From Urbifossiella limnaea (GTDB lineage: Bacteria > Planctomycetota > Planctomycetia > Gemmatales > Gemmataceae), in assembly GCF_007747215.1 (NCBI RefSeq), contig NZ_CP036273.1:5874322-5938321 (forward strand): a stretch of DNA of 64,000 nucleotides, read 5' to 3'. Shown piece after piece: positions 1 to 64,000 of the stretch (the stretch's first letter is position 1; each line of letters begins with the position of its first letter). A program made the translations under genes and the position numbers. The notes beneath the pieces are model-generated. The model saw nothing but the letters and a program-made list of their open reading frames with translations, was not told the origin of the DNA and did no database searches.

Positions 1-938
1 TCGTGCGTCGTGCCGGCGAGTAGCTCCGGTACGCTCTCCCGCGCCGCCTGCATCGTGCCGCCGACCACGGACGACGCGCGGAACACCGCCGCCAGCAGCG
101 CCGCCCGGTCGTACCCCTTGCGGAACTCGGCCGGCACCGGCCCGAAGCCGACCGTCCGCCCGGCCGTGACGTACAGCCCGCCGCGCAGCCCGGTCGCCTG
201 AATGGTGAACGTGCGCCGCGCGGCCGCGTCGGTGAACCCGGCCCGGCGGTACTTGGCGCCGCGGTCGTCGGCCGTCACGCTGATCGCCGCCGGCTCCACC
301 CCGCGGTGCAGCAGCCGGTGCCCGACGTGCCCCGCCACGTCTTCTTCCGTCATGCCGCGCTGGACGGCCCGGGCGGTCGCCTCGACCGCGTGCGCGACGC
401 GCGCCCCGAGTGCCCGGTAGTCCTCCAGCTCGGCCGCGCTGAGCACCCGCACCAGTGGCCGCAGCCGTTCGGCGATCGGGTGAGTGTGCGGGAACGGGCG
501 GTCCGCCGCGACCTGCTTCCCGGCGGTGACGCTCTGCAGCAACTCGGCCCGGCCGCCGTCCCACGCCCACTCCTTGAGCTGGAAGCCGAGGCGGTCGAGC
601 TCCTCGTCGAACAGCCGCTGCGTGTCGGCGTTCGAGCCGAGGAGCCAGCGCTGCCGGCCGTTCGTGTAGACGCCCGGGCGCTCGCTGTCGGCGATGAGCC
701 CGCGGACGTTCATCCCGGCGGTGAACCAGCCGACGTGCGCCGGCATCAGCAGCAGGGCGCCCTCGCAGCCCATCGCCTCCAGCAGCCTCGCCACCTGCTC
801 CTGCTTGGCGTCGATGTCGGCGCGGCGCGCGGCGACGCGGTCGCCGTCCGACGGGTGGTTGACGCCGTTCGCGCCCGGGGCGACGGTGCCGGTCTCGTGC
901 AGGTCGAGCTTCAGTTCGCCGGAGTCGAACGGTTCCAT
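1..938 (-). CDS. M24 (Xaa-Pro aminopeptidase-like) family protein, C-terminus cut by window edge
   Basis: The minus frame opens with ATG at 938 and stays open for 312 codons to the window edge. Residues 1-150 resemble a creatinase-type N-terminal domain, followed by the start of a pita-bread fold (segment TEEDVAGHVGHRLLHRG). Family members are dinuclear-metal aminopeptidases or creatinases. In the visible part I do not find the usual first metal ligands (an Asp-rich G-D-x5-D stretch); the matching region reads ISVTADDRGAKYRRAGF. It may be a non-peptidase paralogue, but the remaining ligands lie outside the window. The gene is divergent from the small secreted protein at 1030. Family confidence is moderate, activity unknown. 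Confidence 0.7.
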   Translation of the reverse strand, partial: MEPFDSGELKLDLHETGTVAPGANGVNHPSDGDRVAARRADIDAKQEQVARLLEAMGCEGALLLMPAHVGWFTAGMNVRGLIADSERPGVYTNGRQRWLLGSNADTQRLFDEELDRLGFQLKEWAWDGGRAELLQSVTAGKQVAADRPFPHTHPIAERLRPLVRVLSAAELEDYRALGARVAHAVEATARAVQRGMTEEDVAGHVGHRLLHRGVEPAAISVTADDRGAKYRRAGFTDAAARRTFTIQATGLRGGLYVTAGRTVGFGPVPAEFRKGYDRAALLAAVFRASSVVGGTMQAARESVPELLAGTTH

Positions 939-1029
939 GGTTTTGAATTGTAGGCCGCGGCGGACCGGCGGCGGTAAGGCACGCGGGTTGCGTAGGTATC
1001 CTCTGATGAGCACTCCCGGAGGCACCCCG

Positions 1030-1380
1030 ATGACCCGATTCCTTCTCGCCGCCGCCCTCGCCGCGGGCGGAACGCTCGCCCTCAGCGGGCCGGCCCAGGC
1101 CCAGTACGTGTACCGGTACAGCACCGTGAACCCCTGGACCGGCGGCGTCGTCACCCAGGGCGGCGTCGTGACGCCGTTCAGCGCCCAGCAGGGCGTGCAG
1201 TACGTGAACCCGTGGACGGGCACGCAGGTGCAGCGCTACTCGTACCAGAACGCCTGGGGAACGAACGTGTACCGCAACGCCGGGTTCAGCCCCTACTACG
1301 GCGGCTACAACCGCGGCTACGCCTACCCCGGCTTCGGCGCCAGCCCGTTCGCCGGCTCGTGGTACAACTACCGCTGGTGA
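1030..1380 (+). CDS. Small secreted Tyr/Asn/Gly-rich protein
   Basis: A 116-residue protein of unknown function. Residues 1-25 form a clear Sec signal peptide (basic MTR, hydrophobic Ala/Leu core, cleavage after AQA). The mature part is rich in Tyr, Asn, Gly and Gln, has the motif VNPWTG twice with aromatic spacers, and ends in YNYRW, so it is probably a surface or cell-envelope protein. An in-frame ATG lies at 1006, but GGAGG at 1018-1022 is placed 7 nt before the ATG at 1030, which decides the start. A TATCCT at 997-1002 could be a -10 box without a good -35. It ends into a strong hairpin shared with the convergent response regulator. Confidence 0.75.
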   Translation: MTRFLLAAALAAGGTLALSGPAQAQYVYRYSTVNPWTGGVVTQGGVVTPFSAQQGVQYVNPWTGTQVQRYSYQNAWGTNVYRNAGFSPYYGGYNRGYAYPGFGASPFAGSWYNYRW

Positions 1381-1395
1381 GGCCGGTGCGAGCCG

Positions 1396-1422
1396 GAAGC
1401 CCGGGGGTTGTCCCCGGGCTTC
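1396..1422. terminator. Bidirectional hairpin terminator
   Basis: Perfect 11-bp stem (GAAGCCCGGGG / CCCCGGGCTTC) with a 5-nt loop, between the convergent ends of the genes at 1380 and 1432. There is no long T tract. Placement and strength fit a terminator serving both strands. Confidence 0.75.
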
Positions 1423-1431
1423 GTCGTTGAT

Positions 1432-1878
1432 TCAGCTGAACGCCGCCAGCGCCTCGACCACCCGGACCGGGTCCGCCGGCTTCGTCAGGTGCAGGTCGAA
1501 GCCGGCGCGGGCCTCGCGCATCGCCTCCTCCGGGCCGTCGATCGCCGTGATCGCCACGAGGAACAGCGGCCGGTCGCCGCCCCGCTCCCGCAGCCGCTCC
1601 GCCAGCTCGCAGCCGTCCATCCGCGGCATGTTCACGTCGAACAGGCCCGCGTCCGGGCGGAACTCGTCGAACTCCGCCACCGCCGCGCGGCCGTCGTAAC
1701 ACACGCACACCTCGGCACCGCACAGGCGGAGCAGGCCGGCCAGCGAGTCGGCGGCGTCGCGGTTGTCGTCGACCACGAGCACCCGCAGGTGCAGGACCGG
1801 CAGGTGGGCGCGCCGGACCGCGGACGGCGACGTGTACGTCACCGCCGGCGGCTCGGCCGAGGTTGGGGGAGTGGGCAC
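1432..1878 (-). CDS. Single-domain response regulator (CheY-like receiver)
   Basis: 148 residues. A proline-rich leader of about 30 residues is followed by one receiver domain: acidic pair D37/D38 (LVVDDNRDAAD), phospho-acceptor D81 (LFDVNMPRMDG), switch Thr111 (VAITA) and Lys133 (LTKP). No output domain follows, so it probably signals by protein contact. The open frame extends upstream to a TTG at 1962, but a GTG at 1878 is preceded by GGAGG at 7-nt spacing, so I take the GTG. No histidine kinase gene is adjacent. It is convergent with the small secreted protein and divergent from the SDR gene. Confidence 0.88.
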   Translation of the reverse strand: MPTPPTSAEPPAVTYTSPSAVRRAHLPVLHLRVLVVDDNRDAADSLAGLLRLCGAEVCVCYDGRAAVAEFDEFRPDAGLFDVNMPRMDGCELAERLRERGGDRPLFLVAITAIDGPEEAMREARAGFDLHLTKPADPVRVVEALAAFS

Positions 1879-2016
1879 GGGTGGTCCTCCGGCGGCCGGG
1901 CGGGGCCGGGTGAAATCGGGTAGATAGTGGACATCCGTGTCCGTAATGAGAACACGAAGCAACGCCGGTGCCCGTTCCCGGGGCGCGCGACGGATTACCC
2001 TGGTGGCAGGACAGAT

Positions 2017-2769
2017 ATGGCACAGGCACGTGTCGCGGTTGTCACAGGCGGCGGCTCCGGCATCGGCCGGGCGGCGGCGCGGGCCTTACACCGCGACGGG
2101 TGGGCCGTCGTCGTCGCCGGCCGGCGGGCCGAGGCGCTCGCTGACACCGCCGCCGCCGCCGCCGACCCCACGCGGATGCTCGCCGTGCCGACCGACGTGA
2201 CCGACCCTGACTCGGTGCGCGCGCTGTTCGACCGCGCCGTCGCGGCGTTCGGCCGCGTGGACCTGCTGTTCAACAACGCCGGCGTGACGGCGCCCGGCGT
2301 GCCGCTGGACGAACTGCCGCTGGACCGCTGGCGCGCCGCCGTGGACACGAACCTGACGGGCGTGTTCCTGTGCCTCCAGCAGGCGTTCCGGGTGATGAAG
2401 ACGCAGGAGCCGCGCGGCGGGCGGGTCATCAACAACGGGTCGATCTCGGCGCACACGCCGCGGCCGAACTCGGCCCCGTACACGGCGACCAAGCACGCCG
2501 TCACCGGGCTCACGAAGGCGGCGGCGCTCGACGGCCGGGCCGTCGGAATCGCCGTCGGGCAGATCGACATCGGCAACGCGGCGACGGACATGACCGGCCG
2601 GATGGCCGCGGGCGTGCCGCAGGCGAACGGCACGGTGGCGGTCGAGCCGACGATGGACGTGGAGCACGTGGCGCGGGCGGTGGTCTACATGGCCGGGCTG
2701 CCGCCCGAGGCGAACGTGCTGTTCCTGACCGTGATGGCGACCGGGATGCCGTTCGTCGGGCGGGGCTGA
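2017..2769 (+). CDS. Short-chain dehydrogenase/reductase (SDR)
   Basis: 250 residues, the usual classical SDR length. Visible motifs are the NAD(P)-binding TGGGSGIG (10-17), NNAG (86-89), Asn112 of the N-S-Y-K tetrad, Ser142/144, and Y155-x3-K159 (YTATK). Lys/Arg features after beta-2 (AGRRAEAL) suggest NADP preference, as inference only. The substrate is unknown. The start ATG at 2017 follows a weak purine stretch (GGTGGCAGG). It is convergent with the lipoprotein at 2772, only 2 nt beyond its stop. Confidence 0.9.
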
Positions 2770-2771
2770 GC

Positions 2772-2951
2772 CTACGGCCGCGGCGGCAGCCCCTTCATTG
2801 GGCCGGCGTCGGCCGACGCCGCCGCGGGCGCCGCCTTCGCCGCCATCGGGGGTAGCGGGGTGGCCGGCGACTTGGCCTGCGTGGGGCCGCAGCCCGCGGC
2901 GGCCGAGCCGGCGACGACCGCGACGAGGAGCAACAAGATTGGGCGCGTCAT
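2772..2951 (-). CDS. Small lipoprotein, module A
   Basis: 59 residues. Hydrophobic signal peptide with a lipobox ending in AAAGC (Cys21), then a short Ala/Pro/Lys-rich tail with no fold that I recognise. It starts 15 nt downstream of the DUF1559 gene stop, so the two are probably cotranscribed. The same pairing recurs at 4174 and 5972. The expected product is a lipid-anchored envelope protein; its role is unknown. Confidence 0.75.
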   Translation of the reverse strand: MTRPILLLLVAVVAGSAAAGCGPTQAKSPATPLPPMAAKAAPAAASADAGPMKGLPPRP

Positions 2952-2966
2952 GGCGAGCTCTCGGGG

Positions 2967-3938
2967 TTAGTTGAGGAGGGAGGCCGGGTCCACGTTCACG
3001 CCGTCCTTCCAGCCGGACATGTACACCAGCGCCGTGTACGCCGACCCGCCGGTGACGTACTTGCGGGCGGACCGCACGGAGCCGTCGCCCATTGCGAACT
3101 GGACCACGCCGGCGTGCCGGCTGCCGAACCCGTTCCACCCGTTGGCGTCGGTCGGGTTCGGGATGCCGCCCCACGCCGTCGGCAGCGGGCCGGCCAGCGC
3201 CCAGCTCCAGGCGAACTGCCGCGGGCCGACCTCGGGGTCTCCGAGGGCCTCGCCGAACATCAGGGTGTTGCTCAGCCCGTCGGCCGCGGCCGCCTGCCCG
3301 GCGGTGCCCGACGAGCGGTTCGTGAACAGGCCGGCGTACTGCGGCAGCACCGCGTCGGCGTACCCGCCGACGGCCAGGTAGCTCGTCTTGCCCAGGGCCG
3401 GCCCCCACGGCGGGGCGAAGTACCACCGCGCCAGCCGGGCCGACGACCCGGCCACGTCCACCACCGGCCAGGCCGCGTTCTGCGCCGCCTCGACGTCGCC
3501 GTCCGAGGGGCAGACGAAGCTCTTGATTTTGCTCTGCGCCGCGGTCGCCGGGCCGGCGTTCCACAGCACGTGCGAGTACTGCCTCCTCGGCGCGAGGTAG
3601 TCCGGGGCGACGCCGGTGGCGAACACCGCCGCGACGCTCGTCTGCTCCACGTAGGGGAGCAGGTGCGGCAGCGTGCCGACGCCCTGGGTGGTGGCCACGG
3701 TCGCCGAGGAGTACGTGCCGGCGGCCGTCATGTGCAGCAGCGCCCCGGGGGCGAACGTGCCGGTGGTGGCCTCGTAGTTGTGGGCACCCAGCGCGATCTG
3801 CTTCAGGTTGTTCTGGCAGGCGCTCCGGGCGGCGGCCTCGCGGACCTTCTGAACGGCCGGCAGGAGCAGGCCGATGAGGACCGCGATGATGGCGATGACG
3901 ACGAGCAGCTCGATGAGTGTGAACGCGCGACGTGTCAT
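2967..3938 (-). CDS. DUF1559 protein with type IV pilin-like N-terminus, module A
   Basis: 323 residues. The N-terminus has the prepilin signature: short basic leader, then [18 protein letters not shown], with Ala rather than Gly before the Phe. This is followed by the DUF1559 block ([14 protein letters not shown]), Cys in VCPSDGD, the SNTLMFGE motif, and the C-terminal H4-type motif ([16 protein letters not shown]) that ends the domain. Such pseudopilin-like proteins are strongly expanded in Planctomycetes and are thought to be processed and assembled in the envelope; their job is not established. The lipoprotein gene follows at 15 nt. Confidence 0.9.
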
Positions 3939-4173
3939 GGGGGTGGGACCAGCAATTCGTCAGCGGGCGGGCCGGGGGGGCGGGCCGGGGGGTCGTACCC
4001 CGGCCGCCGGGCGCCCGACGGACGGTACGAGCCAAACAGTAGAACACGCCGGGCGGAGCGGTCGTGACGATTGACCGGTTTTTGATGAACGGGTGAAGTG
4101 AGCCGGGTGCGAAAACGAACCGGCCGCCGGGAGCTCCGGCGGCCGGTAGTTGGCACGGGGGAATCCGAGCCGC

Positions 4174-4383
<210 letters not shown>

Positions 4384-4432
4384 TCGCGTCACTCCGAAGG
4401 TTAGGGGGGCGACGGCCACCCCGGGTTCGTAC

Positions 4433-5470
4433 TCACAGCTGGCTGGGGTCGGCCACCTTCAGGTCGGTGTGGCCCGAGTGGTAGATGTACTGGTCGTACT
4501 GGTTCGGGGCGGCGGCGTTGCCGGAGCCCGCGGTGCCGGGGTAGCGGATGGTGCGGATCGACCCGTCGCCGAGGCCGAACACCATCACGCCCGTGTGCCG
4601 GCTGCCCATCCGGTACCAGTTGGGATCACTGATCGGCGGCTCGGTGGCACCCCAGGCCATCGGCATGTAGCCCGAGGAGATCCACGCCGGGGTGACCGGC
4701 TGCCAGCCTGCGCCGGGGGGGCCCTTCGTGTTGTACTCGCCGAACAGGAAGGTGTTGCTCGTGCCGTCCTGCATGGTCGCCAGCTTGGTCACCGACCGGT
4801 TGTAGAAGGCCCCGAGGTACGTGTCGTTGACCGACCCGCCCGGGAACGACGCGGTGATCCCCATCCGCCCGCCGACGGCCATGTAGTTCGTCTTCCCGAA
4901 CGCCGTGTCGCCGATGGCGATGATGTTCACCGAGAACGACGAGGTGCTGGCCAGGAACGAGTTGATGGTACAGTCCCACGAGCTGTCGCTGCCGGTGTCC
5001 GACGGGCACAGGAAGAACTTGATCCGCGCCCCGCGGTTGTTCCAGAAGCTGGCGATGGTGCTGAAGTCGGCGTACCGCTTGGCCGGCGACAGGTAGTCGG
5101 GGGCCGGGGCGCCCGCCATCAGGAGCTGGTACAGCGGCGCCTGCTCGACGTACGGCAGCAGGTGGACCAGCGGGCCGACCAGCTGGCAGTTATACCCGAT
5201 GGTCGCCGGGCGGGTGCCGGTGCCGTAGGGGGCGTCGCTCGGCATCGCCCCGAGGAAGCCCGGCGGAAGCTGGCCGTTGGCCGACTCGTAGGCGTGGCAG
5301 GCGAGCGAGATCTGCTTCAGGTTGTTCGTGCAGGTGCTGCGGGCGGCGGCCTCGCGGACCTTCTGGACGGCCGGCAGCAGCAGGCCGATCAGGATCGCGA
5401 TGATGGCGATCACGACCAGCAACTCGATGAGCGTGAACCCGGACCGGCGACTGCCCGTGCGGGTGGACAT
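4433..5470 (-). CDS. DUF1559 protein with type IV pilin-like N-terminus, module B
   Basis: 345 residues. Prepilin-like start ([21 protein letters not shown], Gly before Phe), then NNLKQISLACHAYE, a Cys in FLCPSDTG, NTFLFGEYNTKG, and the terminal block RHTGVMVFGLGDGSIR. The frame is open far upstream, but ATG at 5470 has GGAGG at 8-nt spacing and opens directly into the prepilin leader. It is followed by the polyproline lipoprotein. It belongs to the same family as modules A and C, with a divergent central region. Confidence 0.9.
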   Translation of the reverse strand: MSTRTGSRRSGFTLIELLVVIAIIAILIGLLLPAVQKVREAAARSTCTNNLKQISLACHAYESANGQLPPGFLGAMPSDAPYGTGTRPATIGYNCQLVGPLVHLLPYVEQAPLYQLLMAGAPAPDYLSPAKRYADFSTIASFWNNRGARIKFFLCPSDTGSDSSWDCTINSFLASTSSFSVNIIAIGDTAFGKTNYMAVGGRMGITASFPGGSVNDTYLGAFYNRSVTKLATMQDGTSNTFLFGEYNTKGPPGAGWQPVTPAWISSGYMPMAWGATEPPISDPNWYRMGSRHTGVMVFGLGDGSIRTIRYPGTAGSGNAAAPNQYDQYIYHSGHTDLKVADPSQL

Positions 5471-5971
5471 GAGACGTTCCTCCGTCGTGGCGAATGAACG
5501 AACCCGGCGGGACCACGCGGCCCGATAACCGGGATGATGCCAACGGGTCAGCCAGGACCCTTCGACTGGCCCGGGGCGGCACGCCGACCCCGGAATCGTG
5601 GCACCGGCCGCGCGAAGGTCTGCGCGGCTGGGAGAGTATGAAGTCGGACACGGCGGGAGCGGGCGGCCGACGCAAGGAACCCGAATGACGCACCAACCGA
5701 TCGCTCGGTGACGCTGTGCGGTCTCAGCGCAGGCAGTAGTCCGACCCGGTGAGTGTAGCCGAGACGGAACACCGGGGGCTAGGGATTTTTCATCGGCTTT
5801 GCAAAAAATGTGCACGCAACCTACCCGGACCGGCAATTCGGCCCCGGCCGATCCGACGGGAAAGCCAGCAAAGTATACCCGCGCAAGGCCTTACGAACCG
5901 GGGGCCGGCGGCCCCGGGGCCGGATTGTAACGACCGCAGAAAACCGGTGAGCTGACGCCACCGCCCCCGCA
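5471..5971. other. Intergenic region between modules C and B (501 bp)
   Basis: No convincing gene on either strand. It should hold the module C terminator and the module B promoter. A GC hairpin near 5898-5918 (CCGGGGGCC / GGCCCCGG) could end module C transcription, without a T tract. A TATACT on the minus strand (5877 to 5872) is a -10 candidate but lacks a good -35 and would give a leader of about 400 nt. Base composition is AT-richer than the surroundings near 5770-5880. Confidence 0.4.
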
Positions 5972-6148
5972 TCAGGGGTTCAGGGGCGCCTCCCGGCCCT
6001 TGGCCTGCCCGCCGGACGGGCCGCCCATCCCCTTCGGCGCCCCGATCGGCGCGTCGTTCGGCGTCTGAAGCTTCGTGTTGTCCGGCTTGTCGTCCTTACA
6101 CCCGCCGGCGAAGGCGGCGCACACCACCAGCAGTGTCAGGCGTCGCAT
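5972..6148 (-). CDS. Small lipoprotein, module C
   Basis: 58 residues. Short basic/hydrophobic signal (MRRLTLLVVCAAFAGGC) with a lipobox-like AGGC (Cys17), then a charged, Gly/Pro-rich tail. ATG at 6148 is preceded by GGAG at about 7 nt. It starts 13 nt after the stop of the DUF1559 reading frame at 6162. Since the upstream gene is split by an insertion, expression may now be polar-affected. Function unknown. Confidence 0.72.
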   Translation of the reverse strand: MRRLTLLVVCAAFAGGCKDDKPDNTKLQTPNDAPIGAPKGMGGPSGGQAKGREAPLNP

Positions 6149-6689
6149 CGGGGGCTCCGGGTTAGATGCCGCCGGGGTCCACGGTCTCGCCGAGCGAGGC
6201 CGTGGACATGGCCACGAACGGCAGCGTGGGTGTGCCGAGGGCGGGCTTGCGGAGGCCGCGGACCGACCCGTCGCCCAGCGCCGCCATCGCCACCCCGGTG
6301 TGGTTGCTGGAGTAGTCGCAGAACCACAGGTTCGCCTCGTCCGGGATGCCGAACAGGCTCGGGTACGGGCCGCCGCTGATCCACGACCACGCCAGCTTCG
6401 AGATCTGCGGGGCCGACGCCCGCTGGCTCCCCGGCCCCAACGACTCCACGAACATCAGCGTGTTACTCGACCCGTCGGTGATGCCGACGAGCGTGAGCTT
6501 GCCGACCGCGGTGATCGTGCTCGACCCGAACGGTCGCACCCGGGCGGTGGTGAAGACGCCGGGCATGTTGTCCACCGGCACGCCGCCCACGGCGACGTTC
6601 GGCCCCATGACGCCGTACCGCCCGGCCACCCCGACGTAGTTCGTCACCCCCAGGTTGGCCGCGGCCGTGAACAGCGTCACGTCCCACTA

Positions 6690-6707
6690 GGGGCGTTGTG
6701 CAATAGG
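6690..6707. repeat. IS terminal inverted repeat, left
   Basis: 18-nt end sequence GGGGCGTTGTGCAATAGG, matching the right end at 14 of 18 positions. Confidence 0.8.
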
Positions 6708-6739
6708 CCCGTGGCTCGTACCGCCCCCTCCCCGTCCGG

Positions 6740-7696
6740 TCAGGCGGCGGTCGGGTAGGTCTTCAGCGGGGTGGCGGCGATCCGCCGGTCGACGACGAGT
6801 GCGACCACCCGGAACACCCGGGTGTGCCGCCCGAGCTTGCCCCGGAATGTCTGCCGGAGCACCTGGAACCGGTTCAACTGGGCCATCACGTGCTCGACCA
6901 CCACCCGCTCCCGGTTGATGCACCGGTTCGCCGTCTTCTGGTCGTCCGTCAGCGGCCGGGTTGGGGCCGCGCGGGCCGGGATCACCACCCGCCGCCCGGC
7001 CGCCACAGGGTCTGCCCCGAGGCCGATGTACGCCTTGTCGGCCATCACCCCGGCCCCGGCCGGGAGGCGGTCGAGGGTCCGGTCGAGGCGGAGCAGGGTC
7101 AGGTCGGCGGTCCGCCCGGGGACGGTCGGGGACACCGCCCCGATCCGCCCGGACGGGGTGCACACGACCTGGTTCTTGACCGTGTGCCGCCGCTTCTTCC
7201 CCGAGTAGAACGGCTTCTGGTTCTCCCACCCGGCCGGGCGCCGGAACCCCTGCTCCTTGGTGTCGATCACCGCCCGGACCTCGGGGTACGTGTCCATCAC
7301 CTGGTCGGCCGACCGGAGTTGGGTCCGCCCCTTCCCGGGCGGGTCGAACGGGAAGTCGGCCATCCCCTCCAGCACCTCCAGGGCGTCCTGGGTGTTGTGC
7401 CAGGCGTTCGACTTGTCCAGCCCGAACAGGTGGCCGAGGAGTTCGTACGTCGGGTACACCCGGAGCCAGACGAGGGCGAGGAGGAGTCGGGTCCGGGCGT
7501 CGAGGTCGTGGGGGCGGCCGGCCCCGGCGGCGCGGCGGCGCGGCCGGGTGTCCCGCTTGGTGTGGGTGCGGGCGGCCCGGTGGGCGTCGGCCGCGGCGGC
7601 GTAGGCGACGAACAGGTGGTCGAACTCGTCGCGGGTCATCCCGGTCAGAGCCGGGAACGCGGCCGGGGTTTCCACCAGTCGGGCGTAGGTCAGCAT
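6740..7696 (-). CDS. DDE transposase of the IS5/HARBI1-like type
   Basis: 318 residues. N-terminal part with a helix-turn-helix-like region (TRLLLALVWLRVYPTYELLGHLFG), then a DDE catalytic core: first Asp in AVIDTKEQ, second Asp in VMADKAYIGLG, Glu in RERVVVEHVMAQ. The YSGKKRRHTVKNQVV segment is typical of the DDE_Tnp_4 group. The frame is intact and fills the element, so the element may be active. It needs no programmed frameshift. Confidence 0.9.
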   Translation of the reverse strand: MLTYARLVETPAAFPALTGMTRDEFDHLFVAYAAAADAHRAARTHTKRDTRPRRRAAGAGRPHDLDARTRLLLALVWLRVYPTYELLGHLFGLDKSNAWHNTQDALEVLEGMADFPFDPPGKGRTQLRSADQVMDTYPEVRAVIDTKEQGFRRPAGWENQKPFYSGKKRRHTVKNQVVCTPSGRIGAVSPTVPGRTADLTLLRLDRTLDRLPAGAGVMADKAYIGLGADPVAAGRRVVIPARAAPTRPLTDDQKTANRCINRERVVVEHVMAQLNRFQVLRQTFRGKLGRHTRVFRVVALVVDRRIAATPLKTYPTAA

Positions 7697-7733
7697 CCGA
7701 GGTCTCCGTACCCCGGAAGGTAGCCGAGCCCGA

Positions 7734-7751
7734 CCAAATGCGCAACACCCC
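7734..7751. repeat. IS terminal inverted repeat, right
   Basis: 18 nt whose reverse complement reads GGGGTGTTGCGCATTTGG. It ends directly before the flanking TA. Confidence 0.8.
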
Positions 7752-8260
7752 TACTGGTAGCTGCTGCCGTTGAGGGTGTTGTGCCCCGGCCCGGTGTCGT
7801 AGTCGGGGGTGAAGTTGACGGCCGACGGGCACTCGAACGGCTTGACCCGCGCCCGCGCCGGGGCGGTGTTCGCCGCGTTGTAGAACCACCCGGGCGACGC
7901 GGCGTACGGGTCCCAGTTCACCACCAACTGGTTGTAGATCGCCCCCTGCTCGACGTGCGGCAGGATGTAGCCCAGCACGCTGACGGCGTTCCCCGCGGTG
8001 GAGTAGTTGGCCGCGGACGTGCCGCCCTGCGTGTAGTTCACCGAGGCGATCCCCGGCGGCACCGAGCCGTTGGCCGACTCGTACGAGTGGACGCCGAGGG
8101 CGATCTGCTTCAGGTTGTTCGAGCACGAGCTCCGGGCGGCGGCCTCGCGGACCTTCTGCACGGCCGGCAGCAGCAGCCCGATCAGGATGGCGATGATGGC
8201 GATGACGACGAGCAACTCGATCAGCGTGAAGCCCCGGCGGCCGGGGCGGCGGGCGGGCAT

Positions 8261-8591
8261 CGCGGCGCCTCCGAGGGGTAGAGATAATGCGATGAGCCGC
8301 CCTCCGACGGGACCGCCGGCCCGCCGGGAAAAGCTGGAGAAGGGGAGCCAGTCAGGGCTCCGTCTGGCCCGACGGACTGACCCGTCGGGAAGGTCGCGTC
8401 ACCACGACTGCGGGCCGGCGCTACGGCCGGTCGGTGCGTCGCTCGGGTAACTAAGATGGATCACGTCCCACGCGGTGGGAGTGGAAGCCGGGTACGATTG
8501 GTCCCCCGGGAACAGCCGCGTGCTTGAATGATAAGCTTTTACCGGCCGTGACGACGTGGCGAGGCCAAACTCACACTTTTTCTGATCCGCC
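8261..8591. other. Intergenic region upstream of module C (331 bp)
   Basis: No supported gene. It holds the GGAGG ribosome-binding site of the minus-strand gene starting at 8260 and should hold its promoter, which I could not place with confidence. It also contains the 3' flank of the CBS gene ending at 8592. No strong hairpin was seen. Confidence 0.4.
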
Positions 8592-9107
8592 TCAGCCGCC
8601 CTGACTGATCCGGGTTACGTGCCGAAGCACGTCCCGGATCGACACCATGCCCACGGGTTTGCCGCCGGCCACAACGGGCAGGTGGCGGTAGCCGCCGGCG
8701 TCCATCCGCCCCAGCGCGAACGCCAGTGTGTCGGCGGGGGTCACGGTCTCCGGGTCACGGGTCATGTGGTCGGCGACGGGGAGTTGCTCGAACCCCGGCC
8801 GCCCGGCGACGCGCGTGAGGAAGTCCCGCTCGGTGAGGATGCCGACGAGCTCGCCGGCCGCCCCGACGACCAGCACCGCCCCGACGCGGCGGTCGATCAT
8901 CAGCCGGATGGCGTCCGCAAGCGTGGCGTCGGGGGCGACGGTGACGGGGGTGGCGGGCGCGAGGATCGAGACGGGGTCGGTCATCAAGCTGCGCTCGACG
9001 CGGCCGTGCAGGGCCGCCTCGTCGGTGTGCGTCAGCGGCAGCCCGCAGTGCTCACAGGCGTCCGCCCCGGGCGGGTTGCGGCTGTGGTTGCAGGCGGGGC
9101 AGTACAT
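8592..9107 (-). CDS. Zinc-ribbon plus tandem CBS-domain protein
   Basis: 171 residues. Residues 1-25 form a rubredoxin-like zinc ribbon (C3, C6, C18, C21), followed by two CBS domains at about 45-105 (ILTERDFL) and 112-168 (VSIRDVLRH). CBS pairs bind adenine nucleotides and act as energy sensors; the partner here is not evident. Its ribosome-binding region (GAGGGACGACG before the ATG) lies in an arm of the inverted repeat at 9118-9185. The 2-oxoacid oxidoreductase genes lie upstream on the same strand. Confidence 0.88.
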   Translation of the reverse strand: MYCPACNHSRNPPGADACEHCGLPLTHTDEAALHGRVERSLMTDPVSILAPATPVTVAPDATLADAIRLMIDRRVGAVLVVGAAGELVGILTERDFLTRVAGRPGFEQLPVADHMTRDPETVTPADTLAFALGRMDAGGYRHLPVVAGGKPVGMVSIRDVLRHVTRISQGG

Positions 9108-9117
9108 CGTCGTCCCT

Positions 9118-9185
9118 CGTCATTCGTCCTTCGTCATTCGGCGACGACCACGGCAATGACCTCGAATGACGAGGGACGAATGACG
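9118..9185. repeat. Intergenic inverted repeat with tandemly repeated arms
   Basis: 23-nt arms (9118-9140 and 9163-9185) pair with one mismatch around a 22-nt loop. Each arm has two copies of CGTCATTCG, so a second register (9111-9126 with 9163-9178, 16 bp perfect) also exists. It lies between korB and the CBS gene. Confidence 0.9.
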
Positions 9186-9190
9186 GAGGA

Positions 9191-10240
9191 CTACTCCGCG
9201 ACCGTCCACACGTCCTCGGCCTTGAACAGGTCCTCGATCTTCCCCTTCCCCTTCTTCGCCGCCGCTTCCGTGATGCGGGCTTCGAGCTGCTCCTCGTAGG
9301 TCGGCTTGCGGACGCTGCGGTACACGCCCACCGGCTCCGGGAACGGGTTCGCCACGTTCGGCGTCTCGTCGTGGGCGAACCGGCTCAGCAGGTACGCGAG
9401 CGTCGGGTCTTCCGCCGCCTCGTCGTGCGTCAGGATGTCGTCCAGCCCACAGTCCTTGCCGACGGTCACCACCTCCGGCTTGAGGCCGGACATGCGGATG
9501 CCCTTGCTGCGGTCCTTGCCGAACAGCATCGGCTTGCCGTGCTCCAGGTACAGCACGTTCTCGGCCTTCACGCTCTTGTCGGTGGCGTACTCGAAGACGC
9601 CGTCGTTGAAGATCTTGCAGTTCTGGTAGATCTCGACGAACGCCGACCCCTTGTGGGCCGCGGCCTTCTGGAAGGTGGCGACCATGTGCTGCACGTCCAC
9701 GTCGATGGTCCGCGCCACGAACGTGGCCTCCGCGGCGAGGGCCAGCGACAGCGGCCGGACCGGCGTCTCGAACGACCCGCCGGGGCTCGTCTTGCTGCTG
9801 GTGCCGACGCGGCTGGCCGGCGAGTACTGGCCCTTGGTGAGGCCGTAGATCTCGTTGTTGAACAGCAGCACCTTGATGTCCACGTTCCGCCGCAGGGCGT
9901 GGATGAGGTGGTTGCCGCCGATGGAGAGGCCGTCGCCGTCGCCGGTGACGACCCACACTTGCAGGTCGGGGTTGGCCAGGCGGAGGCCCGTGGCGAAGGT
10001 GGGGGCGCGGCCGTGGATGGTGTGGAAGCCGTAGGTGTTCATGTAGTACGGGAACCGGCTGGAGCAGCCGATGCCGGACACGAACGCCAGCTTCTCGCGG
10101 GGCACGCCGACGGTGGTGAGCGCCTTGCGCATCTGGGCGAGGATGCTGTAGTCCCCGCACCCGGGGCACCAGCGCACCTCCTGGTCGGAGGTGAGTTCCT
10201 TCGTCGTGAGGGTCGGGAGAGGAGTGGCGGAAGCGGCCAT
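9191..10240 (-). CDS. korB: 2-oxoacid:ferredoxin oxidoreductase, beta subunit
   Basis: 349 residues. Thiamine-diphosphate subunit: CPGCG at 25-29, GIGCSSRFPYY near 57-66, and the TPP/Mg motif GDGDGLSIGGN at 100-110. Together with the alpha/gamma subunit encoded upstream it should decarboxylate a 2-oxoacid (2-oxoglutarate or pyruvate) to the acyl-CoA and reduce ferredoxin. The two-subunit layout and the long C-terminal extension fit the Kor type. Substrate choice cannot be read from sequence alone. It follows korA by 73 nt, with a hairpin between. Confidence 0.92.
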   Translation of the reverse strand: MAASATPLPTLTTKELTSDQEVRWCPGCGDYSILAQMRKALTTVGVPREKLAFVSGIGCSSRFPYYMNTYGFHTIHGRAPTFATGLRLANPDLQVWVVTGDGDGLSIGGNHLIHALRRNVDIKVLLFNNEIYGLTKGQYSPASRVGTSSKTSPGGSFETPVRPLSLALAAEATFVARTIDVDVQHMVATFQKAAAHKGSAFVEIYQNCKIFNDGVFEYATDKSVKAENVLYLEHGKPMLFGKDRSKGIRMSGLKPEVVTVGKDCGLDDILTHDEAAEDPTLAYLLSRFAHDETPNVANPFPEPVGVYRSVRKPTYEEQLEARITEAAAKKGKGKIEDLFKAEDVWTVAE

Positions 10241-10274
10241 GGGTATTGCTGTGGGTGAGGGTGTATGGTGGTGA

Positions 10275-10307
10275 CGAAGCCCGCCGGTTGCATCCGGCGG
10301 GCGTTCG
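10275..10307. terminator. Intercistronic hairpin between korA and korB
   Basis: GCCCGCCGG (10279-10287) pairs perfectly with CCGGCGGGC (10294-10302) around TTGCAT; four further pairs are possible past a one-base bulge. It lies between genes of one presumed operon, so it may attenuate or set the subunit mRNA ratio rather than fully terminate. Confidence 0.5.
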
Positions 10308-10313
10308 GGTGGG

Positions 10314-12269
10314 TCAGCTCAGCGCCTTCTCGATCGCGGCCACGATCTCGGACACGAGGAAGGGCTTCCCCTGAATCTTGTTCAGCCCCTCGGCCGGGGC
10401 CAGGTACTTCGCCCGCAGCAGCCACGACAGCTGCCCGGCGTTCAGCTCCGGCACCAGCACCTTCTTGTACCGCTTCAGCACGTCGGCCGTGTTCTTCGGC
10501 ATCGGGTTCAGGTAGCGGAAGTGAACCTGCGCCACCTTCAGCCCGTTCTTGCGGCACCGCTCCACGGCCGTCGTCACGCTGCCGAACGTGCCGCCCCACG
10601 CGGCGACGAGCAGGTCGGCGTCGGCGTCGCCGGTCACGGCCAGGTCGGGGATCGTCAGCGCGATGTTCTCGATCTTCTTGGCCCGGGTGCGGGTCATGTG
10701 CTCGTGGTTGCCGGCCTCGTAGTTGATGTTGCCGGTCACGTCCTGCTTCTCGATGCCGCCGATGCGGTGTTCGAGCCCCGCGGTGCCGGGCACGGCCCAC
10801 GGCCGGGCGAGATACTCGTCGCGCTTGTAGGGCAGGAACTTCCCGGTGCTGCCGCCCTCCCCCTCGGCGCCGCTCTCGTGGCCGGCGCCGGTCCAGCCGT
10901 CGCTGTTCGGCGCCGTCGCGTTCACCACCTCGATCTTGGGCAACTTCGCCACGTCGGGAATCTTCCACGGCTCGGAGCCGTTGGCGAGGTAGCCGTCGGA
11001 CAGCAGGAACACGGGGCACATGAACCGCGTGGCGATGCGGACGGCCTCGAAGGCGATGTCGAAGCAGTCGCCGGGGCTCTGGGGCGCGATGATGGCCGCC
11101 GGGCACTCGCCGTTGCGGCCGAACATCGCCTGCAACAGGTCGGCCTGCTCCGTCTTGGTGGGTAGGCCGGTGCTGGGGCCGCCGCGCTGCACGTTCACGA
11201 TCACGAGCGGCAGCTCGGTCATCACCGCGAGGCCGATCGCCTCGCTCTTGAGGCACACGCCCGGCCCGCTGGTGCCGGTGACGCCGACGGCCCCGCCGTA
11301 GCTCGCCCCGATGGCGACGCCGGCGGCGGCGATTTCGTCCTCGGCCTGGAACGTCTTCACGCCGAAGCGGCGCAGCTCGGCCAGCCCCTCCAGCACCGAC
11401 GACGCCGGCGTGATGGGGTAGCTGGCGTACACGAGCTGCTTGTTGGCCAGCTGCGTGGCGGCGACGAGGCCGAGCACGATGGCCTCGTTCCCGGTGATCT
11501 TCCGGTACGTGCCGGGGGCGATCTTGGCCTTCGCCACCTTGTACTGGACCGGCATCACCTCGACGGTTTCGCCGTAGTTGTACCCGGCCTTCAGGGCGCG
11601 GGTGTTGGCCTCGACGAACTGCGGGTTCTTGGCGAACTTCTCGCGGATCCACTTGAGCGTGGGCTCCAGGCTCCGCTCGTACATCCAGTACACGAGGCCG
11701 AGGGCAAAGAAGTTCTTGCAGCGGTCGGCCTCGCGCGGGCTGAGCTTGCACTCGGCGACGGCCTCGCGGGTCATCTTCGTGACCGGCACGCGGACGACCT
11801 TGTACCCCTTGAGGCTGCCGTCCTCCAGCGGGCTCACCTTGTACTTGGCCTTCGACAGGTCGGAGGTCTCGAACCCTTCGGAGTTGGCGACGAGGATGCC
11901 GCCGGGTTGCAGGTCGCGGAGGTTGGTCTTGAGCGCCGCGGCGTTCATCACCACGAGCGCGTCGAGGGCGTCGCCGGGGGTGTGGATGTCGGACGAGGCG
12001 AAGTGGACCTGGAAGCCCGAGACGCCGGCGAGGGTGCCCGCTGGCGCCCGGATCTCGGCGGGGAAGTCGGGGAAGGTGGCGATGTCGTTGCCGGCGAGGG
12101 CGGACGTGTTCGTGAACTGCGTGCCGGCCAGCTGCATGCCGTCGCCGGAGTCGCCGGCGAAGCGGATGGTGACGGACTGGACTTCTTCGACGCGCTTGTG
12201 GTGCCCGTTGGTGCCGTTGGCAGACGGGGGGGCGGCGGTCGGTGCGGCCGACCCGTTCTCGGAACTCAT
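10314..12269 (-). CDS. korA: 2-oxoacid:ferredoxin oxidoreductase, fused gamma-alpha subunit
   Basis: 651 residues. An N-terminal gamma domain (about 30-215, GDSGDGM at 39-45) is fused to the alpha domain (about 250-640) with the YPITPAS motif and GTSGPGVCLKSEAIGLAVM. This fused layout is typical of the two-subunit 2-oxoglutarate/pyruvate ferredoxin oxidoreductases. No iron-sulfur CxxC cluster motif was seen in this subunit. A low-complexity Ser/Ala/Pro leader of about 25 residues precedes the domain. It is the first gene of the korA-korB operon, with an inverted repeat upstream. Confidence 0.92.
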   Translation of the reverse strand: MSSENGSAAPTAAPPSANGTNGHHKRVEEVQSVTIRFAGDSGDGMQLAGTQFTNTSALAGNDIATFPDFPAEIRAPAGTLAGVSGFQVHFASSDIHTPGDALDALVVMNAAALKTNLRDLQPGGILVANSEGFETSDLSKAKYKVSPLEDGSLKGYKVVRVPVTKMTREAVAECKLSPREADRCKNFFALGLVYWMYERSLEPTLKWIREKFAKNPQFVEANTRALKAGYNYGETVEVMPVQYKVAKAKIAPGTYRKITGNEAIVLGLVAATQLANKQLVYASYPITPASSVLEGLAELRRFGVKTFQAEDEIAAAGVAIGASYGGAVGVTGTSGPGVCLKSEAIGLAVMTELPLVIVNVQRGGPSTGLPTKTEQADLLQAMFGRNGECPAAIIAPQSPGDCFDIAFEAVRIATRFMCPVFLLSDGYLANGSEPWKIPDVAKLPKIEVVNATAPNSDGWTGAGHESGAEGEGGSTGKFLPYKRDEYLARPWAVPGTAGLEHRIGGIEKQDVTGNINYEAGNHEHMTRTRAKKIENIALTIPDLAVTGDADADLLVAAWGGTFGSVTTAVERCRKNGLKVAQVHFRYLNPMPKNTADVLKRYKKVLVPELNAGQLSWLLRAKYLAPAEGLNKIQGKPFLVSEIVAAIEKALS

Positions 12270-12435
12270 GAACTCGGCCTCGGCAACGGGATGGAGAGCG
12301 CCGGCGGAAAGGGTAGCGGGTGGACTTTCCTGGCTACCGGTTCTTTATATCGGACGCGGCCGGGGGAAAGGGAGAGGAGTCGGCGAGAAGTTCCTCCGGG
12401 GGCGGCGCGACCGCTACCGCCGGCACAGGGGAGTC

Positions 12436-12500
12436 GTCAGGCCGGGGCGCAAGCCCCGTCGGACTTCTATCGCCCGACGGGGCTTGCGCCCCGGCCTGAC
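12436..12500. repeat. Perfect 27-bp inverted repeat
   Basis: Arms 12436-12462 and 12474-12500 pair without mismatch around an 11-nt loop (ACTTCTATCGC). It lies downstream of the lactonase-like gene end region and upstream of korA, in a 263-bp gap. It could end transcription of upstream minus-strand genes. Confidence 0.95.
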
Positions 12501-12532
12501 CAGCCCCCGTCATCGAGCGCGAAACGGCCCCC

Positions 12533-13780
12533 CTACCGCCCCGCTGTGTCGAGGAAGACGACGCACGACGGGTTCCCCACCGGCACGTACTGCCCGGTGA
12601 ACGCCAGCCCGCCGGCGGCGCGATCGACCCGGAACACCGCCAGGTTGTCGCCGCGCTGGTTGCAGCAGTAGAAGAACCGGCCGGTCGGATCGAAGGCGAA
12701 ACTGCGCGGGTAGTTGCCCCGCGTCCACTCGTCGGCGACGGGCGTCAGCGTGCCGGCCGGGCCGACCGCGAAGATTCCCACGCTGTCGTGCAACCGGTTC
12801 CCGACGTACACGAACCGGCCGTCGGCCGACACCAGGATCTCCGAGCAGAAGTTGCTCCCCGCGAAGCCCGCCGGGAGCGTCGAGATCGTCTGCCGCGCCG
12901 TCAGCCGGCCCGCCGCCGCGTCGTAGTCGAACAGCACGACCGTCGAGCCCTCCTCCTGCACCGAGTACAGCCACCGGCCGTTCGGGTGGAAGTGGACGTG
13001 CCGCGGCCCGTCGCCCGGCGGCAGCGCCACCGCCGGCGGGTCGTTCGCCGTCAGCACGCCCTTCTGCGCGTCGAACTTCCAGACGTAAATCTTGTCGAGC
13101 CCCAGGTCGACGTGCAGCACGAAGCGGCCAGCGGGGTCGGCGAGAATCTGGTGGGCGTGAGTGCGGTCGTGGCCGCTGAACGCGAAGCTCCCCGGCGGCG
13201 CGCTAGGGGCGCGCGTCGGGCCGACCTTCCCGTCATCGACCCTCACGTCGGTCGCGGCGCCGAGCCGGCCGTCGGCCAGCACCGGCAGCACCGCGACCGA
13301 GCCGCCGAAGTAGTTGGCGACGAACAGGAACTTCCCCGACGGGTGGAGGCTGACGAACGTCGGCCCCGCCCCGCCGGAGCGGACGGTGTTCAGCGGCGTC
13401 AGCTTGCCGTCGGCGCGGTCGATGCTGAAGGCGGTGACGGTGCCTTCGCGGGTGTCGCCCTGCCGGTCGGTCTCGTTCGCCGAGTACATGCAGGTGCCGG
13501 CGGCGTTCACCGCCAGGTGGCTGGGGCTGGTCCCCATCTCGTGAACGCCGGCGGCGGTGAGCGCGCCTGTGGTCCGGTTCACGCGGAAGACGTGGATGCC
13601 GCGGCCGTTGCCGGGCGGCAGATCGACCTGCGTCGGCAGCACGTCGCGGAGCGGCGAGCTGAACGTGCCGACGTAGGCGAACAGCGGTGCGTCGGCCGGC
13701 TGCGCGCTGGCGAGGCCGGCGAGCGGGGCCGCGGCCGAGGCGGCGAGGAAGGCGCGGCGGGAGCTTTCGGGTGGGGTCAT
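12533..13780 (-). CDS. Lactonase-type seven-bladed beta-propeller protein (6-phosphogluconolactonase-like)
   Basis: 415 residues. A twin-arginine-like signal (SRRAFLAASAAAP, with cleavage near ASA) suggests export. The rest shows repeated propeller blades of the YbhE/Pgl lactonase family (FAYVGTF, HLAVNAAGTCMYSAN, FVSLHPSGKFLFVANY, HVHFHPNGRWLYSVQEE, FVYVGNRLHDSV, FAFDPTGRFFYCCNQRG). The cytoplasmic enzyme hydrolyses 6-phosphogluconolactone; an exported homologue in planctomycetes more likely acts on another lactone or has only a binding role. The MtfA-like gene lies 10 nt upstream, suggesting an operon. Confidence 0.85.
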   Translation of the reverse strand: MTPPESSRRAFLAASAAAPLAGLASAQPADAPLFAYVGTFSSPLRDVLPTQVDLPPGNGRGIHVFRVNRTTGALTAAGVHEMGTSPSHLAVNAAGTCMYSANETDRQGDTREGTVTAFSIDRADGKLTPLNTVRSGGAGPTFVSLHPSGKFLFVANYFGGSVAVLPVLADGRLGAATDVRVDDGKVGPTRAPSAPPGSFAFSGHDRTHAHQILADPAGRFVLHVDLGLDKIYVWKFDAQKGVLTANDPPAVALPPGDGPRHVHFHPNGRWLYSVQEEGSTVVLFDYDAAAGRLTARQTISTLPAGFAGSNFCSEILVSADGRFVYVGNRLHDSVGIFAVGPAGTLTPVADEWTRGNYPRSFAFDPTGRFFYCCNQRGDNLAVFRVDRAAGGLAFTGQYVPVGNPSCVVFLDTAGR

Positions 13781-13790
13781 GGGGCTGAGT

Positions 13791-14771
13791 CTACGCCGCG
13801 CCGGCGTTCCGGCAGCAGTCCCCGAACCGCTTGCCGCTGTTGCACGGGCACGGGTCGGCGCGGCCGAGCCGCCCGGCGGGGCGCGGCAGGTGGCTGGTCA
13901 GGGCCGCCGGGTCCTGGTGGAACAGCCGGCGGAGCAGGTCGTACAGCCCGGGCGCCTTCGCCTTCAGCCGCGCCGGCGAGCCGAAGAAGTACTCGGACAG
14001 CACGGCGAAGAACTCGTGCTCGTTGGTGTACGCGTAGTCGCTGATCCCCGCCCGCCGGTTGGCCGGGTGCGCGAGTTCGCGGGCCACGTACCCGACCCAC
14101 TGCCGCGCCACCTCGACCGGCACCTCCGGGGGCAGCCCGCCCTCCGCCTCGCGCTGCTCCACGAGGTGCGCGAACTCGTGGACGCCGACGTTCTCCGGCC
14201 CGGGCTGGTCCGCGAACCCGGCCAGCAGCGCCGGCTTCGACAGCACCACCACCCCGCGCAGGTGGCCCAGGCCGGTGAGCCCGAGGATGTTCGGGGCGGC
14301 CGCCGCGTCGGTCTGGTACTTGTCGTCGAACGTGCCCGGGTAGACGAGCACCTCGCCGAGCCGGCGGTACTCCCAGTCGTCGAACCCGAACACCGGGATG
14401 ACCGCGCCGGCCGCGACGAGCACCCGCACGGTGTCGTCCACCTCGGCCCGGACGCCGGTGACGCGGACCTCGTCGAGGAACACCGCGACCATCCCCCGGA
14501 ACCGGGCCTTCCCGGCGTCGTCGAGGGCGCGGTAGTAGCGCACGCGGCGGTCGAGGACCGCCTGCCACGCGGGGGGGAACGGCCGGGCGGCGACCGCGAG
14601 GCGGCGCCGGACCCGGCGCCGGAGAAGCCAGTACGCGGCGGGGGCGAGACCCAGCAGGGCGAACAGCGGCGGGAAGACCCAGCCCAGCACCGCGCCCGCG
14701 GCCGCGACGGCGGCGGCCACCGTTTGGGCGTGGCGGCGGTTGTGGCGGTCGATCGCGGGGGTCACGAGCAC
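13791..14771 (-). CDS. MtfA-like zinc peptidase (M90) with membrane anchor and SEC-C tail
   Basis: 326 residues. Hydrophobic segment at about 17-50, then an MtfA/M90 domain with HEFAH at 198-202 (zinc ligands and catalytic Glu) and a conserved NEHEFFAVLSEYFF helix. The C-terminus carries a SEC-C zinc motif (C308, C310, C319, C320 in PCPCNSGKRFGDCC). Enterobacterial MtfA is a cytosolic peptidase that binds the regulator Mlc and is glucose-linked; it lacks both the anchor and the SEC-C motif. These additions suggest a membrane-tethered form with its own recruitment module. It is transcribed with the lactonase gene. Confidence 0.88.
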   Translation of the reverse strand: MLVTPAIDRHNRRHAQTVAAAVAAAGAVLGWVFPPLFALLGLAPAAYWLLRRRVRRRLAVAARPFPPAWQAVLDRRVRYYRALDDAGKARFRGMVAVFLDEVRVTGVRAEVDDTVRVLVAAGAVIPVFGFDDWEYRRLGEVLVYPGTFDDKYQTDAAAAPNILGLTGLGHLRGVVVLSKPALLAGFADQPGPENVGVHEFAHLVEQREAEGGLPPEVPVEVARQWVGYVARELAHPANRRAGISDYAYTNEHEFFAVLSEYFFGSPARLKAKAPGLYDLLRRLFHQDPAALTSHLPRPAGRLGRADPCPCNSGKRFGDCCRNAGAA

Positions 14772-14850
14772 GACGCGCCACCTCCGCGGCCGGCGGATGA
14801 AGTCCGGGGCGCATCAATTTTACGCTCGCCCGGACGGCCGCGGCCCGCCG

Positions 14851-16689
14851 CTACCGCCAGTCGGGGGCGCCGAGCGTGATCGTCCACTGGCTCGGCCCCT
14901 TCGCCGACAGCACCGTGCGGGCGTTCTTCCCGTCCGGGTCGGCGACGACCAGCCGCGACTCCGTTTCGGTGCGGGCGCGCTCGTCCGGTGTACCCGGGTG
15001 GACCTGCCGCCAGGTGTACGCGATCCGCTTCCCGTCTGGGGACCAGCAGTAGCCGTGCAGGTCGCCGCCGGGCGGCACCCCCGTAACCGGTGTCACCCGG
15101 CCCGTTGCGGTGTCGATCAGCACCAGGTACTCCTCATCCACATCGACCCGGTTAGCGCCGGCCTTGAAGACCGGGCGCTGCCCGAGCATCCGCGTCCCGT
15201 CCGGCGACGGCATCCCGCCGGCGACGACGGCCGTCGCGTCGGTCACCGCCCTGGCCTCGGTGCCGTCCCGGTTCATGACGTAGACGCGGGCCGTCGGGTC
15301 GGCGGGGGTGCCGCCGAGCCGCGTCGTGGAGAACCGGCCGTCGGCCAGCCACCCGGTGACGATGTGGTCGGCCGGCAGCTTCACGGCCGACGCCTTCCCG
15401 GTCTTCGCGTCCACGACGCGGTGCTCGAAGTTCGGGCCGCCCTTCCCGCCCGGCCGGTCGTTCGCCCGCGCGACGACGAGTTCGGTCCCGTCGGCCGACC
15501 AGTACGCCGACTCGCCGTCGACGTTCAGGTCGGCCGGCTCCCCCTTCCCGCTGGCGGGGAAGACGAACAGCGACCGCCGTGAGACCGCATCCCCCTGGGC
15601 CGCGCCGACCGAGCGGACGACCGCCACCCGCGTCCCGTCCGGCGACAGCTTGGCGTCGTAGGCGTACCCGGCCTCGGGGTCGAACGCGGCGACCGGCGTC
15701 AGGTTCTTGCCGTCCGGATCGACCATCACGAGAGCGCGGTCCTTGCTGAGCAGGATGCGGTTCGGCCCCTTCGCTACCGGCGCGACCTTCGACGCGGCCG
15801 GCTGCGCCGCGGCGACGCGCGCCGGCGGGGCGGGCTGTGGCGCGGTGGCAGACGGCGCGGCGAGCAGGCCGGCGGCGACGGCGGCGGACGCGACCGCGGC
15901 GAGGGCCAGCGGCACGAGCTTGAGCTTGTGAAGGAACATGGCGCGAAGGACTCCGTGCGAGAGGGCCGCGACCGCGGCCGGGGCGTGCTCCGGAGTCAGC
16001 GCCGCCGCCACCGCCCGCGCCGGCAGGTCGGCCGGGACCGCGGCCGCAGCCGCGCCCCCGAGCGCGACCGCCAGCCCGCCGGCGCCGGGCGCCACGCCGC
16101 GGGCGGTCAGCCGCGCGGCGAGTCGCTTCCGCGCCGCGGCGAGGCGGCTGTACACCGTCCCCACCGGCACCCCGAGCGCCGCCGCCACCTCCACCTGCGA
16201 CTCGTCGCGGAGGTCGCACCGGACCAGCAGCGCCCGGTCCTTCTCGGACAGCGCCGCCAGTTCGGCGTCGATCACGGCGGCCAGGTCGGGCTCGGGGCCG
16301 ACGGCACTACCGGCGCTGTCGGTAAGGTGGGACGACGGCGCTTCGCGAGCGGAGCGGCGGGCGGCCATCGTGCGGGCCTCGCGGGCGGTGCGGACCGCCA
16401 CCCCGTACAGCCAGCCGCCGACGGCCTCGCGCGGCACCACCGCCGCGGCCCGTCGCGCCAGCACGACGAAGACGGCCTGGAAGGCGTCCTCGGCGTCCTG
16501 GTGGTGGCCGGTGGCGCGGCGGCAGACGGCGAACACCATCGGCCCGAACCGCTCGACGAGCGCCGCGAACGCCTCCCCGTCGCGGGCGGCGACGAAGGCG
16601 GCGAGCAGGGCGCCGTCCGGGCGCGGGTCGGCGGGGGCGACGGCCCGGCGGGCGCGGGCGACGGCGGCGGACAGCCCGGGTGGGGGCAT
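14851..16689 (-). CDS. ECF sigma factor fused to a membrane segment and TolB/WD40-like propeller
   Basis: 612 residues. Sigma region 2 (about 28-95, with DAEDAFQAVFVVLARR) and region 4 (about 135-195, with AALGVPVGTVYSRLAAARKR) are complete. A hydrophobic segment at about 262-285 follows a basic juxtamembrane stretch (RAMFLHKLKL). Residues 300-612 form a propeller with PDG repeats (KLSPDGTRVAV, WSADGTELVV, WSPDGKRIAY). The layout predicts a cytoplasmic sigma factor tethered to an extracytoplasmic sensor, a type known from planctomycete ECF groups. How the sigma domain is freed is unknown. It is divergent from a second ECF fusion at 17015. Confidence 0.88.
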   Translation of the reverse strand: MPPPGLSAAVARARRAVAPADPRPDGALLAAFVAARDGEAFAALVERFGPMVFAVCRRATGHHQDAEDAFQAVFVVLARRAAAVVPREAVGGWLYGVAVRTAREARTMAARRSAREAPSSHLTDSAGSAVGPEPDLAAVIDAELAALSEKDRALLVRCDLRDESQVEVAAALGVPVGTVYSRLAAARKRLAARLTARGVAPGAGGLAVALGGAAAAAVPADLPARAVAAALTPEHAPAAVAALSHGVLRAMFLHKLKLVPLALAAVASAAVAAGLLAAPSATAPQPAPPARVAAAQPAASKVAPVAKGPNRILLSKDRALVMVDPDGKNLTPVAAFDPEAGYAYDAKLSPDGTRVAVVRSVGAAQGDAVSRRSLFVFPASGKGEPADLNVDGESAYWSADGTELVVARANDRPGGKGGPNFEHRVVDAKTGKASAVKLPADHIVTGWLADGRFSTTRLGGTPADPTARVYVMNRDGTEARAVTDATAVVAGGMPSPDGTRMLGQRPVFKAGANRVDVDEEYLVLIDTATGRVTPVTGVPPGGDLHGYCWSPDGKRIAYTWRQVHPGTPDERARTETESRLVVADPDGKNARTVLSAKGPSQWTITLGAPDWR

Positions 16690-17014
16690 CGGTCAAACTC
16701 CGGTCGGCCGGCACCACGCCGGCCTGCCTGTATTGGGTCGCCGGCGGCCGACCCTTCGGTCGGAGCGGGTGGAATTTCCACCACCGGCCCGACTGCGGGG
16801 TGCAGTGCTTTCCCCGCAAGGGTTTACGTCACTTCCCGGCGGGCGGCATCGCTTCAACGATCTTTTGTGTCATCGACTCAATGCGTGCCTCGACCCCCCG
16901 GGGGGGTCGGCGACACACAATGAACCCGGCCCGAACGACGGCCGGCGGCGAAAAGTGTATGCGCCACCGCTCCGGCAGGCACATGATGGGTGAGCCGACC
17001 TCCGGGCCGCTGCC
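16690..17014. promoter_or_regulatory. Shared upstream region of two divergent ECF-fusion genes
   Basis: 325 bp with no gene, presumed to hold both promoters. Its main feature is a GC palindrome at 16891-16909 (CGACCCCCC / GGGGGGGTCG). It is flanked by a wider imperfect repeat, TTGTGTCATCG before it and CGACACACAA after it. I cannot place -35/-10 boxes with confidence; autoregulation by either sigma factor is possible but unproven. Confidence 0.45.
16891..16909. promoter_or_regulatory. GC palindrome, possible operator
   Basis: Near-perfect palindrome of C and G runs bounded by CGA/TCG, midway between the two divergent sigma-fusion genes and nested in an outer TTGTGT/ACACAA pair. An operator or cruciform role is inference. 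Confidence 0.4.
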
Positions 17015-18913
17015 ATGACCCCCACTCACAAGCCGGCGACAGTGCTGAACTGCCTCCGGGCCGTCGCCGACGGTCCGGCCGACGCGGCGCTGCTGACCCG
17101 GTTCAGCCACGACCGCGACGAGGCGGCGTTCGAACTGCTGGTGTGGCGGCACGCGGGGATGGTGCTGGCCGTGTGCCGCGCCGTCCTCCGCGACCACCAC
17201 GCTGCCGAGGACGCCTGTCAGGCCACGTTCCTGGCCCTCGCCCGGCAGGCGCACGCCGTCGGCGGCCGCGGCACCGCCGCCGGCTGGCTCTACCGCGTCG
17301 CCCGCCGCACCGCCGTCCGCGCTGCCCGTCGCCGCGGCGTTCGTGCGGTTGATGCCGTGCTCGACCACCTGCCGGCGCCCGCGGCCGGGGGCGAGCCCGA
17401 CGCCGACGCCGTGGCCGCGCTGCACGACGAACTCGATCGGCTGCCCGAGAAGTACCGCACGCCGGTGCTGCTGTGCTTCCTCGAAGGACTGACTTACGCC
17501 GACGCCGCCCGCCGGCTCGGCTGGCCGGTCGGCACCGTGGCCGGCCGGGTGGCGCGGGCGAAGGACCGGCTGCGGGCGCGGCTCACGGGCCGCGGCGTCG
17601 CCGTGCCGGCGGCGGGGGCAGTCGCACTGGTGGGGGCGGTGAACGTGGTGCGGCCGGCGTTCGCGGCGGCCACGACACAGGCGGCGGCGACGTTCGCGGC
17701 GGGGGGCGTGCCCGCGGTGTCCGGCCCGGTACTCGAACTGGCGAAGGGAGCGGTAAGAACCATGATCGTGTCGAAACTCCAGTGGGCGGCCGCGGCGCTG
17801 GTGGCCGTGACGGCCCTGGCCGCGGGCGGCGTGTGGGCCGGCGGCCAGCCGCCCGGCGCGGGCGGGTCGGCGGGCGCGCCCCCGGCGGCGGCGGCGCAGC
17901 CGGTCGCGCCACCGCCGGCGGCCGATCGAACGGCGACTGCCTCGCAGAGGCGGCGGAGCCTGAACAACCTGAAGCAGATTCTGCTGGCGGTCCACAACTA
18001 CGAGTCGACTTACGGCCACCTGCCTTCCGACATCCGCGACCCGTCCGGGAAGGCGCTGCTGAGCTGGCGGGTGGCCCTGCTGCCGTACCTGGAGCAGGAC
18101 AACCTGTACCGGCAGTTCAAGCTGACCGAGCCGTGGGACAGCGAGCACAACCTGAAGCTGCTGGACAAGATGCCGCCGTCGTACCGCGTCGGCTTCGAGC
18201 CCGCGGGTGCGACGCACACCTTCTACCAGGCGTTCGCCGGGCCGGGCACGCCGTTCGGCCCCCAGCGCCCGGGCGACCCGCCCGGTGCCGGTGGCGGTGC
18301 CAGCGGCCCGTCAGCGGGCCTGCAGCCGCCGGCGGGTACGGGCGTCGGCCCGCGCGGGTCGCGGCCGCTGCGGATGGCCGACGTGACGGACGGCACGTCG
18401 AACACGTTCGGGGTGGTGGAGGTGGGGCCGGCGGTGGCGTGGACGAAGCCGACTGACGTGGCGTACAGCCGGAAGGGACCGCTGCCGAAGTTGGCGTGGC
18501 CGTTCACGAACGGGTTCCACGTGGGGATGATGGACGGCGCGGCCTTCGCCGTGCGGCCGGGCCTGAGCGAAGCCGACCTGCGGAAGCTGATCGAGATCGA
18601 CGACGGCCAGCCGTCGCCGGACCTGCGTAAGCTCCGCCCGGCGACGCCGGCCGACACGCCCGAGGAGCGGGCGATGCTGCGTGACCAGGTGGCGCGGAAC
18701 CGCACGAAGCTGGTCGAGGTCGAACGGCTGATGAAGGAGCACGTCGAGCTGCTGGGCGTGGAACTGGGCAAGGCGGCCGACAGCGGCACGGCCGAGGAGC
18801 ACGGCGCCGGCCTCGACCACATCATCGACGAGCTGCGGCAGCGGAACCGGTCGCTGCGTGGCCAGAAGGGCGAGCCGCCGCCCCCGCCACCCGGCCCGGC
18901 GCCGAAGCGGTAG
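17015..18913 (+). CDS. ECF sigma factor fused to a membrane segment and DUF1559 domain
   Basis: 632 residues. Sigma region 2 at about 30-95 (AAEDACQATFLALARQ) and region 4 at about 130-190 (LPEKYRTPVLLCFLEGL; TYADAARRLGWPVGTVAGRV). A basic juxtamembrane stretch (RTMIVSKLQW) and hydrophobic segment 255-275 follow, then a Pro/Ala linker and a DUF1559-type domain from about 315 (RRSLNNLKQILLAVHNYE, SWRVALLPYLEQDNLY, TDGTSNTFGVVEVG). The tail (about 540-620) is charged and helical and ends in a proline run. The domain lacks its usual prepilin leader; the internal membrane helix takes that place. The juxtamembrane stretch resembles that of the divergent ECF fusion. Confidence 0.88.
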   Translation: MTPTHKPATVLNCLRAVADGPADAALLTRFSHDRDEAAFELLVWRHAGMVLAVCRAVLRDHHAAEDACQATFLALARQAHAVGGRGTAAGWLYRVARRTAVRAARRRGVRAVDAVLDHLPAPAAGGEPDADAVAALHDELDRLPEKYRTPVLLCFLEGLTYADAARRLGWPVGTVAGRVARAKDRLRARLTGRGVAVPAAGAVALVGAVNVVRPAFAAATTQAAATFAAGGVPAVSGPVLELAKGAVRTMIVSKLQWAAAALVAVTALAAGGVWAGGQPPGAGGSAGAPPAAAAQPVAPPPAADRTATASQRRRSLNNLKQILLAVHNYESTYGHLPSDIRDPSGKALLSWRVALLPYLEQDNLYRQFKLTEPWDSEHNLKLLDKMPPSYRVGFEPAGATHTFYQAFAGPGTPFGPQRPGDPPGAGGGASGPSAGLQPPAGTGVGPRGSRPLRMADVTDGTSNTFGVVEVGPAVAWTKPTDVAYSRKGPLPKLAWPFTNGFHVGMMDGAAFAVRPGLSEADLRKLIEIDDGQPSPDLRKLRPATPADTPEERAMLRDQVARNRTKLVEVERLMKEHVELLGVELGKAADSGTAEEHGAGLDHIIDELRQRNRSLRGQKGEPPPPPPGPAPKR

Positions 18914-18928
18914 CGGGCGGGGGCCGGG

Positions 18929-19597
18929 TCACTGCTTCCACTGCCCCGCCACCGTGACCGCGAACCCGAGCGACGCCTTCGTCGCGCCGGCCGCCACGGC
19001 CCGGCGCGTCGTCGCCACCCACACGCCGTCGCCCTTGCCCACCACCTTCGGGCCGGCGGCCTTGTCGAAGTTCGGGAACAAGAGCAGCACGGCCGGGTGC
19101 TTCCCCTCGTTGACCGTGCTGCTCAGTTCGATCAAGTCCTTCACTTCCATCGGCTCCGCCGATCGATCCTTCCCGGCCGGGCTGAGGAGGCAGAAGTCCG
19201 GGTGCGGGGCGGTGCCGGTGTGGTCGCCGATGTCCGGCTGCACCGCGAACCGCAGCGTGTACACGCCCGCCGCCAGTTCCTGCTTCCGGAAGTCGGTGAA
19301 CGCCGTCGGGAACTCGATCGCCCCGACCAGCGCCCCTTCGGGGATTTCGCGGTACGTGATGCCGTTCTTGAGCTGCTCCGGCGTGGCCTTCACCGGGATC
19401 ACGTCGCGGAACCAGACGCGCATCACGACGGCGTCACCGGAACGCACGACGAGCGCGTCCTTGCTCAGGAGGGTGCGCACCGGTTCGGCGAGCGCCGCGG
19501 GCGGGTCGAGCGCTTCGGTCTTGGCGGCGAACGGCTCGTCCGGCCGGGCGAGGGCCGCGGCGGGAAGCAGCAACAGGGCGGCGGCCAGGAGTCGCAT
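18929..19597 (-). CDS. Secreted hypothetical protein downstream of argC
   Basis: 222 residues. Sec signal peptide (MRLLAAALLLLPAAALA), then a single soluble domain of mixed strands that I do not recognise (motifs VWFRDVIPVKATPEQL, YTLRFAVQPDIGDHTG). The frame extends upstream into argC, but ATG at 19597 opens the signal peptide and has AAAGGA at 6 nt. It lies 23 nt after the argC stop and could be cotranscribed with it, although a periplasmic protein has no obvious link to arginine synthesis. Confidence 0.75.
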   Translation of the reverse strand: MRLLAAALLLLPAAALARPDEPFAAKTEALDPPAALAEPVRTLLSKDALVVRSGDAVVMRVWFRDVIPVKATPEQLKNGITYREIPEGALVGAIEFPTAFTDFRKQELAAGVYTLRFAVQPDIGDHTGTAPHPDFCLLSPAGKDRSAEPMEVKDLIELSSTVNEGKHPAVLLLFPNFDKAAGPKVVGKGDGVWVATTRRAVAAGATKASLGFAVTVAGQWKQ

Positions 19598-19620
19598 GAT
19601 CGGTCCTTTCGTCCCGGGTG

Positions 19621-20643
19621 TCACAGCAGCCCCGTCGTCTCGTCGTACCCGAACAGGCGGTTGAAGTTCTGGACCGCGACGCCGCTCGCCCCGCGGACGA
19701 GGTTGTCCTCCGCGGCGAGGACGACGACCTTGCCACCCCGAACGACCTTCGCACACACGTCGAGGTAGTTCGTGAAGGCGCAATCCTTCGTCGCCGGGAC
19801 GGTGGTGCGGACGCGGACGAACGGCTGTCCGCGGTAGTAGTCGCGGTAGAGTTCCAGCAGCTCGGCGTCGGTGACGGCGCGGGTGGGCGTGGCATACATG
19901 GTGCTGAAGATGCCGCGGTCCATCGGCACGAGGTGCGGCGTGAAGACGACTTCGACGCGCTCGCCGGCCACGTCGGTGAGTACCTGTTCGATCTCGGGCG
20001 TGTGCCGGTGCGTGCCGACGGCATAGGCCGCGAAGTTCTCGTTGCACTCGGGGAAGTGGAAGCTCAGCTTCGGCGTCCGCCCGCCGCCGCTGACGCCGCT
20101 CTTGCTGTCGACGATGATGCCGGTGAGTTCGACGAGGCGGTGCGCCACCAGCGGCGCGAGGCCGAGGATGGCCGTCTGCGGGTAGCAGCCGGGGTTGGCG
20201 ACGAGCGTCGCGCCGGGGATGCGGTCGCCGTAGAGTTCCGGGAGCCCGTACACGGCGTGGGCGAGGTTGGCGGCGTCGTGGTGCGGCTCCTTGTACCACT
20301 GCTGGTAGACGGCGGGGTCCTTCAGGCGGTAGTCGGCGCTGAGGTCGATGACCTTGATGCCGCGGGCGAGCAGCGGCGGGATGCTCTCCATGCTGGTGCC
20401 GTGCGGCAGGCAGCCGAACGCGACCTGAACGCCCTTCGCCTTCAGCGCGTCGGCGTCGAACGGCTCGCAGCGCAGGTCGAGCCGGCCGAACAGCGACGGG
20501 TGCAGGTCGGCGACGTGCTCGGCCTGCCGCGACGTGACCGCGGCGATGCGAACGCCGGGGTGGCGCAGCAGGATTTTCAGCAGTTCGACGGCCGTGTACC
20601 CCGACCCGCCGAGGACGGCGACCGGGACGCGCTCGTGAGACAT
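19621..20643 (-). CDS. argC: N-acetyl-gamma-glutamyl-phosphate reductase
   Basis: 340 residues, normal length. NADP-binding [10 protein letters not shown] at 12-21, catalytic Cys153 in NPGCYPQT, and the active-site histidine region GTHRHTPEI. It catalyses the NADPH-dependent reduction of N-acetylglutamyl phosphate to the semialdehyde, the third step of arginine synthesis, in the cytoplasm. No other arg gene is adjacent. Its 5' side faces the nested inverted repeat at 20674-20858. Confidence 0.97.
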
Positions 20644-20673
20644 CGGAACCTTCTCGCCTGGACCCGTGGCCGA

Positions 20674-20858
20674 CCCGGGGCGGTGCCCCGGGCTATCCTA
20701 TCCCACCCCTTCGGGGTGAAGAGGCCGGTTTGGTCCGGTGGGACCGGCGTCCCGCCGGTCTGTGCCCCCGACCGACGGGACGCCGGTCCCACCGGACCAA
20801 GGTTCCTGGTTTTCAGGCCAACGGCCTGGGATAGCATAGCCCGGGGCAACGCCCCGGG
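20674..20858. repeat. Nested double inverted repeat (185 bp)
   Basis: Outer arms 20674-20705 and 20827-20858 (32 nt, two mismatches), each with a small CCCGGGGC/GCCCCGGG hairpin inside. Inner arms 20730-20754 and 20776-20800 (25 nt, perfect). The outer foot ends 8 nt before the amidase ATG, over its ribosome-binding region. It lies between divergent argC and the amidase gene. Confidence 0.93.
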
Positions 20859-20866
20859 AGCATGAC

Positions 20867-22276
20867 ATGACCCCCGACGGCCCCCGCACCATCACCGCCG
20901 CCGCCGAGCTGATCCGCAGGGGCGACCTCACGCCGTCGGAGCTGCTGGAGCAGTGCCTGGCGCGGATCGACCGCTACGAGCCGCGCGTGAAGGCGTGGGT
21001 GGTCGTGGACCGCGACGGCGCCCGCGAGCAGGCCGAGCGCCTGACCACGGAGCTGAAGGCCGGCACGAACCGCGGCCCGCTGCACGGCATCCCGGTGGGC
21101 ATCAAAGACATCATCGACGTGTTCGACCTGCCGACGGGCTGCGGGTCGAAGCTGTGGGCGAACAGCGTCGCCCGGCAGGACGCGACGTGCGTGTCGCGGC
21201 TGCGGCAGGCGGGGGCGGTGATCGTCGGCAAGACGGTGACGACGGCGTTCGCCTTCCTCGACCCGCCGCCGACGCGCAACCCGTGGAACCTGGAGCGGAC
21301 GCCGGGCGGCAGTTCGAGCGGCTCGGCGGCGGCGGTGGCGTGCGGCATGTGCCTGGGCGCGCTGGGCACCCAGACCGGCGGCTCGCTGACGCGCCCGGCG
21401 AGCTTCTGCGGCGTGTACAGCCTCAAGCCGACGTGGAGCCGGGTGAGCGTGAACGGCGTGCTGCCGTTCTCAACGACCCTCGACCACGTCGGGGTGATGG
21501 CGAATTGCGTGCGCGACCTGGCGATCCTGATCGAGCCGATCGCGGGCCACGACCCCGACGACAGCTCCGCCTCCTGGCGCCCGGTCTCGGACTGCGTCAG
21601 CCGCATCGACGAATCGCTCAAGCGGACGGCGGAGCAGAGCCGCGACGACTGGCTCCCGCGGCCCGGCTACGTACACACGGCGTCGTTCTTCGCCGAAACC
21701 GTCGCGCCCGAAGTCGCCGAGTTCATGGACCGCATCGACCGCGATCTGAAGTCACTCGCCCACTCGGACGCCGTCGTCCGCCGGTCCGTCCTCCCGGCGG
21801 GCTTCGCCGACATCCACCGCCACCACCGCACCATCATGGCCGTCGAGGCCGCAGAGGTTCACGGCCGGCGTCTCGCTCGGCACCCGGACGACTACCCGCC
21901 GCGCATCCGCGAGCTGATCGAGGAGGGGCAGCGGGTGCCGGCGACCGAGTTCCGCGCCGCCCGGTTGGCCCGCGACCGACTGGACGAGGACATGACCAGC
22001 TTCCACCAGCTCGAACCCCTCCTGACGCCGGCGACGGTCAGCGCCGCCCCGGCCGCGGACACGACCGGCAGCCCGTGGTGCAACGTCCCGTGGAGCTTCC
22101 TGGGTGTGCCGACCGTCTCCCTCCCGCTCGGCTGGTCGGCCGACGGGCTCCCGCTGGCGGTTCAGCTGGTCGGGGCGCAGTGGGCGGAAGACAGCCTGCT
22201 CACCCGCGCGGCACTCGTCGAGCACGTGTTCCGACTGGACGGGGCGTTCGAGCCCCGGCCGCTTCCGCTAGACTGA
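20867..22276 (+). CDS. Amidase signature family enzyme
   Basis: 469 residues. It has the Ser-cisSer-Lys amidase core: Lys80 in HGIPVGIKD, the Gly/Ser-rich GGSSSGS at 147-153, and Ser173 in TQTGGSLTRPA. These enzymes hydrolyse amides. It is close in length to GatA (tRNA amidotransferase subunit), but there is no gatB or gatC nearby and the DTGGS segment is changed to TQTGG, so I call a general amidase. RluA follows after 4 nt. The ribosome-binding region overlaps the foot of a large inverted repeat. Confidence 0.9.
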   Translation: MTPDGPRTITAAAELIRRGDLTPSELLEQCLARIDRYEPRVKAWVVVDRDGAREQAERLTTELKAGTNRGPLHGIPVGIKDIIDVFDLPTGCGSKLWANSVARQDATCVSRLRQAGAVIVGKTVTTAFAFLDPPPTRNPWNLERTPGGSSSGSAAAVACGMCLGALGTQTGGSLTRPASFCGVYSLKPTWSRVSVNGVLPFSTTLDHVGVMANCVRDLAILIEPIAGHDPDDSSASWRPVSDCVSRIDESLKRTAEQSRDDWLPRPGYVHTASFFAETVAPEVAEFMDRIDRDLKSLAHSDAVVRRSVLPAGFADIHRHHRTIMAVEAAEVHGRRLARHPDDYPPRIRELIEEGQRVPATEFRAARLARDRLDEDMTSFHQLEPLLTPATVSAAPAADTTGSPWCNVPWSFLGVPTVSLPLGWSADGLPLAVQLVGAQWAEDSLLTRAALVEHVFRLDGAFEPRPLPLD

Positions 22277-22280
22277 CCGC

Positions 22281-22976
22281 ATGTCCTTCGCCGACGCGCT
22301 CGACATCCTGCTCGAAGACAACCACGTCGTCGCGGTCAACAAGCCGGCGGGGTGGCCGACCACGCACTTCGACGGCACCGACGAGACCATCGACCGCGTC
22401 GTGAAGGCGTACCTGAAGGAGAAGTACCAGAAGCCGGGAAACGTGTTCCTCGGCGTCGTACACCGGCTCGACAAGCCGGTGTCGGGGGCGCTGCTGTTCG
22501 CCCGCACCAGCAAGGCCGCGGCCCGCCTCAGCGAGCAGTTCCGCGAAGGCGCCGTCGAGAAGACCTACTGGGCCGTCGTGGCCGGCGACCGGCTGCCGGA
22601 CGCGGGATCGTTCGAGGATTATCTGCGGAAGGACGACGAAGCGGCGCGGGTGGAGGTGGTTCCGGCCGGCACGCCGGGGGCGCAGCTGGCGCGGCTGCTG
22701 TACACCGTCCGCGCCCGGCACGGCGGGCTGGCGCTCGTTGAACTGCGGCCGCACACCGGCCGCAAGCACCAGCTTCGGGTACAGCTGGCGAGCCGCGGGT
22801 CGCCGATCTACGGCGACGCGAAGTACGGCGGCCGCGGCAACCTCGGCCCGGCGATCGGGCTGCACGCGCGGGCGCTGACGTTCCTCCACCCGACGAGCAA
22901 GGCGCCGACGACGGTGACGGCCGAGGTGCCGCCGCCGTGGCGCGGCCGGTTCGCGCATCTGCTGGCGGGCGGTTAG
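22281..22976 (+). CDS. RluA-family pseudouridine synthase
   Basis: 231 residues. Catalytic Asp64 in the motif VHRLDKPVSGALL, plus the family motifs AVNKPAGWPT and RPHTGRKHQLRVQLA. It isomerises uridine in rRNA or tRNA. No S4 domain precedes the catalytic domain, so it is a short form whose target cannot be read. It starts 4 nt after the amidase stop, so it is probably in one transcript. It ends before the inverted repeat at 23017. Confidence 0.93.
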   Translation: MSFADALDILLEDNHVVAVNKPAGWPTTHFDGTDETIDRVVKAYLKEKYQKPGNVFLGVVHRLDKPVSGALLFARTSKAAARLSEQFREGAVEKTYWAVVAGDRLPDAGSFEDYLRKDDEAARVEVVPAGTPGAQLARLLYTVRARHGGLALVELRPHTGRKHQLRVQLASRGSPIYGDAKYGGRGNLGPAIGLHARALTFLHPTSKAPTTVTAEVPPPWRGRFAHLLAGG

Positions 22977-23016
22977 CGCCGCGCGCCGAGCGGCAACGGC
23001 GGGGCGCGGCGGCTTC

Positions 23017-23182
23017 CCACCCTCCCCCCTCTGAGGGGGAGGGTCGCCGCGCAGCGGCGGGGTGGGGGGCACCACGTAGGATGTGAACCGGGGGCGTGGC
23101 TCCCTGCGACTCATCGCAGGTGGTGCCCCCCACCCCGCGGCGAAGCGCCGCGACCCTCCCCCTCAGAGGGGGGAGGGTGTGG
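23017..23182. repeat. Long inverted repeat with hairpins inside each arm
   Basis: Arms of about 60 nt (23017-23075 and 23120-23182) match at roughly nine of ten positions, with a small offset. Each arm carries its own hairpins: CCCTCCCCC/GGGGGAGGG and a CGCCGC/GCGGCG stem. It lies in a tandem junction between the RluA and glutamate cyclase genes. Confidence 0.92.
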
Positions 23183-23225
23183 CTGGTTCGCCCATCCCCG
23201 TAGCGCCACCACACGACGAGCCCCG

Positions 23226-24098
23226 ATGACCCCCGACGAGAAACTCGCCGCGATCCTGGCGGCGGTGCAGGTCGATCCCGGCGGCCGCGGCCTGGCCCGC
23301 GACCCGATCGACAACCTGTTCACCGCCACCGCCGGCGACTTCCAGGCCGCGTGCCGTAGCATCGCCGAACACCGGTGCCCCGTGGTGGCGATCACGACCG
23401 GGTTCTTCATCCCGTCCGCCATGCCGCCAGCATTCGAGACCGACGGGCCGTTGGGCGCCGTCTTCCTCCAGCGCGCCTTGTACGGATGTGGCGTGACGCC
23501 GCTGCCGTACTGCGAAGGCGCGGTCGATGCCACGATGGCGCCCGCCCGCCTGGCGTTCGACCTTCCCATGACCGATGTCGGAGCGGAAGGGTGGACGCAT
23601 TTGGTGGCGATTGAGCGAAGCGGCCCCGCGGCCGGCGGGCGGCATTACACCATGCGCGGGACCGACATCACCGAGCACTTCGACCCCGGGCTCACGCGCC
23701 AGTTCAAGGCACGCCGGCAGGGCGTCGTCACCATCGGCATCGGCGACGGGGGGAACGAGATCGGCATGGGGAAGGTGCCGCACGAGACGGTCGTGAAGAA
23801 CATCCCCAACGGCGACCTCGTCCACTGCCGCGTGCCGACCGATCACCTCATCGTCGCCGGCGTCAGCAACTGGGGGGCGTACGCGCTCGCGGCCGGGGTG
23901 TACGTCCTGCGCGGGGTGAAGCCGCCGGCCGACCTGTTCGACCCGGACCGCGAGCGCGAAATCCTCGAAGTGATGGTCCGCGAGGGGCCGCTGGTGGACG
24001 GCGTGACCGGCAAGCCGACCGCGACCGTGGACGGGCTGACGTGGGACGAGTACGCCCGCCCGCTGGTCCGCATCCGCGAGATTCTGGAGGCGCCATGA
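23226..24098 (+). CDS. DUF4392 protein, D-glutamate cyclase-like C-terminal domain homologue
   Basis: 290 residues. It matches the DUF4392 domain: DPIDNLF near the start, [32 protein letters not shown], a Gly-rich [12 protein letters not shown] segment, and [11 protein letters not shown]. In vertebrate mitochondrial D-glutamate cyclase this domain is joined to a DUF1445 domain and the protein converts D-glutamate to 5-oxo-D-proline. Here the DUF1445 domain is a separate gene that overlaps this stop codon by 4 nt. I infer the same reaction. Confidence 0.85.
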
Positions 24099-24883
24099 CG
24101 CTCCGCGACGCGACCGGGGCGGCCGTCCGCGCCGCCTGCCGGGCCGGCACCCTCACCGGCCCCACGCCCGGCCTCGCGGCCGGGTTCGTGCAGGCCAACC
24201 TCGTGCTGCTGCCGCGCGACTGGGCGTTCGATTTCCTGCTGTTCTGCCAGCGGAACCCGAAGCCGTGCCCGCTGCTGGACGTGACCGAGCCCGGCGACCC
24301 CGAGCCGCGCGGCGTCGCCGCCGGGGCCGACCTCCGCACCGACCTCCCGGCCTACCGCGTGTGGGAGAACGGCGAACTGGTCGAGGAACCCAACGACGTG
24401 CGGCGGCACTGGCGCGACGACCTCGTCGGGTTCGTCATCGGCTGTTCGTTCACCTTCGAGACGGCGCTGCAAGCGGCCGGGCTGCCGGTGCGGCACATCG
24501 AGGAGAACGTGAATGTGCCGATGTACCGCACCAACATACCGTGCCGGTCGGCGGGTCGGTTCTCGGGGCCGATGGTGGTGTCGATGCGGCCGCTGACGCC
24601 GGCGCAGGCGGTGCGCGCGACTCAGGTATGCGGCCGCTTCCCGCGGGCGCACGGCACGCCTGTCGGCTTCGGCGACCCCACGGCGCTGGGGATTCGGGAT
24701 GTGGGCGTGCCCGACTACGGCGACGCGGTGACGGTCCGGGCCGGCGAGGTTCCGGTGTTCTGGGCGTGCGGCGTGACACCGCAGGCGGCGCTGCTGCAGA
24801 GCCGACCGCCGTTCGCTATCACGCACAAGCCAGGGCACATGTTCATGACGGACTGGCGGGATACCGATTTGGAAGGGGAATAG
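24095..24883 (+). CDS. DUF1445 putative hydro-lyase / D-glutamate cyclase-like
   Basis: 262 residues. DUF1445 (YcsI-like) motifs: [46 protein letters not shown], and the end block [12 protein letters not shown]. The ATG at 24095 overlaps the stop of the DUF4392 gene (ATGA), so translation is probably coupled. The frame is open upstream, but the ATGA overlap and the family N-terminus ([18 protein letters not shown]) fix the start. It ends 2 nt before a perfect 50-bp palindrome. Confidence 0.88.
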
Positions 24884-24885
24884 GG

Positions 24886-24935
24886 TTTCGCCGCTTGCGG
24901 CGTAGCGCCGCGGCGCTACGCCGCAAGCGGCGAAA
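24886..24935. terminator. Perfect 50-bp palindrome between convergent genes
   Basis: Left half 24886-24910 and right half 24911-24935 are exact reverse complements with no loop. The flanking genes end at 24883 and 24936. It can serve as a bidirectional terminator. The CGCCGC..TGCGGCGTAGC part recurs in the repeat at 44593. Confidence 0.9.
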
Positions 24936-25601
24936 TCATCGGAGCAACCCCTCCACCACTTCCAGCGTCACCGCGTCGAGTGACGGCACCACCAGTTCCG
25001 CCCCCGCGTCCCGCAGCCGCTCCGGCGGGTGGTGCCCCACAAACGTCACCCCCACGCACGCCATCCCCGCCGCCTTCGCCGCCGCCACGCCCGACGGCGC
25101 GTCCTCGAACACCACGCACCGCGCCGGTTCCACGCCGAGCAACGCCGCCGCCTTCAGGAACACCTCGGGGTCCGGCTTGCCGCGCGTCACGTCGTCGCCG
25201 GAGACGACCGCGGTGAAGCGGCCCGCGGTGCCGGTGTGGCGCAGGATCAGGTCGAGGTTCGCGCGCGGGGCGCTGGAGCCGAGCCCTTGTAGCCAACCCG
25301 CCGCGGCCAAGCCTTCCACCAGCGCCCCGACGCCGGGCAGCAGAGTGACGCCGGCGCGGTCAGTGGCGTCGCGGTAGAGGCGCTCCTTCTCCTCGCCCCA
25401 CTCGGCGCAGCGCGCATCATCCGCATCGTGGTCGAACAGCTGGCGGACGATTTCCGGGTTGCGCTTCCCGAACGTGGCGGCGAAGTCGGCGCGGGTGAAC
25501 GCGAACCCGTGCGCCGCGGCGAACGCCTGCCACGCCGCGAAGTGAATCTCGGCGGTATCGACCAGGGTGCCGTCCACGTCCCAGATCGCGGCGCGGATCA
25601 T
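24936..25601 (-). CDS. HAD-superfamily phosphatase, beta-phosphoglucomutase-like
   Basis: 221 residues. HAD motif I DVDGTLVD with D8 and D10, motif II GSSAPR, motif III Lys in TRGKPDPEVF, and motif IV FEDAPSG. The helical cap sits between motifs I and II. It belongs to the beta-phosphoglucomutase/phosphatase subgroup. The substrate is unknown. It is 12 nt downstream of the flavoprotein gene and probably cotranscribed. Confidence 0.92.
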   Translation of the reverse strand: MIRAAIWDVDGTLVDTAEIHFAAWQAFAAAHGFAFTRADFAATFGKRNPEIVRQLFDHDADDARCAEWGEEKERLYRDATDRAGVTLLPGVGALVEGLAAAGWLQGLGSSAPRANLDLILRHTGTAGRFTAVVSGDDVTRGKPDPEVFLKAAALLGVEPARCVVFEDAPSGVAAAKAAGMACVGVTFVGHHPPERLRDAGAELVVPSLDAVTLEVVEGLLR

Positions 25602-25613
25602 AAATGCTCCTCG

Positions 25614-26846
25614 CTACAGGTTCCGCCCGGCGAGCCAGCCGGTGCTCCACGCGGACTGGAAGTTGTACCCGCCGATCCAGCCGTCGAGGTCGAGCACCTC
25701 GCCGGCCAGGTACAGGCCCGGTTGTCGCTTGCTCTGCATCGTCCGCGAATCGACCTCGCCGAGACTCACGCCGCCGGCCGTCACCTCGGCCTTCTCGAAC
25801 CCGAGCGTGCCGCGAAGGGGGATGCGCAACCGCTTCACCGATGCGACGAGCGCCTGCCGGTCGGGCTTGCTCAGCGCCGCGGCCTTGCGCTCGGCCGGCA
25901 TCCCGCACAGCGCCAGCAGCTGGTCGCACACCCGCCGCGGCAGCTTTTCGGCCAGCACGCCCGCGAGTTGCTTCTTGCCCGACGCCAGCGACTCGGCCCG
26001 CAGGTACTCGTCGAAGTGCGCCTCCGGCTCGGCCGGCAGCAGATCGACTTCGAGAACGAGCGACGCCGGCGAAGCGTGCCCGCTGACGGAGCGGCTCACG
26101 TCGAGCGGCGCGGGGCCGGTGAGGCCGAAGTGCGCGAACAGTGTCGATCCGCGGCGCGAGGTGAGCACCTTGCCGTTCTCGGTCACTTTCAGCGTCACGT
26201 CGGGGAGTGTGATGCCGCGGAGTTCGGCGACCCAGGCGGGCTGCACGGTCAGCGGCACAAGCGCCGGCCGCGTCGCGGTGACGGTGTGGCCGAACGCCGC
26301 CGCGAAGCCGTACCCGTCGCCGGTCGTGCCGCACCCGGGGTACGACTTCCCGCCGGTCGTGATGAGCACCTTCTCCGCGGTCAGCGTGCGAGTTGCCGTG
26401 ACGATGCGGAAGCCACCCTCGGGCTGCGCCGCGATGCCGGTCACGGCCTCGCTGGTAGCGAGAGCAGCGCCCGAGCGGCGCAGCCGGGTCAGCAGCGCGT
26501 CCAGTACGTCGACGGCGCGGTCGCTGACGGGGAAGACCTTGCCCGTGTCCTCGACCTTCGTGGCGACGCCCTCGGCCTCGAACAGCGCGACCACCTCGCG
26601 CGGCCCGAGCGCGGCGAGCGCGGAATGCAGGAACTTGCCGTTGGGGCCGAACGCCTCGATGATGCCGCGGGCGTCGCAGTCGTGGGTGATGTTGCAGCGG
26701 GTGCCGCCGCTCATCAATATTTTCACGCCGGGCTTGCGCCCCTTCTCCAGCAGCAGGACGCGCCGCCCGCGCTCGGCGGCGTGCGCCGCGGCCACCAGCC
26801 CCGCCGCGCCGGCCCCGATCACGACCGCATCCCACTCCGCGCCCAT
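25614..26846 (-). CDS. HI0933/YhiN-family flavoprotein
   Basis: 410 residues. FAD-binding GAGAAGL at 11-17, the family motif KILMSGGTRCNITHDC, a central GGKSYPGCGTTGDGY, and the C-terminal AGEVLDLDGWIGGYNFQSAWSTG flavin-binding end. The family is a conserved NAD(P)/FAD oxidoreductase group of uncertain substrate (one relative is called BaiN). It is divergent from the sugar dehydrogenase gene at 26949. A run of eight G residues just before the ATG replaces a normal Shine-Dalgarno sequence. Confidence 0.92.
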   Translation of the reverse strand: MGAEWDAVVIGAGAAGLVAAAHAAERGRRVLLLEKGRKPGVKILMSGGTRCNITHDCDARGIIEAFGPNGKFLHSALAALGPREVVALFEAEGVATKVEDTGKVFPVSDRAVDVLDALLTRLRRSGAALATSEAVTGIAAQPEGGFRIVTATRTLTAEKVLITTGGKSYPGCGTTGDGYGFAAAFGHTVTATRPALVPLTVQPAWVAELRGITLPDVTLKVTENGKVLTSRRGSTLFAHFGLTGPAPLDVSRSVSGHASPASLVLEVDLLPAEPEAHFDEYLRAESLASGKKQLAGVLAEKLPRRVCDQLLALCGMPAERKAAALSKPDRQALVASVKRLRIPLRGTLGFEKAEVTAGGVSLGEVDSRTMQSKRQPGLYLAGEVLDLDGWIGGYNFQSAWSTGWLAGRNL

Positions 26847-26885
26847 GCTGCCCCCCCCGGTGAAAAGAGCATTCTAGCGGGCCGG

Positions 26886-26915
26886 TTGCCGCGGCCCCCG
26901 GGCGGCGGGTATCAT
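26886..26915 (+). promoter_or_regulatory. Candidate sigma-70-type promoter
   Basis: TTGCCG (26886-26891), an 18-nt spacer, and TATCAT (26910-26915), 33 nt ahead of the dehydrogenase ATG. Match and position are reasonable for this GC-rich genome. Confidence 0.45.
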
Positions 26916-26948
26916 CGCCCCCGCACCCGCAGACCCGAAAGGACCGCA

Positions 26949-28964
26949 ATGACGCGACCTCTCCTCCTGGCCGCCCTCCTCCTGGGGCCGGCCGCGCCCG
27001 CCCTCGCGCAACAGCCCCGGCCCATCGCCGAGGGGATGAAAAACCCCGAGTCCGTCGTCGTGCTGCCAGACGGCAAGACGTTCGTCACCGAGATCGGCGA
27101 GTTCGGCAAGGACGGCGACGGCAAGGTCAGCCAGGTCGTGAACGGCAAGGTCACGCCGTTCGTGGGCGGGCTCGACGACCCGAAGGGGATCGCGTTCTTC
27201 GCCAAGTGGCTGTTCGTCACCGACAACACGCGCGTGCTGCGGATCGACGTGGCCAGCAAGAAGCTCGACATCTTCGCCCCCGCCAACGCCTTCCCGGTGC
27301 AGCCGCAGTTCCTCAACGACATCGTGGTCGATCCGGAGAGCGGCATGGTGTACGTCTCCGACTCCGGCGACCGCAAGGGCGGCGGCGGGGCCGTGTACCG
27401 GATCACCCCGCAGGGGCTCGTGAGTACCGTCGTCAACACCGACACCCTGAAGGGGCTCAACATCCCCAACGGCCTCGCGATGGACGGCGCGTCGAACCTC
27501 ATCCTCGCCGACTTCGGCGCCGGCAACCTCTACCGCGTGAAGCTGAGCACCGGCGCCAGCGAGAAGATCGCCGACGGCATCGACGGGGCCGACGGCCTCG
27601 CCTGGGACTATTTCGGCCGCCTGTTCGTGAGCAGCTGGAAGGCCGGCACCGTTCACGTGATCCCGAAGCCGGGCGACGCGCCGGTGCTGCTGGCGAAGGG
27701 CTTCGACAGCGCGGCCGACGTCTGCATGAGCGCCGACCGCAAGGAGATTCTCGTGCCCGACATGAAGGCCGGAAAGCTGCTCGCACTGAAGGCCGAGGTG
27801 CCCGGCGCCCCGGTGGACGAGAGCCCGGCCCCGGCCGCGTTCCAGCCGGCGTTCCCCGACCTCAAGTTCACCGGCTGGGAGCCCGTCAGCGACACCGGCA
27901 AGGCGAACCAGCTCCGCCTCATCCTCCTCACCCACGCCGGCGACGGCTCCAACCGCCTGTTCGTGCCGACGCAGCAGGGCGTCATCCACGTCTTCCCGAA
28001 CGACCCGGCGGCGGCCAAGCAGACGAAGGTGTTCCTCGACATCACCGACCGCGTGAAGTACGCCGACAACACGAACGAGGAGGGCTTCCTCGGCCTGGCC
28101 TTCCCGCCGAACTACAAGCAGAGCGGCGAGTTCTTCGTCTTCTACACGCCGAAGGGCGGGAAGATGCGGAACATCGTCTCGCGGTTCCGCGTGAGCAAGG
28201 ACGACCCGAACCGCGCCGACCCGGCGTCGGAGGAAATCCTGCTGACGTTCGAGAAGCCGTTCTGGAACCACGACGGCGGCACCATCTGCTTCGGCCCGGA
28301 CGGCATGCTGTACGTGTTCCACGGCGACGGCGGGGCCGGCAACGACCTGCACGACAACGCCCAGAACCTGAAGTCGGTCCTCGGCAAGATTCTTCGCATC
28401 GACATCACCAAGAAGGACGCCGGCCTCCCCTACGCCATCCCGGCCGACAACCCGTTCGTGGGCAAGGCCGACGCCCGCGGCGAGGTGTGGGCCTACGGCC
28501 TCCGCAACGTCTGGCGGATGGGCTTCGACCGCAAGACCGGCGAGCTGTGGGCCGCGGACGTGGGGCAGAACCTGTACGAGGAGATCAACATCATCAAGAA
28601 GGGCGGCAACTACGGCTGGAACCGCCGCGAGGCGTTCCACCCGTTCGGCGGCCGCGGCGTGGGGAACAACAAGGACATGATCGACCCGGTGTGGGAGTAC
28701 CACCACGACATCGGCAAGTCGATCACCGGCGGCACGGTGTACCGCGGCACGAAGGCGCCGGAGTTGGACGGCCACTACCTGTACGCCGACTACGTGAGCG
28801 GCCGGGTGTGGGCGCTGAAGTACGACGGTGGCCGGGTGGTGGCGAACCGGCCGGTGAAGTGGACGGGGGCGCCGGTGTACTCGTTCGGCGAGGACGAGCG
28901 CGGCGAGCAGTACCTGCTGACCGCGACGACGAACGGCCGCGGCATCTTCGTGCTAAGCAAGTGA
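26949..28964 (+). CDS. Exported sugar dehydrogenase with N-terminal SMP-30/NHL-like propeller and C-terminal GSDH domain
   Basis: 671 residues. Signal peptide 1-21 (cleaved after ALA). Residues about 25-285 form an SMP-30/NHL-like propeller (VLPDGKTFVTEIG, YVSDSGDRKGGGGAVYRI, IPNGLAMDGASNLILADFG). From about 310 to the end is a glucose/sorbosone dehydrogenase (GSDH) propeller (LTHAGDGSNRLFVPTQQG, HDGGTICFGPDGMLYVFHGDGG, AYGLRNVWRMGFD, ADVGQNLYEEIN, GGNYGWNRREA). GSDH domains use PQQ and act in the periplasm. The ATG at 26949 has AAAGGA upstream. Fusion of two propellers is noteworthy; the true substrate is unknown. Confidence 0.88.
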   Translation: MTRPLLLAALLLGPAAPALAQQPRPIAEGMKNPESVVVLPDGKTFVTEIGEFGKDGDGKVSQVVNGKVTPFVGGLDDPKGIAFFAKWLFVTDNTRVLRIDVASKKLDIFAPANAFPVQPQFLNDIVVDPESGMVYVSDSGDRKGGGGAVYRITPQGLVSTVVNTDTLKGLNIPNGLAMDGASNLILADFGAGNLYRVKLSTGASEKIADGIDGADGLAWDYFGRLFVSSWKAGTVHVIPKPGDAPVLLAKGFDSAADVCMSADRKEILVPDMKAGKLLALKAEVPGAPVDESPAPAAFQPAFPDLKFTGWEPVSDTGKANQLRLILLTHAGDGSNRLFVPTQQGVIHVFPNDPAAAKQTKVFLDITDRVKYADNTNEEGFLGLAFPPNYKQSGEFFVFYTPKGGKMRNIVSRFRVSKDDPNRADPASEEILLTFEKPFWNHDGGTICFGPDGMLYVFHGDGGAGNDLHDNAQNLKSVLGKILRIDITKKDAGLPYAIPADNPFVGKADARGEVWAYGLRNVWRMGFDRKTGELWAADVGQNLYEEINIIKKGGNYGWNRREAFHPFGGRGVGNNKDMIDPVWEYHHDIGKSITGGTVYRGTKAPELDGHYLYADYVSGRVWALKYDGGRVVANRPVKWTGAPVYSFGEDERGEQYLLTATTNGRGIFVLSK

Positions 28965-29020
28965 CGGGCGAGCGGCCCGCGTGAGCGGGCTGTTGGCTCG
29001 GGTCTTGGAGTGCGGAGCAC

Positions 29021-29135
29021 GACGGCGTGTCGCCCCGGGTGGAACCCGGGGCGGCCTGCGGCGAAGTCCGAGGGTGTCACGTACCACGGACCCCGCCCAC
29101 GCCGCTCCAGGTTCCACCCGGGGCGACACGCCGTC
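29021..29135. repeat. Perfect 26-bp inverted repeat with degenerate extension
   Basis: Arms 29021-29046 and 29110-29135 match without error. Imperfect pairing extends inward for about 18 more bases. It lies between the sugar dehydrogenase and ispH genes, tandem on the plus strand. Confidence 0.92.
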
Positions 29136-29189
29136 TCCCTACCCGGCTCCAATCCACATACGGGGTTGCGCCCCCGGCGCCGGCTGCGG

Positions 29190-29218
29190 TTGGCGGTGCA
29201 AAGCGATGCGGGTACGAT
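29190..29218 (+). promoter_or_regulatory. Candidate sigma-70-type promoter of ispH
   Basis: TTGGCG (29190-29195), a 17-nt spacer, and TACGAT (29213-29218), 23 nt ahead of the ispH ATG. This is the best box pair seen in the window. Confidence 0.55.
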
Positions 29219-29241
29219 ACCCCCATCACGGAGGCCCGCGA

Positions 29242-30171
29242 ATGAAGATCATCCTGGCGAACCCGCGGGGGTTTTGCGCCGGCGTCAACATGGCGATCGA
29301 GAGCCTGGAGAAGGCGCTGGCGCTGTACGGAGCGCCGCTGTACGTCTACCACGAGATCGTCCACAACCGGCCGATCGTCGAGCAGTTCCGCGGCCGCGGC
29401 GTCGTGTTCGTGGACGACATCTCCGAGGTGCCCAACGGCGGCACCGTCCTGTACAGCGCCCACGGCGTCAGCCCGGCCATCCGCGACGCCTCGAAGGCGC
29501 GCAACCTCCGCGCCATCGACGCCACCTGCCCGCTGGTGACGAAGGTCCACATGGAGGCGATCAAGTTCGCCCGGGAGGGCTACACGATCGTGCTGATCGG
29601 CCACGAGGGGCACGACGAGGTGCTGGGGACGATGGGCGAGGCGCCGCACGCGATGGTGCTGGTCGAGGACGAGGCCGACGTGGCGGCGCTGACGCTTCCC
29701 GCTGACGCGAAGCTGGCCTTCCTGACGCAAACGACGCTGAGCGTGGACGAGGCCCGGGTGGTGATCGACGCGATCCGCAAGAAGTACCCGCAGGTGGTGG
29801 GGCCGAACAAGGACGACATCTGCTACGCGACGCAGAACCGGCAAGAAGCCGTGCGGACGCTGGTGCCGGAGGCGGACGTGGTGCTGGTACTGGGGAGCCG
29901 GAACAGCTCGAACAGCCAGCGGCTGGCCGAGATCGCCGCCGCGACCGGCCGCCGGGCGTACCTGGTGGACCGCGTGGGCGAGTTGCAAGACGACTGGTTC
30001 AACCCGTCGGACACGGTGCTGGTGACGGCGGGCGCGAGCGCCCCGGAGGAGCACGTGATGGCGTGCGTGGACCACCTGCGGGCGAAGTTCGGCGCCGAGG
30101 TGGAGTCGCGGGTGGTGCGCGAGGAGCACGTGAGCTTCCCGCTCCCGCGCGAACTGCGGGTGCTGGCGTGA
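29242..30171 (+). CDS. ispH: 4-hydroxy-3-methylbut-2-enyl diphosphate reductase
   Basis: 309 residues. The three iron-sulfur cluster cysteines are present: C12 (GFCAGV), C96 (DATCPLVTKVH) and C194 (DICYATQNRQ). The catalytic-region motif GHEGHDEVLGT and the end motif LVTAGASAPE are also present. It makes IPP and DMAPP in the last step of the MEP isoprenoid pathway. ATG at 29242 has GGAGG at about 7 nt and a good promoter upstream, so it is probably its own transcription unit. Confidence 0.97.
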   Translation: MKIILANPRGFCAGVNMAIESLEKALALYGAPLYVYHEIVHNRPIVEQFRGRGVVFVDDISEVPNGGTVLYSAHGVSPAIRDASKARNLRAIDATCPLVTKVHMEAIKFAREGYTIVLIGHEGHDEVLGTMGEAPHAMVLVEDEADVAALTLPADAKLAFLTQTTLSVDEARVVIDAIRKKYPQVVGPNKDDICYATQNRQEAVRTLVPEADVVLVLGSRNSSNSQRLAEIAAATGRRAYLVDRVGELQDDWFNPSDTVLVTAGASAPEEHVMACVDHLRAKFGAEVESRVVREEHVSFPLPRELRVLA

Positions 30172-30175
30172 CCCC

Positions 30176-30207
30176 GGCGACCAGCCGGCTGACGCCGGCC
30201 GTTCGCC
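30176..30207. terminator. Hairpin after ispH
   Basis: GGCGA and TCGCC enclose a GCCGGC/GCCGGC stem with TGAC loop, 5 nt after the ispH stop. No T tract follows. It is plausibly the ispH terminator. Confidence 0.5.
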
Positions 30208-30234
30208 CAGATCGATGACCCCCGGGGCTTCCCG

Positions 30235-30840
30235 ATGGCGATTGCGACGCTGAAGCTCGGTCCGGCCGACCACGGCCGCGAACTGGAGCTCGACGAGTAC
30301 GAGGCCGCGGATTACGAGCCGGGGCACAAGTACGAGATTATCGACGGGAGGCTGTACGTGTCGCCCGAGGCCAACTTCGCCGAGCACATTCTCGAGCACT
30401 GGCTGCGCCGCAAGGTGGAGCGGTATGCCGACGACAACCCAGAGGTGTTGAACCACGTCGCCCAGAAGACGCGGGTGTTCGTCCACCGGCGGAAGAAGGC
30501 GACAGTGCCCGAGCCCGACCTGGCGGCGTACCAGGGGCTCGACCTGTCGCAAGACTTCCGCGACATCCACTGGCGCGACCTCGGCCCGGTGCTGGTCGCC
30601 GAGGTGCTGGTCGAGGGCGACGAGCACAAGGACCTGGAGCGGAACGTCGGCCTGTACTTCGACGTGCCGTCGGTCCGCGAGTACTGGGTGATCGACGGCC
30701 GCGACGACCCGAACCGGCCGTCGTTGATCCAGCACCGTCGGTACGGCGGCCGGTGGGTGGTGCGTACGCACCCGGCCGGCGCCACGTTCACGACCAAGCT
30801 CCTCCCCGGCTTCGCCCTCGTCCTCGACCCCCGGGCCTGA
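30235..30840 (+). CDS. Uma2-family (DUF820) restriction endonuclease-like protein
   Basis: 201 residues. The Uma2/DUF820 fold of the PD-(D/E)xK superfamily: YEIIDGRLYVSPEAN, PEPDLAAY (catalytic Asp), VAEVLVEGDEHKDLERN and REYWVIDGR. These proteins are very numerous in Planctomycetes and cyanobacteria; none has a firmly shown role, and many are thought to be transposon-derived. The start ATG at 30235 follows GGGGCTTCCCG. The next gene begins 13 nt downstream. Confidence 0.88.
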   Translation: MAIATLKLGPADHGRELELDEYEAADYEPGHKYEIIDGRLYVSPEANFAEHILEHWLRRKVERYADDNPEVLNHVAQKTRVFVHRRKKATVPEPDLAAYQGLDLSQDFRDIHWRDLGPVLVAEVLVEGDEHKDLERNVGLYFDVPSVREYWVIDGRDDPNRPSLIQHRRYGGRWVVRTHPAGATFTTKLLPGFALVLDPRA

Positions 30841-30853
30841 CCGGACGTCCGCC

Positions 30854-31465
30854 ATGACCGAAGCGGAATGGCTGATGGCGACCGACCCGATACCGTTGCT
30901 GGAGTTCCTGCGTGATCGGGCGAGTGACCGCAAACTGCGGCTCTTCGCACTCGCTTGCAGTAGGCGGGCGCTAAGCCACGGTCGGATCGCATGGACAGTT
31001 TCGGCGATCGAGGCGAATGAGCAGTACGCAGACGAGCAAGTGAGTACTGATTCCACCAATCGCGACTCCGATTTCGTCACCCTAGCCATCGAAACGGCAC
31101 GTCAATTCGCAGACACCGAAGCCTGGAATACAGTGGTCAATGCAGCTAACCCCGATTATGCGGTGGAGATAGCCACCCAGAATGCCGCACGGGCTGCCGA
31201 GGGTGTGGCTCACTGTGATCTGGTTCGAGAGCTGTTTGGGAACCCGTTCCACTCGATCTCTCACGATCCCGCGTGGCGCACCGAAGCCGTCGTCGGCCTC
31301 GCGGCCGGCGTCTACGCCGACCGCGCCTTCGACCGCCTGCCGGTCCTCGCCGACGCGCTCGAGGACGCCGGCTGCGCCGACGCCGACATCCTGACCCACT
31401 GCCGCGGGCCGGGGCCGCACGTCCGCGGTTGTTGGGTCGTCGATCTCCTCCTCGGGAAGTCGTGA
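30854..31465 (+). CDS. Gemmata-type paralogous hypothetical protein
   Basis: 203 residues. It begins MTEAEWLMATDPIPLLEFLR and contains ASDRKLRLFALACSRR and the end block HCRGPGPHVRGCWVVDLL. I recognise this layout as a lineage-specific paralogue family of Gemmata-like bacteria with no known function. The central region (about 30990-31250) is clearly AT-richer than its neighbours, while the 3' end returns to high GC. That suggests a mosaic of a diverged middle and a conserved end. The stop overlaps the next start (TGATG). Confidence 0.8.
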   Translation: MTEAEWLMATDPIPLLEFLRDRASDRKLRLFALACSRRALSHGRIAWTVSAIEANEQYADEQVSTDSTNRDSDFVTLAIETARQFADTEAWNTVVNAANPDYAVEIATQNAARAAEGVAHCDLVRELFGNPFHSISHDPAWRTEAVVGLAAGVYADRAFDRLPVLADALEDAGCADADILTHCRGPGPHVRGCWVVDLLLGKS

Positions 31466-32568
31466 TGAGCGAACCCCTCTCCCTCAACTACCTCCCCACC
31501 CTGCCCCGCCGCCGCGACTGGCGCATCGGCTGCGCCGGCGCCGGTTTCATCATGCGCGACTGCCACCTCGTCGCGTACGCCAACGCCGGGTTCAACCCCG
31601 TCGCCGTCGCGTCGCGAAAGGTCGAGACGGCCCGCGAGGTCGCGGCGGCGCGCGGCGTCCCCACTGTCCATGCCACCCTCGACGACCTGCTGCGCGACGA
31701 CGGCGTCGAAATCCTCGACGTGGCCGTGCCGCCGGACGCCCAGCCGGACCTCATCCGCCGCGCCGTTGAGCTCGGCCGCGGTCGCCTCCGTGGCATCCTA
31801 ACGCAGAAGCCGCTGGCGCTGTCCGTCCGCGACGCCCGCGACCTCGTCGAGTGCTGCGCCGCCGCGGGCATCGTGCTCGCGGTGAACCAGAACATGCGCT
31901 TCGACCAGAGCGTGCGTGCCGCGAAGGACGCGCTCGCCCGCGGTCTGATCGGCGAGCCGGTGCTGGCGACGATCGACATGCGGGCGGTGCCGCACTGGAT
32001 GCCGTGGGCGGAGGGGCTGCCGAGCCTGTCCACGTTCGTGATGAGCATCCACCACCTCGACACGTTCCGCTACTGGCTCGGTACCCCCGACCGCGTCCTC
32101 GCCAGCACCCGCCCCGATCCGCGCACCCGCTTCCCCCACCGCGACGGCATCAACCTGACCATCCTCGAATACGACCACGGCCCGCGGGCGAGTGCCTGGG
32201 ACGACGTGTGGGCCGGCCCGAAGGCCGCAGCCGACGACCACCCGCACGCGATTCGCTGGCGCGTCGAAGGCACCGCGGGGCTGATGCACGGCACGATCGG
32301 CTGGCCGCGCTACCCGGCGCGCGAGCCGAGCACGCTCGACCTGTGGAGCGAACTCGTTCCCGGCGGGTGGCACCGGCCGCGCTGGCCCGAGGTGTGGTTC
32401 CCCGACGCCTTCGTCGGCACGATGGCGCAGCTGCTCGTCGCGGTCGAGGACGGCACCGAGCCGGAGATCGGCGGCCGCGACAACGTCGAGACGATCGCGC
32501 TGTGCGAGGCCGTGTTCGCCGCCGCGACCGAACACCGCGTCGTGGAAATGATGAAGGGTGAAGGATGA
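31465..32568 (+). CDS. Gfo/Idh/MocA-family oxidoreductase
   Basis: 367 residues. Rossmann start IGCAGAGFIMRDCHLVAY with GAGFI, the EKP-type motif as TQKPLALSV (about 112-120), and the substrate-domain motif SIHHLDTFRYWLG. The family oxidises or reduces sugars with NAD(P). The start overlaps the upstream stop by one base, so translation may be coupled. The last codons (MMKGEG and the TGA) lie in the left arm of the inverted repeat at 32553, so the native C-terminus may have been replaced by repeat sequence. Confidence 0.9.
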   Translation: MSEPLSLNYLPTLPRRRDWRIGCAGAGFIMRDCHLVAYANAGFNPVAVASRKVETAREVAAARGVPTVHATLDDLLRDDGVEILDVAVPPDAQPDLIRRAVELGRGRLRGILTQKPLALSVRDARDLVECCAAAGIVLAVNQNMRFDQSVRAAKDALARGLIGEPVLATIDMRAVPHWMPWAEGLPSLSTFVMSIHHLDTFRYWLGTPDRVLASTRPDPRTRFPHRDGINLTILEYDHGPRASAWDDVWAGPKAAADDHPHAIRWRVEGTAGLMHGTIGWPRYPAREPSTLDLWSELVPGGWHRPRWPEVWFPDAFVGTMAQLLVAVEDGTEPEIGGRDNVETIALCEAVFAAATEHRVVEMMKGEG

Positions 32569-32632
32569 AGGATGAATAAAACCACCGGAAGGCATCCGCT
32601 CGCCTCCATTCATCCTTCATCCTTCATCCCTC
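32553..32632. repeat. Inverted repeat with period-8 arms, overlapping a stop codon
   Basis: Arms 32553-32577 and 32608-32632 match at 23 of 25 positions. Each is a degenerate tandem array of GGATGAA. The left arm contains the last codons and TGA of the oxidoreductase; the right arm ends 10 nt before the next ATG. Confidence 0.92.
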
Positions 32633-32642
32633 ATCCTTTCCC

Positions 32643-35561
32643 ATGAACCGCTGGCCCGTCGCCGTTCTCGCGCTGCTGGCGCCCTTCGCCCTCGCCGCCG
32701 ACCCCGCCCCCGGCCCGCTCCCCGCCGAGCAGGCGGCGAAGCAATCGGTCCTCCCCGACGGCTTCCGCATGTCCGTGTTCGCGGCCGAGCCGCTGGTCAC
32801 GCAGCCGGTGTCGTTCTGCCTCGACCACCGCGGCCGGGTGTGGGTCGCCGAGGCGCTCAACTACGGGGCGTGGCAACCCACCGGCAAGGACCGCGTCGCG
32901 ATCCTCGAAGACACCGACGGCGACGGCCGCGCCGACAAGCGCACCGTCGTCTGCGACAACTTCAACTACATCACCGGCGTCGAGGTCGGCTTCGGCGGCG
33001 TGTGGGTCATGTCGCCCCCCGGGCTTTACTTCGTGCCGATTCGCGACGACAAACCGAGCGGCCCGCCGCAACTGGTGCTGGACGGGTTCGGCTACAAGGA
33101 GAGCCGGCACAATCTGGCGAACGGCTTCACCTGGGGGCCGGACGGCTGGCTGTACGGCGGTCACGGTCGCACCAGCCCGTCCGACGTTGGCGCGCCCGGC
33201 ACCCCCGCGAAGGACCGCATCCACTGCGACGGCGGCGTCTACCGCGTGCATCCAATCACGAAGAAGTTCGAGGTGTTCGCCGACGGCACGACGAACCCGT
33301 GGGGCGTGGACTTCGACGACTACGGCCAGTGCTTCGTTTCCAATTGTGTGAACCCGCACCTGTTCCACATGATCCCCGGCGGGCACTACGAGCCGTGGCG
33401 GAACCGGCCGAGCAGCCAGTACGCCTACGAGCGCCTGCCGACGATCGCCGACCACCTGCACTACCCCGGCGGCGACATCCGCGGCACCGTCGGCAAGGCC
33501 GAGACGCTGGCGATGGGCGGCGGCCACGCCCACTGCGGCACGCTGGTGTACCTCGGCGACGCGTTCCCGAAGCCGTTCCGCAACACCGTGCTGACGTGCA
33601 ACGTCCACGGCCGCCGCGTCAACAACGACATCCTGAAGCGGAAGGGGTCCGGCTACGTGGCGTCGCACGGCAAGGACTTGATGGTGTCGGCCGACCCGTG
33701 GTTCATGGGCGTAACGTTGCGCCTCGACCCCGGCGGCAGCGTGCTCCTGTCCGACTGGTCCGACACCGGCGAGTGCCACACGTACAAGCCGGACATGAAG
33801 ACGGGCCGCATCTACCGCATCAGCCACGGCGAGCCGAAGCTGCCGAATGTGGATCTGTCGAAGTTGAGCGACAAGGAACTGGTGGAGCTCCAAACGCACC
33901 CGAACGAGTGGCAGGTGCGGACGGCCCGGCGGCTGCTCCAGGAGCGCTCGACGGGGTGGACGGATCTGAAGCGGGAGGCCGTCCGACGCTCGCTGTTCAG
34001 TGCCGGCCGCAACCACCCCGAGGTCACCCGTCGGTTGCGGGCGCTGTGGACACTCCACGCGATCGGCGAGCACTCCCCCGTGACGCTAACGGATCTCCTC
34101 GCCGACCCGGCCGAACACGTCCGTGGGTGGGCCGTTCGGCTCCTGTGCGAGGCACGCGACCCGCGTGTCGACCAACTCGTGGTCCGGGCGACTGTCGATC
34201 CGTCGCCCGTCGTCCGGCTCGAACTCGCGGCCGCCCTTCAGCGGCTGCGTACGGATCAGCGATGGAGCCTTGCCCTGGCGCTGCTCGCGCGCGCCGAGGA
34301 CGCCACCGACGCGAACCTGCCGCTGATGATCTGGTACGGCTTCGAGCCGCTCGTTCCCGCGGACCCGGAGCGGGCGCTGGACGTGGCCGCGAAGGGGCAA
34401 ATCCCCCTCGTCCGGCAGTTCGCCGCGCGGCGGTTCCTCGATCACGCCGCGACCGTCGGGGCGAAGGCCGACCTGTCCCCGCTGGCGAAGGTGCTCGCCG
34501 AGGCGCCGCCGGCCGCAGTGCCGGACCTGCTCCGCGGCGCCCGCGAGGGGATCAAGGGGCGCCGCAACCTGCCGATGCCCGCGGGATGGCCCGCGGTGTA
34601 CGCCAAACTCCGCGACCACGCCGACAACCAGGTGCGTGACAACGCGGTGTCGCTGGCGCTGGCGTTCGGCGACCCGCGCGCCGTCACCGACCTGCGCGCC
34701 CTCGCCGCGGACCAGGCGGCGCCGCCGGCCGACCGCGCCGGGGCGGTCGAATCGCTCGTCGGGGTGAAGGCCGCGGACCTGGCGCCGCTACTGTTCGACC
34801 TGCTGCCGGACCCCGCCACCCGCCGCGCCGCCGTCCGCGGGCTCGCGGCGTACCCGCACCCCGACACCGCCGCGAAGGTGCTGGCCGCGTACCCGCGCTT
34901 CGACGCCGGCGACAAGGCCGACGCCGTCGCCACCCTCGCGGCGCGGCGTGACACCGCGCTGTCACTGCTGGGGGCGGTGGAGGCGAAGCGGGTGCCGCGG
35001 GCGGACGTGTCGGCGTTCGCCGCCCGCCAGATGTTCGCGCTGAACGACGCCGCCGTGCGCGACCGGCTGAAGCAGGTGTGGGGCGAGGTGCGGCCGACGG
35101 CCGGGAAGCCGGAGGTGCTGGCGAAGTACCGGGCGATGCTGACGCCGGCGTACCTCCGCAGCGCGGACGCGGCCAGCGGCAAGGCGGTGTACGCGCGGAC
35201 GTGCCAGGCGTGCCACAAGTTGAACGGTCAGGGCACGGACATCGGCCCGAACCTGAACGGCGTCAACCGCGGCAACCTCGACTACTGGCTGACGAACCTC
35301 ACCGACCCCGGCGCGGAGGTGGGGAAGGACTACCGCATGTCGGTGGTGCGGACCGTGGACGGCCGCGTGGTGTCGGGCATCGTCGTGGAGCGGAGCGCGG
35401 CCCGGGTGGTGGTGCAGACCGCCACGGAGCGGGTGACGCTGGCCGCGGACGACGTGGAGGGCGTGGCGGATTCGCCGCTGTCGCTGATGCCCGAGGGGCA
35501 ACTCGACGCGCTGCGGCGCGAGGACGTGCGCGACCTGATCGCGTACTTGATGGGCGGGTAG
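32643..35561 (+). CDS. PVC-type membrane-bound dehydrogenase with C-terminal heme-binding domain
   Basis: 972 residues. Signal peptide 1-18. Residues about 35-400 are the Pirellula/Verrucomicrobium-type propeller domain (FRMSVFAAEPLVTQPVSF, GRVWVAEALNY, DTDGDGRADKRTV, LANGFTWGPDGWLYGGHGR). About 400-840 is HEAT-like helical repeat. A cytochrome-like heme site CQACH is at 854-858 with GPNLNGVNRGNLDYWL, and the end is the family motif LMPEGQLDALRREDVRDLIAYL. Members are exported and abundant in Planctomycetes; electron transfer from an unknown substrate, perhaps sugar or polymer breakdown products, is inferred. Confidence 0.93.
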   Translation: MNRWPVAVLALLAPFALAADPAPGPLPAEQAAKQSVLPDGFRMSVFAAEPLVTQPVSFCLDHRGRVWVAEALNYGAWQPTGKDRVAILEDTDGDGRADKRTVVCDNFNYITGVEVGFGGVWVMSPPGLYFVPIRDDKPSGPPQLVLDGFGYKESRHNLANGFTWGPDGWLYGGHGRTSPSDVGAPGTPAKDRIHCDGGVYRVHPITKKFEVFADGTTNPWGVDFDDYGQCFVSNCVNPHLFHMIPGGHYEPWRNRPSSQYAYERLPTIADHLHYPGGDIRGTVGKAETLAMGGGHAHCGTLVYLGDAFPKPFRNTVLTCNVHGRRVNNDILKRKGSGYVASHGKDLMVSADPWFMGVTLRLDPGGSVLLSDWSDTGECHTYKPDMKTGRIYRISHGEPKLPNVDLSKLSDKELVELQTHPNEWQVRTARRLLQERSTGWTDLKREAVRRSLFSAGRNHPEVTRRLRALWTLHAIGEHSPVTLTDLLADPAEHVRGWAVRLLCEARDPRVDQLVVRATVDPSPVVRLELAAALQRLRTDQRWSLALALLARAEDATDANLPLMIWYGFEPLVPADPERALDVAAKGQIPLVRQFAARRFLDHAATVGAKADLSPLAKVLAEAPPAAVPDLLRGAREGIKGRRNLPMPAGWPAVYAKLRDHADNQVRDNAVSLALAFGDPRAVTDLRALAADQAAPPADRAGAVESLVGVKAADLAPLLFDLLPDPATRRAAVRGLAAYPHPDTAAKVLAAYPRFDAGDKADAVATLAARRDTALSLLGAVEAKRVPRADVSAFAARQMFALNDAAVRDRLKQVWGEVRPTAGKPEVLAKYRAMLTPAYLRSADAASGKAVYARTCQACHKLNGQGTDIGPNLNGVNRGNLDYWLTNLTDPGAEVGKDYRMSVVRTVDGRVVSGIVVERSAARVVVQTATERVTLAADDVEGVADSPLSLMPEGQLDALRREDVRDLIAYLMGG

Positions 35562-35565
35562 GGGT

Positions 35566-35716
35566 GGGAAGCAGGATTAACCACAGAGTCACAGAGAGCA
35601 CAGAGGGAAGACCAAAAACCGAGAGAAGGCCAGAATTTGATTTCAAACTCTCCTTTGTCTCGGTTTTCTGGCTTTCCTCTGTGCTCTCTGTGACTCTGTG
35701 ATTAATCCTGCTTCCC
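35566..35716. repeat. CACAGAG-family inverted repeat, overlapping a stop codon
   Basis: Arms 35566-35606 and 35676-35716 (41 nt) differ at one position; weaker pairing continues inward. The arms contain repeated CACAGAG. The right arm encodes the last four residues (GKQD) and TAA of the minus-strand kinase gene. A related element lies at 53015. Confidence 0.95.
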
Positions 35717-36211
35717 GCCTAAATACACCCGCGCCCGCCGCTCGCACTCGTCCAGTGTCAGCGCCGCCGTGTCGAGCGTGAGCCGCGGCACCGTCAGCGG
35801 CTCGGCATTCGCCCGCGAGCGGTCGTGCAAATCCGGCGTGCGGTTCCCCGCGAGGTGCGCCCGGTCCGCCGCGATCCGCGCCCGCGCCACGTCCGGCGGG
35901 CACACGCACTCGATCACCCGCACCGGCTCGCCGAGCGCCAGCAGGGCCGCCACCTGCCGCGCCTTCGAGAACGTACGGCCGTCGAGAAACACCGCCCGGC
36001 CCGGTTGCGTGCGCCGGAGGTGGACCGCGGCGGCGAACACCGCCTGCATGGCGATGTCGTCCTGCTCCGCGGAGTAGTCGAGAGCCGCGCCGGGGAACAG
36101 CGCCGCCCGCACCTCGTCCTTGCCGATCACGACGCCGCCCAGCACCGCCGCCAGCCGGGCGGCCAGCGCACTCTTCCCGGTGCCCGGCAGGCCCGCCATC
36201 GCCACGAGCAT
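35702..36211 (-). CDS. AAA-type P-loop kinase
   Basis: 169 residues. Walker A GLPGTGKSAL at 7-16, then a zeta-toxin/gluconate kinase-like P-loop fold with FLDGRTFSKARQVAAL and ECVCPPDVARARIAAD. It probably phosphorylates a small molecule. The ATG at 36211 opens directly into the P-loop; the longer frame upstream has no such leader. The start overlaps a possible upstream stop (TGATG). Its final codons and stop lie within the inverted repeat at 35566-35716. Confidence 0.82.
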   Translation of the reverse strand: MLVAMAGLPGTGKSALAARLAAVLGGVVIGKDEVRAALFPGAALDYSAEQDDIAMQAVFAAAVHLRRTQPGRAVFLDGRTFSKARQVAALLALGEPVRVIECVCPPDVARARIAADRAHLAGNRTPDLHDRSRANAEPLTVPRLTLDTAALTLDECERRARVYLGGKQD

Positions 36212-36357
36212 CAGCGCACCACCAGCGGGATTTCCTCGGCCAGCCCGTTCGCCAGCCGCACCGTCACCTTGTACTCGCGGGGGTCGCCGTACACAAGCTC
36301 CCACGACAGCCGGCCGGGGCGCGCGTCAACGAGTGGTGGAGCCGGCCTTCGCGGCAC
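36211..36357 (-). CDS. Possible short ORF or gene remnant coupled to the kinase
   Basis: A 48-codon frame from GTG at 36357 ends in TGA overlapping the kinase ATG. Its C-terminal part (WELVYGDPREYKVTVRLANG) looks like real beta-sheet protein sequence rather than random frame. There is no clear signal, domain or ribosome-binding site. It might be a remnant of a larger gene, a short coupled protein, or a chance frame opposite the upstream region of the gene at 36388. Confidence 0.3.
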   Translation of the reverse strand: MPRRPAPPLVDARPGRLSWELVYGDPREYKVTVRLANGLAEEIPLVVR

Positions 36358-36387
36358 GGTACACTGGGGATTACCCCGGAGCCCGCC

Positions 36388-38592
36388 ATGCCTCGTCCCG
36401 TCGCATTGCTCGCCGTGCTGGTCGCCGCCGGCCCCGCCGCCGCGCAGCCGGTGAGCTTCGACCGCGACGTGAGCGCCGTCCTGTCGCGCGCCGGGTGCAA
36501 CTCCGGGGCGTGCCACGGCAACCTGAACGGCAAGGGCGGGCTCAAACTGTCGCTCCGCGGCGAAGACCCGGTCGGCGACCACGCCGTCCTCACCCGCGAC
36601 CTGCTCGCCCGCCGCACCGACCCGCACCGGCCGGACGAGAGTTTGATCCTGCTGAAGGCCACCGGCGGCGTGCCGCACGAGGGCGGCGTTCGCTTCACGA
36701 GGGCGAGCCCCGAGTACGCGGCGCTGCGGGCGTGGGTCGCCGCCGGCTGCCGCCCCGACCCGCCCGGCGGCCCGCAGCTGGCCCGGCTCGACGTGACCCC
36801 CGCGGCGCGCATCCTGTCCGACCCCGCCGACCGCTTCACCGTGAAGGCCGTCGCCCACTTCTCCGACGGCACGAGCCGCGACGTGACGGCACTGGCGGCG
36901 TGCGAGTTCACGTCGGTCGGTGTGGCGCGGATCACGCCGGCTGGCGAGGTGATCCGCGAGCAGTTCGGCGAGACGGTGCTTATCGTCCGCTACCTCACCC
37001 GCGTCGTGCCGGTCCGGGTCGTGTTCCTGCCCGACCGCCCGGCCCCGGAACTGTCCGCGTTCCCGACCGAGCACCCGATCGACAGGCTCGTCCTCGACCA
37101 GCTGCGGGCGATGCGGCTGGCCCCCGCCGCGCCGGCGCCCGACCACGTGTTCCTCCGCCGCGCCTTCCTCGACACTCTCGGCGTGCTGCCGACCGTGGAC
37201 GAGACGCGCGCCTACCTCGCCGACCCGCGCCCCGACCGCCGCGAGCGGCTGATCGACGCGCTGCTGGCGCGGCCGGAGTTCGCCGAGTACTGGGCGCAGA
37301 AGTGGTCCGACGTGCTGCGGAACGACGAGAAGGCGCTCGACCGCAAGGGCGTGGCCGTGTTCTACCGGTGGATCGCGGCGCAGCTCGCCGCCGACCGGCC
37401 GCTCACGGAATTCGCCCGCGACGTGCTCGGCGGCACCGGCAGCACCTACGCCAACCCGCCGGCGAACTTCTGGCGCGCCGTCCGCGACCCACTCCAGCGC
37501 GCCGAGTCGGTGGCGCAGGTGTTCCTCGGCGTGCGAATCGGCTGCGCCCGCTGCCACAACCACCCGTTCGACCGCTGGACGATGGACGATTATTACGGCT
37601 TCGCCGCCCTGTTCGCGCGGGTGGACTACCGCGTGCTGTCGAACGCCCGCCGCGACGACCTCGACAAGCACGAGTTCGTCGGCGAGCAGGTCGTCTTCCA
37701 GAAGCGCGACGGCGAGATGGTCAGCGGCCGCACGAAGCAGGCGGCGCCGCCGAAGCTGCTGGGCGCGGCCGCTGTCGCGCCCGACGCCGACCGCCTCGGC
37801 GCGGCCGCGGACTGGGTCGCGTCGGCGGACAACCCGTTCTTCGCGCGGGCGCAGGTGAACCGAGTCTGGCTGCACCTCATGGGCCGCGGCCTGGTGGACC
37901 CGAACGACGACTTCCGCGCCACCAACCCGCCGTCGAACCCCGAGCTGCTCGACTGGCTGGCGAAGGACTTCGCGGCGACCGGCTTCCGCCTCAAGCCGCT
38001 GGTGAAGCGGATCATGACGAGCCGCACGTACGGCCTGTCGGCGACGACGCGCGACGCGGCGGTGATGGCCGACGAGTTGCACCACTCGCACGCGATGGTG
38101 GCGCCGCTGGAGGCGGAGCAACTGCTGGACGCGCTGGCGCAGGTGACGGGCGTGCCGGTGCGGTTCGGCGGCTACCCGCTCGGCCTGCGGGCCAACCAGG
38201 TGCCGGCCCCGCCGCAGACCGGCCGGCGGTTCACGGCCGCGACCGGCGACCTGTTCCTGAAGACGTTCGGCAAGCCGGAGCGGCTGCTGACGTGCGAGTG
38301 CGAGCGGAGCGACGACCCGGGCCTGTTGCAGGCGTTCCAGATGATCTCGGGCGACGTGGTGAACCGGCTGATCAGCTCCCCGGACAACCGCGTCGGCAAG
38401 CGGCTGTCGGAAGGGACGACCGACGCGGCGCTGCTGGACGAGTTGTACCTGGCGGCGCTGTGCCGCCGGCCGACGGACGCGGAGGGGCGGCGCATTCTGG
38501 GCTACGTCGGCGGCGCGACCGACCGCCGCGCGGTGTGGGAGGACGTGCTGTGGGCGCTGCTCAACAGCAAGGAGTTCCTGCTGCGGCGGTGA
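36388..38592 (+). CDS. DUF1549/DUF1553 protein with N-terminal cytochrome-like motif
   Basis: 734 residues. Signal peptide 1-20. Residues 37-43 hold a cytochrome-like CNSGACH (CX4CH, not the usual CXXCH). A Big2-like stretch follows (about 130-210, VKAVAHFSDGTSRDVT), then the DUF1549 domain (about 225-420, FLRRAFLDTLGVLPT, and the canonical CARCHNHPFDRW) and DUF1553 (about 455-734, NPFFARAQVNRVWLHLMGRGLVDP). This architecture is diagnostic of Planctomycetes; a redox role with heme is inferred, substrate unknown. The DUF4139 gene follows after 37 nt. Confidence 0.92.
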   Translation: MPRPVALLAVLVAAGPAAAQPVSFDRDVSAVLSRAGCNSGACHGNLNGKGGLKLSLRGEDPVGDHAVLTRDLLARRTDPHRPDESLILLKATGGVPHEGGVRFTRASPEYAALRAWVAAGCRPDPPGGPQLARLDVTPAARILSDPADRFTVKAVAHFSDGTSRDVTALAACEFTSVGVARITPAGEVIREQFGETVLIVRYLTRVVPVRVVFLPDRPAPELSAFPTEHPIDRLVLDQLRAMRLAPAAPAPDHVFLRRAFLDTLGVLPTVDETRAYLADPRPDRRERLIDALLARPEFAEYWAQKWSDVLRNDEKALDRKGVAVFYRWIAAQLAADRPLTEFARDVLGGTGSTYANPPANFWRAVRDPLQRAESVAQVFLGVRIGCARCHNHPFDRWTMDDYYGFAALFARVDYRVLSNARRDDLDKHEFVGEQVVFQKRDGEMVSGRTKQAAPPKLLGAAAVAPDADRLGAAADWVASADNPFFARAQVNRVWLHLMGRGLVDPNDDFRATNPPSNPELLDWLAKDFAATGFRLKPLVKRIMTSRTYGLSATTRDAAVMADELHHSHAMVAPLEAEQLLDALAQVTGVPVRFGGYPLGLRANQVPAPPQTGRRFTAATGDLFLKTFGKPERLLTCECERSDDPGLLQAFQMISGDVVNRLISSPDNRVGKRLSEGTTDAALLDELYLAALCRRPTDAEGRRILGYVGGATDRRAVWEDVLWALLNSKEFLLRR

Positions 38593-38629
38593 GGGGCCGC
38601 CCGGCACAGGCAGTAACGGAGGAAGGGCC

Positions 38630-40861
38630 ATGCTGCGTCGAACACTAATGTGGGGGCTCCCGCTGGCCGGCGCCGTCGGGGCCGCCGCCGTTGCCGACTG
38701 CTGGCTCGCCGCCGCCGCCCTCGCGGACGCCAGGCAAGACCTCCGACCCGCCGTGAACCTGCCGATCAGCCGCGTCGTGCTGTTCAACAGCGGCGTCGGG
38801 TACTTCAGCCGCAGTGGCGAGGTGGACGGCGACGCCCGCGTCGATCTCACCTTCCAGGAAGCGGATGTCAACGACCTGATCAAGAGCATGGTGCTCGAGG
38901 ACTTCGGCGGCGGCCGCGTCGCCGCGGTGAGCTATGACAGCCGCGAGCCGATCGCGCGGACGCTGGCCAGCTTCTCGATCAACCTGAACGGCGACACCAC
39001 CTTCGCCGGCATCCTCCGGCAGGCCCGCGGCGAGCGGGTCGAGGTCACGACCACACCGACGGCGCAGAACCAGCCGGGGAAGGTGACCGGCTCGATCGTC
39101 GGCGTCGAGCCGCAGGCGGGGCCGAACGGCGTGCCGGTGTCGGTGCTGAACCTGTGGTGCGCCGAGGGGATGCGGGCCGTCAAGCTGACCGAGGTGCAGC
39201 AGCTGCGCTTTCTCAACCCGGTTATCGAGTCCGAGTTCCGCCGGGCGCTCGAGGTGCTGGCGCTGAACCACGACGCCGCGAAGAAGGCGGTGAGCCTCCA
39301 CTTCGCCGGCGACGGGAAGCGCCGCGTGCAGGTCGGCTACGTCGTCGAGGCGCCGGTGTGGAAGACGAGCTACCGGCTCGTGCTGGATGCCGAGGGCAAG
39401 GGCGGGAAACCGTACCTGCAAGGGTGGGCGGTCGTCGAAAACCCGACCGACGAGGACTGGACCGGCGTGCGGATGGCGCTTATCAGCGGCCGGCCGATCA
39501 GCTTCAAGATGGACTTGTACAACCCGCTGTACGTGCCGCGGCCGACGGTCGAGCCGGAGCTGTTCGCGTCGCTGCGGCCGCCGACCTACGACGGCGGCTT
39601 CGCCCGCCGCGGGCAGGGAATCCCGCCGGACGACAAGGAAGCGTTCCAGCTCCGGGCGCTGAACGCGGCCGAAAAACAGGGGCCGTTCGTCGACGGCGAC
39701 CGCCTCGGCGCCCCGGCACCGGGGAAGGACGCCGCCGCGCGGCTCAGGGGACTCGCGGACAACGCCCCGGAGCTCGGCATGGCCGTGCGCGGCACGGTCG
39801 CCCCGAACGACTTCGACGGCGAGGCGGCGAAGCGCCTCAACCGCGAGCTGGCGGCCCGCCTCGGCACCGCGGCCGTCGGCAGCGCCGCCACCGCGGGCAA
39901 GCTCGGCGACTTCTTCCAGTACGCCATCGACCACCCGGTCTCGCTCGCGCGCCAGAAGAGCGCCCTTCTGCCGATCGTCGGCAAGGACATCGAGGCGACG
40001 CGCGTCAGCATCTACAACGCGGGCGTGCAGCCGAAGCACCCGCTGCTCGGGCTCCGCTTCAAGAACACGTCTGGCATGCACCTGTCGCAAGGCCCGATCA
40101 CGGTGTTCGAAGGCAGTACCTACGCCGGCGACACGCGCGTGCTGGACGTGCAGCCCGGCGAGGAGCGGCTCGTGTCCTACGCCGTCGACCTCGGCAGCGA
40201 AGTCGATCCGCAGACCGGCCCGGGGTCGGGGCGGATTACGAGTGTGAAGGCGAACAAGGGGGTCGTGACGACGGTGACGAAAGTGCGGGAGGAGAAGAAG
40301 TACCGCATCGCCAACCGGAGCCAGACCGACCGCACGCTCGTCATCGAACACCCGAACCGCACCAACCAGCAGTTCAAGCTCGTGGACACGCCGGCGCCGG
40401 TCGAGGACACGAAGGACGTGTACCGCTTCCAGCTGGCGGTGAAGGCCGGCGAGGAGAAGACGTTCGTGGTGACCGAGGAGCGCGACGTGTCCACGCAGGT
40501 GGCGCTGTCGAACAACCCGGACGGGCAGATCCGCTTCTTCCTGAGCCTGAACGAGGCGCCGCCGGCGCTGAAGGCGAAGCTCACGGAGGCGCTCAAGCTG
40601 AAGGCCGCGTGGGACGGGCAGCTGCGCGACCTGAACCAGGTGAAGGCCGACCTGGCGCGGGTGGGCACCGACCAGGACCGCATCCGCAAGAACCTGGCGG
40701 CGACGCCGCGGGAGGCGGAGGTGTACCAGACCTACCTGCGCCGCCTCGCCGAGCAGGAGCGCGAGATCGATACTTTGACGGCCCGCGAGAAGACGCTGAT
40801 GGCGGCGGAGTTCGCGGCCCGGAAGGCGTTCGAGGAGTTCCTGGCGAACCTGACCGACTGA
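38630..40861 (+). CDS. DUF4139 envelope protein
   Basis: 743 residues. An N-terminal hydrophobic segment (about 7-33) is followed by a long soluble part with the DUF4139-type core (VGYVVEAPVWKTSYRLVLD, GWAVVENPTDEDWTGVRMALISG, HPLLGLRFKNTSGMHL, YRIANRSQTDRTLVIEHPN) and a helical, probably coiled-coil end (about 650-740). It is probably exported and anchored. Function is unknown. It follows the DUF1549 gene at 37 nt and ends into a strong hairpin. Confidence 0.85.
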   Translation: MLRRTLMWGLPLAGAVGAAAVADCWLAAAALADARQDLRPAVNLPISRVVLFNSGVGYFSRSGEVDGDARVDLTFQEADVNDLIKSMVLEDFGGGRVAAVSYDSREPIARTLASFSINLNGDTTFAGILRQARGERVEVTTTPTAQNQPGKVTGSIVGVEPQAGPNGVPVSVLNLWCAEGMRAVKLTEVQQLRFLNPVIESEFRRALEVLALNHDAAKKAVSLHFAGDGKRRVQVGYVVEAPVWKTSYRLVLDAEGKGGKPYLQGWAVVENPTDEDWTGVRMALISGRPISFKMDLYNPLYVPRPTVEPELFASLRPPTYDGGFARRGQGIPPDDKEAFQLRALNAAEKQGPFVDGDRLGAPAPGKDAAARLRGLADNAPELGMAVRGTVAPNDFDGEAAKRLNRELAARLGTAAVGSAATAGKLGDFFQYAIDHPVSLARQKSALLPIVGKDIEATRVSIYNAGVQPKHPLLGLRFKNTSGMHLSQGPITVFEGSTYAGDTRVLDVQPGEERLVSYAVDLGSEVDPQTGPGSGRITSVKANKGVVTTVTKVREEKKYRIANRSQTDRTLVIEHPNRTNQQFKLVDTPAPVEDTKDVYRFQLAVKAGEEKTFVVTEERDVSTQVALSNNPDGQIRFFLSLNEAPPALKAKLTEALKLKAAWDGQLRDLNQVKADLARVGTDQDRIRKNLAATPREAEVYQTYLRRLAEQEREIDTLTAREKTLMAAEFAARKAFEEFLANLTD

Positions 40862-40869
40862 GCGGGCGG

Positions 40870-40922
40870 CACCCCGTTTCCCTCGCTCCGCCTCCGAGTG
40901 GCGGAGCGAGGGAAACGGGGTG
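40870..40922. terminator. Strong hairpin between convergent genes
   Basis: 23-bp perfect stem (40870-40892 with 40900-40922), loop TCCGAGT, lying 8 nt after one stop and 19 nt before the end of the convergent gene. It can act in both directions. Confidence 0.9.
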
Positions 40923-40941
40923 TCGCTTACCCCGCCGGGCT

Positions 40942-41424
40942 TCACCCCGTCGATTCCATGCCCGCGGGGTGGTTACGCGGGAACAGCAGCGTCATTTCGG
41001 CCGACATCCGGGCGCCGAGCCGGTCACGCTCGGCCGCGTCGGCCAGCCGCGACCGGGTGTAGTCCATCACGTGCCGGGCCACCCGCTCGCGGTCGGACAC
41101 CACGTCCGGGTACATCTGGCGCAACCCGTCCGCCGTCCGCGGCTGGGCGGCCAGCATCGCCTCGAACTGGTCGGTCGCGTCGGCGAGTGAGAGGCGGCCG
41201 GCGATCAGCTCGTCGACCAGCCGGTCCTTGCTCCGGATTTGACACTGCAGGTCGGCGATCTCGCCGTCGAGCCGGACCTGGGTGCGGAGATTCGCGGCCA
41301 TCTGGCTGCGGACGGCGGGTACGTTCCAGGCGTCGAGCCCGGCGGCGGCCAGCCAGCCGGGGAGCCACGGGCCGAGGGCCACCACCGCGGCGCCCGCGGC
41401 CGCCCACTTCGTGCGTCGTCGCAT
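40942..41424 (-). CDS. Hypothetical protein with N-terminal membrane segment
   Basis: 160 residues. A basic start (MRRRTKW) and hydrophobic segment (about 7-30) suggest a signal anchor. The rest is largely helical and charged (QVRLDGEIADLQCQIRSKDR may be coiled coil). No family was recognised. It lies between a terminator hairpin and glf, on the minus strand, 72 nt downstream of glf; a shared transcript is possible. Confidence 0.6.
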   Translation of the reverse strand: MRRRTKWAAAGAAVVALGPWLPGWLAAAGLDAWNVPAVRSQMAANLRTQVRLDGEIADLQCQIRSKDRLVDELIAGRLSLADATDQFEAMLAAQPRTADGLRQMYPDVVSDRERVARHVMDYTRSRLADAAERDRLGARMSAEMTLLFPRNHPAGMESTG

Positions 41425-41496
41425 GTCGTCCGTTCCGGGGAGAAATCGGGGTCGCTACCCGGTGTTCGCCGGCCGCGGCGGGTTCTTTTGCCGCCG

Positions 41497-42690
41497 TCAA
41501 CTACTACTTGCCGCCCGGCGGCCCATTGGTCGGGCGCCGGGCGAATTTTCCCGCGCCGGACCGGGCGGACCCGCCCCCCGTTCGGCGCGGAGCCGCTCGA
41601 AGCACCGCAGCGCCTCCCCGATCACCTCGTCGGTGTTGAAGTACCGGTACTGGGCCAGCCGGCCGCAGAAGTACACCCCGTGCCGCGCCCGTTCCCGCTC
41701 CGCGAGCGCCGCGTACTCCGCGTACAGCGCCCGGTTCTCGGCCCGCGGGATGGGGTAGAACGGGTCGCCGGTCGCGCTCGGCGTCTCGTAGCTCACCACC
41801 GTGTGGGCGTGCCGCTGACCCGTGACATGCTTGATCTCCACCGAGCGGGTGTACGCGAAGTCGTTCGGGTAGTTCACCTGCACGCACGGTTGCGCGAACT
41901 CGACCGGCTTCGCCACGAACTCGAACCGCAGCGACCGGTACGGCAGCCGACCGAGGCGGTGGCCGAAGTACTCGTCGATCGGGCCGGTGAACACCGTCGC
42001 CCGCCGCGGGCGGATCAGGTCGCGCACCTCGTCGTACTTGCAGCCGAGCAGCACGCGGATGCGGCGGTGGTTCAGCATCGAACGGAAGAGCGCCGTGAAC
42101 CCGCGCGTCGGCATCACCTGAAACTTGTGATCGACGTAGCGCGCGTCGCGGGACAGGCGCACCGGGATGCGGCCGCACACCCCGGGGTCGAGCGCCGCGG
42201 CGGACACGCCCCACTGCTTCAGCGTGTAGCCGCGGTAGAAGGCGTCGTACAACTCCGGGCCGACCCGGCTCAGCACCTGCTCCTCGGAGTTGGTCGGCGC
42301 CGGAATGTCGTGCCGCTTCCACGCCAGCAACTCGGCCGCGGCCTCGGGCGTGAGCGACTTGCCGAAGAAGGCTTCGAGCGTGGTGAGGTTGATCGGGAAC
42401 GGCAGCAACTGCCCGCGGACCAGGCTGCGGACCTCGTAGTTGGCCTCGTGCCAGTCGGTGAAGCGCGACAGGTACCGGAGCAGGCTCTCGTCGTTGGTGC
42501 GGAAGTAGTGCGGGCCGTAGTTGTGGACGAGAACGCCGGACGGGTGCGTGGAGTCGTGGCAGTTGCCGGCGACGTGCGAGCGCTGGTCGACGACGAGCAC
42601 CTTCCAGCCGAGGACGGCCGCGGCGCGCTCGGCGACCACACTCCCGGCCGGGCCGGCCCCGCACACCAGCAGGTCCACGTCGTCCAGCAT
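41497..42690 (-). CDS. glf: UDP-galactopyranose mutase
   Basis: 397 residues, normal length. FAD-binding CGAGPAGSVVAER near the start, HVAGNCHD, the HNYGPHYFRTND segment, the KQWGVSAAALDPGVCGRIPVR motif and YFCGRLAQYRYFNTDEVIGEAL near the end. It is a flavoenzyme that interconverts UDP-galactopyranose and UDP-galactofuranose, which feeds cell-surface glycans. No galactofuranosyltransferase gene is adjacent. An inverted repeat lies 48 nt upstream. Confidence 0.95.
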   Translation of the reverse strand: MLDDVDLLVCGAGPAGSVVAERAAAVLGWKVLVVDQRSHVAGNCHDSTHPSGVLVHNYGPHYFRTNDESLLRYLSRFTDWHEANYEVRSLVRGQLLPFPINLTTLEAFFGKSLTPEAAAELLAWKRHDIPAPTNSEEQVLSRVGPELYDAFYRGYTLKQWGVSAAALDPGVCGRIPVRLSRDARYVDHKFQVMPTRGFTALFRSMLNHRRIRVLLGCKYDEVRDLIRPRRATVFTGPIDEYFGHRLGRLPYRSLRFEFVAKPVEFAQPCVQVNYPNDFAYTRSVEIKHVTGQRHAHTVVSYETPSATGDPFYPIPRAENRALYAEYAALAERERARHGVYFCGRLAQYRYFNTDEVIGEALRCFERLRAERGAGPPGPARENSPGARPMGRRAASSS

Positions 42691-42738
42691 CGGCGGGAGG
42701 GTATGCTGGCGGAACGGGCGGCGTCAATGGGGATCCGA

Positions 42739-42818
42739 CGGGCGAACCGGCGGCGTCGGCCGCCGGGTGGGAGGTGCGTGACGCGCCCACCCGGCGGCCG
42801 ACGCCGCCGGTTCGCCCG
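42739..42818. repeat. Perfect 33-bp inverted repeat
   Basis: Arms 42739-42771 and 42786-42818 are exact reverse complements around a 14-nt loop. It lies between divergent glf and the plus-strand gene at 42930. Confidence 0.95.
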
Positions 42819-42929
42819 GCATGCAGCGACGAATGAGTTCGTCGTGAAATCGCCCCACCCGGCCGGCGTCGGTTCCTATGATGGGGCAAGCCCTCATCGC
42901 ATGTCAGCCGGTTCCCCGGTCGGTGCCCC

Positions 42930-43820
42930 ATGCCGTCGCGCCCGATCACCCTCGCCATCGTCCTGTTCTGGCTCGCCACCGTGGGCTGGGTCGGCTACCG
43001 CGACGTGTGGCCGCGGCTCGTCGCCGCCGGGCCGCCGCCCATCGCCATCGACCTCGGCGACGAGGCCAGCCAACTGGTGCCGGTCCGGTGGAACGTCTAC
43101 CGCGGCGACCAGCGCGTCGGCCGCCTCACCACCCGCATGACGTACCTCGACACCGACGACACGTTCCGCCTCACCCACCAGTACTCGAACCTGATTTTCG
43201 ACGTCGACCGCGTCCGCGTGGTGTTCCCCGAGGTGACGCTGAGCACGCGCGTCACCCGGTCCGGGGCGCTCCGCGAGCAGAGCATGAAAGGCCGGATGCA
43301 GGTGCAACTCCGCAGCGGGGCGGAGGTCATCACGGTGGCCGAGGCCCGTGCCGTGGTCGAGGGCGAGGCGCGCGACGGCGTGTTCTACAGCCGGTGCGAC
43401 ATCGACTCGCCGCTGCTCAAGGCTAAGCAGGAACTCGAACCCGTGCCCGTGCCCGACGGCCACGCCCTGAGCCCGCTGCAACCCGTGGGGCGGATCGCCA
43501 ACGTGCGGGCCGGGCAGCGCTGGGTCGTCCACGAGGTGAACCCGCTGCGCGACGCCCTGGGGTCGCTGCTGCAGGGGTTCGTCGGCCAGCACGGGATCGG
43601 CGTACCGGCCGAGAAGCGCGATGCCTACGTCGCCACCGTCGGCGACAAGCCGGAGCCGCTGGCGTGGGGCAAGGACAGGGCCGAGGTGCCGTGCTGGGTG
43701 ATCGACTACCGCAGCGACAGCGCCCGGGTGCGGACCTGGGTGCGCGTCGACGACGGCCGGGTGCTGCGCCAGGAGGCCACCCGCGACGGCGAAATGATTG
43801 CGCTGGAACGGGACGAATAA
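42930..43820 (+). CDS. Membrane-anchored hypothetical protein next to an ABC exporter
   Basis: 296 residues. One N-terminal transmembrane segment (about 6-24), then an extracytoplasmic domain rich in beta strands (YRGDQRVGRLTTRMTYLD, FYSRCDIDSPLLKAKQELEP). I do not recognise a family. It precedes the ABC ATPase by 27 nt, so it is probably part of the same transport or envelope unit. A TATGAT at about 42874-42879 could be a -10 box. Confidence 0.6.
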   Translation: MPSRPITLAIVLFWLATVGWVGYRDVWPRLVAAGPPPIAIDLGDEASQLVPVRWNVYRGDQRVGRLTTRMTYLDTDDTFRLTHQYSNLIFDVDRVRVVFPEVTLSTRVTRSGALREQSMKGRMQVQLRSGAEVITVAEARAVVEGEARDGVFYSRCDIDSPLLKAKQELEPVPVPDGHALSPLQPVGRIANVRAGQRWVVHEVNPLRDALGSLLQGFVGQHGIGVPAEKRDAYVATVGDKPEPLAWGKDRAEVPCWVIDYRSDSARVRTWVRVDDGRVLRQEATRDGEMIALERDE

Positions 43821-43847
43821 CGTGGGCGCCGGCCCGAAGGAGCCGAC

Positions 43848-44591
43848 ATGATCGAGATCACGACCGTCACCAAGCGGTACGGCCCGAAGGTGGCGGTGAA
43901 AGACCTGTCGCTGAGCGTCCCCGCCGGGGAGCTGTTCGCCTTCCTCGGGCCGAACGGCGCCGGCAAGACGACCACCATCAAGATGCTGTGCGGCCTCCTC
44001 TTCCCCACGACCGGCAGCGTCCGCGTCGGCGGGTTCGACCTGTTGACGGAAGGCGATCAGGCCCGTGCCCTCATCAGCTACGTGCCGGACCAGCCGTTCC
44101 TGTACGACAAGCTGACCGGCCGCGAGTTCCTGCAGTTCACCGCCGACCTCTACGGCATGCCGGCGGCGAAGGCCCGCGACAAGATGGCCGAGGTGGTCGA
44201 ACTGTTCCACCTCGACGACTTCGTGGACGACCTGACCGAGCGCTACTCCCACGGCATGCGGCAGCGGACCGTGTTCGCCGCGGCACTCATTCACGAGCCG
44301 AAGCTGCTCATCGCCGACGAGCCGACGGTGGGGCTCGACCCCAAGAGCGTGCGCGAGCTGAAGACGCTGCTGCGGCGGCTCGCGGCGGGCGGGACGACGG
44401 TGTTCCTGTCGACGCACACGCTGGACATCGCGGAGGAACTGGCCGACCGCATCGGCATCATCGACCACGGGCGCCTGCTCGGCTGCGGCACGCTCGCCGA
44501 CCTGCGGAAGCACGCCGCGGTGGACGGGAATTTGGAAGACCTGTTCCTGGCGATCACCGAGGAGGCGGGGCGCGAGGCGGCTACCCCGTGA
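43848..44591 (+). CDS. ABC transporter ATPase, exporter type
   Basis: 247 residues. Walker A GPNGAGKTT at 34-42, signature YSHGMRQR, Walker B LLIADEPT, and switch His in STHTLDIAEELADRI. It is of the ABC-2/DrrA type that pairs with a separate permease. The permease-like gene at 44676 follows after a hairpin repeat; the anchored protein at 42930 precedes it. Substrate unknown. Confidence 0.95.
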   Translation: MIEITTVTKRYGPKVAVKDLSLSVPAGELFAFLGPNGAGKTTTIKMLCGLLFPTTGSVRVGGFDLLTEGDQARALISYVPDQPFLYDKLTGREFLQFTADLYGMPAAKARDKMAEVVELFHLDDFVDDLTERYSHGMRQRTVFAAALIHEPKLLIADEPTVGLDPKSVRELKTLLRRLAAGGTTVFLSTHTLDIAEELADRIGIIDHGRLLGCGTLADLRKHAAVDGNLEDLFLAITEEAGREAATP

Positions 44592-44592
44592 G

Positions 44593-44655
44593 GGTTCGGG
44601 TTTTGCCGCCTGCGGCGTAGCGGCGCGAGCGGCAAAACCCGAACCGACTGGAATC
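44593..44655. repeat. Inverted repeat with 17-bp perfect arms
   Basis: GGTTCGGGTTTTGCCGC (44593-44609) pairs with 44639-44655. The inner sequence CGCCTGCGGCGTAGCGGCG resembles the palindrome at 24886, so they may be one family. It lies between the ATPase and its presumed permease. Confidence 0.9.
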
Positions 44656-44675
44656 ACAACCCGGGACCACTCCCC

Positions 44676-46376
44676 ATGTCCACCGCCACCCAGCCCGCCG
44701 CCTTCCGCCGCCTGCGCGTCCGGCTCGCACGCAACGGGCTCCGCGTCGCCCTGGAGGCGGGCCGCGTCCGCTTCGCCGGCGTCGTCCTCAGTACGCTCGT
44801 CGTCAGCGGGTTCACCTTCGGGTTCAGCCTGTACCTGTTCGGCCAGCTCGCCGCGAAGGAGATCCCGTTCAAGGGCGCCATCGTCGGCTTCCTCTTCGAC
44901 CTGCTCTTCTTCACCCTCGGCTCGATGCTCATCTTCTCGACCGGGATCATCCTGTACGCCAGCCTGTACACCAGCCCCGAGGCGCGCTACCTCCTCAGCA
45001 CGCCGGCCCGCGCCGATCATGTGTTTGCCACGCGCTTCCAGGGCGCCGTCGCCTTCAGCTCGTGGGCGTTCGTCGCGCTCGGCGTGCCGATCTTCCTCGC
45101 CTACGGCGTCAGCGCCGGGGTGCCGTGGTGGTTCTACGCGTTACTGCCGGTGTTCCTCCTCGGGTACGTACTCCTCCCCGGCTCCGTGTCGGCGCTCGGG
45201 TGTGTGCTCCTGGTCCGCTACCTGCCGCGGAACAAGAAGCAGTTCCTCATCGGCGTCGGGCTTGTGGTGCTGGTGCTGCTCGGCGTGTGGGGCTACCGGT
45301 CGTACCGGGCGGTGCGGTACACGCTCATCACGCAGGGCGGCGAGCTCGACGACCTGATCGGCCAGTTCGAGCTGGTCCGCGGCCGGTTCGCGCCGAGCCA
45401 CTGGATGACGAGCGGCGTGCTGGCCGCGGCCCGCGGCGAAGTGGCCGACGCGCTGGCGCCGCTCGCGCTGGTGTGGAGCAACGGCCTGATGCTGTACCTC
45501 GTGGCCTGCGCCGCGGCGAAGCGCCTGTACCGCCCCGGCTACGACCGCCTCGCCGGCGGCGGCCGCAACAAGAAGGTGTACCGCGACAGCGTGCTGGACC
45601 GCGTGATGGGCCTCCTCGTGTTCTACCTCGACCGGCCGACGCGGGTGCTGGTGGTGAAGGACTTCCGCACCTTCCGCCGCGACCCGACGCAGTGGGCGCT
45701 GCTGATCGTCTTCGGCGCCCTGATGCTGATCGGGGCCGGCAACTTCCGGTCGTACATGACCGCCGACCTGGCGGTGATGGACAAGTACGCCATCAGCCTG
45801 ATGAACCTCGGCGGCACGGCCGTGCTGCTGTGCGCCGGGCTGAGCCGGTTCGTGTTCCCGCTGGTGTCGCTGGAGGGGCGGAAGTTCTGGATCCTCGGCC
45901 TGACGCCGGTGTCGCGGGACACCATTCTGTGGGGCAAGTTCGCGTTCGCGGCGACGGGCTCGGTGCTGATCGCGGAGGCGCTGGTGCTGACGAGCGACGT
46001 GCTGCTCGCCGTGCCGCCGGCGCTGCTCGGCCTGCACGCGGCGGCGCTGGCGGTGATCGCGCTGGGGCTGAGCGGGCTGAACGTCGGGCTCGGGGCGGTG
46101 CTGCCGAACTTCCGCGAGACGGACCCGTCGAAGGTGGTGGTAGGCTTCGGCGGCACGGTGAACATGGTGGCAGGGCTGGGGTTCCTGCTGGCGGTGATCG
46201 GGCTGATGGTGGTGCCGTTCCACGGGGCGCAGTTCGCGCGCACGGTGCGCGGCGCGGACGCGGCCGTGAGCCCGTGGGTGTACGCGGGGGTGCCGGCGGC
46301 GCTGGCGCTCGGCGCGGCCGCGGTGGTGCTGCCGCTCCGCGCCGGCGCGCGGGCGCTGCGTGGGGTGGAGTTCTGA
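44676..46376 (+). CDS. ABC-2-type permease-like membrane protein
   Basis: 566 residues with about 12 predicted hydrophobic segments (for example 35-60, 65-90, 100-120, 137-190, 340-365, 390-410, 425-470, 505-530, 540-560). No soluble domain was recognised. Fold and position behind the ATPase fit the permease of an ABC exporter, although it is longer than most ABC-2 permeases and may be a fused or duplicated form. Function inferred only from context. Confidence 0.75.
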   Translation: MSTATQPAAFRRLRVRLARNGLRVALEAGRVRFAGVVLSTLVVSGFTFGFSLYLFGQLAAKEIPFKGAIVGFLFDLLFFTLGSMLIFSTGIILYASLYTSPEARYLLSTPARADHVFATRFQGAVAFSSWAFVALGVPIFLAYGVSAGVPWWFYALLPVFLLGYVLLPGSVSALGCVLLVRYLPRNKKQFLIGVGLVVLVLLGVWGYRSYRAVRYTLITQGGELDDLIGQFELVRGRFAPSHWMTSGVLAAARGEVADALAPLALVWSNGLMLYLVACAAAKRLYRPGYDRLAGGGRNKKVYRDSVLDRVMGLLVFYLDRPTRVLVVKDFRTFRRDPTQWALLIVFGALMLIGAGNFRSYMTADLAVMDKYAISLMNLGGTAVLLCAGLSRFVFPLVSLEGRKFWILGLTPVSRDTILWGKFAFAATGSVLIAEALVLTSDVLLAVPPALLGLHAAALAVIALGLSGLNVGLGAVLPNFRETDPSKVVVGFGGTVNMVAGLGFLLAVIGLMVVPFHGAQFARTVRGADAAVSPWVYAGVPAALALGAAAVVLPLRAGARALRGVEF

Positions 46377-46506
46377 GCCGCGAACCGCTCTTGCCCCGGC
46401 GTCCGACAACCGGTAGCCTCCCGCCCGACCTCTCTCGTTCGCTGGGACGCAGGGACGCTCCCGACACGACCGCCCCGGTCCCTCCCACTTCCACGGAGGG
46501 CACCAC

Positions 46507-47463
46507 ATGCCCGTCTTCGCCGCGGCCCGCCGGGCCGCCCCGTTCGGCCTGCTCGCCGTCGTCGCCCCGCTGTTCGCCACGCCCGTCGCCGTCCAGTCGC
46601 CGACCGCCGGGAAGGCCGGTACGCCGCCCGAGGCCGAGGTCCGCTGCGCGGACGACAGCGTCCTGCGCGTCAAGCTCCTCGACGAGTCGCTGGAGGTGGT
46701 CACGAAGTACGGCACCGTACGCGTCCCGGTCGCCGACGTGCGCCGCATCGACTTCGCCACGCGTACCTCGCCCGAGGTCGAGTCCCGGGTCGCCGGCCTG
46801 ATCGCCGAGCTGAGCCACGCCGACTACGGCACCCGCGAGCGCGCCTCGGCGCAACTGCGCGAGTACCGCGAGAAGGCGTACCACCCGCTGCTGAAGGCGT
46901 CGAAGGCGGCCGACCCCGAGGCCAGCCGCCGCGCCGACGAGGCGGTGCGGTTCATCCAGCACAAGCTGCCCGGCGGCGTGCCCGAGCCGCGCGAGTTCGA
47001 CGTGGTCGTGACCGACGACTGTAAGCTGACCGGGCTCCTGAGCGCGTCGGCGCTGAAGGTGCGGACCGGCCCGTTCGGCGAACAGTCGCTGCGGCTGGCG
47101 GACGTGCGCGGGTTGAAGGTGGGGGCCGGCGCCGCGACCGAGGACGTGGCCGGCGCCCCGGCCGCGCCGGCGAACATGATGGCGTTCCAGCACCAGTTCG
47201 GGAAGGAACTGGTGGGCACGATCACCGGCACGACGCCCGCCGCGGGCGGGACGGGCGTGTGGGGCACGGACGTGTACACGCTGGACTCCAGCATCGCCGC
47301 CGCGGCAGTGCACGCGGGCGTGGTGCAGCCGGGGCAGACGGCGGTGGTGAAGGTGCGGGTGGTGGCGTCGCCGCCGCAGTTCGTGTCGAGCACGCGGCAC
47401 GGCGTCAGCTCGACGGGCTACGGGAACTACCCCGCCGGCGGGTACGAGTTCGTGCGGCGCTGA
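46507..47463 (+). CDS. Secreted protein with C-terminal LCCL domain
   Basis: 318 residues. Signal peptide-like start, a short barrel-like stretch ending VADVRRIDF, a helical region (about 85-160) with a duplicated ADVR theme (LADVRGLKV), and a C-terminal LCCL domain (about 235-318): WGTDVYTLDSSIAAAAVHAG, then VVQPGQTAVVKVRV and GVSSTGYGNY. The usual LCCL cysteines are absent. LCCL domains are best known from eukaryotic secreted proteins; in bacteria they occur in planctomycetes and others, without known role. It is just upstream of nuoJ but has its own leader. Confidence 0.75.
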   Translation: MPVFAAARRAAPFGLLAVVAPLFATPVAVQSPTAGKAGTPPEAEVRCADDSVLRVKLLDESLEVVTKYGTVRVPVADVRRIDFATRTSPEVESRVAGLIAELSHADYGTRERASAQLREYREKAYHPLLKASKAADPEASRRADEAVRFIQHKLPGGVPEPREFDVVVTDDCKLTGLLSASALKVRTGPFGEQSLRLADVRGLKVGAGAATEDVAGAPAAPANMMAFQHQFGKELVGTITGTTPAAGGTGVWGTDVYTLDSSIAAAAVHAGVVQPGQTAVVKVRVVASPPQFVSSTRHGVSSTGYGNYPAGGYEFVRR

Positions 47464-47587
47464 GCGGGCTTGGGGCGTGGGTTCGTGGCCGGCGGTGGGT
47501 CGTGGGAAATTGGCCGCCCGCCAGAGTTGTCGCGGGGCGGCCGGCTGCTTATCCCATCCCCACACCCTCCCCGGCGGACCCCGCCTG

Positions 47588-48172
47588 ATGTCGCTCGCCG
47601 TCGCCCTGTTCGCCGTCGTCGCACTGGCGACCGCAGTCTCCGCCCTCGGCGTCGTGCTGTCCACGAACATCGTCCGCGCCGCCGTGTGGCTGCTGTTCAC
47701 CCTCATCGGCGTCGCCGTCACGTACCTGCTGCTCGGGGCCGAGTTCGTCGGAGCCGCGCAGCTCATCGTCTACGTCGGCGGCACGCTCGTGCTGGTCGTG
47801 TTCGGCGTGATGCTGACCGCGCAGGGGCCGCTGAAGGCGCTCGCGGCGAAGCCCGCCGAGTGGGCCGTGGGCGGAACCCTCGCCGCGGCGCTGTTCGGCT
47901 TGCTGGCGGTGCTGGCGCTCGGCCCGCACGCCCCGCCCGCGACGCAATCCGGCACCGAGCCGCTGCCCGGCGTCGGGCCGCTGGGGCTGGCGTTCCTGGG
48001 CTTCACCGACGTGCAGCCGGAGGCACGAATCACCGGCGTGCCGGAGAAGACCGGGACGCTGCGGACGCCGGTGGCGTACTTGCTGCCGTTCGAGGTGGTG
48101 TCGGTTCACCTGCTGGTGGTGCTGATCGGCGCAGCGTACCTCGCCCGCGCCAAGCGGAGGGCGAAGGCGTGA
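47588..48172 (+). CDS. nuoJ: NADH-quinone oxidoreductase subunit J
   Basis: 194 residues with about five membrane segments. NuoJ-type motif VGAAQLIVYVGGTLVLVVFGVML and the conserved Tyr/Gly of TM3. It is part of the membrane arm of respiratory complex I. It overlaps nuoK by 4 nt (GTGA). The frame extends upstream, but the ATG at 47588 opens directly into TM1. Confidence 0.93.
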   Translation: MSLAVALFAVVALATAVSALGVVLSTNIVRAAVWLLFTLIGVAVTYLLLGAEFVGAAQLIVYVGGTLVLVVFGVMLTAQGPLKALAAKPAEWAVGGTLAAALFGLLAVLALGPHAPPATQSGTEPLPGVGPLGLAFLGFTDVQPEARITGVPEKTGTLRTPVAYLLPFEVVSVHLLVVLIGAAYLARAKRRAKA

Positions 48173-48483
48173 TCGAACTCGGACTACCACCCTTCCTGCT
48201 GCTCTCCGCCTTCCTATTCGCCTGCGGGGTGGCGTGCCTCGCGGTGAAGCGGAACGCCATCGGCGTCCTCATGGGCGTCGAACTCATCCTCAACGCCGCG
48301 AACCTGAACTTCGTCGCCTTCGCGCGCTACAACCCCGCCTTCCGCGTCGAAGGCCAGGTGTTCGCGCTGCTGGTGATCGTCCTCGCCGCGGCCGAGGCGG
48401 CGGTGGCGCTGGCGATCATCCTCAACTTCTACAACAACCACGCCACCGTGGACGTGGACAAGGCCGACGACCTGCGCGGCTGA
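48169..48483 (+). CDS. nuoK: NADH-quinone oxidoreductase subunit K
   Basis: 104 residues, three membrane segments. The NuoK motif GVLMGVELILNAANLNFVAF carries the conserved glutamate, and the second conserved Glu is in AAAEAAVALAIIL. The start is GTG at 48169, overlapping the nuoJ stop. It is a proton-translocating subunit of complex I. nuoL follows after 7 nt. Confidence 0.96.
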   Translation: MIELGLPPFLLLSAFLFACGVACLAVKRNAIGVLMGVELILNAANLNFVAFARYNPAFRVEGQVFALLVIVLAAAEAAVALAIILNFYNNHATVDVDKADDLRG

Positions 48484-48490
48484 GGGACCG

Positions 48491-51010
48491 ATGCCGGAGT
48501 GGTTCGACACGTCGCCGGGCCGGCTGTACGTGGTGGCGACGCTGCTGCCGCTGCTCGGCTGCGCCCTGCTGCTGCTGGGCGGCCTGGCCCGTGCCCTGTG
48601 CCGGCCGCACCGCGAGCGCGGCGGCGCAGCCGGCTCCCTCTACTGGCTCCTCGGCGGCGACCGCCCGCTCACCACCGGCGCCTACCTCGCAACCGCGCTG
48701 ATGGGCTGCGCCACCGTCCTCGCGGTCGTGGGCTTGGTCACGTTCCTCGGCGACGTGAAGAAGGAACTCAAGCCCGCCGAGATGGCCGCGCGCTGGTCCG
48801 GCCGCGTGGACTGGATTCGCGTCGGCAACACCGACCCCGGCACGCCCGCCGAGTGGGACAGGTCCGACAGCGCCCGGCTGGTGCGCGACGGCAGCGACGC
48901 CGCGCCGCCGGTGCCGCAGGCCGGGCGGGCGCTCGAACTCGGCTACCGCATCGACCACCTGACCGCGCTCATGGTGGCGATGGTGGCCGTGATCGGCACG
49001 CTCATCTTCGTCTTCTCCCTCGGCTACATGCGCGACGAGACGAAACCCACGGTCGAGGACCACGAGGTCGATCACCAGACGCCGGGGAGCCACCACTACG
49101 CCCGCCGCGGGCGGTACGGGCGGTTCTTCGCGTACCTGTCGCTGTTCGCCTTCTCGATGCTCAACCTGCTGATCGCCGACAACCTGTTCCAGGTGTTCGT
49201 GAGCTGGGAGCTGGTCGGCGTCTGCTCGTTCTTCCTCATCGGCTTCTACTACGAGCGGCCGAGCGCCAGCCGGGCCGCGGCGAAGGCGTTCATCGTCAAC
49301 CGCGTCGGCGACGCCGGCTTCCTCGTCGGCATCTTCGTGGCGTGGACGAGCCTCGGCACGCTGAACATCGAGGAGCTGACGCGCCGCGTCCGCTCCCCGG
49401 ATCGCGACTCGCACGGCAGCCTGCCGCTCGCCCGCCAACTCGTCCGTGCCAACCCGGACGGCGTGGACAAGGCGACCGGCCACCCGCAGTACGCGGTCGT
49501 GCCGCCGGGCGAAGGTGGCTCGCACCTGGCCCTGTTCCCGCTGCTGTGGGAGGACCCCACCCACTTCCACGGCCTCGGCTTCAAGACCCCCGGCGGCTCG
49601 AGGAGGCACGAGAAGGGCGACCCGGAGTTCGTCACGCCGCCTGAGCAGCGGCTATTCGACTTCGGGGCGATGCCGTACTGGCTGTTCGTGGTGATGGGCG
49701 CCGGCATCTTCCTCGGCTGCGTCGGCAAGAGCGCCCAGGTGCCGCTGCACACCTGGCTGCCCGACGCGATGGAAGGCCCGACGCCGGTGTCGGCGCTGAT
49801 TCACGCCGCGACGATGGTCGCGGCGGGCGTGTACCTCGTCGGCCGGTGCTACGTGCTGTTCGCGCCGGAGGTGCTGCTCGGCGTCGCGTACACCGGCGCC
49901 GTCACGCTGTTCGTCGCGGCCACGATCGCGCTGGTGCAGACGGACATCAAGCGGGTGCTGGCGTACTCGACGTGCAGCCAGCTCGGCTACATGATGCTGG
50001 CGCTCGGCGTCGGCGGCTGGGCCGCGGGGCTTCTCCACCTGCTGACACACGCCTTCTTCAAGGCGCTGCTGTTCCTCGGCAGCGGCAGCGTGATCCACGG
50101 CTGCCACCACGAGCAAGACCTGCGGAAGATGGGCGGGCTGCTCACGAAGATGCGTATCACCGGCTTCACGATGCTGGTCGGCGTGCTGGCGATCGCGGGA
50201 GCGCCGCTGTTCAGCGGGTGGTACAGCAAGGACCAAATCCTGTCGTCGGCGCTGGGGTACGGGCTGGAACACCGGCAGCACATGGCCCTGTTCGTGCTGC
50301 CGCTCGTCACCGCGGCGATGACCGGCTTCTACATGTTCCGCTTGTGGTTCCTGGCGTTCACGGGGGCGCCGCGGGATCAGCACGTTCACGACCACGCGCA
50401 CGAGTCGCCGCCCGTGATGACGGTGCCGCTGGTGGTGCTGGCGGTGTTCAGCGTCGGCGTGGCGTGGGGCTGGCCGATCTGGGACGCGGACGCGAGTGCC
50501 CTCGGCCGCCTGCTCGAAGCGGGCCGGCCGGCGGCGTGGCTGACGATGTTCGGCGTCGAGGCCCAGGCGGCGCACGAGAACCACCTGACGGCCGGGGCGC
50601 TGGCGCTGCTGGCGGCGGTGCTGGGGGCCGGGCTCGCCGCGGCAATGTACTGGCGGCCGAAGCTGAGCCCCGCAGCGGTCCGCGCCCGCGCCGGCGGCGT
50701 GTACCCGTTCTTGCTGAACAAGTGGTACTTCGACGAGGCTTATGACGCGGCACTGGTGAAGCCGGCGGTGGGGCTAGCGTTTGCGTCCGCGGCCGCGGAC
50801 AAGCGGCCGACCGACGGCGAGACCGACGCCGTGCCGCCGCGCCGCTACGACGTGTTCACGCTCGACGGCCTGATCACGACGGCGGGCCAGCTGGTCGGCG
50901 CCGCGGGATCGAGCCTGCGGCGCGTGCAGACGGGCCGGCTCCGCGGGTACGTGCTGGTGCTGGCCTTGACCGTCGTCGGGTTGTTGGGGATGCTTCTGAG
51001 CCTGACTTAG
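48491..51010 (+). CDS. nuoL: NADH-quinone oxidoreductase subunit L
   Basis: 839 residues, well above the usual 610-680. The antiporter-like core is present: E240 in SWELVGVCSF, K265, the VPLHTWLPDAMEGPTPVSALIHAATMV block (419-445), and the C-terminal lateral helix region. The extra length is mainly hydrophilic insertions, notably about 295-392 before PLHTWLPDAM and a stretch around 88-150. The stop codon TAG lies within the left arm of a 37-bp inverted repeat. Position in the nuoJKLM run confirms the call. Confidence 0.96.
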   Translation: MPEWFDTSPGRLYVVATLLPLLGCALLLLGGLARALCRPHRERGGAAGSLYWLLGGDRPLTTGAYLATALMGCATVLAVVGLVTFLGDVKKELKPAEMAARWSGRVDWIRVGNTDPGTPAEWDRSDSARLVRDGSDAAPPVPQAGRALELGYRIDHLTALMVAMVAVIGTLIFVFSLGYMRDETKPTVEDHEVDHQTPGSHHYARRGRYGRFFAYLSLFAFSMLNLLIADNLFQVFVSWELVGVCSFFLIGFYYERPSASRAAAKAFIVNRVGDAGFLVGIFVAWTSLGTLNIEELTRRVRSPDRDSHGSLPLARQLVRANPDGVDKATGHPQYAVVPPGEGGSHLALFPLLWEDPTHFHGLGFKTPGGSRRHEKGDPEFVTPPEQRLFDFGAMPYWLFVVMGAGIFLGCVGKSAQVPLHTWLPDAMEGPTPVSALIHAATMVAAGVYLVGRCYVLFAPEVLLGVAYTGAVTLFVAATIALVQTDIKRVLAYSTCSQLGYMMLALGVGGWAAGLLHLLTHAFFKALLFLGSGSVIHGCHHEQDLRKMGGLLTKMRITGFTMLVGVLAIAGAPLFSGWYSKDQILSSALGYGLEHRQHMALFVLPLVTAAMTGFYMFRLWFLAFTGAPRDQHVHDHAHESPPVMTVPLVVLAVFSVGVAWGWPIWDADASALGRLLEAGRPAAWLTMFGVEAQAAHENHLTAGALALLAAVLGAGLAAAMYWRPKLSPAAVRARAGGVYPFLLNKWYFDEAYDAALVKPAVGLAFASAAADKRPTDGETDAVPPRRYDVFTLDGLITTAGQLVGAAGSSLRRVQTGRLRGYVLVLALTVVGLLGMLLSLT

Positions 51011-51110
51011 GGACCGTGGGACTGAGGGACTCAGGGACCGATCAAGAATTGCACGGTTCCCGTGCTTCTCCTCCGGTCCCTGAGTCCCTCAGTCCCACGG
51101 TCCCTAAGTC
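51004..51110. repeat. Perfect 37-bp inverted repeat between nuoL and nuoM
   Basis: Arms 51004-51040 and 51074-51110 match exactly, with a 33-nt loop. The arms are degenerate tandem repeats of GGGAC with 7-11-nt spacing. The left arm contains the nuoL ACT TAG end; the right arm ends 19 nt before the nuoM ATG. It lies inside an operon. Confidence 0.96.
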
Positions 51111-51128
51111 CACCACGAAGGGTACGGA

Positions 51129-52997
51129 ATGCCCGAAGCCGACCTGTCCTGGCTGACCTGGCTGGTGTTCCTGCCGGCCGCGGCCGCCGCGCTGCTCCTC
51201 GTCGTACCCGCCCGGTGGGTCGAGGCGCAGCGGTGGGTCGCGCTGTTCGGCGCCGCCGGCACGCTGTCCGTGTCGCTGTGCGTCGCCGTCGGGTACGACG
51301 ACGCCGTCGGCCGCCAGCTCGGCACCACCGGCCGGCCCGGTCACGCCGCCACCGCCCGCCTCGACAGCCGCGCCGACTTCGCCGCCGCCAACTCGGCGAA
51401 GGCCGTCCCCGAATACCGCTCCGACGACTGGGTCGCCCGCCGCCCGTGGATCGACCGGTTCGACGCCGAGTACGCCCTCGGCGTCGACGGCATCAGCCTG
51501 CCGCTGGTCATCCTCACCGCGCTCGTCACGCTGCTCGCCGTCGCCGCCAGCTGGACCATCGACAAGTCGGTGAAGGCGTACCTCGTGCTCATCCTGCTGC
51601 TCGAAAGCGGCGTGCTCGGGGCGTTCCTGGCGCTCGACCTGTTCCTCTTCTACGTCTTCTACGAGGTGATGCTCCTGCCGATGTACGTGCTCATCGGCCT
51701 GTGGGGCGGCGGCCGGCGGCGCTTCGCGGCGCTCAAGTTCGTCCTCTACACGCTGGTCGGCAGTGTCGGCCTTCTGGTGGCGGTCATCGCGCTGTACTCC
51801 GTGGACGTGCGCGACTTCGTGCCGCAGGAGCGCGTCGCGTCCGAGGTCGCCGACCTGCGCAAGCGCAACCCGACGCTCTCGGCCGAGGCCGCGGCCGAGA
51901 AGGTCGAGGTCCACACCTTCGATTTCGTGACGCTGGCGAAGGCCGGCCGCGCCGTCATGCTGATCCTCTCGGGTCAGGAGGAGCGGCTGGCCGCGAAGAC
52001 CGACCCGCGCGACCCCGCCGGCGGCGCCCAGGGCGGACCGGTCAAGCTGTTCGCCGTCGGCGTCGATCCGGCCGCCGCGGCGGCACGGCTGAAGGCGCAG
52101 CCGATCTGCACGCCGAACATGCAGTACCTGCTGTTCGTGCTGCTGTTCGTCGGCTTCGCCGTGAAGGTGCCGATCGTCCCGTTCCACTCGTGGCTGCCGG
52201 ACGCGCACGTCGAGGCGCCGACGCCCGTGAGCATGATCCTGGCCGGCGTGCTGTTGAAGCTCGGCGGCTACGGGCTGATCCGGTTCGCGTTCCCGATCTG
52301 CCCGTGGGCCGCGAACGAGCTGGCGTGGTGGGTGGGGCTGATCGGCGTCGTCGGCATCGTGTACGGCGCGCTCGTGGCGATGGGCCAGACCGACTTCAAG
52401 AAGCTGCTGGCGTACTCGTCGGTGTCGCACATGGGGTTCGTGGTGCTGGGCCTGGCCTCGTGGTCCGCCGGGTCGGGGGCGCAGTACTGGGAGTGGGGCG
52501 TCGGCGGCGCCGTGTTCCAGATGGTGGCGCACGGCATCACGGCGTCGGCGCTGTTCTTCGCGGTGGGCGTGGTGTACGACCGGGCCCACCACCGCGACCT
52601 GAACCGCCTCGGCGGCCTGTACGAGCCGATGCCGGCGTACTCGGGGCTGGCGGCGGTGTTGTTCTTCGCGTCGATGGGGCTGCCGGGCCTGTGCGGGTTC
52701 GTGGGCGAGTTCACGGTGCTGACGGCCGCGTGGAACTACGCCCCGGGGCTGGCCATCCCGGCGGTGCTGAGCGTGATCCTGACCGCGGCGTACCTGCTGT
52801 GGGCGTGGCAGCGGGTGTACTTCGGCACGAACCCGGCCACGAAGGGGTTCCCCGAGCTGAGCGCACGGGAGGCGGCGGTGCTGGTGCCGTTCGCGGCGCT
52901 GGCGGTGCTGCTGGGCGTGTGGCCGGGGCTCATCATGCGGTGGCTCGACCCGAGCGTGGCGGGGTGGGTCGAGAACCTCGCAGCTCTGAAGCTTTAG
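51129..52997 (+). CDS. nuoM: NADH-quinone oxidoreductase subunit M
   Basis: 622 residues, about 110 longer than E. coli NuoM. Core motifs: E179 in FYEVMLLPMYVLIG, VKVPIVPFHSWLPDAHVEAPTPVSMILAGVLLKLGGYG, and SHMGFVVLGL. The extra length is a hydrophilic insertion at about 226-330, before the PFHSWLPDAH block, plus an N-terminal loop (about 57-112). It is a proton-translocating subunit of complex I. It is the last nuo gene here; nuoN does not follow. Confidence 0.96.
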   Translation: MPEADLSWLTWLVFLPAAAAALLLVVPARWVEAQRWVALFGAAGTLSVSLCVAVGYDDAVGRQLGTTGRPGHAATARLDSRADFAAANSAKAVPEYRSDDWVARRPWIDRFDAEYALGVDGISLPLVILTALVTLLAVAASWTIDKSVKAYLVLILLLESGVLGAFLALDLFLFYVFYEVMLLPMYVLIGLWGGGRRRFAALKFVLYTLVGSVGLLVAVIALYSVDVRDFVPQERVASEVADLRKRNPTLSAEAAAEKVEVHTFDFVTLAKAGRAVMLILSGQEERLAAKTDPRDPAGGAQGGPVKLFAVGVDPAAAAARLKAQPICTPNMQYLLFVLLFVGFAVKVPIVPFHSWLPDAHVEAPTPVSMILAGVLLKLGGYGLIRFAFPICPWAANELAWWVGLIGVVGIVYGALVAMGQTDFKKLLAYSSVSHMGFVVLGLASWSAGSGAQYWEWGVGGAVFQMVAHGITASALFFAVGVVYDRAHHRDLNRLGGLYEPMPAYSGLAAVLFFASMGLPGLCGFVGEFTVLTAAWNYAPGLAIPAVLSVILTAAYLLWAWQRVYFGTNPATKGFPELSAREAAVLVPFAALAVLLGVWPGLIMRWLDPSVAGWVENLAALKL

Positions 52998-53014
52998 GAG
53001 TGGAATACGAATTC

Positions 53015-53142
53015 ACCACAGAGTCACAGAGGGCACAGCGGGAAGACACACAGCTGAGACGAAGCAGAGGTTGAATTCAATCATCCTACTGTCTCCCTCT
53101 CGGCCTTGTGTCCTCCCGCTGTGCCCTCTGTGACTCTGTGGT
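53015..53142. repeat. CACAGAG-family inverted repeat
   Basis: Arms 53015-53050 and 53107-53142 (36 nt) differ at one position; partial pairing continues inward to GAATTC on both sides. The arms contain CCACAGAGTCACAGAG as in the element at 35566. Confidence 0.95.
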
Positions 53143-53180
53143 TAATCTCTTCTGCACGCCCCTTCCGCGGAGCCTCCCCT

Positions 53181-54077
53181 ATGCGTCCCGCCGCGCTCGC
53201 GCTCGTGCTCCTCGCCGCCCCCGCCGCCCGCGCGCAAACGCCCGAGATCGAAGCCGCCATCCAGGCGAAGCTCGGAGCGAGCCGCTACGCCCTCAAGCTC
53301 GAAGACCCCGCCGGCGGGTTCGCCCCCGCGGCCGGCGGCAAGCCGGGCCTCCGCGCCACGTCGGCGTGCGTCCGCACGCTGAAGTACAGCGGCGCCAAGC
53401 TGCCGAACGCGGACAACCACGCGGCGTTCGTGATGGCGTGCTTCGACCCCAAGACCGGCGGCTTCGCCGACGCCCCAGGGCGCAAGGCGGACGTGACGCT
53501 CACCAGCGTCGGCGTCATGGCCGCGGTCGAGTTGGGCGTGCCGAAGGATCGCTACCGCAAGGCGTTGGACTACCTGCGGGACAACGCCAAGACGTTCGAG
53601 GAGGTGCGGATCGCGGCCGCGGGCGTCGAGGCGTGGGGCGTGAAGGACTGCCCGTTCAGCGTGAACCCGTGGATCGACACGGCCTCGGCCGAGATGCGGA
53701 AGGAACTGCCCGACGCCCGCGACGGCGGCGCCCGCGCCGCGGGCTCCGCGGCGGCGCTGGTGGCGCGGCTGGGCGCGCGGATCGGCCGGCAGGAGCACCT
53801 CCTGCTGACGGGCATCCTGACGAGCGGCCAGCGGCCGGACGGCGGCTGGGGCAAAGCTGGCGCGAAGACGTCAGACCTGGAAACGACGTACCGGGTGATG
53901 CGGGCGCTGGTGCTGCTGGAGCAACGGCCGTCGGAGCCGGCCCGGCTGCGGGCGTTCCTGGCGGCGTGCCGAAACGCCGACGGCGGCAGCGGCGTCGTGC
54001 CCGGCGAGGCGTCCGGCGCCGGGCCGACGTACTACAGCGCGATCGTGACGCACTGGCTGGCCCGCTTCGAGAAGTGA
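53181..54077 (+). CDS. Exported prenyltransferase/squalene-cyclase-like repeat protein
   Basis: 298 residues. Signal peptide 1-19 (MRPAALALVLLAAPAARAQ). The rest is an alpha-alpha toroid with cyclase-like repeats (GFADAPGRKADVTLTSVGVMA; DGGWGKAGAKTSDLETTYRVMRAL; DGGSGVVPGEASGAGPTYYSAIV). Such exported toroids are common in Planctomycetes and usually lack the catalytic DXDD motif; I do not see one here, so enzymatic cyclisation is unlikely. ATG at 53181 opens the signal peptide. It follows an inverted repeat. Confidence 0.82.
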   Translation: MRPAALALVLLAAPAARAQTPEIEAAIQAKLGASRYALKLEDPAGGFAPAAGGKPGLRATSACVRTLKYSGAKLPNADNHAAFVMACFDPKTGGFADAPGRKADVTLTSVGVMAAVELGVPKDRYRKALDYLRDNAKTFEEVRIAAAGVEAWGVKDCPFSVNPWIDTASAEMRKELPDARDGGARAAGSAAALVARLGARIGRQEHLLLTGILTSGQRPDGGWGKAGAKTSDLETTYRVMRALVLLEQRPSEPARLRAFLAACRNADGGSGVVPGEASGAGPTYYSAIVTHWLARFEK

Positions 54078-54137
54078 CGCGGGCGCCCGCCCGGTGTATG
54101 CTGGCCGTGCCACCCCACACATCGCACGGGCCACGCC

Positions 54138-54926
54138 ATGCCCGACCTCGTCCCGCCGCTCGTCCGCCGCCACCGCCGGGCGTTCCTCGCGTCCGCCGCC
54201 GGGGGCGTCGTCGCCGCCGCCGGCTACGGGCTGGTGTCGGCCGTGCGGAAGGTACGGATGTCCGCTTCCCGCTCGCGCGACCTCTGAAACCTCAAGCAGC
54301 TCGCGTTGGCGGTCGCCAACTACACCGACGCCAACGGCCACTACCCGCCAGCGTACCTTCCGGGTCCGGACGGCCGGCCGTGGCACAGCTGGCGCGTGCT
54401 CGTCCTGCCGTACATCGAGCAGTACACGCTGTTCAAGGAGTACCGCTTCGACGAGCCGTGGGACGGGCCGAACAACCGCCGCCTCGCCGGGCGGATGCCG
54501 TCGCTGTACCGGTTCCACGCCGGCACCGAGCCCGACACCACGACCTCGAACTACCTCGCCGTAGTCGGCCCCGAGACGCTGTGGCCGGGTACGAAGAAGG
54601 TGACGCCGGCCGCCGTCACCGACCGGCTCGCGTCCACGATCCTGGTGGTGGAGAATTTGGGCCTCGGCGTCCACTGGATGGAGCCGCGCGACCTGGTGCT
54701 GGCGGACATGGACCTGCGGGTGAACAGCCCCGCCGGCGTGAGCAGCCCGTACACGTGGCCGGGCGTGGCGATGCTCGACGGTAGCCTACACACGCTCCGC
54801 GCCGAGCTGCGGCCGGAGGTGCTGCGGGCGCTGCTGACGATCGACGGGAACGAGCCGCTCGCCGACGACGGCGCCGGCGGCTGGGACTTCCTCGCCGACG
54901 GCCGCGACCGGCCGCTGGTGCCGTGA
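54138..54926 (+). pseudogene. DUF1559-type gene with an in-frame TGA at 54285-54287
   Basis: The 263-codon frame starts with a basic, twin-arginine-like leader (RRHRRAFLASAAGG) and is open except for one TGA at codon 50, directly before NLKQLALAVANYTDANG. The downstream 212 codons are intact and show the DUF1559 subtype of the ECF fusion at 17015: SWRVLVLPYIEQYTLF, EPWDGPNNRRLAGRMP. No decay is visible otherwise. Options are a recent nonsense mutation, a sequencing error, restart at a downstream TTG, or recoding of UGA. The TGA aligns with a position that is normally Asn in NNLKQ, which does not favour selenocysteine. Confidence 0.8.
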
Positions 54927-54931
54927 CCGGC

Positions 54932-55321
54932 TCACGCCGTCGGGGTGCCGGCCTGCCGGGCCTTCCGCGCGGCGACGAACGAGCGCACGCACAGGAACAG
55001 GAACACCGCCGACAGCCCCGTCATTCCCAGGCCGACCTGCACCGCGGTCGTGTTCACGTCGAACTTGCGGAGGACGACGGGCACGAACCCGCCGATCACA
55101 CCGAGCAGCGCCAGCACCGCGGCCAGGTGCATCGCGTGCTTGCGGGCACCGGGCGCGGCCAGCGACAGCAGCCCGGCCAGCGCGATGGGCAGCCCCACGA
55201 ACGCCGGCGACGCGGCCGAGATCTGGTTCGGCTTGCCGCCGGCGAGCAGGTCGGGGTTGAAGTAGGCGACCGCCCCGAGGGCGGTGAGCAGGGCGCCGAA
55301 CACGATCGCGTAAGCCGGCAT
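54932..55321 (-). CDS. Small membrane protein, four predicted helices
   Basis: 129 residues. Hydrophobic segments at about 3-20, 38-58, 64-85 and 95-117, ending in a basic tail (RSFVAARKARQAG). No family was recognised. ATG at 55321 opens directly into the first helix. It is convergent with the DUF1559 gene at 54926, 5 nt apart. Confidence 0.7.
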   Translation of the reverse strand: MPAYAIVFGALLTALGAVAYFNPDLLAGGKPNQISAASPAFVGLPIALAGLLSLAAPGARKHAMHLAAVLALLGVIGGFVPVVLRKFDVNTTAVQVGLGMTGLSAVFLFLCVRSFVAARKARQAGTPTA

Positions 55322-55370
55322 CGATGGCTCCGGGGCGGGGGGCGTTCGGCTGTTGTACGGCGGAGCCGCG

Positions 55371-58136
55371 TCAGCGGCCGAGCGCCTCCAGGTACCGCCG
55401 CGCGAGAGCCTCGCCCGGCCGCGGCGCGTCGGGGGCGTACAGCGCCAGCGCCGCGCGGAAGCGGCCGGCGGCGCCGGTCGGGTTGCCGCGCTCCAGTTCC
55501 AGCACGCCGGCCAGCACCCCCAGGTCGGCCCGCGCCGCCGTCAGGAATCGCACCTCCGCCGCGAACGCCGCCACCCGCTGCCCGTCGCGGCCGGCCGCGC
55601 CCACCACCGGCACCCACCCCACGCCCGCCGGCCCGCCCCACGCCGCCGCGAGCGCCGTCAGCCGACCCGCCTGCGCCGACAGCGCCCGCGCCACCGCCGG
55701 CATCACCTGCCGCTCCTCCGCGTCGAGCCGCGCGCCAATCCGCTCGACTGCGGCGAACGCGCCGGGGTAGTGGCCGGCGGCGGCGCACTGGCAGAAGTCG
55801 TACCAGTCGCGCGCCGGGAAGCGGTACACCCACGCCCCGCCGCGGCCCGGCAGCGTGAATAGTCCGAGCGACCCCGCGTCGCGCAGCTCGCTCCGGTCTA
55901 GCAGCACCCGCGCCTCCGGCAGCTGGCCCGTCTGGATCAGCAGGTCCGCCAGCAGCGACAGCCCCTCGACGCCGTAGAGGTCGGGGTGCGAGGCGAGGAG
56001 CACGTCCACGGCGCGCTGCGGCAGGCCGAGTCCCGCCGCGGCGCGGGCCCGGGCCAGGGGGTCGCCGGTCAGGCCGACCGTGCGCACCAGGAAGCGGTTC
56101 TCGGCGTCGTGCACCAGCTTCTCGGCCTGCTCCGCCACCGCCGCGACGCCGTCGGCGTGGCCGGGCAGCCGCAGCGCCGCGGCGGCGTGCTTGTGGGCCA
56201 GGTCGACGAACCCGCGGCGGCCGTACACGCCGGCGAGCGCCTCTTGCGCTGGCGCCGAGTCGGGGTTCCGCCGCACCGCCTGCACCAGCGCCCCGGCCGC
56301 CGCCGCGTGGCGGACGAACGCCAGCGGCGTCAGCGGCTCGCCGGCGTCGCGCTCCCACGTCCGCGCGTCCAGCGCCAGCGCCGCCCGCGCCGCCACGAGC
56401 CACGCCACCCCGTCGGCCGGGTCGCGCTCGGCCCCGAGGCGGCCAGCCCGCATCGCCAGCAGCGGCAGCGCGGGCGAGCGGTCGGCCTCGCCGACGAGGC
56501 GGAGGTAGATCGTCCCCGCGTCGGCGTGCCACGAGCCGCGGCGGCCGGTGCCGCGCGTCACGTCCCACCACGGCGCCGGCTCCGCCAGGGAATCCGGGCC
56601 GACGCCCGCGGCCTCCGGCGACGGCCCGAACGCGGCGCGCTCGGGGTCGAACCGCGGCGCGGCCCCCTTCGGCACCACGAGCACGGCACCGCCGGCGACG
56701 CGGGCCACGTCCCACCGCGCGGCGGCGGCGCGGAGTGCGGCGGTCAGCCGCTGCGGGTCGGGGTCGTACACGAGGGCGGCGACGCTACCGCGGCTGAGGA
56801 GCGCCTGCGGGTCGGCTCGGCCGGGGAGGAGGCCGACCGCTTCCGACCGCTCGCGGTAGTCGTCGCCGGCGAACAGCGCCAGCCGGGCGTCGATCGAGGA
56901 GCGCTCGCCGGGGGCGAACCACGCGAGGTAGTGGCCGACGTCCGGGTGCGACGTGAACACGACCGCGTCGGCGGGGAGGACGCCGGTGGCGCGCCACTCG
57001 GCGAGTCGGCCGGCGGCGTGTTCGAGCGTCGGGTCGGCGTGGACGCCCCAGGCGGCGCCGCGGTCGCGGACGTGGAAGCCGGTCAACTTCCCGAACCAGC
57101 CGAGCCCCGCGAGCGCGACGCCGGCGAGGAGCACGACGATGCGCCCGAGTCGCGGCCACGCCGTCGGGAAGGCTTCGCCGAAGTTCAGTGCCGTGACCGG
57201 CCCGGCGACGACGGCGAAGAACGGGATCAGCCGCGCCTGCCACGCGGCGAGCGCGGCGAAGACGAGCCACACCGGGCCGCGCCAGCCCCGCAGCGCCGGT
57301 CGGTTCAGCAGGAACGATACGACGCCGAGCGCCAGCAGCGCGACGAACGCGAGTGCCGCGAAGTTGTACCCGCGGAAGGCGTCGGCCGACCACGGCGACG
57401 CGAACGACGGTGCCAGCCGCGGGTCGTCGGCGAATTCGGCCCACGCGGCGGGCGACAGTTCCGGTGGGAGCGCCAGCGCGCGGACGTGGTGCGGGCTCAG
57501 GAGGCACGCGGCGAGCGTCGCCGGCACCAGCCACCGCGGCCACGGCTCGGGGCGCGTTCGGTCGAGGCGCCGGCCCAGCGCGAACAGGCCGACGAGCAGC
57601 GGCCCGAGGAGGAACCAGCCGTCCACGTTCACCCACACCGCGACGAGCACCGGCACCGCCCGCAGCGCCGTTCCGCCGCGGACGAGGCACCACAGGCACG
57701 CCGCCAGCAGCAGGACCGACGCGGCCATCGGGTGCAGCTGTAGCCGAGGTGCCATCGCCGCCACGGCGAGGAGCACGCACCCCGCCGCGAGCCAGCGCGG
57801 CCCGCGGCCGACGGCGAGCATCAGCGCCGCGGTGCTGGCCACAGCGGCGGCCTTGAGCGCGACGACGGCGGCGGGGCCGAGGTGGGTGAAGGCGAGGTAC
57901 AGGCCGAGGTCGAACAGCCAGGCGTGGTTCGCCCACGACTTGCCGGCGGGGGCGGCGAACGGGTCGGCGCCGAACGTGTAGTCGCCGGTTGCAATCAGCC
58001 GGCCGGCGGCGAGGTGGAGCCACACGTCGGAGTTGCGGGCGACGAACGACGCGGCCAGCGCGGCGACGACGAGGACGAGCGTAGTCGACACGGCGTCGGC
58101 GGCGCGCGCCGCGGGGCGCGGGAGAGGGTCCGGCAC
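55371..58136 (-). CDS. Large membrane protein with N-terminal glycosyltransferase-like multispanning region and C-terminal TPR-like repeats
   Basis: 921 residues. Residues about 15-370 hold about ten hydrophobic segments, resembling GT-C-type or O-antigen ligase-like membrane proteins. The rest (about 400-920) is soluble, Ala/Leu-rich helical and TPR-like (for example AALRLPGHADGVAAVAEQ). No clear catalytic motif was seen, so enzyme function is not claimed. The start is GTG at 58136, with GGAG about 11 nt upstream. Such fusions are common in planctomycetes. Confidence 0.75.
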   Translation of the reverse strand: MPDPLPRPAARAADAVSTTLVLVVAALAASFVARNSDVWLHLAAGRLIATGDYTFGADPFAAPAGKSWANHAWLFDLGLYLAFTHLGPAAVVALKAAAVASTAALMLAVGRGPRWLAAGCVLLAVAAMAPRLQLHPMAASVLLLAACLWCLVRGGTALRAVPVLVAVWVNVDGWFLLGPLLVGLFALGRRLDRTRPEPWPRWLVPATLAACLLSPHHVRALALPPELSPAAWAEFADDPRLAPSFASPWSADAFRGYNFAALAFVALLALGVVSFLLNRPALRGWRGPVWLVFAALAAWQARLIPFFAVVAGPVTALNFGEAFPTAWPRLGRIVVLLAGVALAGLGWFGKLTGFHVRDRGAAWGVHADPTLEHAAGRLAEWRATGVLPADAVVFTSHPDVGHYLAWFAPGERSSIDARLALFAGDDYRERSEAVGLLPGRADPQALLSRGSVAALVYDPDPQRLTAALRAAAARWDVARVAGGAVLVVPKGAAPRFDPERAAFGPSPEAAGVGPDSLAEPAPWWDVTRGTGRRGSWHADAGTIYLRLVGEADRSPALPLLAMRAGRLGAERDPADGVAWLVAARAALALDARTWERDAGEPLTPLAFVRHAAAAGALVQAVRRNPDSAPAQEALAGVYGRRGFVDLAHKHAAAALRLPGHADGVAAVAEQAEKLVHDAENRFLVRTVGLTGDPLARARAAAGLGLPQRAVDVLLASHPDLYGVEGLSLLADLLIQTGQLPEARVLLDRSELRDAGSLGLFTLPGRGGAWVYRFPARDWYDFCQCAAAGHYPGAFAAVERIGARLDAEERQVMPAVARALSAQAGRLTALAAAWGGPAGVGWVPVVGAAGRDGQRVAAFAAEVRFLTAARADLGVLAGVLELERGNPTGAAGRFRAALALYAPDAPRPGEALARRYLEALGR

Positions 58137-58164
58137 GGGGGCGTGGCTCCGAGACGAAGACGTT

Positions 58165-58265
58165 TTGACAGGATAACAGGATGAGGCAGGATGGAAAACA
58201 AAGACGAAATTTAAACTAATTCCTGTCTTTGTTCTCCATCCTGCCTCATCCTGTTATCCTGTCAA
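58165..58265. repeat. Inverted repeat with ACAGGAT-type tandem arms
   Basis: Arms 58165-58205 and 58225-58265 (41 nt) differ at one position. The arms are a degenerate tandem of ACAGGAT/GCAGGAT with period about 8-10. It lies between recA and the large membrane protein, both on the minus strand. Confidence 0.95.
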
Positions 58266-58283
58266 TAACTGCCTCCCCCGCCA

Positions 58284-59426
58284 TTACTCCGCGGCCTTGC
58301 CGCGGCGCTTTTTCGGCGCCTCGGCCTCCGGCGCCTCGCCGATCGTCGCCAACTCGGCCGCCGCCTCGGCCTCGTCCTTCGCCGCCGCCGCCGCCGCGTC
58401 CATCAGCTCCTGGCTCGACGGCTTCGGCTTCCGCTTCTCCAGCACGGCCGCGGTCAACTCGGCCCGCACAGCCGGGTTCTCGCGCAGGAACGTCACCGCC
58501 TTGTCCTTCCCCTGCCCGAGCCGCTGCTCCTTGTAGCTGAAGAAGGCGCCACTCTTCTCGATGATCTCGTCCTCCAGGGCCAGCTTGAGCAGGTCGCCCT
58601 CGTAGTCGATGCCGCGGTCGTGGAGGATCTCGAACTCGGCGTTGCGGAACGGCGGGGCGATCTTGTTCTTCACCACCCGCACCCGCGTCTCGGCGCCGAT
58701 CGTCTCGTCGCCGTCCTTGACGTGGGTGATCCGCTTCACCTCCATCCGCACGCTGGCGTAGAACTTCAGCGCCAGCCCGCCGGTGGTCGTGTTCGGGTCG
58801 CCGTACATGACACCGATCTTCTGCCGGATCTGGTTGATGAACAGCAGGCACGTCCGCGACTTGTTGATCGTCGGGGTGAGGATGCGCATCGCCTGGCTCA
58901 TCAGCCGGGCCTGGAGGCCCACCTTCGTGTCGCCGATCTCGCTGTCCTGGATCTCGTTCTTCGGCACCAGCGCCGCCACCGAGTCGACGACGATGAGGTC
59001 GACGGCGTTGCTCTTGATGAGCATCTCGGCGATCCGCAGCCCCTCCTCGCCGTAGCCGGGCTGGCTGACCAGCAACGAATCCAGGTCGACGCCGATCCGC
59101 TTGGCCCAACTCGGGTCGAGGGCGTGCTCGGCGTCGATGAACGCGGCCACCCCGCCGTTCTTCTGCACGTTGGCGACGGCGTGCAGGGCCACGGTGGTCT
59201 TCCCGCTGGCCTCGGCGCCGTAGATCTCGACGACGCGGCCGCGGGGGAGCCCCTTGCCGCCGAGGGCGATGTCCAGGCCGAGGCAGCCGGTGGAAATGCC
59301 CTCCACGTCGTCGACGTTCATGTCGCCGAGCGACATGATGGCCCCCTTGCCGAACTCCTTCTCGATGGCCGAGAGGGCGGTTTTGAGCTCCTTGTTCTCC
59401 TTCGCGTCCTTCAGTTCCTTCGCCAT
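58284..59426 (-). CDS. recA: Recombinase A
   Basis: 380 residues. Walker [10 protein letters not shown] at 70-78, Walker [14 protein letters not shown], the L1 and L2 loop regions ([34 protein letters not shown]), and the [11 protein letters not shown]-terminal end, with an acidic Ala/Glu-rich tail. It binds single-stranded DNA, drives homologous recombination and activates the SOS response. I could not find a clear LexA box in the 266-nt upstream gap. A palindromic repeat lies downstream. Confidence 0.98.
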
Positions 59427-59692
59427 GACTGGTCCCTTTCGTGGCCCCCGCCGACCGGCCCGTGGGTAATTCAGGGTCGAGGGTATGTTGAGTCGCGGGG
59501 AGCGGGTGCGAGTTTACCCAGGATTCCCGGCGCGGCGTAGGTCGGTAGCGAAAATCTTCCGGCGCCTGCGGCGGTGCGAAGCCGCGAGCGACAACGTAGC
59601 CACCCGAGCGAACGCTTGCGGCCTCGCGCGGCCCCGAGTCGGGCTTGTTTCCCCCGTCCCACCGGGGTATCCCACACCCCCCGGACGGCGGG

Positions 59693-60085
59693 TCAGGAGT
59701 GCGGCAGGAAGAACACGCCGGTGACGAACGTGCCGGCCCAGAGGAGCGCGAACACCGCCGCCAGCCCGAGGTGGAGCCGCTTCCGCCGCCGCACCCCGGT
59801 GACGAACATCGCCGGCAGCAGCACCGCCGACGGCACCGCGAACCACAGGTGGACCCGCAGCGCCTCCCGCGCCGCCGGGTCGAACGCCGACTTGACGTCC
59901 ACGAACTGCAGGAGCGCCTCGAACCCGACGACGGTGCTCATGGTGAGGACGAAGAACACGGTGTTGAGCCGCCCGTGCAGCCGCGGCCGGCCGGCGGCCA
60001 GGGCCGCCAGCGACGCCGCCAGGATGACGGTGACGGCGGCGACCAGCACCTTCAGGGTCAGGATGATCTCGGGGCCGGTGGGCAT
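59693..60085 (-). CDS. DUF420-like membrane protein
   Basis: 130 residues with four predicted helices. Motifs RPRLHGRLNTVFFVLTMSTVVG and RKRLHLGLAAVFALLWAGTFVTG fit the DUF420 family (His in helix-flanking positions, possibly heme-linked in relatives). The ATG at 60085 opens into helix 1; the frame is open further upstream without other support. It is divergent from the glycosyltransferase at 60170. Confidence 0.72.
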   Translation of the reverse strand: MPTGPEIILTLKVLVAAVTVILAASLAALAAGRPRLHGRLNTVFFVLTMSTVVGFEALLQFVDVKSAFDPAAREALRVHLWFAVPSAVLLPAMFVTGVRRRKRLHLGLAAVFALLWAGTFVTGVFFLPHS

Positions 60086-60169
60086 CGCGGGTCGTCCGGG
60101 GGCGGGGTGTGCCGTGATCTTAGCCGCCCGCCGCGCCGCCGGCCCGTTACCGCCCCGCCGGGAAGCCGC

Positions 60170-60919
60170 ATGACGCCGCAACTGTCCGTCGTCGTCCCCG
60201 CGTTCAACGAGACCGGCCGCATCGGCCCGTACCTGGCCGACGTCCGCGCCCACCTCGACGCCGCCTACCCCGCCAACTACGAGGTGCTGGTCGTCGACGA
60301 CGGCAGCACCGACGGCACGCCCGATCTCGTCCGCACGACGGCCGCCGGGTGGCGCGAGCTGCGGCTGGTGCAGCTGCCGGCCAACGCCGGGAAGGGCGCG
60401 GCGGTGCGGGCCGGGGTGCGGGCCGCGGCCGGCCGGCGGGTGCTGTTCACCGACGCCGACGGGGCCACGCCGATCGCCGAGGAGTGGAAGCTGGCGCGGG
60501 CGGTGGCGAAGGGTTCGGCCGTGGCCGTGGGCTCGCGGTACGTGGACGGCCCCGGCGTGACGCGGACGCGCAACCCGCGGCGGGCGGTGATGGGGTCGGT
60601 GTTCCGCCTCGCGGCGCGGGTGCTGGTGGGCGTCGGCGTGCGCGACACCCAGTGCGGGTTCAAGCTCTTCACCGCCGACGCCGCCGCGGCGCTGTTCGGC
60701 GCCGGCCGCGAGACCGGCTACCTGTTCGACATCGAACTGTTGGCGCTGGCCGACCGGTTCGGCCTGCCGGTGGCCGAGGTGGCGGTGAACTGGGCCGAGC
60801 AGCCGGGCTCGAAGGTGCGCGTCGTCCGCGACAGCGTGCGGATGTTCGCCGGCCTGTGGCGCGTCCGCCGCCACCTTCAGACGGCGCCCGCACTGCCGGC
60901 CGCCCGCCGCGCCGCCTGA
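60170..60919 (+). CDS. Family 2 glycosyltransferase, dolichyl-phosphate-glucose synthase-like
   Basis: 249 residues. GT-A fold: SVVVPAFNETGRIG at the start, VVDDGSTDGT, FTDADGATPIAEEW (metal-binding DXD) and DTQCGFKLFTADAA with DIELLALADR. This matches the Alg5-type group that transfers a sugar from a nucleotide sugar to a polyprenyl phosphate at the membrane. No C-terminal membrane domain is present. moaD starts 20 nt downstream. Confidence 0.88.
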   Translation: MTPQLSVVVPAFNETGRIGPYLADVRAHLDAAYPANYEVLVVDDGSTDGTPDLVRTTAAGWRELRLVQLPANAGKGAAVRAGVRAAAGRRVLFTDADGATPIAEEWKLARAVAKGSAVAVGSRYVDGPGVTRTRNPRRAVMGSVFRLAARVLVGVGVRDTQCGFKLFTADAAAALFGAGRETGYLFDIELLALADRFGLPVAEVAVNWAEQPGSKVRVVRDSVRMFAGLWRVRRHLQTAPALPAARRAA

Positions 60920-60939
60920 CCGGCTATACTGCCGGCACC

Positions 60940-61185
60940 ATGACGCTGACGGTTCACCTGTTCGCCGCGGCCCGCGACCTGGCCGGTGCCGCGGCCCTGC
61001 CGATCGACCTGCCCGACCGTTCGACAGTGTCCGACCTGCGTGCGGCGCTGGCGGCGTGCGTCCCGGCGCTGGCGGCGCTGCTGGCGCGCTCGGCGGTGGC
61101 GGTCGATCACGAGTTCGCGGACGACACGCACGTCCTGACCGCCACCGCCGAGGTGGCGGTGCTCCCCCCCGTGAGCGGCGGTTGA
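60940..61185 (+). CDS. moaD: Molybdopterin synthase small subunit
   Basis: 81 residues. Ubiquitin-like fold ending in PPVSGG; the terminal Gly-Gly is the thiocarboxylate site. Strand pattern and length are typical. With MoaE it adds two sulfurs to precursor Z. A TATACT lies at 60925-60930, only 10 nt before the ATG; if a true -10 box, the transcript would be near-leaderless. moaE follows after a gene of other function. Confidence 0.92.
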   Translation: MTLTVHLFAAARDLAGAAALPIDLPDRSTVSDLRAALAACVPALAALLARSAVAVDHEFADDTHVLTATAEVAVLPPVSGG

Positions 61186-61217
61186 GTCGGGTGCTTCCGG
61201 CGCGACGCGGCCGGGGG

Positions 61218-61223
61218 TACAAT
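61218..61223 (+). promoter_or_regulatory. Possible -10 box of the DUF4259-like gene
   Basis: TACAAT, 17 nt after TTCCGG at 61195-61200, about 197 nt ahead of the ATG. The -35 match is weak. Confidence 0.3.
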
Positions 61224-61419
61224 TTGGTTGTTGAGTCGTGCGGTAGCCCACGACGGCGGACCGCCCGAAGCCGATGGTGCGACTGAACCCGCCCGCCGGA
61301 CCGGCGTTGATTCCAACGACGCGGTCTGGGTTCTGCGGAACCCACCAGTCCGGGTGAACCTGACCGCCGCGGGGGGCAGGAAGTCCGCGAACCGGAGTTC
61401 GGCAGCGGGGAGAGTTGGT

Positions 61420-62187
61420 ATGGGGACGTGGAGTGAATCGATCTTGGCCGACGACGACGCGTTAGACGTCGTCCGGCACTATCGCCGACTTTACAACCAA
61501 GGCATGGACCATGCGGCGGTCCGCCACGCGCTCGAACTCGGTTGGGCGGAGGCGATCGCGGACAGCGATGACGGCCCGGTTTTTTGGTTCGCGGTCGCCG
61601 CCGCGCAGTGGGAATTCGGCGCTCTCGACGCCGATCTGCTCGTGCGGATTCAGGAGATCGCGGAACAGGGGCGCGGCCTCGACCGCTGGCGGGAGGGGGG
61701 GCCGAGCCTGCTCGCGAAGCGTGAGCAGGCCGTCCGCGAGTTCTTGCACGTGGTCAGGCAACGCAACCCCAGGCCGAAGAAGCGGACGGTCGAGAAGCGT
61801 CACCCGCCCGTCTACCTGCCCGGGGCATGTCTCGCCGCGGAACTCGGCGACGGAACGTTCGGGGCCGTCCTGGTACTCGCCACCGACGACCGACACGAAA
61901 CGGAAGGGTTTGACATCGTGGCGTTGCTGGAGTGGCGATCGGCGGACAAGCCCCCGCTCCGAACGTTCCGCCAGCGACAACTGATCCGCCCGGATGCGGA
62001 CGGCCGGCTGATCCCTGTCGTGCGCAAGTGCTTTGCCCGATTCCACAAGCCGGTCAGGGGCAAGTTGACCCAGGTCGGACAGCTCGCGCGTCCCGAGAGC
62101 GAAGAGACGCACCTGCGAACCCGCTTCCAGGGGCGGTGGCAGGAGGCGATCACCGACCTCGAGCATTATTTCGGGCTGCGGAGTTGA
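61420..62187 (+). CDS. DUF4259-like protein within the moa cluster
   Basis: 255 residues. The N-terminus MGTWSESILADDDALDVV resembles DUF4259 proteins (typical pattern MGxWGxxxFxxDxAxD). The C-terminal half (about 145-255) has a basic stretch (RNPRPKKRTVEKR) and a strand-rich domain (LPGACLAAELGDGTFGAVLVL). The frame is open from 61228, but the ATG at 61420 matches the family start and follows GGGGAGAG. It lies between moaD and moaE on the same strand, yet has no obvious link to molybdopterin; moaE starts 6 nt after it. Confidence 0.7.
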   Translation: MGTWSESILADDDALDVVRHYRRLYNQGMDHAAVRHALELGWAEAIADSDDGPVFWFAVAAAQWEFGALDADLLVRIQEIAEQGRGLDRWREGGPSLLAKREQAVREFLHVVRQRNPRPKKRTVEKRHPPVYLPGACLAAELGDGTFGAVLVLATDDRHETEGFDIVALLEWRSADKPPLRTFRQRQLIRPDADGRLIPVVRKCFARFHKPVRGKLTQVGQLARPESEETHLRTRFQGRWQEAITDLEHYFGLRS

Positions 62188-62193
62188 TGCCTC

Positions 62194-62604
62194 ATGGTCC
62201 GCCTCACCCCCGACCCCATCGACTACCACGCCCTCACCGAGAGCGTGCGCGGCCCCCGGTGCGGGGCCGTCGCCCTGTTCCTCGGCACCGTCCGCGAACT
62301 CACCGGCGACCGCGTCACCACCCGCCTCGACTACCAGGCCTACCCCCCCATGGCCGAGAAGAAACTCGCCGAGGTCGAGGCCGAAGTCCGCCGCCGCTGG
62401 CCCGTCGGCGAGGTGGCGCTGGTTCACCGGGTCGGCAGCCTGGACGTCGGCGAGGTGAGCGTCGCCGTGGCCGTCAGCGCGCCGCACCGGGCGGCCGCGT
62501 TCGAGGCGTGCCGGTTCGCCATCGATACGCTGAAGGCAACGGCCCCGATCTGGAAGCGCGAGAACGCCCCGGGCGGCGCCGCCGAGTGGGTGGAGGGCGC
62601 ATGA
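62194..62604 (+). CDS. moaE: Molybdopterin synthase catalytic subunit
   Basis: 136 residues. MoaE motifs: GAVALFLGTVRELTGDR, LDYQAYPPMAEKKLAEV, HRVGSLDVGEVSVAVAV, and IWKRENAPGG with the catalytic Lys. It forms a heterotetramer with MoaD and makes molybdopterin from precursor Z. Its TGA overlaps the next ATG by 3 nt. Confidence 0.96.
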   Translation: MVRLTPDPIDYHALTESVRGPRCGAVALFLGTVRELTGDRVTTRLDYQAYPPMAEKKLAEVEAEVRRRWPVGEVALVHRVGSLDVGEVSVAVAVSAPHRAAAFEACRFAIDTLKATAPIWKRENAPGGAAEWVEGA

Positions 62605-63194
62605 CGACGCACACGCCGCCGACCGTGTACCTCGCCCGCCACGGCGAGACCGCGTGGTCGAAGTCCGGCCAGCACACCGGCCGCACCGACATCCCGCTGA
62701 CGCCCAAGGGCGAGGCCGACGCCGCGAAGATCGGCGCCCGCCTCGCCGGCACCGCGTTCGCCCACGTGTTCAGCAGCCCGCTGCAGCGCGCGTGGCGCAC
62801 CGCCGAGCTGGCCGGGTTCGCGCCGACGCCGGAGCCGGAACTGCTGGAGTGGAACTACGGCGAGTGCGAGGGGCTGAAGACGGCCGAGATTCGCGCCCGG
62901 CGCCCCGGCTGGGACCTGTTCCGCGACGGCGCCCCCGGCGGCGAGTCGGTGGCCGACATCCAGGCGCGAATCGACGGGCTGGTGGGGCGCCTCAAAGCGC
63001 TGAGCGGCAACGTGCTGCTGTTCGCGCACGGGCACGTGCTGCGGGTGCTGGCGGCCCGGTGGGTGCGGCAGCCGGTGCCGTTCGGCCGGGCGCTGCTGCT
63101 CTCGACCGCGACCGTCAGCGTCCTCGGGTTCGACCACATGGCGATGGACGAGCCGGCGATCAAGCTGTGGAACGACGACCGGCACCTGCAGTAG
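62601..63194 (+). CDS. Histidine phosphatase family protein
   Basis: 197 residues. Catalytic RHGE motif at 13-16 (His14), VFSSPLQRAWRTAEL, EWNYGECEGL, and the second His in FAHGHVLRVLA. It is a phosphoglycerate mutase-like phosphatase; substrates range from sugar phosphates to adenosylcobalamin phosphate. The start overlaps the moaE stop (ATGA), so it is translated with the moa genes. A pterin- or nucleotide-linked substrate is possible but not shown. Confidence 0.92.
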   Translation: MTTHTPPTVYLARHGETAWSKSGQHTGRTDIPLTPKGEADAAKIGARLAGTAFAHVFSSPLQRAWRTAELAGFAPTPEPELLEWNYGECEGLKTAEIRARRPGWDLFRDGAPGGESVADIQARIDGLVGRLKALSGNVLLFAHGHVLRVLAARWVRQPVPFGRALLLSTATVSVLGFDHMAMDEPAIKLWNDDRHLQ

Positions 63195-63345
63195 TCGTCG
63201 GGAGTCTTCGGGAGTGGGGAGTTGAGGAGTCAGAACCGGACAGCCGTGCCCATCCCGCTGACGCTCGCGGCAGCCGGCGCCGGCACGCCGGTCGCCCCGA
63301 CTCCCCCACTCCCGCAGACTCCCGCAGACTCCCGCAGACTCATCG
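63195..63345. repeat. Imperfect inverted repeat with tandem arms at the moaA start
   Basis: Left arm (63195-63231) has GGGAGT units; right arm (63298-63345) has three GCAGACTCCC units. They are partly complementary. The right arm is in frame inside the presumed N-terminus of moaA. Confidence 0.75.
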
Positions 63346-64000
63346 ACTCCCACGGCCGCGTCCACACCAACCTCCGCGTCAGCGTCACCGACCGGTGCAA
63401 CCTCCGCTGCACGTACTGCATGCCGGAAGATGTCGTGTTCCGCGACCGCGCCGAGCTGCTGACGTTCGAGGAGATCACGCGCTTCGTCCGCGTCGCGGCC
63501 GGGCTCGGCGTCCACAAGGTGCGGCTCACCGGCGGCGAGCCGCTGGTGCGAAAAGGCCTGGACCGCCTCGTGCGGATGCTGGTCGACGTGCCGGGGCTGA
63601 CCGACCTGGCGCTCACCACCAACGGCGTGCTGCTGGCCGAGCAGGCGGCGGCGCTCCACGCCGCGGGGCTGCGGCGGCTCAACGTCTCGCTCGACACCCT
63701 CGACCCCGGCCGCTTCCGCGAGCTGGCCCGCCGCGACGGGTTGGAGCGCGTGCTGGCGGGGTTGGAGGAAGCGACGCGGGTCGGGTTCACGCGCATCAAG
63801 GTGAACGCGGTGGCGCTGCGCGGCGTGACCGAGCTCGACGCGGTGCCGCTGGCCCGGTTCTGCCGCGACCGCGGCTACGAGCTGCGGTTCATCGAGTCGA
63901 TGCCGATCGGGGCCGACGCCTGGGACCGCTCCCGGGCGCTGCTCGCCGACGAACTGTTGGAGCTGCTCCGCCGCGGGGTGGGGCCGCTGGAGCCGGCGGC
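63246..64000 (+). CDS. moaA: GTP 3',8-cyclase, cut by window end
   Basis: 251 codons are visible. The radical-SAM triad C51, C55, C58 (DRCNLRCTYCMPED) is preceded by LIDSHGRVHTNLRVSVT as in MoaA; GGEP follows (RLTGGEPLVRKG). It converts GTP to the cyclic precursor of molybdopterin. The C-terminal second cluster is outside the window. The GTG start at 63246 is uncertain: no ATG is available, and the first 31 codons (including PQTPADSRR) come from repeat sequence and are not typical of MoaA. Confidence 0.95.
   Translation, partial: MPIPLTLAAAGAGTPVAPTPPLPQTPADSRRLIDSHGRVHTNLRVSVTDRCNLRCTYCMPEDVVFRDRAELLTFEEITRFVRVAAGLGVHKVRLTGGEPLVRKGLDRLVRMLVDVPGLTDLALTTNGVLLAEQAAALHAAGLRRLNVSLDTLDPGRFRELARRDGLERVLAGLEEATRVGFTRIKVNAVALRGVTELDAVPLARFCRDRGYELRFIESMPIGADAWDRSRALLADELLELLRRGVGPLEPA

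Follow-up and report, generated by a model that had tools for sequence, protein, structure and literature searches.

The window analysed here, a stretch of 64,000 nucleotides from Urbifossiella limnaea (contig NZ_CP036273.1, positions 5,874,322 to 5,938,321), carries two divergent genes, here termed p1 and p2, each of which encodes an ECF sigma factor joined through a transmembrane (TM) segment to an outer domain. The main features, numbered from the first letter of the window, are as follows.

14851–16689, minus strand: p1, ECF sigma factor–TM–PD40 gene, 612 aa (open reading frame, Pfam)
16360–16560, minus strand: sigma-70 region 2 of p1, residues 44–110 (PF04542, 35.3 bits)
16120–16272, minus strand: sigma-70 region 4 of p1, residues 140–190 (PF08281, 40.2 bits)
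15004–15045, minus strand: best PD40 stretch of p1, residues 549–562 (PF07676, 27.8 bits, cut-off 20.9)
16690–17014, no strand: intergenic region of 325 bp between the divergent p1 and p2 (sequence)
17015–18913, plus strand: p2, ECF sigma factor–TM–DUF1559 gene, 632 aa (open reading frame, Pfam)
17141–17338, plus strand: sigma-70 region 2 of p2, residues 43–108 (PF04542, 45.7 bits)
17417–17572, plus strand: sigma-70 region 4 of p2, residues 135–186 (PF08281, 57.1 bits)
17957–18466, plus strand: DUF1559 stretch of p2 without leader, residues 315–484 (PF07596, 98.5 bits)

In both proteins sigma-70 regions 2 and 4 score above the Pfam gathering cut-off and Pfam lists no further sigma region; TIGR02937 is also matched above its cut-off. 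Hydropathy gives the two the same layout, i.e. sigma domain, single TM segment and extracytoplasmic domain. These assignments confirm the initial annotation, which had described a pair of complete ECF sigma factors, each linked through a helix to an outer domain. An assembly fusion, which it had named as grounds for doubt, is ruled out, as the 7.8-Mb source genome is one contig and an orthologous ECF-TM-DUF1559 protein is present in another genus. Pfam detects no FecR-like or zinc-finger anti-sigma domain in p1 or p2, and Rfam gives no match across positions 14500–19300. The ortholog gene (L273; L298) has no similarly sized divergent ECF gene directly upstream, and the divergent pairing of p1 and p2 is perhaps not conserved.

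The tail of p2 resembles DUF1559 (SBP_bac_10) proteins in its Pfam match (98.5 bits against a gathering cut-off of 23.3) and in the motif NNLKQIxxAxHNYE. It differs from them in its place behind a sigma domain and a TM segment and in its partial profile coverage: positions 12–188 of 268 are represented, and both the N-terminal leader and the C-terminal third are absent. The GFTLIE motif of the pilin-like leader, carried by the ordinary DUF1559 genes of the genome, was not found in the p2 sequence, and the leader is likewise absent from related ECF-TM-DUF1559 tails whose sequences were inspected. The proposed fusion to a pilin-like DUF1559 domain is thus sound as regards the fusion, but without its leader the tail is no normal pilin-like DUF1559 protein. 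A search for other sigma-TM-DUF1559 proteins, suggested at the outset, yielded seven more from several sigma lineages, among them the ortholog, which belongs to another Gemmataceae genus and is 59% identical to p2 over the first 260 residues. In the further examples (L269, L270, L271, L275, L148 and L177), identities of the sigma parts are mostly 35–55%, with 63% for L269 and L270. Judged from these sequences, ECF-TM-DUF1559 is a rarer variant of the fusion that recurs in several sigma lineages. An AlphaFold model of the DUF1559 tail, built on a three-sequence alignment, had a mean pLDDT of 37.6 and was excluded from fold searches.

How common are such fusions? A search of the source genome for sigma region 4 returns 82 places, of which about 30 have long open frames, and the genome holds about 25 ECF-TM-X proteins whose tails differ greatly. 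The sigma-TM-outer domain layout is ordinary there. Among 93 tails from this and related genomes, a Pfam census places WD40/PD40 propellers chief among the most frequent families, and in one related genome (G258) p1-like genes follow one another in tandem on a single contig. Because one protein (L109) shares sigma domain and linker with p2 and has a different tail, the linker/TM junction appears to be also a point of tail exchange. Planctomycete ECFs with WD40-type C-terminal extensions are known in Gemmata and Tuwongella and are expanded in Gemmataceae, and some T. immobilis ECFs were recovered from detergent fractions, according to the accessible part of PMC8567305. The window family is like these in combining an ECF sigma domain with a C-terminal propeller; p2 differs in having DUF1559 instead, and that part of the paper reports no internal start. 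The p1/p2 pair adds to a known kind of fusion; the new feature of the family is the proposed conserved internal start described below.

The stretches RAMFLHKLKL of p1 and RTMIVSKLQW of p2, which had been thought to look related, do align; they are homologous and belong to a family motif of the approximate form LxxGVLRxM[FL]LxKLK. The Met of this motif and the sequence preceding it define a second set of features.

15951–15954, minus strand: internal SD-like GGAG of p1, 11 nt upstream of the junction ATG (sequence; duplex −6.1 kcal/mol)
15937–15939, minus strand: junction ATG of p1 (Met251), proposed internal start (sequence and family-wide tests)
14851–15939, minus strand: proposed short product of p1, 362 aa, putative signal-peptide-like segment and PD40 tail (in-frame to the stop)
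17744–17750, plus strand: internal SD-like AAGGGAG of p2 (GGAG at 17747–17750), 11 nt before the junction ATG (duplex −8.2 kcal/mol)
17762–17764, plus strand: junction ATG of p2 (Met250), proposed internal start (sequence and family-wide tests)
17762–18913, plus strand: proposed short product of p2, 383 aa, putative signal-peptide-like segment and DUF1559 tail (in-frame to the stop)

Taken singly, p1 and p2 show local folding weaker than that of shuffles by a modest z of 1.5 and 1.1. Fusions of the same genome have an in-frame ATG at the linker/TM junction, mostly after GGAG, GAGG or GGAGG, and a signal-peptide-like segment downstream of it. A family sample was collected by protein-profile search only, the sources being 61 family genomes plus GTDB contigs. 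Alignment to the profile, with a conserved linker Leu as anchor, gave 128 distinct open reading frames (ORFs). The junction Met stands at anchor +8 in 97 of the 128 and within +5 to +11 in 112. An SD match of at least 5 nt to TAAGGAGGTGA is present in 64 of these 112 ORFs. As the ORFs are related, the counts do not represent independent events, although the rest of each ORF has no such bias at its synonymous sites. Synonymous resampling with each ORF's own codons (40 draws) gives a mean of 27.9 such matches and a maximum of 37, and 10% of 877 other internal Mets have one. Of the 16 ORFs that lack a junction Met, one has the match; this exception (L034) is without ATG, yet carries GGAGG and, 7 nt on, GTG.

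Codon choice at the junction is also skewed. The motif Gly is the rare codon GGA in 61/82 cases, against 830/7562 (11%) in the rest of these ORFs (Fisher p = 3e-40). A Glu directly before the motif Gly is GAA in 33/37, a Glu that replaces the motif Gly is GAG in 22/25, and each choice completes an SD sequence, GAAGGAG or GAGGT. GC3 drops below synonymous expectation mainly between codons −9 and +6; a few lesser dips lie immediately upstream. Folding of the mRNA, compared with synonymous permutations in 108 ORFs, is weaker only at −30, −15, 0 and +15 nt (paired t of 7.6, 6.8, 6.9 and 4.0, respectively).

As a positive control, 29 DUF1559 gene starts were taken, where the conserved leader fixes the start position. 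The mean SD duplex energy is −8.1 kcal/mol at junction ATGs, −7.1 at these gene starts and −4.0 at other internal Mets; the MFE from −20 to +20 is −6.9, −7.8 and −11.3 in the same order. The spacer between SD and ATG is 11 nt in most family members and 8 nt in most with Met at +7, whereas at the genuine starts it is 5–9 nt, with one of 11; because of the longer spacer, the internal start may be weak. The negative control consisted of 21 membrane Ser/Thr kinases (kinase-TM proteins) of the same genome, in which neither a clear SD excess nor a consistent change in structure is seen; a Met near the TM segment occurs in 10% of them, versus 87% of ECF fusions. A general effect of TM segments as the source of the signal was rejected on the strength of these kinase controls. 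The junction segment has a mean net charge of +1.7 and its core ends about 25 residues from the Met; cleavage-site enrichment reaches a z of only about 1.8. Across the family, there is selection at the nucleotide level for SD, ATG and open mRNA at the junction.

Fusions that come from other families or classes within the phylum carry similar elements, with several exceptions. Two of the distant junctions read GAA GGA GTC ACG CAG ATG (L210) and CAA GGA GTA CTT AAA TCA ATG (L225), and within the genus the p1-like genes inspected retain GGA-GTN and ATG. Two sequences that end near the junction at contig ends, L110 and a p2-like copy in G258, were left out as evidence. A natural split pair of sigma and tail genes was looked for and not found. 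Two short sigma ORFs (L189 and L190) were considered as sigma/tail operons and rejected, both being interrupted genes; L189 is interrupted by an inverted-repeat, MITE-like insertion in its TM codons.

What does the junction element do? It is likely, from the comparative sequence evidence, that p1 and p2 each encode a tethered ECF sigma factor with an outer domain and contain a conserved internal in-frame start at the linker/TM junction. The initial annotation had suggested a shared tethering or cleavage mode, and one alternative has a single product per gene: a tethered sigma factor activated by proteolysis of its outer and TM parts, with the motif as a juxtamembrane or protease-recognition element. 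PMC8999054 reviews ECFs that have regulatory extensions. The same layout of ECF sigma, single TM segment and periplasmic domain is found in IutY of Pseudomonas putida, an ECF243 sigma/anti-sigma hybrid for which activation and release by Prc and RseP are demonstrated, the accessible parts of the sources (PMC8999054, PMC9249621) mentioning no internal start. ECF48, ECF52 and ECF53 of Actinobacteria (e.g. SCO4117) likewise have sigma, TM and extracytoplasmic extension, and their release by proteolysis is predicted (PMC8999054). The junction motif, moreover, is conserved at the protein level too (K at +12 in 64%, K at +14 in 62%, G at +3 in 64%). The resemblance to these systems has limits, as IutY has a FecR-like tail where p1 and p2 have PD40 and DUF1559, and the Actinobacterial proteins, from another phylum, have a zinc-finger anti-sigma part; neither domain was found by Pfam in p1 or p2. 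The shared junction motif stands, but a cleavage motif is disfavoured relative to an internal start because synonymous codons, GC3 and mRNA structure are conserved, which a site cleaved in the protein would not need; the GGA bias, the position-specific GAA/GAG choice, the GC3 dip and the weak mRNA structure are all left unexplained by it. A single product controlled by proteolysis alone is therefore unlikely, and its proteolytic part is compatible with an internal start as well.

A slowing of ribosomes has been proposed for SD-like sequences within coding regions. Might the element pause elongating ribosomes at the TM segment and aid membrane insertion without initiation? The 11 nt spacer, longer than that of normal starts, would suit this, but a conserved start codon and open mRNA are both present and pausing needs neither, the kinase-TM proteins of the same genome face the same insertion problem without the element, and the SD accompanies the Met (64/112 with it versus 1/16 without); pausing is very unlikely as the explanation. 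The element could also be a functionless relic of a stop-codon loss that fused a sigma gene to a downstream secreted-protein gene, whose old SD and start persist. Tails are indeed diverse and exchangeable, as the comparison of L109 with p2 indicates; the SD, however, lies in the sigma-side linker, is homologous between paralogs whose tails are unrelated, and is kept against a strong codon bias while other synonymous sites in these lineages have no such bias, which makes a relic highly improbable. Frameshifting can also be promoted by internal SD elements, E. coli dnaX being an example, and a programmed frameshift here would produce free sigma factor; alternative-frame stops after the junction are, to the contrary, depleted (97 observed for 102.9 expected, 6 observed for 23.0 expected), and we give this explanation almost no credence.

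With an internal start, each gene would have two products. We infer that translation is initiated at the junction ATG in the cell. Ribosomes from the upstream start would make the long form, sigma-TM-outer domain; initiation at the internal SD and ATG would give the outer domain alone, headed by the signal-peptide-like segment. This hydrophobic stretch would then anchor the long form in the membrane, and in the short form it would direct export or again act as an anchor. Conjecturally, the free outer domain might work with or against the tethered one, as a partner or as a titrating decoy, and so set a threshold; sigma might be freed by regulated proteolysis of the long form, by analogy with IutY. 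A precedent for a separate C-terminal product from an internal start in a longer gene is Cas11, established as arising by internal in-frame translation of cas8/cas10 (PMC11899642). Cas11 is a CRISPR effector subunit, whereas the planctomycete case, predicted from sequence, concerns sigma-factor genes and an export segment. Internal starts in ECF genes of planctomycetes are not mentioned in the literature searched, central subscription papers being outside its scope.

It is likely that this extends throughout the planctomycetes, i.e. that a large family of tethered ECFs consists of two-product genes whose junction is also where outer domains are swapped. The control of planctomycete ECF sigma factors with outer domains is largely unstudied. 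If the two-product reading is true, the balance of free and tethered sensor would be part of the switch, genome annotations would miss one product per such gene, and internal in-frame initiation would be widespread, with at least a dozen paralogs per genome showing it.

An SD-like element is absent before the full-length start of p2, the ECF sigma factor-TM-DUF1559 gene (window 16995-17014), and the SD duplex there is -2.5 kcal/mol, versus -8.2 kcal/mol at the proposed internal start at the linker/TM junction. Among the 112 related ECF fusion ORFs with a Met at this junction, third-frame stop codons are strongly depleted from the junction to +25 codons, with 6 found against the 23.0 expected from synonymous resampling.

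Two fusion genes are interrupted, or seem altered, near this boundary. At locus L189 (1290-1450), an ECF fusion gene is split by a MITE-like inverted-repeat insertion within the TM codons, a short distance 3' of the junction ATG. A candidate case at locus L110 (3001-3803) is a p2-like gene, 79% identical, that apparently lacks the junction and TM codons; its DUF1559 part begins directly where these are expected, and a contig end is close by. The apparent loss represents either a deletion or an assembly error.

Genes related to p1, the ECF sigma factor-TM-PD40 gene, are found in tandem, about ten on a single contig, in a genome of the same genus:

G258, contig C175, 4-23034: p1-like ECF-PD40 array, portions contained in loci L301 and L306

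DUF1559 profile matches number 62 across the U. limnaea genome. Of five additional ones in the window, four form one cluster (3069-8158):

3069-3851, minus strand, DUF1559 match
4547-5365, minus strand, DUF1559 match
6252-6542, minus strand, DUF1559 match
7784-8158, minus strand, DUF1559 match
54288-54488, plus strand, DUF1559 match

The same 7.8-Mb genome also carries 144 matches to protein-kinase domains; some of these lie at most about 1 kb from sigma region-4 matches, e.g. 4699352 next to 4699801.
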